In this document: piece after piece, positions 1-18,788 of the stretch
Numbering within the stretch: the stretch's first letter is position 1
Layout: every line of letters starts with the position of its first letter
Assembly: GCF_030382115.1 (NCBI RefSeq)
Contig: NZ_JAUDRJ010000003.1
Location: forward strand, 3,255,802 to 3,274,589
Reading direction: 5' to 3'
Length of the DNA: 18,788 nt
DNA from: Nostoc sp. GT001
GTDB lineage: Bacteria; Cyanobacteriota; Cyanobacteriia; Cyanobacteriales; Nostocaceae
Position numbers and translations under genes: made by a program
The notes under the pieces: model-generated
Databases searched by the model: none
Told to the model about the DNA's origin: nothing
What the model saw: the letters and a program-made list of their open reading frames with translations, nothing else

Positions 1-3
1 GTT

Positions 4-492
4 ATGGCGAATTGGTCAGATTCTTATCTCGGCAAGTTACGACAAGTTGTAGGCGATCGCATACTTCTATTATTTGGCACACGTGTGATTATTGAAGATA
101 ATTTAGGGCGTGTTTTATTGCAAAAGCGGAGTGATTTCAAACTTTGGGGGCTACCTGGCGGTTGTCCTGAAATAGGTGAATCTGCCGAAGAATGTTCAGC
201 ACGAGAGGTTTTTGAAGAAACTGGTTTAACGGTTAAGCGTTTTGCCGCTGTGGGGTTTTCTTCTAATCCAGCCTTTGAAGCTGTAACTTATCCTAACGGC
301 GATCGCGTCCAAAATTTCATTTTAATTTTGCGAGCCGTTGAATGGTCAGGCAGTCTCGCTTGCTTAGATGGAGAATCGCTGGCGCTGGAATTTTTTGATT
401 TGGCTGATTTACCTACATTAATGCCAAACGATCGCCCCGTTTTAGAAAAGTTTCAAGAATACAAAAAAAGCGGCGAATTCCTTATGTTCTAA
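4..492 (+). CDS. Nudix hydrolase
   Basis: This is a 162-residue Nudix-family pyrophosphohydrolase, a class that cleaves nucleoside diphosphates linked to another group. The substrate cannot be told from sequence. The Nudix box is complete at residues 53-75: G53, five residues, E59, seven residues, then REVFEETGL, with the metal-binding glutamates E71 and E72 present. The N-terminal part (residues 20-50) carries the beta strands that lead into the box ([18 protein letters not shown]). The length is normal for a single-domain member. The start lies 4 bases from the window edge, so its ribosome binding site cannot be seen and an upstream start is possible. The stop overlaps the convergent ABC-transporter gene by 4 bp. 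Family assignment is firm; function is open. Confidence 0.9.
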
Positions 493-1223
493 AGCATTTT
501 TTCTAAGAACTGCTTGGCGCGATCGCACTGAGGATTTTGGAAAAACTCGTTAGGGGTAGCGTCTTCTGCTAAACTTCCCTGGTCGAGGAACATAATTCGA
601 TTGGCAACTTCTCTTGCAAACCCCATTTCATGAGTAACGATCGCCATTGTCATACCTGATAGCGCTAAATCTTTCATCACTTCCAGCACATCTTTGACCA
701 TTTCAGGATCTAGTGCAGAGGTAGGTTCATCAAACAAAATCATCTGAGGTTCCATTGCTAATGCCCGCGCGATCGCTACTCGCTGTTTTTGTCCCCCGGA
801 TAGTTTCGATGGGTACACAGATACTTTTTCTTCTAAACCTACCTTAGCAAGCAATTCTAAGCCATGTTCTTCTGCTTTTTGCTTGTTAACACCTTTCACC
901 TTTATGGGTGCGTAGGTGACATTTTGCAGCACATTCATGTGAGGAAACAAATTAAAATGTTGAAATACCATCACTAATTGCTGACGCACCTTAGCAATGT
1001 TTGCTTTAGGCTTAGTAATTTCTTGGTCGTGAAAGTAGATTCTGCCTCTGGTAGGTTGTTCTAACAAGTTTATGCATCGTAAAAAGGTAGACTTACCTGA
1101 ACCAGAAGGGCCTAATATGGCAACCACTTCTCCCTGATAAAACTCAGTGGAAATATCTTTGAGTACGTCAAGTTTGCCAAAGGATTTACATAAGAATTCT
1201 GTGCGAATTACTACATTATTCAC
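489..1223 (-). CDS. Polar amino-acid ABC transporter ATP-binding protein (GlnQ/HisP type)
   Basis: This 244-residue ATPase powers import of polar amino acids through the fused permease encoded just upstream. All ABC motifs are visible: Walker [10 protein letters not shown] at 38-46, Q-loop Q88, signature LSGGQKQR at 141-148, Walker B ILFDEP at 162-167, D-loop SALD at 169-172 and H-switch H198. The start codon is GTG (1221-1223). It is preceded by a near-perfect AAAGGAGG Shine-Dalgarno sequence about 10 bases upstream, lying inside the last codons of the permease gene. The two genes overlap by 8 bp, so they are one operon and probably translationally coupled. Cyanobacterial relatives include GlnQ- and BgtA-like ATPases; the exact substrate is not visible. 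Confidence 0.93.
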
Positions 1224-2706
1224 TTTCCCGTAACCTCCTTTCTAAAGCGGATGCACCCAAGGTCATACCCATTACCAAAACATAGTAGATTAACCCTGCA
1301 AATAACAGTGGTTCAAAATAAATATACTTATTTGCACCAACGATTTGGGCGCTGCGTAATATTTCCACCACCCCAATGGTTGACACCAGCGCGGAATCTT
1401 TAAGCAATCCAATAGTTTCATTTACTAACGCGGGAAGAATATTCTTCAATGCTTGCGGTAAAATCACATCCCACATCATCAACCAATAGGGAACACCCAT
1501 AGACATTGCCGCTTCACTTTGCCCTTTATCCACCGCTTGAATTCCACCTCTGATGGTTTCCGACATATAAGCGCCAGAATTTAAGGTAAAAGTTAGCACA
1601 CCAGCCTGCAATGCTGAAATGTCATAGCCTGTAAGCTGGGGTGTTGCGTAGTAAACTAATGCCAACTGTAATAGCAAAGGTGTACCTCGAAAAACAGAGG
1701 TGTAGGCATTCGCAACCCAAGTAAGCGGCTTGATGCCGAGAATTTTTAACAGAGACAAGATTGTTCCCCAGATTAACCCCAAGGTTACAGATAGTAGCGT
1801 GAACAACAAAGTTAACGGGATTCCCCGCAGAATAAAGGGAATATCGGGAAGGATTCTGGTGAAGTCGAGATTCAATCCGCCTTTGGTAGGAGTTGAAGAT
1901 GCAGGATTGGCGGTGGTGTTCTCTGAAAACCATTTGGTGACAAGTTTGGCCAATGTGCCATCGTCCTTCATTTGTTGAAGAACTTTGTTAAAGGGTTCTA
2001 CAAAAGAAGAACCTTTGGGAAAAGCGATCGCAGATCCACTTGCTTCCTCTGAGGGAATAGTATTAAATTCTAAATCTGGGTTAGCTTGGGCGAATCCTTT
2101 AGCGACGGTATCCTCAACAATTGCTGCATCAATTCGTCCAGATTTGATTTCTTGAACTACTTCCGGCACTTTGTTGAGTTGCTTTAGCTGAATACCTGCA
2201 ACTTTTTTAGCAATTTTTTGGGCATTTTGTTCTTGTATTGTTCCTAGTTGTACCCCAAGCTTTTTTCCTGATAAGTCTTGGGGTTGCTTCAGGTTGCTAC
2301 CTTTAGGAGCGACAATTGTATCTTTGGCTTCGTAATAAATAATTGAAAAGTCAATATTTTTTTGACGTTCTGGAGTCGGAGTCATCCCAGCCATGACAAA
2401 ATCAGCGCGATTTGCTTGGAGTGCAGGAATTAACCCATTAAAATCAGATTCCATTATTTGAAGTTTAAACCCTAGCTTTTCAGCAAGGGTTTTGGCAATA
2501 TCTATATCAAAGCCAACAATTTGGCGATCGCCTCCTTTCGTATCATAAAACTCATAAGGAGGATAATCTGGGGAAGTAATCATCGTTAGGGTGTCTTTCC
2601 CTAAAGGTGAAGCAGCTTTTAGAGAATTACTATGTCCGATGATGATGCTGATTCCTACTGCTGCTACAACCAGTATCGTCAATAGCCATCCTTTTTTTTT
2701 CTTCAT
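1216..2706 (-). CDS. Amino-acid ABC transporter, fused substrate-binding protein and permease
   Basis: This 496-residue protein combines two subunits of a polar amino-acid importer. Residues 1-31 are a lysine-rich start plus hydrophobic segment that exports or anchors the next part. Residues about 38-262 are a type-3 solute-binding domain ([27 protein letters not shown]). A linker rich in N, T, S and P (263-280) follows. Residues about 285-490 are the HisM-type permease with several membrane spans and the EAA loop at about 398-417 (EAAMSMG ... ILP), which docks on the ATPase. Such fusions are known in cyanobacteria (BgtB-like basic amino acid/glutamine systems) and in Gram-positive GlnP. The 8-bp overlap with the ATPase gene supports one importer. 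Whether it prefers glutamine, glutamate or basic amino acids is not readable. The Shine-Dalgarno signal is weak (CGGAA). Confidence 0.92.
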
Positions 2707-2757
2707 AAAATATTCCGCACTTAAACTGCTACATCAATCGAGCAAATAATACCTGTG

Positions 2758-2771
2758 ATATCATGTCCGCT
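2758..2771 (+). repeat. Solo terminal inverted repeat of the 14578-14724 MITE-like family
   Basis: ATATCATGTCCGCT here matches the end of the MITE-like element at 14578-14724 (13-14 identical bases), but no opposing partner was found nearby. It lies about 52-65 bases upstream of the fused binding protein-permease start, where a promoter would be expected. It may be a relic of a deleted element. Confidence 0.55.
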
Positions 2772-2828
2772 GAATGGCTATGGTGTACACACAAATTTTC
2801 TAAATATTTCCCCACTTCTTGCTCTGCA

Positions 2829-3017
2829 ATGCCATTGCATCGACTTGTTATGCCATTGCATCGACTTGTTATGCCATTGCATCGACTTGTTATGCCATTG
2901 CATCGGCTTGTTATGCCATTGCATTGGCTTGTTATGCCATTGCATCGACTTGTTATGCCATTGCATCGACTTGTTATGCCATTGCATCGGCTTGTTATGC
3001 CATTGCATCGACTTGCA
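2829..3017 (+). repeat. 21-bp tandem repeat, nine copies
   Basis: Nine head-to-tail copies of a 21-bp unit start ATGCCATTGCATCG and end ACTTGTT. Copies 1-3, 6, 7 and 9 read CGA in the variable triplet, copies 4 and 8 read CGG, and copy 5 reads TGG; copy 9 ends GCA instead of GTT. Because 21 is a multiple of three, several frames stay open through the array on both strands and give heptapeptide repeats. None has a ribosome binding site or a recognisable fold, so no gene is called. It lies between two divergently placed ends: upstream of the ABC importer and downstream of panE. Confidence 0.95.
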
Positions 3018-3048
3018 AGCCTTAATTAATGCATAATAAAGTCTCTGC

Positions 3049-3178
3049 TTAGGGAACTCTAATAAATAAATTATTCAATCTTGTGGGGTGGGCAACATGA
3101 GCGCCCAATTCACAGGACAGGCAAGATGCCCATCCCACAAGAAATATTGTGATATTTTATTACTTGGAAGTCCCTTAA
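3049..3178. mobile_element. MITE-like palindromic element A
   Basis: The core at 3080-3141 is a palindrome: CTTGTGGGGTGGGCA on the left is answered by TGCCCATCCCACAAG on the right. Outside it are weaker arms, AGGGAACTCTAATAAATAA on the left against the complement of TTATTACTTGGAAGTCCCT on the right, flanked by TTA on both sides. There is no coding capacity. The core is nearly identical to that of element B at 9241-9364, while the outer arms differ. It lies downstream of panE and could fold in its transcript. Confidence 0.6.
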
Positions 3179-3200
3179 TCCCATAAAAACTTCGGGACTG

Positions 3201-4181
3201 TCAAATTCTGACTTTAGTCGCCTCCAGCAACTTAACGCTGGCATAAATCGCATCAATATAAGGTGTAGGAATTTGAGTAAGTTTTCCCAATTCTGCCACC
3301 GCACCAACGATCGCGTCTATCTCCGTAGCGCGTCCGGCTTCAATATCTTGTAACATTGAGGTTTTATGGGAACCAACATTTTCTGCGCCATTAATTCGCT
3401 GTTCTAAAGTGATGCCAAACTTTATACCTAAGTTTTCTGCGATCGCTTGAGTTTCTGTCATCATTTGTCGCGCTAGTTCGCGGCTGAGGGGATAACGACA
3501 AATATCCTCTAGAGTCGCACCAGTTAAGGCACTGATGGGATTAAACGCTACATTTCCCCACAACTTGATCCAAATTTCCGTGCGAATCTGATTGCGGATT
3601 GGTGCTTTGAATCCTGCTTGTTTTAAAGTCTGTGCTAATAATTGGATGCGATCGCTTTTACTACCATCGATTTCACCGAGAGTAAAGCGATCGCCTTCAA
3701 TATGTTTGATTACACCCGGTTCAATTATCTCAGTTGCCGGGTAAACCACACAACCGATAGCGCGTTCAGCACCGATACTAGCTTCAATAATCCCATCTGC
3801 GTCGACAGATTGAATCCGCGTACCTTCATATTCACCGCCATGCTTGCGAAAGTACCACCAAGGAACGCCATTTTGAGCTGTCACCACCATCGTGTGAGGA
3901 TTGTAGAGTGCAGGGAGAAAAGGTGCGATCGCACGAACACTGTGAGCCTTCACAGTTAAAATTACTACATCCTGTAGCCCCGCTTCTTGAATATCGCTAG
4001 TTGCCAGAAATGGAGTAGCAATTTGGCTAGAACCATCTGCCATGAGTAACTTCAGCCCATTTTTTTGAATTGCCTCCAAATGAGAACCACGCGCGATTAG
4101 TGTCACCTCTTCACCCGCCAGTGCCAATTTCGCCCCTAAATATCCACCAATCGCACCCGCGCCAACAATACAGATTTTCAT
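3201..4181 (-). CDS. panE: 2-dehydropantoate 2-reductase
   Basis: This 326-residue protein of the ApbA/PanE family reduces 2-dehydropantoate to pantoate with NADPH in the cytoplasm, a step in pantothenate and coenzyme A synthesis. The dinucleotide-binding motif GAGAIG is at 7-12, right after the first strand. The C-terminal ApbA domain contains IWIKLWGN, whose K206 aligns in position with the catalytic lysine of the family, and NPISALTGAT at 214-223. Late in the protein, SMLQDIEAGRATEIDAI (275-291) is also typical. The length is slightly above the usual 300 or so. The ATG start is the only sensible one. Other ketopantoate-reductase-like paralogues exist in many genomes, so pantoate synthesis is likely but not proven. 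Confidence 0.88.
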   Translation of the reverse strand: MKICIVGAGAIGGYLGAKLALAGEEVTLIARGSHLEAIQKNGLKLLMADGSSQIATPFLATSDIQEAGLQDVVILTVKAHSVRAIAPFLPALYNPHTMVVTAQNGVPWWYFRKHGGEYEGTRIQSVDADGIIEASIGAERAIGCVVYPATEIIEPGVIKHIEGDRFTLGEIDGSKSDRIQLLAQTLKQAGFKAPIRNQIRTEIWIKLWGNVAFNPISALTGATLEDICRYPLSRELARQMMTETQAIAENLGIKFGITLEQRINGAENVGSHKTSMLQDIEAGRATEIDAIVGAVAELGKLTQIPTPYIDAIYASVKLLEATKVRI

Positions 4182-4273
4182 TTAGCCAAAAAATATGATT
4201 TGTAGAAAACGGTATCCAATTAAGTTCCCAGTAGTAAATTCTCCAGATCAGAGTGGAAAAATTCACAACTACT

Positions 4274-4333
4274 ACTCATTACTCATTACTCATTACTCAT
4301 TACTCATTACTCATTACTCATTACTCATTACTC
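4274..4333 (+). repeat. Heptameric tandem repeat (ACTCATT)x8
   Basis: Eight perfect ACTCATT units plus a partial one. This is the short tandemly repeated repetitive sequence type common in Nostoc-group genomes and the same unit as in the large array at 10965-11530. The array runs 9 bases or more into the 3' end of the phosphatase gene on the minus strand and supplies its last codons and TAA stop. Confidence 0.95.
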
Positions 4334-5196
4334 CTAAAGCTTCGCATCGCTTCTAATAAATCTTGATGAACAGATTTTGAAGCAGCTACGATCAATCCAG
4401 GCATACTATAGTTTTGACAAGTATGCAGTGGCGGTAAAATCGAACCGTCCAAAGTAGTTACAATCCAGCCAGCCTCTTTTGCAATAAAAGCGAGTGCAGC
4501 ACTATCAAGAAATTTGCCCGATTTAATGACTGCTCCGCTCAAGTCGCCACTGAGAATACCATTAAGATTGGGAATTTGAATATCACTAGAGTAATCAGCC
4601 GCTATATCGATTACTTTATATCGATCTTTTAATAAATGTGCGATGGAATTCATTCCCCATCCCAATAAAATAGAAGGTTTGGCGGACGTTATATCTAATG
4701 GGGCACAAGCTTCTAAATTCATCTCCAGCGTGCCTTTAAAAGCACCTTCACCTCTAAGGGCGTAAAAATAAATGTTTTGGGCAGGAGAAATGGCAATTAC
4801 TGCTTCAAAGTCATCCGCATTTAGAATACTGAGAATAATTTGGTAATTAGAATGTCCATCCATATAAAACTTTGTGCCATCAATCGGGTCAAGTGTTACT
4901 AAGTAATCACCTTCTGAACCGAGTTCGGTAGCGCGAAAATATTTGGTATTATTAGAACTTTCATATTCTTCACCATAAAAGCGAATATCTGGGAAAGTTC
5001 CTAGTAATACTACTTCTACTAAATTTTGAATAGCCACATCTGCATCAGTAAGAGCGGCACTAAAAAAGTTGTTTGCTTGTTCTTTGGCAGGAAGTGCAGC
5101 AATTTTTGGTTGTAGAAAATGGGCATAGGCTGCTGCTACTTTGAGATGGGGGAGTAAAGTCTCTAAAATTAATCGAGTAGTTGGTTTTGTGGACAT
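4321..5196 (-). CDS. Inositol monophosphatase family protein
   Basis: This 291-residue member of the lithium-sensitive, magnesium-dependent phosphatase fold hydrolyses a small phosphate ester. Inositol phosphate, 3'-phosphoadenosine phosphate (CysQ type) or a sugar phosphate are all possible. Metal-binding motifs are present: GEEYE at 75-79, DPIDGT at 103-108 and, less canonical, LDSAAL at 230-235 in place of the usual WDxAA. The ATG start has AAGGAG 9 bases upstream. The 3' end is unusual: the final residues (RSNE) and TAA are encoded by the ACTCATT heptamer array. The array supplies stops in this direction, so the original C-terminus may have been trimmed or replaced. The family call is firm; substrate is unknown. 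Confidence 0.85.
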   Translation of the reverse strand: MSTKPTTRLILETLLPHLKVAAAYAHFLQPKIAALPAKEQANNFFSAALTDADVAIQNLVEVVLLGTFPDIRFYGEEYESSNNTKYFRATELGSEGDYLVTLDPIDGTKFYMDGHSNYQIILSILNADDFEAVIAISPAQNIYFYALRGEGAFKGTLEMNLEACAPLDITSAKPSILLGWGMNSIAHLLKDRYKVIDIAADYSSDIQIPNLNGILSGDLSGAVIKSGKFLDSAALAFIAKEAGWIVTTLDGSILPPLHTCQNYSMPGLIVAASKSVHQDLLEAMRSFRSNE

Positions 5197-5267
5197 TGCA
5201 GCAAACTCCTTTTAGAAATGATCTACCGTCCGCAAGGCAATAGAATTCTATATCTAGACAAAATTAC

Positions 5268-5292
5268 GGTATCATTTGGATGCAATGATACC
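5268..5292. promoter_or_regulatory. 9-bp inverted repeat upstream of the phosphatase gene
   Basis: GGTATCATT, a 7-base spacer and AATGATACC form a perfect inverted repeat 72-96 bases upstream of the phosphatase start and downstream of the secreted-protein stop. On the minus strand the stem is followed by TAATTTTG, too weak for a convincing terminator. It could be an operator or a weak terminator. Confidence 0.35.
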
Positions 5293-5364
5293 ACCGTTGC
5301 TATATTACTTTAATCTGTATGTCTCTAAGAGCCTATAGAGGAGTAAGCTCAAAATAGAAGTGGG

Positions 5365-5853
5365 TTAAGGGGCAATGATTAGGGTCGCAGAAAAACTAAT
5401 GGGTAATTCCCTATCTTCTAATCCTAAATTTTCAAAACCTGGTTTAGTTGGTGCAGAAAAAACCTCTAAATAACCTGGTGTCGGCAAAAAACTAGCGAAA
5501 AATGGACTAGAATAATTTCCTCCCGAAGTGGAATAGGCAAAACCCTTATCTGTTAATTGCTGAGTATTAAGGCTAATTAAATTATCAATATCAAAAGGTT
5601 CGTTTCCTGGCATTGGAGTACCAGCGGGTTGCAGGCCAGTAATTGTTTCACCATTTCGTGTACCAGTAATTTCAGTAATCAGGTAAAAACCCAAATCGTT
5701 AGGGGTGTCATTAGTCGTCAAAGTACCGTTCGCCGCTATGCCAGTACCAGAATAATTCCAACTCCAACTTAAAGCAGAAGCGGCTGGCATTGTCCCGAAA
5801 ACTAATCCAGATATGGTGGCAAGGGCTATAACAGATAAAGCTAGATTTTTCAT
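5365..5853 (-). CDS. Small secreted protein, PEP-CTERM-family-like ectodomain without the anchor
   Basis: This 162-residue protein has a clear signal peptide (residues 1-27, cleavage expected after ASA at 25-27). The mature part contains NGTLTTND ... GFYLITEITGTRNGETI (43-71). That pattern, a GTLTT strand followed by Y-x-I-T-x-I-x-G-x-RNG, recurs in cyanobacterial exported proteins that end in a PEP-CTERM sorting signal. Here the protein ends ...SATLIIAP and stops with no PEP motif, membrane span or basic tail. The other frames past the stop do not show one either. It is therefore probably released to the periplasm or outside. Function is unknown. No operon partner is evident. Confidence 0.72.
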   Translation of the reverse strand: MKNLALSVIALATISGLVFGTMPAASALSWSWNYSGTGIAANGTLTTNDTPNDLGFYLITEITGTRNGETITGLQPAGTPMPGNEPFDIDNLISLNTQQLTDKGFAYSTSGGNYSSPFFASFLPTPGYLEVFSAPTKPGFENLGLEDRELPISFSATLIIAP

Positions 5854-5930
5854 GGAATTTGTGACTGCGATCGTTCCCGTGTATTATACGGAATTAGGAA
5901 AGATCGTATTATCAATTTTGCCTATATTAT

Positions 5931-6737
5931 TTAGCAGCGATCCCTACGGTGGTCACTGAGTGGCTGGTGAGCGGAGTCGAACCATGTCGAAGTGCGGGCT
6001 ACGCCTACGCATAACCACGCCAAAGCAGCATCAACATTACTAACCTGCTCTCCTGGCGGTACAGCCGGGCGATTTACCATCACAACCTTTACGCCCAGTT
6101 CTCGCGCTGCAATTATCTTGGGCTTTGTGGCATCGCCACCGCTATTTTTACTGACGATGGTATCAATGTTATTCTCAATCAGAATTTGTCTCTCATTATT
6201 GAGGGTAAAAGGCCCGCGATCGCACAATACCATCCCCGGCGGTACTAAAGCATCTTCGCCAGGAGGGTCAATCATCCGCATCAAAAACCAAATTTCCTCC
6301 AAATGAGCAAAAGCGCCCAGTTCTTGCCTTCCAACTGTCAAAAATACCCGCTGTGACTGATTTTGCAGGGCTATTGCTGCGGCTGCAACATTATCAACTT
6401 CAATCCAGCGATCGCCACTTTCTTTTTCCCAAGGTGGACGGATTAACATTAGACGGGGTACTCCAACTTCCGTTGCCGCATCTGCTGCATTGAAGGAAAT
6501 CTGGCTAGCGAAAGGATGGGTTGCATCAATTAACAAGTCGATTTGCATGACTCGCAGATAGTTAGCCAATCCAGCCGCACCACCGAAGCCTCCAACCCGC
6601 AAATCGCCCAACGGTACTGACGGTTCGCGGGTGCGGCTAGCTAGAGAAGTTATTACTTCTAACCCTTGGATAGTCGTAACTTTGGCAGCTAGTTCTGCTG
6701 CATCACCCGTCCCACCCAAAATCAAAACACGCATCAT
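5931..6737 (-). CDS. cobK: Precorrin-6A reductase
   Basis: CobK/CbiJ reduces precorrin-6A (or its cobalt form) to the dihydro product during corrin-ring synthesis, using NADPH. The 268-residue frame shows GGTGDA at 8-13 for the dinucleotide, DATHPFASQIS at 71-81, TVGRQELGAF at 134-143 and SKNSGGDATKPKI at 196-208, all typical of the family. The family match ends around LAWL at 239-242. The last 26 residues (CVGVARTS ... RRDRC) come from an inserted dispersed repeat (see 5940-6012), so the natural stop has been lost and the tail is probably not functional. Two ATGs occur in tandem (6737, 6734). The gene follows the riboswitch-led DUF1636 gene after about 220 bp and may share its control. Confidence 0.9.
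   Translation of the reverse strand: MMRVLILGGTGDAAELAAKVTTIQGLEVITSLASRTREPSVPLGDLRVGGFGGAAGLANYLRVMQIDLLIDATHPFASQISFNAADAATEVGVPRLMLIRPPWEKESGDRWIEVDNVAAAAIALQNQSQRVFLTVGRQELGAFAHLEEIWFLMRMIDPPGEDALVPPGMVLCDRGPFTLNNERQILIENNIDTIVSKNSGGDATKPKIIAARELGVKVVMVNRPAVPPGEQVSNVDAALAWLCVGVARTSTWFDSAHQPLSDHRRDRC
5940..6012. repeat. Dispersed repeat fragment at the 3' end of cobK
   Basis: This segment contains GCGGAGTCGAACC, TGTCGAAGTGCGGG and GGGCTACGCCTACGC. The last motif recurs at 14780-14793 and, partly, at 18000-18013 on the opposite strand. Such GTAGGCGTAGCCC/TCGAC fragments are scattered in Nostoc-type genomes. It encodes the extra 26 residues at the CobK C-terminus. Confidence 0.55.
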
Positions 6738-6742
6738 TAAAA

Positions 6743-6955
6743 AGGAGTCAGAATTCAGAATTCAAGATTCAGAATACTGTACCCATAAAAGGACAGGTTC
6801 AAGGAAGAAATATTTGAATTTCTTTTTGCCCACAGAGAAAGAGGTTTTAATCTATACTTACACTCTCGCGGACTCGCTTTGCTTGGCTCTATCAGCTATT
6901 CGTACAGAAAACTTTACTGAATTCTGACTCCTGACTCCTGACTTCTGACTTCTTC
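6743..6955. repeat. cobK-DUF1636 spacer with inverted and heptamer-like repeats
   Basis: The left end reads GGAGTCAGAATTCAGAATTC and the right end GAATTCTGACTCCTGACTCC, so the two ends could pair across about 150 bases. The right end (6916-6955) is a degenerate heptamer series of CTGACTC/CTGACTT units that reaches the stop codon of the DUF1636 gene. No gene is visible in the spacer. Confidence 0.6.
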
Positions 6956-6956
6956 T

Positions 6957-7370
6957 TCATAAAGGTGGAATCTTTGCTAAAATGCCCTTTTTCATTGCTT
7001 CTGGACGCTCTGACCAAGGCAGTAAACCATCTGCTTTAGCGTAGTATTGACTAGCACATTCCAGTACGGCAGAGGCACTACCATCAACAGCTAAATCACC
7101 AAATAAATATGTTAATTTACCTTTGGCACTAAAGGCGACTACACAAGAACGATTACAAGCACTCATACATTCAACTTCCTGAATTGGGAATTGATCTCGT
7201 AAGTCCCAATCTTGTGCCAGCTGCTGAAGTTGGTGTAGAAGCTTTTCACCACCACTTTCACCTAAACGTTTTCCATTTTGCCAAACACTGGCACAGGTTT
7301 TGCAAACAAATAAAGTATGTTCGGCAACTTCCATTGGACTGGTTGGGGAAATATTTACAGTCGTAGTCAT
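6957..7370 (-). CDS. DUF1636 family metal-binding (2Fe-2S ferredoxin-like) protein
   Basis: The protein has 137 residues. The cysteine pattern C23-x2-C26, C68-x3-C72-x3-C76 fits a thioredoxin-like ferredoxin or metal site, and DUF1636 proteins are often found with cobalamin genes. The role is not established; metal handling or electron transfer for corrin synthesis is inference. The frame extends upstream to an ATG at 7418, but that codon lies inside the conserved 3' end of the cobalamin riboswitch. The ATG at 7370 has GAGG 5 bases upstream and is chosen here. The riboswitch 40 bases upstream implies repression by B12. Downstream lies cobK. The stop codon abuts a CTGACTC-type heptamer series. 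Confidence 0.83.
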   Translation of the reverse strand: MTTTVNISPTSPMEVAEHTLFVCKTCASVWQNGKRLGESGGEKLLHQLQQLAQDWDLRDQFPIQEVECMSACNRSCVVAFSAKGKLTYLFGDLAVDGSASAVLECASQYYAKADGLLPWSERPEAMKKGILAKIPPL

Positions 7371-7408
7371 CTGTACCTCGCAGATATGTGAAACTAATAA
7401 ATCGATTT

Positions 7409-7548
7409 CGGCGGGCATCCTGACTCACTCAACTTGAGATTTTCTTTAATCTCAAATTGGTTCACAGTTGCGGGACAGCGCCGGATTTGCACCGAACTTT
7501 CCCCGTTACCTCTGGTAGCTGACTCCCACCAGAACCGAATAACCTTAT
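7409..7548 (-). promoter_or_regulatory. Cobalamin (B12) riboswitch
   Basis: Read on the minus strand, the segment has the conserved blocks of the class in order: GGTTCTGGTGGGAGTCAGCT, GGTAACGGGGAAAG, GGTGCAAATCC, GGCGCTGTCCCGCAACTGTG, and finally GTCAGGATGCCCGCC. Adenosyl- or other cobalamin binding normally lowers expression of the gene behind it. The leader ends about 40 bases before the chosen DUF1636 start, which carries its own GAGG, so control may be by masking that site. A hairpin (TTGAGATT ... AATCTCAA, about 7433-7455) inside the variable region is also visible. It probably controls DUF1636 and perhaps cobK, but not cobA, which lies upstream. Confidence 0.93.
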
Positions 7549-7571
7549 CGATCATACACTCGCAACAGCCA

Positions 7572-7604
7572 AGATCCCCGACTTATTGAAGAAGTCGGGG
7601 ATCT
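7572..7604. repeat. Perfect 13-bp hairpin between cobA and the riboswitch
   Basis: AGATCCCCGACTT, a 7-base loop and AAGTCGGGGATCT form a 13-bp perfect stem. It lies just downstream of cobA on the minus strand and could end its transcript, but no T-run follows on either strand. A related hairpin (AATTCCCGACTTCT ...) occurs at 10393-10423, so it may instead be a dispersed palindrome. Confidence 0.7.
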
Positions 7605-7632
7605 CGTTTGTGCGCGTTTGATTCAGGATTGC

Positions 7633-8412
7633 TTATACTGGACGACAGCCAGATAAAATACTGTGCATTTTCACTACTTGTCCAATAACTGCGATCGCAG
7701 GCGCACTAAATCCAGTTTCCTCTACTTGTGTGACTATTGTTTCCAATGTCCCAATTAATTCTTCTTGTTCTGGGCGCGTACCCCAGCGCACCAAAGCAAT
7801 GGGCGTTTCTAAATTCAACCCAGCAGTACTTAATTCTTCCACAATATAAGGCAGATTGTGAATTCCCATATAAATTACAATGGTTTCGGAACCGTGAGCG
7901 ATCGCACTCCAATTCACTTGCGGTCTATACTTACCTGCCGCCTCATGTCCAGTGACAAATGTCACCGATGAACTATACAGCCGATGCGTTAAAGGAATAC
8001 CTGAATATGCTGCTGCTGCAATTCCCGATGTGATACCTGGCACAACTTCCGTTGAGATTCCAGCGTTGACTAATTCTTCCATCTCTTCGCCACCGCGACC
8101 AAAAATAAAGGGATCGCCACCCTTTAACCGCACCACAATTGCATGATCCTGCGCTTTATCAATCAGCAATTGAGTTGTTTCTGACTGCAACAACGAATGT
8201 CTCCCCGCCCGTTTACCAGCATTAATTTGCTCGGCTTGGGGATTAATCATTGCCAGAATTGCCGGACTCACCAAGGCATCATAGATGACTACATCTGCAC
8301 ATTCCAATAAACCTTTCGCCTTCAGGGTAATTAATCCTGGATCTCCTGGCCCCGCACCTACTAAATAAACCTTTCCCAAATACTTGTTCTCCTGCTTTTC
8401 TGTGCGGTTCAT
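7633..8412 (-). CDS. cobA: Uroporphyrinogen-III C-methyltransferase
   Basis: This 259-residue SUMT transfers two methyl groups from S-adenosylmethionine to uroporphyrinogen III and yields precorrin-2, the branch point to siroheme and cobalamin. Signature motifs are VGAGPGDPGLIT (18-29), RLKGGDPFIFGRGGEE (95-110) and PGITSGIAAAAYSGIPLTHR (125-144). It is a stand-alone methyltransferase without the CysG dehydrogenase/ferrochelatase part. An in-frame TTG at 8430 would add six residues, but the ATG at 8412 overlaps the upstream stop as ATGA, the usual coupling arrangement, so it is chosen. Upstream in the same operon is a sirohydrochlorin chelatase-like gene. Confidence 0.93.
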   Translation of the reverse strand: MNRTEKQENKYLGKVYLVGAGPGDPGLITLKAKGLLECADVVIYDALVSPAILAMINPQAEQINAGKRAGRHSLLQSETTQLLIDKAQDHAIVVRLKGGDPFIFGRGGEEMEELVNAGISTEVVPGITSGIAAAAYSGIPLTHRLYSSSVTFVTGHEAAGKYRPQVNWSAIAHGSETIVIYMGIHNLPYIVEELSTAGLNLETPIALVRWGTRPEQEELIGTLETIVTQVEETGFSAPAIAVIGQVVKMHSILSGCRPV

Positions 8413-9134
8413 CTCTGTGTTAAATCCCAAATTAGCTCGGCTAATTCTGCACTTGCTCCCAGTGGCTTGGCCAGTTGGAAATTCACCGCAGAAAATTGTA
8501 ATTTTAGCTCCTCTATTGAGGTGGCGATCGCATCGGTTATTCCACCAGCGAATAAAAAGTATGGCAAAATTGCAATTTCCCGATAACCAGCAGTTACTAA
8601 CTCTTTCACCCGTGATTCTAAACTAGGAGGCCCAGCCCAATAAGCAGTCACGGCTCCCAAACTCGCCGCCATTGCTTCCACAGTTTCTTGCGAACCTGGG
8701 CGACGGCTACCATGAGCTAAGAGAATCCATGCTTCTGCTTTGATAGCAGCTATTTGCTTTGCCAGCAATTTCTCTAAATTAGGATGAGAACCTAAATATG
8801 GTTGCAACTCAATGATGATATCTTGACCAGTAGCCTGTTGTGCGAGTGCTACTTCGGCAGGAATATCTGTCATCACATGCACTCCCGGCAATAGAAATAG
8901 CGGTATAATTTTGAGGCGATTCTCATTTTGAGACTGTGTGCAATCGCCAAAAGCGCTTTTAGCAAATTGTTTAATCTGCTCGTGTAAAGGTTGAGGACTC
9001 ATTTCTAAAGCAGCGATGCCAACTAAATGTTCGCTTGGCAATTTCTGACATACCAGACTAGCTAGTTGCTGCATAGCAATTTCTGGGCGGCGATCGCGAC
9101 TTCCATGAGATAATAATAGATAGGCAGATGACAT
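8409..9134 (-). CDS. Sirohydrochlorin chelatase-like protein (CbiX/SirB family)
   Basis: This 241-residue class II chelatase consists of two related halves. The first half has SHGSR (H10) and LLPGVHVMTDIP (H86), the pair of histidines that bind the metal in CbiX-type enzymes. The second half repeats AHGSR (H141), but where the second histidine would be it reads LFAGGITDAI, so only the first site looks complete. It likely inserts cobalt (cobalamin) or iron (siroheme) into sirohydrochlorin; sequence alone does not separate these. A TTG two codons upstream opens the frame; the ATG at 9134 is chosen. The gene is coupled to cobA by ATGA, so it uses a product that CobA helps make. Confidence 0.85.
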   Translation of the reverse strand: MSSAYLLLSHGSRDRRPEIAMQQLASLVCQKLPSEHLVGIAALEMSPQPLHEQIKQFAKSAFGDCTQSQNENRLKIIPLFLLPGVHVMTDIPAEVALAQQATGQDIIIELQPYLGSHPNLEKLLAKQIAAIKAEAWILLAHGSRRPGSQETVEAMAASLGAVTAYWAGPPSLESRVKELVTAGYREIAILPYFLFAGGITDAIATSIEELKLQFSAVNFQLAKPLGASAELAELIWDLTQR

Positions 9135-9240
9135 CGGCAAAGCTTGAACTTTCAGTTACTATATCTTACTTAAGATTCAGCTTGGGTTCATAAGTACTCT
9201 GGTAATTATTGAAACTATTATCAATTACTAAACAGAATTA

Positions 9241-9364
9241 GGGGTTGCATATTTGCGGGATGATTTTACTATTTTTGTGGGATGGGCAACATGAGCGTCC
9301 CTTGTAGTTCCGGGCGGGCAGGATGCCCACCCCACAAGAATCATCCCTTAATTCAGCAACACCC
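9241..9364. mobile_element. MITE-like palindromic element B with 7-bp flanking direct repeats
   Basis: The outer arms are GGGGTTGC ... GGGATGATT (9241-9265) and AATCATCCC ... GCAACACCC (9339-9364). The inner core at 9275-9338 (TTGTGGGATGGGCA ... TGCCCACCCCACAAG) matches element A. The direct repeat AGAATTA stands on both sides (9234-9240 and 9365-9371), as expected for a target duplication. There is no coding capacity. This is the main content of the 9135-9517 spacer. Confidence 0.68.
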
Positions 9365-9452
9365 AGAATTATTCTTAATCACTTTTACAGCGGAATTCAA
9401 GTTGTAAAGTACACAACTATTCGTTTCAAAAGCAGGTATAAAGCTTGTTTTT

Positions 9453-9496
9453 ATTCTGTTAGCGCAGCCGATTCTGATTACTGAATTCTGCTGTAT
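9453..9496 (+). repeat. Dispersed intergenic repeat, copy 1
   Basis: ATTCTGTTAGCGCAGC followed by ATTCTGATTA, CTGAATTCTG and CTGTAT recurs with small changes at 11571-11623. It lies just downstream of the DUF4359 gene. Confidence 0.6.
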
Positions 9497-9517
9497 ATTC
9501 TTCCCCTGCTGCTTACC

Positions 9518-9901
9518 TTATTGTTCTTCGGCAGTGTAAGTATAAAATTGATTAAAAGCTCCTACCGTTTCAAATTTGTATGAAGGTATCCAAGAGTTTA
9601 TTTTTAAATCTGTACGGTAAACACTAAAAATAAGGAAATCTTGCCTTTCTGTAGTCTTGGCAATAATTTCTTGGATTTGCGGGCTAGCCGAGTCAACCAA
9701 TTTATCACAATTAAAACGGATTAAATTTTCTATAATATTCGTAGTTTTTTTACATACATCGGTTTTTAAGTATTTTGTCAGGCGTTGAACTGCATATTCT
9801 TCATATTCAACTTGACCGGGATTGGTTTTCGCCATTGTCACACCCAAGGCGGCGAGACCTACTGCTGCTCCAGTATACGCAATGATGGTCAATGGTTTCA
9901 T
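9518..9901 (-). CDS. DUF4359 family protein
   Basis: This 127-residue cyanobacterial protein has an N-terminal hydrophobic stretch (residues about 3-23, PLTIIAYTGAAVGLAALGVTM) that is either a signal or a membrane anchor. The conserved part follows: TNPGQVEYEEYAVQRLTKYL, two cysteines (near residues 50 and 66), FLIFSVYRTDL, and SYKFETVGAFNQFYTY close to the end, a pattern I recognise as DUF4359. The function is unknown; the topology suggests the C-terminal part lies outside the cytoplasm. A TTG three codons upstream opens the frame, but the ATG at 9901 is preferred. It is monocistronic as far as visible. Confidence 0.8.
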   Translation of the reverse strand: MKPLTIIAYTGAAVGLAALGVTMAKTNPGQVEYEEYAVQRLTKYLKTDVCKKTTNIIENLIRFNCDKLVDSASPQIQEIIAKTTERQDFLIFSVYRTDLKINSWIPSYKFETVGAFNQFYTYTAEEQ

Positions 9902-9981
9902 ATTTGCCAAGTAAAATTCGTTGTAATCGTTAGATTCCAGAGACTCTAAATCAACTAAGTCCGTTCCTTGAACAAAAACTC

Positions 9982-10010
9982 TTGATCGATTGCCAAATTA
10001 TTGCTATAAT
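9982..10010 (+). promoter_or_regulatory. Sigma-70 type promoter of tRNA-His
   Basis: The -35 box TTGATC (9982-9987) and the -10 box TATAAT (10005-10010) are 17 bases apart. The tRNA begins 15 bases after the -10 box, so the transcript should start around 10017. Confidence 0.75.
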
Positions 10011-10024
10011 TCAAATTGTTGAAT

Positions 10025-10098
10025 GGCGAGCGTAGCCAAGTGGTTAAGGCAGTGGTTTGTGGTACCACCATTCGTGGGTTCGATTCCCATCGTTCGCC
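10025..10098 (+). tRNA. tRNA-His (GUG)
   Basis: A full cloverleaf is present. The acceptor GCGAGCG pairs with CGTTCGC (one G-U). The D arm is GCC ... GGC. The anticodon stem GTGGT/ACCAC has loop TTGTGGT, giving anticodon GTG. The T arm is GTGGG/CCCAT with loop TTCGATT. The extra G at 10025 stands opposite C73, the histidine identity element G-1:C73. CCA is not encoded. Confidence 0.96.
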
Positions 10099-10392
10099 CT
10101 ATATAATTTTATATTGATATATATATATTCCTATATAAAGATAGGTTGTGGTTCTGAAGATTCATAACCATTACTTTAGCAATGATTTGTTGTATACGAG
10201 TTCATAGACTTGGAAGGGTTACAAACCTATAATGATTTATTACTTTATCTTATCAAGAAGTTGATGTATATAAGCAAATCTACTTTTTAGCAGCTTCTCT
10301 AGGAGACGGGCTATAGATAGAGAACCTGTTACTATGCTATCGGACTAAGCAGATGCTCTTACTTCTCTGGAGCCTGAGCTATTTATATTAAG

Positions 10393-10423
10393 AATTCCCG
10401 ACTTCTCCAAGAAATCGGGAATT
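10393..10423. repeat. 14-bp hairpin (one mismatch)
   Basis: AATTCCCGACTTCT, loop CCA and AGAAATCGGGAATT form a long stem with one mismatch. It is related to the hairpin at 7572-7604. It lies 36 bases past the stop of the possible small gene at 10459-10575 (minus strand) and might end its transcript, although no T-run follows. Confidence 0.65.
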
Positions 10424-10458
10424 TGAGTGTCAGAAGTTTTTGAACGCACATTTAACTC

Positions 10459-10575
10459 TTAAAAAATGCCTAGAAGAATGATCAAAGTCAGCCCACAGAA
10501 GGCAAGTAAAGAAATAATCAGAATGTTGCCTATACTGTGGTCAGAAGGTGTTAACTTATCTGTATTGGTAGCCAT
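10459..10575 (-). CDS. Possible 38-residue single-span membrane peptide
   Basis: ATG at 10575 to TAA at 10459 gives 38 residues: a polar N-terminus (MATNTDKLTPSDHS) followed by one hydrophobic helix (IGNILIISLLAFCGLTLIILLGIF). The layout resembles small thylakoid or membrane-complex subunits, but I cannot match it to a known Psb, Psa or Pet protein. No strong Shine-Dalgarno sequence is visible (TTGGGT 8 bases upstream). It is the only sensible coding candidate in the gene-poor stretch 10099-10914. Confidence 0.45.
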   Translation of the reverse strand: MATNTDKLTPSDHSIGNILIISLLAFCGLTLIILLGIF

Positions 10576-10914
10576 ATAAATCGACCCAATTTAAACAACC
10601 TTTGCCTAAATTATAACTATGGCAAATCAATATTAGTCTGCTTTTGAACAAAAATTTATTTTAATTCATTTAAGTTGAGCTAAATAGTTAAACTTCAGTA
10701 AAACTATTAACTTTTGTTTCAACTATTTAAAAAGAGATTAATGCCAAGACTATTACTTATTCCCAAAATTAATGCAAAACATGAATCATATTTTATTTTT
10801 GAAATTATTTACCTTATGTACAACAGATTTCAAGTTGGTGAGCTATACAAGCTATCAAAGCCTATTTTACCGGAATATTGGGTCTAAAGCCCCGTGCTTC
10901 TAACACAGCTTTAA

Positions 10915-10961
10915 AGTAATGAGTAATAAGTAATGAGTAATGAGTAGATGAAAAATGGGTA
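10915..10961 (-). repeat. Inverted left arm of the large heptamer array
   Basis: This 47-base block is the reverse complement of units in the array that follows: it contains AATGAGT and AATAAGT units and GATGAAAAATGGGT, the complement of the ACCCATTTTTCATC spacer. It faces the array with almost no gap, so the DNA can form a long hairpin here. Confidence 0.85.
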
Positions 10962-10964
10962 TTT

Positions 10965-11530
10965 ACTCATTACTTATTACTCATTACTTATTACTCATTA
11001 CTTATTACTCATTACTTATTACTCATTACTTATTACTCATTACTTATTACTTATTACTTATTACTCATTACTCATTACTCATTACTCATTACTCATTACT
11101 CATTACTCATTACTCATTACTCATTACTCATTACTCATTACTCATTACTCATTACTCATTACTCATTACTCATTACTCATTACTCATTACTCATTACCCA
11201 TTTTTCATCCACTCATTACTCATTACTCATTACTCATTACTCATTACTCATTACCCATTTTTCATCCACTCATTACTCATTACCCATTTTTCATCCACTC
11301 ATTACTCATTACTCATTACTCATTACTCATTACTCATTACCCATTTTTCATCCACTCATTACTCATTACTCATTACTCATTACTCATTACTCATTACTCA
11401 TTACTCATTACTCATTACCCATTTTTCATCCACTCATTACTCATTACTCATTACTCATTACTCATTACTCATTACTCATTACCCATTTTTCATCCACTCA
11501 TTACTCATTACTCATTACTCATTACTCATT
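10965..11530 (+). repeat. Large heptameric tandem array (ACTCATT with variants)
   Basis: About 566 bp of heptamers. The first approximately 100 bp mixes ACTCATT with ACTTATT; the middle is almost pure ACTCATT. From 11196 on, six copies of a 15-bp block ACCCATTTTTCATCC (starting at 11196, 11253, 11282, 11339, 11417 and 11481) interrupt it at intervals of 57, 29, 57, 78 and 64 bp. The unit has no stop codon on the plus strand, which explains long open frames there; these are not genes. The array occupies most of the spacer between tRNA-His and susA. Confidence 0.97.
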
Positions 11531-11570
11531 ACTCCAGAATCACCGTGCGTTCACGGCGGTGAGGATGTCA

Positions 11571-11623
11571 ATTCTGTTAGCGCAGCTTATTCTGATTATT
11601 ATCAATTCTGAATTATGCTGTAT
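11571..11623 (+). repeat. Dispersed intergenic repeat, copy 2, and susA leader
   Basis: ATTCTGTTAGCGCAGC, TTATTCTGATTATTATC and AATTCTGAATTATGCTGTAT match copy 1 at 9453-9496. The rest of the spacer to susA (11624-11976) is AT-rich and must hold the susA promoter, but I see no convincing -35/-10 pair or GTA-N8-TAC NtcA site in it. Confidence 0.55.
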
Positions 11624-11976
11624 GTGCCGCTCATCAAAATATACGCAAATCAATGATATAGTAAAGATTACATTAAGCAATTGAGGGCGTGATAATTTGT
11701 GCCCCAAATCTTATGATGGACTTATTTACTAACATCTATCAAAAGAAATAAAAATTGTATTCCTTTAGTGAGATCCAAAAATACTGAGTCATAGATACTT
11801 TAAGTAAAGTAGAACATGATTTAAGTGCCTGCTGAAAAGTTGATACTTGTAGGTACACAGGTAAATATAATTTATCTGTGTTGTTTCGTGTTTATATATG
11901 TCTAACAAAAGGTTGAGGCTTATTTGTCTCGCCTAGAAAGTTAACAATGCAAACATCGTCATTTAGTGGAGTTGCT

Positions 11977-14397
11977 ATGTCTGAATTGCTTCAAGCAGTC
12001 TTAGATAGTGAAGAAAGAAGTGATTTACGTTCCTTTATTAGTGAATTACGCCAACAAGAAAAGAAGTACTTGCTACGGAACGACATACTCAATGTATATA
12101 GTGAGTATTGCTCCAAATCCCAGAAACCTGAAGGCTTTTACACTTCCTCGGAGTTAGGCAAACTCATTTACTATACTCAGGAAATTATTCAGGAAGACTC
12201 AAACTTCTGTTTCATCATCCGTTCTAAGATTGCCAGCCAAGAAGTTTATTGGTTGACATCAGACTTAAGCATTGAGCCGATGACGGTGCAGGATTTGTTG
12301 GATCTGCGCGATCGCTTGGTGGACAAATTTCATCCTAACGACGGCGGCTTGCTAGAATTGGATTTCGGCCCCTTTTATGACTACACCCCAGTCATCCGCG
12401 ACCCCAAAAATATTGGTAAAGGGGTGCAATTCCTCAACCGCTATCTATCCAGCAAAATATTTCAAGATTCCAAACAATTGCTGGACAGCTTGTTGAATTT
12501 CTTGCGGCTGCACCACTACAACGGTGTGCAACTGCTAGTCAACGATCGCATTCAATCACAGCAGCAACTTTCTGAGCAAGTTAAGAAAGCTATCAGTTTT
12601 GTTAGTAATCGCCCCGCAGATGAACCCTACGAACAATTCCGCTTCCAATTGCAGTCAATGGGTTTTGAGCCGGGTTGGGGTAACACCGCAGCGCGAGTGC
12701 AGGAAACCCTAAATATTCTCGATGAATTGATTGATTCTGCCGATCCTCAAACCCTAGAAGCATTCATTTCTCGCATCCCGATGATTTTTAGAATCGTCTT
12801 GGTGTCAGCTCACGGTTGGTTTGGGCAAGAGGGAGTTTTAGGGCGTCCCGATACCGGCGGTCAGGTAGTTTACGTCCTTGACCAGGCAAAGAGCTTAGAG
12901 AAGCAGCTACAAGAAGATGTTCTGCTTGCGGGTTTAGAGAAATTGAATGTCGAGCCAAAGGTAATTATTCTCACCCGTTTGATTCCCAATAGTGATGGTA
13001 CTCTTTGTAATCAACGGCTAGAAAAAGTCCACGGGACTGAAAATGCCTGGATTTTGCGAGTGCCTTTACGGGAATTTAACCCTAACATGACTCAAAACTG
13101 GATTTCTCGGTTTGAGTTTTGGCCTTATCTAGAAACTTTCGCCATTGATTCTGAAAGAGAACTACGGGCAGAATTTCACGGCACACCTGACTTAATAGTT
13201 GGAAACTATACTGATGGGAATTTAATAGCATTCTTGCTGGCGCGACGGCTGAAAGTTACTCAATGCAATGTTGCCCATGCTTTGGAAAAATCTAAATATT
13301 TGTTCAGTAACCTCTACTGGCAAGAATTAGAGGAGAAATATCATTTTTCCTTGCAATTCACAGCTGATTTGATTGCCATGAATGCTGCTAATTTTGTGAT
13401 TAGCAGCACCTACCAAGAAATTGTCGGAACACCGGATAGTGTGGGACAGTACGAATCTTATAAGTGCTTCACCATGCCGGAGTTGTATCATGTTACCAAT
13501 GGCATTGAATTATTTAGTCCCAAATTTAATGTTGTACCGCCGGGAGTAAACGAAAATAATTACTTCCCCTACACTCGAAATAAAGATCGGGTAGAGAGCG
13601 ATCGCCAACGCCTTGCAGAAACCCTCTTTACTCTGGAAGATCCCACACAAATCTTTGGTAAACTCGACGATCCTAACAAGCGTCCTCTCTTCTCAATGGC
13701 GCGTCTCGACCACATCAAAAACCTCACAGGTTTAGCTGAATGTTATGGTCAAAGTAAAGAATTACAAGAGCATTGCAACTTAATTTTGGTAGCCGGTAAA
13801 TTACGCGTCGAAGAATCAGGCGACAACGAAGAACGCGACGAAATTATCAAACTCTACCAAATAATTGACCAGTACAATCTCCACGGAAAGATTCGTTGGC
13901 TGGGTGTGCGCCTCTCCAAAACTGATTCCGGTGAAATTTATCGAGTCATTGCCGATCATCAGGGAATTTTTGTACAACCAGCTTTATTTGAAGCTTTTGG
14001 CTTGACAATTTTAGAAGCAATGGTTTCAGGATTACCGACTTTCGCCACACAGTTTGGTGGGCCATTAGAGATTATTCAAGATAAGGTGAATGGATTTTTA
14101 ATTAACCCAACAAATTTAGAGGAGACAGCCAGCAAAATTGTGGATTTCATCACAAAATGCGAACAAAATCCTAACTATTGGAGTGAAATTTCCCAGCGAG
14201 GAATTGACCGAGTTTACAGCACCTATACTTGGAAAATTCACACTAGCAAGCTGTTATCATTAGCACGGATTTATGGCTTCTGGAACTTTACCTCAAAGGA
14301 AAATCGGGAAGATTTATTGCGCTATATTGAGGCTTTGTTCTATTTAATTTACAAGCCAAGAGCGCAACAGCTATTAGAGCAGCATCAGTACCGATAA
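11977..14397 (+). CDS. susA: Sucrose synthase
   Basis: SusA reversibly cleaves sucrose with UDP or ADP to nucleotide-glucose and fructose; in filamentous cyanobacteria it acts mainly in sucrose breakdown and links sucrose to glycogen and nitrogen-fixing metabolism. The protein is 806 residues, the usual length. The N-terminal regulatory part contains FISELRQQEKKYLLRNDIL. The GT-B domain shows GQEGVLGRPDTGGQVVYVLD (around 280) and, near 670, EAFGLTILEAMVSGLP with the E-x7-E catalytic pattern. The frame opens at ATG 11947, but the ATG at 11977 has GGAG 5 bases upstream and begins MSELLQ like known cyanobacterial SusA. It is transcribed alone; a hairpin follows 67 bases after the stop. Confidence 0.96.
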   Translation: MSELLQAVLDSEERSDLRSFISELRQQEKKYLLRNDILNVYSEYCSKSQKPEGFYTSSELGKLIYYTQEIIQEDSNFCFIIRSKIASQEVYWLTSDLSIEPMTVQDLLDLRDRLVDKFHPNDGGLLELDFGPFYDYTPVIRDPKNIGKGVQFLNRYLSSKIFQDSKQLLDSLLNFLRLHHYNGVQLLVNDRIQSQQQLSEQVKKAISFVSNRPADEPYEQFRFQLQSMGFEPGWGNTAARVQETLNILDELIDSADPQTLEAFISRIPMIFRIVLVSAHGWFGQEGVLGRPDTGGQVVYVLDQAKSLEKQLQEDVLLAGLEKLNVEPKVIILTRLIPNSDGTLCNQRLEKVHGTENAWILRVPLREFNPNMTQNWISRFEFWPYLETFAIDSERELRAEFHGTPDLIVGNYTDGNLIAFLLARRLKVTQCNVAHALEKSKYLFSNLYWQELEEKYHFSLQFTADLIAMNAANFVISSTYQEIVGTPDSVGQYESYKCFTMPELYHVTNGIELFSPKFNVVPPGVNENNYFPYTRNKDRVESDRQRLAETLFTLEDPTQIFGKLDDPNKRPLFSMARLDHIKNLTGLAECYGQSKELQEHCNLILVAGKLRVEESGDNEERDEIIKLYQIIDQYNLHGKIRWLGVRLSKTDSGEIYRVIADHQGIFVQPALFEAFGLTILEAMVSGLPTFATQFGGPLEIIQDKVNGFLINPTNLEETASKIVDFITKCEQNPNYWSEISQRGIDRVYSTYTWKIHTSKLLSLARIYGFWNFTSKENREDLLRYIEALFYLIYKPRAQQLLEQHQYR

Positions 14398-14463
14398 TAA
14401 GTTAGAAGGGATAAGCTGTTCCATATTTAACTCAATACGCTTGGTTTAAGAATTTTTGATATG

Positions 14464-14490
14464 TAGAGACGTTGCAATACAACGTCTCTA
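14464..14490. repeat. 11-bp perfect hairpin downstream of susA
   Basis: TAGAGACGTTG, loop CAATA and CAACGTCTCTA form a perfect stem 67-93 bases after the susA stop. No T-run follows on the plus strand. The GAGACG(T/C) stem resembles the hairpin at 17710-17729 and is a common intergenic palindrome type in this group; it may still end or protect the susA transcript. Confidence 0.75.
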
Positions 14491-14577
14491 AAAAGGATTG
14501 CGGGCTTAACTAAACCGTATAGTAAGGATATTTAAATTACTGTGGACAAAAATCTTTATTTATATATTAATCGAATA

Positions 14578-14724
14578 ATATCATGTCCGCATAATTAGTT
14601 ATGATTCCCAGAGTCATTGCACCCCACCCCCAGCCCCTCCCCGCTCTTCGGGAGGGGAGACAAAGCGCAGCTTTGGCGGGGTGGGGTTCTTGGGGTTTAG
14701 TAAGTAATCAAGCGGACATGATAT
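14578..14724. mobile_element. 147-bp MITE-like element C with nested hairpins
   Basis: The ends ATATCATGTCCGC (14578-14590) and GCGGACATGATAT (14712-14724) are perfect 13-bp inverted repeats, extending imperfectly to 22 bp. Inside, ACCCCACCCC (14621-14630) pairs with GGGGTGGGGT (14678-14687). This encloses two hairpins: CCCCTCCC/GGGAGGGG (14634-14657) and CAAAGC/GCTTTG (14661-14675). The result is a branched, RNA-like fold. There is no coding capacity, so any movement would need a transposase from elsewhere. A solo end lies at 2758-2771. Confidence 0.75.
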
Positions 14725-14948
14725 AAGAAGAATTTACCTTTTGATTAGTGTTCCAGATCCGAAAGCAATGTCTACGATGGGCTACGCCTACGGAGAAGAT
14801 ATTGTCAACAAGCAAGATTTCATGCGGATATATGAGAAATTTTTGATAAAATGTGCTGATCCTAGCTAGATGAGCTAAATCACAATTACTATTAAGGTCT
14901 ATTTGTGAAATAAGCAGTCCAAAAGCTTAAAAATCAGGAAACCATTCC

Positions 14949-16043
14949 ATGAGCGATCTGACCAGTGACAGCCAACTATCAAGGATTGTTTTGAAAGGCT
15001 TTAAGTCTATTGCTGAATGTGACCTTAAGCTTTTGAAACTAAACGTACTTATTGGATGTAATGGTGCAGGTAAATCTAACTTCATAGGCTTCTTTCGCAT
15101 GGTTCAGCAGATGCTTGAGAGGAATCTGCAAGTTTTGGTAAGCCGCCAGGGTGGCCCCGATGCGATCTTGCATTTTGGCCGTAAAACAACTGAGCAACTA
15201 GAGATTGAGCTTTATTTTGGAAACAACGGGTACTTCGCTACTCTTGAACCAACTCAAGACAACCGTCTAATGTTTTCCAAAGAATCTTTTTGGTGGAATA
15301 TGAGCGGTGAGCGTGAAATCGGTAGTGGTCATTTTGAGAGTAAGGCTTTACGAGGCAGTGGCACAAGAATTGACAAGTACATATTACCCACCATGCGGCA
15401 GTGGCGGGTTTATCATTTCCATGATACAAGCGACAGCGCTTATGTGAAGCAACCACACAAGATTAATGATAATGTTTACTTGCGTTCTGATGCGCGTAAT
15501 CTTGCAGCTTTCCTATATTTGTTAAGTGAAAATTATTCGGAATCTTATCGGCGAATTGTCAAAACAATTCGACTTGTTGCTCCTTTCTTTGGTGATTTTT
15601 ATCTACGTCATTCTCCACAAAACAATGAGGTGATCGAGTTGGAATGGGTCGAGCAAGGTCAAGATATTCCGTTTAAAGCTCATCTTCTTTCGGATGGAAC
15701 ACTTCGTTTTATATGCCTGGCCACTGTCTTTTTGCAACCTACTTCCCTTCAGCCCGAAACGATTTTGGTTGATGAACCTGAGCTAGGTCTTCACCCGTAT
15801 GCAATTACTGTTCTTGCATCGTTAATGCGTTCCGCTGCAAAAGAAAAACAAGTTATTGTTTCAACTCAGTCGGTTGAACTGCTCAATGAATTTAGGGCGA
15901 AAGATGTAATTGTTGTAGATCGCGATCGTGGTAAATCATCCCTCCGAAGATTGAATGAGGATGATTTACACGAGTGGCTTGAAGACTACAGCTTAGGAGA
16001 ACTGTGGAAGAAGAACATCCTTGGCGGGAGACCTTCACGATGA
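14949..16043 (+). CDS. AAA-family (AAA_21/RecF-OLD-like) ATPase of a two-gene putative defence module
   Basis: This 364-residue SMC/OLD-type ATPase starts with the typical ISSR-like strand LSRIVLKGFKSIAECDL. It has Walker A GCNGAGKS (36-43), a signature-like LSDGTLR (247-253), Walker B ILVDEPE (272-278, D275/E276), LGLHP after it, and the sensor-like STQS (305-308). There is no fused nuclease domain: after the ATPase fold it ends with DDLHEWLEDYSLGELW, a motif-like tail also seen in related two-gene systems. The start has a weak AGGAAA. The next gene begins within its stop (ATGA), so the two products are made together. Related ATPases pair with a TOPRIM-like protein in AbiL/RloAB and, fused, in OLD and Gabija GajA. 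A role in phage defence is inference. Confidence 0.85.
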   Translation: MSDLTSDSQLSRIVLKGFKSIAECDLKLLKLNVLIGCNGAGKSNFIGFFRMVQQMLERNLQVLVSRQGGPDAILHFGRKTTEQLEIELYFGNNGYFATLEPTQDNRLMFSKESFWWNMSGEREIGSGHFESKALRGSGTRIDKYILPTMRQWRVYHFHDTSDSAYVKQPHKINDNVYLRSDARNLAAFLYLLSENYSESYRRIVKTIRLVAPFFGDFYLRHSPQNNEVIELEWVEQGQDIPFKAHLLSDGTLRFICLATVFLQPTSLQPETILVDEPELGLHPYAITVLASLMRSAAKEKQVIVSTQSVELLNEFRAKDVIVVDRDRGKSSLRRLNEDDLHEWLEDYSLGELWKKNILGGRPSR

Positions 16044-16696
16044 TCCGAATACACGTTTTTGTAGAAGGACAGACGGAAGAAACTTTTGTAAAAGAAGTAC
16101 TCTGCGAACATCTTCAGCGAAAAGAGATATATCTCAACCCCATTCTTGTGCGAACTAGCTCAACAAATAAGGGTGGTGTAGTGAGCTATGCAAAGATCAA
16201 GCCGCAATTAAATCGTAAATGCCTTGAGGATGTTTCGGCGTTCGTCACTACGATGTTTGATTTATATCGATTGCCAAATGATTTTCCAGGAAGCAGTTCT
16301 CTGCCTAGTACGAATGACCCATTTCAGAAAGCTGAATATCTTGAGCAGCAAATGAGCGCAGATATTAAACACCAAAATTTTCTCCCCAATTTACTGGTTC
16401 ATGAGTTTGAGGGACTCCTGTACAGCAATCCACAAGCTTTTCTCGCATGGTTTGACCAAAGTATAGTAGATAGTCTACAGGCAGAGCGTGACTTATTCCT
16501 TTCACCTGAACATATTAATGAAGGCCCGACAACAGCCCCATCTAAACGAATTATTAGATGTTGCCTTGGATATGAAAAGCCATTACATGGCTCCTTGATT
16601 GCAATGGATATTGGGTTGGATACAATACGTCAGCAATGCCAGCATTTCAATCAATGGTTAATGCGTCTTGAAAAGATCAACGGTAGTAATGGCTAA
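16040..16696 (+). CDS. DUF4276 (TOPRIM-like) protein of the two-gene module
   Basis: The protein has 218 residues. It opens with IHVFVEGQTEETF (4-16), where E9 matches the lone glutamate of the TOPRIM fold. MFDLYRLP (72-79, D74) sits where the acidic D-x-D motif is expected. NLLVHEFEGLLYSNP (117-131) and EGPTTAPSKRI (161-171) are hallmarks of DUF4276. It may be a nuclease or nucleotide-processing partner of the ATPase; activity is not known. An ATG at 16004 in the same frame would overlap the ATPase gene by 40 bases. The ATG at 16040 overlaps its stop as ATGA and has GGGAG 9 bases upstream, so it is chosen. No other gene follows in the same direction. Confidence 0.85.
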   Translation: MIRIHVFVEGQTEETFVKEVLCEHLQRKEIYLNPILVRTSSTNKGGVVSYAKIKPQLNRKCLEDVSAFVTTMFDLYRLPNDFPGSSSLPSTNDPFQKAEYLEQQMSADIKHQNFLPNLLVHEFEGLLYSNPQAFLAWFDQSIVDSLQAERDLFLSPEHINEGPTTAPSKRIIRCCLGYEKPLHGSLIAMDIGLDTIRQQCQHFNQWLMRLEKINGSNG

Positions 16697-16847
16697 AGAA
16701 AATATATTGCCCTCAAAAGACAGTAAAAATGTTATTTGTGTTCTCCATATTTTAGAAAGTTTTCAGCATTATTACTAATTTACAAAAGTGATTTTTTCTG
16801 AGATTTCCATAAATGAATCAGGAATTATGAATAATACGAAGTTTCAT

Positions 16848-16868
16848 AACTCCTAACTTCTAACTAAA
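16848..16868 (+). repeat. Three degenerate heptamers at the end of the peptidoglycan-binding gene
   Basis: TAACTCC, TAACTTC and TAACTAA stand in tandem. The stop codon (TAG on the minus strand, 16864-16866) of the neighbouring gene lies inside the last unit. The rest of 16697-16847 shows nothing recognisable. Confidence 0.5.
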
Positions 16869-17418
16869 TTGTTAGCGCACTCCAAGTTCGTTGACCAACT
16901 ACTCCATCTACACCTAAATTTTGCTGATTTTGAAAGGCTTTGACAGCAGTCTCTGTTAGTGCGCCAAAAATCCCATCTACTCTCACAGCATAACCGTTAG
17001 TCACTAATAACTGTTGTAAGGCTCTGACAGCAATACCAGAACTACCAAAATAAAGAGTCGGTAGAGGTTGGCTACTAAACTTCTGGAACCTTCCTGTAGC
17101 CTTTGTACGGACTTTACCTCCAGACTGAAAAGACTTCTTAGGCTTACCTAAGTTAGAAGAAATTAGTCCCAGATTCTTTTTGCTAATTTTCTGAAGTATG
17201 TGTTCTTTTTCTGGTTTCAGCGCTGAGAGAGAAGCCTGAGAAATCTCATCTGTCTGCATAAATTCAGGTGGCGTAACTTTAGCCGCTATCTCTAACTGAC
17301 TCTGTTTTGACTGGTTTACGTCATTTTCCATTTGCAATAATTGCTGCTGTGGCAAATTGACCCCAGATGCTTGTCTTATTGTTAATACGCCCGTCATCAT
17401 CAGGCCAATTTCATTCAT
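16864..17418 (-). CDS. Peptidoglycan-binding domain protein
   Basis: This 184-residue protein carries one C-terminal peptidoglycan-binding domain (PG_binding_1), residues about 122-182: LYFGSSGIAVRALQQLL, then GYAVRVDGIFGALTETAVKAFQ, then LGVDGVVGQRTWSAL. The domain would bind the cell wall, but no catalytic domain is attached. The first 120 residues are rich in Q, S and K, probably unstructured, and show no signal peptide, so how it would reach the wall is unclear. No Shine-Dalgarno sequence precedes the ATG at 17418; ATGs at residues 7 and 8 are alternatives. The stop codon lies in a heptamer repeat. Such proteins are common and poorly characterised in cyanobacteria. Confidence 0.8.
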   Translation of the reverse strand: MNEIGLMMTGVLTIRQASGVNLPQQQLLQMENDVNQSKQSQLEIAAKVTPPEFMQTDEISQASLSALKPEKEHILQKISKKNLGLISSNLGKPKKSFQSGGKVRTKATGRFQKFSSQPLPTLYFGSSGIAVRALQQLLVTNGYAVRVDGIFGALTETAVKAFQNQQNLGVDGVVGQRTWSALTI

Positions 17419-17478
17419 TTTAGTTTATTTTATTTCAAGCAATTTTTTTTAACCAACAACATTATTCTTGTCCGGGAT

Positions 17479-17512
17479 AGTACATACTGACCAAATAAAA
17501 AAGTCATGTACT
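17479..17512. promoter_or_regulatory. Inverted repeat upstream of the peptidoglycan-binding gene
   Basis: AGTACAT and ATGTACT are separated by 20 bases, 61-94 bases upstream of the gene start. It could be an operator; the arms are short, so chance is not excluded. Confidence 0.25.
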
Positions 17513-17709
17513 AATTTTTCTAGATAATATTTTTATGTTCATATTTGCTCACCTCCGATTCCATTTAATCAGATTAATATCATTAATCAAGCCATCAAGT
17601 AATCAGACCTACTATCTAAATCAATGGGTTAGACAATAACATACTATACGATCGCCAGGGAATGCCATCAAACAAATTTACCTTTTAGTTAAGGATTATT
17701 GGTCTTTGA

Positions 17710-17729
17710 AGACGCGATTTATCGCGTCT
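17710..17729. repeat. 9-bp hairpin in the 17419-18062 spacer
   Basis: AGACGCGAT, TT and ATCGCGTCT form a perfect stem followed by CTACAATAAGG. It is of the same GAGACG-type palindrome class as 14464-14490. The rest of this 644-bp spacer holds only a GTAGGCGTAGGCC fragment at 18001-18013, related to the repeat in cobK; no gene is visible. Confidence 0.65.
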
Positions 17730-18062
17730 CTACAATAAGGGTTTTGGGTTTATCTGAACTGTATTGCAACTTATGTCGCTCTTTCAAGCTATTCTCGAAA
17801 AGCGCACACTTTCACCTCAAAAGAATGAAACCGCACAACCTTGTTGCACGGTATGGAATTTGAGTTAAAGTTTAGATACCACATAAAAAATCACACAGGG
17901 GCACTGAACATAATGTTTGTGCAATTCTCTTGTCTAATCTGTGTTAATTTTTATATCATTTTGAAACTTTGAGAAAGAATGCACCTTAACCAAAAAGCGT
18001 GTAGGCGTAGGCCGCCCTTAGATATCGCTGAGTACTCTCAGTTGTGGATATTGAAAAACTTT

Positions 18063-18779
18063 TTACCTTTTTTCATCTCGCCACAAAGCAATACCGCCTA
18101 ATAAACCAGTGATATTGGGGATGAGTTTGACATTTAACGGTAGCTGGAAATTGACTTTCACAGCTTCACCACCGCCAATGTAAAGGTAGTCATAATTAAA
18201 CAGATGTTGCAAAGATGCGATCGCTTTTTCTAAACGCCTATTCCATCTTTTCTCACCAATTTTTTCTAACTCTGCACGCCCCAACTGCTGCTCAAAAGTC
18301 TCTCCTTTGCGAAACGGGTGATGCCCCATTTCCATATTCGGTACCAGCTTACCATCCACAAATAAAGCCGAACCAAAGCCTGTACCCAGAGTAATAACTA
18401 ATTCAACACCTTTACCTGCGATCGCACCAAATCCCTGCATATCTGCATCATTAATCACCCGTACAGGCTTGTTTAAGTGTTTTAATAATGCTGTTTCCAA
18501 ATCAAATCCGATCCAATCTGGATGTAAGTTTACCGCTGTTTCCGTAACTCCACACCGCACCACACCGGGAAAACCGACCGAAACGCGATGAAATTCACCT
18601 TGAGCGGCAGCTAAAACTACAATTGCATTAATTACAACCTCCGGTGTCGCAGGTTGCGGTGTATCTAAACGCGCCCTTTCCGTTACAGGATGCCCCGTAA
18701 TATCCAAAACCATCGCCTTAACGCCACTACCGCCAATATCAACCGATAGGGTACGAATTGATCCATTTTCTTCAACCAT
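18063..18779 (-). CDS. ppgK: Polyphosphate glucokinase (ROK family)
   Basis: This 238-residue ROK-fold kinase is predicted to phosphorylate glucose with polyphosphate (and perhaps ATP) to glucose 6-phosphate in the cytoplasm. The phosphate-binding loop VDIGGSGVK is at 13-21. TPQPATPEVV (40-49) and VGFPGVVRCGV (68-78) match PPGK-type members. VINDAD (108-113) contains the likely catalytic aspartate D111, and ITLGTGFGSALF (129-140) is the second nucleotide/phosphate loop. MGHHPFRKGETFEQQLG (151-167) replaces the metal-binding cysteine motif of typical ROK kinases, as in PPGK. It ends with IGGGEAVKVNF. A Nostoc-group homologue has been reported as a polyphosphate glucokinase. The start lies 9 bases from the window edge, so its promoter is not visible. 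Confidence 0.87.
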   Translation of the reverse strand: MVEENGSIRTLSVDIGGSGVKAMVLDITGHPVTERARLDTPQPATPEVVINAIVVLAAAQGEFHRVSVGFPGVVRCGVTETAVNLHPDWIGFDLETALLKHLNKPVRVINDADMQGFGAIAGKGVELVITLGTGFGSALFVDGKLVPNMEMGHHPFRKGETFEQQLGRAELEKIGEKRWNRRLEKAIASLQHLFNYDYLYIGGGEAVKVNFQLPLNVKLIPNITGLLGGIALWRDEKR

Positions 18780-18788
18780 TGAGTTACA

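Follow-up and report, generated by a model that had tools for sequence, protein, structure and literature searches.

A split OLD-like ATPase–DUF4276 gene pair of a Nostoc-like cyanobacterium as a probable defence module of the HEC-01 family

Based on all analyses, it was concluded that an overlapping gene pair in a Nostoc-like cyanobacterial genome, encoding an ABC-type ATPase and a predicted TOPRIM nuclease, is probably a defence module of the split OLD-like kind. The pair most likely acts as an infection-triggered anti-virus module, and the products of its two genes very probably work together. The complete reading, a split OLD-type HEC-01 module with the ABC ATPase as sensor or regulator and a metal-dependent TOPRIM nuclease as the infection-triggered effector, was given a probability of roughly 0.6. 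The preliminary description of the locus had proposed a split OLD-like ATPase–TOPRIM pair, and this proposal was supported by the matches to HEC-01 models, the predicted folds, the conserved acidic residues, the linkage of the two genes and the embedding of homologues in defence operons. It was clear that the pair belongs, as an ordinary member, to a candidate defence family already catalogued and is not new in kind.

The window, i.e. the whole stretch of 18,788 nucleotides that was analysed, corresponded to G000:C3:3255802-3274589 of a 7.9-Mb genome and contained one DUF4276 gene. Open reading frames and profile matches assigned the first gene (HEC-01A; 14949..16043, plus strand) to an OLD/SMC-head-like ABC ATPase of 364 aa and the second (HEC-01B; 16040..16696, plus strand) to a DUF4276 protein of 218 aa, a predicted TOPRIM-fold nuclease. 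The genes shared a four-base ATGA start/stop overlap (16040..16043, plus strand), which suggests translational coupling; both frames, their positions and the overlap had been described before and were borne out. At 76 homologous loci, the last four bases at the ATPase stop were ATGA in 56 cases and GTGA in 5 (together 61/76). In Pfam, the ATPase matched PF13304 AAA_21 with 93 bits (cut-off 27), and the product of 16040-16696 matched PF14103 DUF4276 with 196 bits (cut-off 30.2). The closest relative of the latter was 95% identical and labelled Nostoc sp. With E-values of at most 1e-5, 3,548 DUF4276 homologues were found, and the ATPase had at least 8,000 homologues; because of these numbers and a gene order conserved between phyla the pair was not regarded as a product of chance.

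The pair was flanked by genes for sucrose synthase (11947-14397) and a peptidoglycan-binding-domain protein (16864-17418, minus strand). A scan for promoters and terminators gave no excess over shuffled sequences (4 versus 5.7 and 1 versus 1.9). Elsewhere in the window a cobalamin riboswitch (7393-7554, minus strand) adjoined the ORF 6957-7418, which lies on the minus strand; a tRNA-His gene (10026-10099, plus strand) and an array of about 81 copies of a 7-bp repeat (10963-11534) were also observed.

Both proteins were compared with the profiles of known defence systems. The PADLOC model HEC-01A (PDLC04175) matched residues 8-362 of the 364 of the ATPase (521.6 bits, E 2.5e-157), and HEC-01B (PDLC04188) matched residues 1-213 of the 218 of the DUF4276 protein (283.3 bits, E 3.7e-85). 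Since both models of HEC-01 (Hma-embedded candidate 1, PADLOC-DB) were matched near full length, by two adjacent genes, the pair was considered already catalogued, and no features setting it apart from HEC-01 were found. Some HEC-01 homologues lie within other defence operons, whereas the window pair lies outside any. The founding preprint of the HEC systems is 10.1101/2024.01.29.577857, and the available portion of a later source describes several HECs as active, HEC-06 among them, and does not name HEC-01 (PMC12988326). The next-best ATPase profiles, MADS MAD3 (96 bits) and PDC-M07A (95 bits), scored far below HEC-01A and were followed by AriA (85 bits), whose match covered the same residues as AAA_21, and AbiLi (81.6 bits). 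The NCBIfam MAD3 model gave 99.6 bits, below its cut-off of 420 bits.

The ATPase carried a full set of ABC motifs on the plus strand. In all 42 homologues compared, G36, N38, G41 and K42 of Walker A (G36-S43; 15054..15077), S248, D249, G250 and R253 of the ABC signature motif (S248-R253; 15690..15707) and D275 and E276 of Walker B with the catalytic Glu (I272-E276; 15762..15776) were invariant. Also found in 42/42 was Gln307 (15867..15869, plus strand), at a position which we take to be that of the ABC switch residue; OLD proteins have His here, and His was seen at the like place in three cyanobacterial OLD-type proteins. The C-terminal tail was conserved as well, with W353, G359 and G360 invariant. 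The predicted structure consisted of a single domain, in which residues 6-358 aligned with SMC/Rad50-type heads, and it also aligned with residues 1-370 of T. scotoductus OLD, the ATPase part of that protein. Judged by this model, the fold is ABC-type and not AAA+, 'AAA' being a Pfam label only; ABC ATPases are reportedly the subject of Krishnan et al. 2020. The claim that the protein has complete Walker A and B motifs and no nuclease domain therefore held, as both motifs were whole, the ABC signature was present and the model showed no second domain. An unusually long ATPase frame of 1608 nt was observed at one homologous locus (L096:8401-10008).

The AlphaFold2 model of the DUF4276 protein (pLDDT 94) had a TOPRIM-like fold. 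Its structure matches were headed by C-terminal regions of OLD proteins, followed by PARIS, retron Eco8 and GajA chains, and a TsOLD chain was also among the top ones; a structure prediction compared with OLD and GajA had been named as a check, and the TOPRIM-like fold was present in the model. By hhalign, DUF4276 aligned with 11 cyanobacterial OLD TOPRIM regions at E 1.8e-5 and a probability of 78; the probabilities with RloB and DUF4435 were 1.5 and 5, respectively, too low to be informative. The search of the sequence against solved structures returned nothing meaningful (best E 0.18 with the single sequence and 0.96 with the profile), and a literature search for the term DUF4276 found no paper.

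Six residues, E9, E13, D74, E122, E124 and K180, were invariant in 60/60 aligned DUF4276 homologues, including the E9 and D74 that had been pointed out as the expected TOPRIM acids. E9 and E13 belong to the TOPRIM glutamate motif E9-G-Q-T-E13 (16064..16078, plus strand), whose spacing is that of E400/E404 in B. pseudomallei OLD in the available text of its description (PMC6755086). In D74-L-Y76 (16259..16267, plus strand) the first Asp of the DxD motif was kept and the second was replaced by Tyr (50 homologues) or Phe (10), so a complete DxD motif was absent from all 60. E122-F-E124 (16403..16411, plus strand) provides candidate second-metal residues, and E122/E124 and K169/K180 may be equivalent to T506/E508 and K562 of OLD, respectively.

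The pair thus contained the ABC ATPase motifs and the predicted TOPRIM fold with Glu and Asp that characterize OLD-type proteins, and it lacked the full DxD of the OLD TOPRIM. In OLD and GajA, the same two parts are joined in one chain, whereas two chains are encoded here. Dyads of an OLD-ABC ATPase and a TOPRIM protein are a described kind of module, which includes back-up effectors of BREX, and the TOPRIM-linked operons are credited to Aravind and colleagues in the part of the source available (PMC12839542). PARIS and AbiL are among the pairs in which an ATPase and a TOPRIM protein are encoded by two genes, as stated in the accessible portions of two further sources (PMC10440598, PMC12409363). 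PARIS (AriA and AriB) has the two-gene layout of the window pair, but its effector AriB is of the DUF4435 type and not DUF4276; no DUF4435 match was found in the window protein or anywhere in the genome. The layout of an ATPase and a TOPRIM-type effector is likewise shared with AbiL/RloAB (AbiLi and AbiLii), and the DUF4276 protein gave no RloB match in Pfam and no AbiLii match in PADLOC. By sequence, then, the window pair is neither PARIS nor AbiL. A separate AbiL pair with overlapping ORFs was observed in the same genome at about 2.243 Mb (L184, G000:C3:2242939-2243454; AbiLi 341 bits, AbiLii 107 bits).

The main rival explanation is a split OLD/Gabija-type enzyme, in which a stable ATPase–nuclease complex, kept inactive by nucleotides, would cut invading DNA directly and no toxic effector would be released. 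The structure matches did not tell the substrates apart, the Z differences being about 1, and the two-gene layout fits PARIS and AbiL. Gabija, moreover, consists of a single-chain GajA and the helicase GajB, whereas the window ATPase stops at 364 aa without a TOPRIM part and the genes beside the pair do not encode helicases: no ORF of at least 60 aa was present in 16697-16863, and the next gene is that of the peptidoglycan-binding protein. Direct cutting of invading DNA was therefore considered possible and somewhat unlikely.

The linkage of the two genes was investigated at the best 80 of 479 relatives from named genomes, found with the DUF4276 alignment. The ATPase gene was located upstream on the same strand in 76/76 loci with room for it, and each of the remaining four (L050, L083, L087 and L090) starts no more than 131 bases from the end of a contig. 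It had been reasoned that the proposed module would fall if homologues never paired with this ATPase and sat in metabolic operons; pairing was observed at these 76/76 loci. Among the loci of the own genome and its relatives, the 30 with the highest scores all had the ATPase upstream on the same strand, one of them (L022) only as a short piece with 186 nt open. Another 20 loci, 18 of them remote, were hand-picked among many weaker matches (18 at 58-116 bits to PF14103 and two at 171-185); a same-strand ATPase lay within about 0.2 kb in 19 of these and 1.2 kb away in L131. Some individual loci were incomplete: the ATPase was cut by the contig end in L052 and L099 and was split into two pieces in L105, and the nuclease frame was broken in L079 and L018.

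The evolutionary distances of the ATPases and nucleases were correlated with r 0.87 over 69 pairs, those that passed the length filter out of 77 possible, compared with 0.23 for the best of 1000 permutations; species relatedness was left in this value. The dN/dS ratios ranged from 0.08 to 0.30 in 25 comparisons (15 for the ATPase and 10 for the nuclease, with the G003 nuclease left out), and the selection on the pair is purifying.

Further, the surroundings of homologous pairs were analyzed at 20 loci. A set of 109 neighbouring proteins (about 5 kb on each side) was compared with 122 proteins from one 10-kb region per contig at least 85 kb away, using non-overlapping ORFs of 170-1200 aa; one ORF above 1200 aa was dropped per set, and G198 and G218 were omitted of 22 genomes. 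At E 1e-25 the neighbours matched 99 PADLOC families and the controls 16, these being redundant families and not gene counts; 25 of the 99 were among the matches listed. The largest number of members per family was 3 in the neighbours and 1 in the controls, whose 16 families comprised 13 GajB models, PifA, mad3 and RTasHel. The commonest Pfam domains of the neighbours were N6_N4_Mtase (4) and SSB, SNF2, Helicase_C, ResIII and DEAD (3 each), and single metabolic genes occurred among them too.

At four of these loci, ten proteins chosen as long and co-directional were named gene by gene, and in each the pair lay in the same direction within a defence operon. The pair was situated between an SNF2 helicase and a type III methyltransferase followed by a restriction endonuclease in Oceanisphaera (L051), between an SNF2 helicase and a SIR2 protein in Limnohabitans (L055), between an SNF2 helicase and a YhcG nuclease followed by a methyltransferase in gammaproteobacterium HdN1 (L070), and between PglX and PglZ of a BREX-like operon in Levilinea (L077). 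Nine of the ten matched PADLOC at 1e-40, and the tenth was a PglZ domain recognized by Pfam only (35.3 bits). A survey of homologue pairs in defence islands had been suggested before, and the location inside BREX-like or restriction operons at these four loci speaks for defence.

Homologues were found on mobile elements as well. Twelve plasmid records contained a DUF4276 homologue, and in 9 of them an AAA ATPase was annotated beneath the match. On a prophage-like IMG/VR contig (L111) the pair lay between a CI-like repressor gene and genes for endolysin, spanin, terminase and portal proteins, 8 of the 10 proteins matching PHROGs. Two relatives, one of them a fragment, were found among 43 IMG/VR stretches, and the INPHARED phages gave no match. 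The occurrence on plasmids and on a prophage-like contig, together with the two-gene overlap, would also suit a stand-alone toxin–antitoxin or addiction pair that mobile elements maintain, defence being only a by-product. In the usual type II layout the antitoxin is small, which speaks against such a pair, as does the location inside BREX-like and restriction operons at four loci. We therefore regarded an addiction pair as improbable, even though ATPases neutralise TOPRIM_OLD toxins in tests described in the available part of one source (PMC10440598).

The site of the pair was then compared across 53 genomes of the genus. The pair was found beside sucrose synthase in six (G000, G003, G009, G014, G023 and G026), the contig of G009 ending before the right flank. 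In at least 42 the flanking genes lay on one contig, 17-314 bp apart, without the pair; the segment absent from these empty sites comprised the pair and its flanks (14397..16860), with exact borders varying by genome. Four genomes (G027, G033, G045 and G048) cannot tell, as the flank was not among the matches listed or was on another contig. A broken remnant was present in G040, with an interruption in the ATPase and a deletion that removed part of the pair. In G003 the ATPase frame was open and the nuclease frame cut at residue 111, which is compatible with the defence view or the toxin–antitoxin view. Some genomes with a pair-free site (G038, G044) had HEC-01-like pairs elsewhere. These sites are direct evidence for either insertion or repeated loss. 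Palindromic repeats were observed at the empty site of G041 (L155), where the repeat looks as if its left part came from one repeat and its right part from a second, and on both sides of the pair in G014 (L142); they may be traces of a recombination event by which the cassette was lost or gained.

A MITE-like element just ahead of the pair had been taken as the mark of an acquired cassette. The element itself is real (14578..14724, defined by inverted ends and repeat matches): its ends at 14578-14601 and 14701-14724 are 24 nt long and 88% complementary, and there were at least 44 genome matches (40 of 179 candidates scored; a few are second pieces of one copy), with many in the genus. At 6/6 other occupied or remnant sites, at most 37 bases lay between the aligned flanks of the MITE place, too few to hold it, and because of this absence it was concluded that the MITE came separately and is not part of the module. 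As evidence of acquisition it was rejected, the pair being present without it and the junctions in G003 and G026 being near-exact. Lone matches to its terminal repeat were seen at window position 2760, close to 8.9 tandem copies of a 21-bp repeat (2829-3015), and once elsewhere in the stretch from G009.

DUF4276 was detected in 119 of 198 relatives at E 1e-3, 105 of which scored above the cut-off, and was not found in the other 79. This patchy count, the missing pair at the site in at least 42/53 genus genomes, the plasmid carriage and the defence neighbours at some loci all argue against a non-defence role in DNA or RNA maintenance. Such a role has been suggested for Cran1, an archaeal ATPase of the OLD class, which, in the portion of the source available, illustrates that OLD ATPases can function in the cell cycle (PMC12796447); for the window pair a maintenance role was judged very improbable.

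We proposed that the ATPase restrains the nuclease and that infection triggers the release or activation of the latter, a mechanism which seems rather likely. Translational coupling through the ATGA overlap would let the nuclease meet its ATPase at once, and an ATPase oligomer would keep it inactive, as the AriA hexamer sequesters AriB in the available description of PARIS (PMC12409363); the neutralisation of TOPRIM_OLD toxins by ATPases (PMC10440598) is a further precedent. An infection cue, either a phage protein or the breakdown of a restriction or BREX system acting as partner, would then shift the state of the ATPase and unleash the nuclease. The putative two-metal TOPRIM enzyme would cut host nucleic acid, more probably tRNA or another RNA than DNA, and the infection would be aborted, as with AriA/AriB in PARIS and, it is thought, with AbiLi/AbiLii.

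HEC-01 might also be a mechanistically separate split OLD class, with a Gln-switch ATPase, a conserved C-terminal tail and a DxY/ExE nuclease, acting as a guard that fires when the surrounding restriction, DISARM-like or BREX system is disabled. Such a guard role would account for the presence of HEC-01 inside restriction and BREX operons; this separate class was considered unlikely and the restrained split OLD-type module was preferred.

The second component of HEC-01 is listed in Pfam only as a domain of unknown function, and the window provides a clean two-gene member of the family. The TOPRIM-like fold makes the DUF4276 family, with its thousands of homologues, predicted nucleases with named residues. 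In Nostoc, the occupied, decayed and empty versions of one site within a single genus show that a likely defence cassette was gained or lost on the chromosome.
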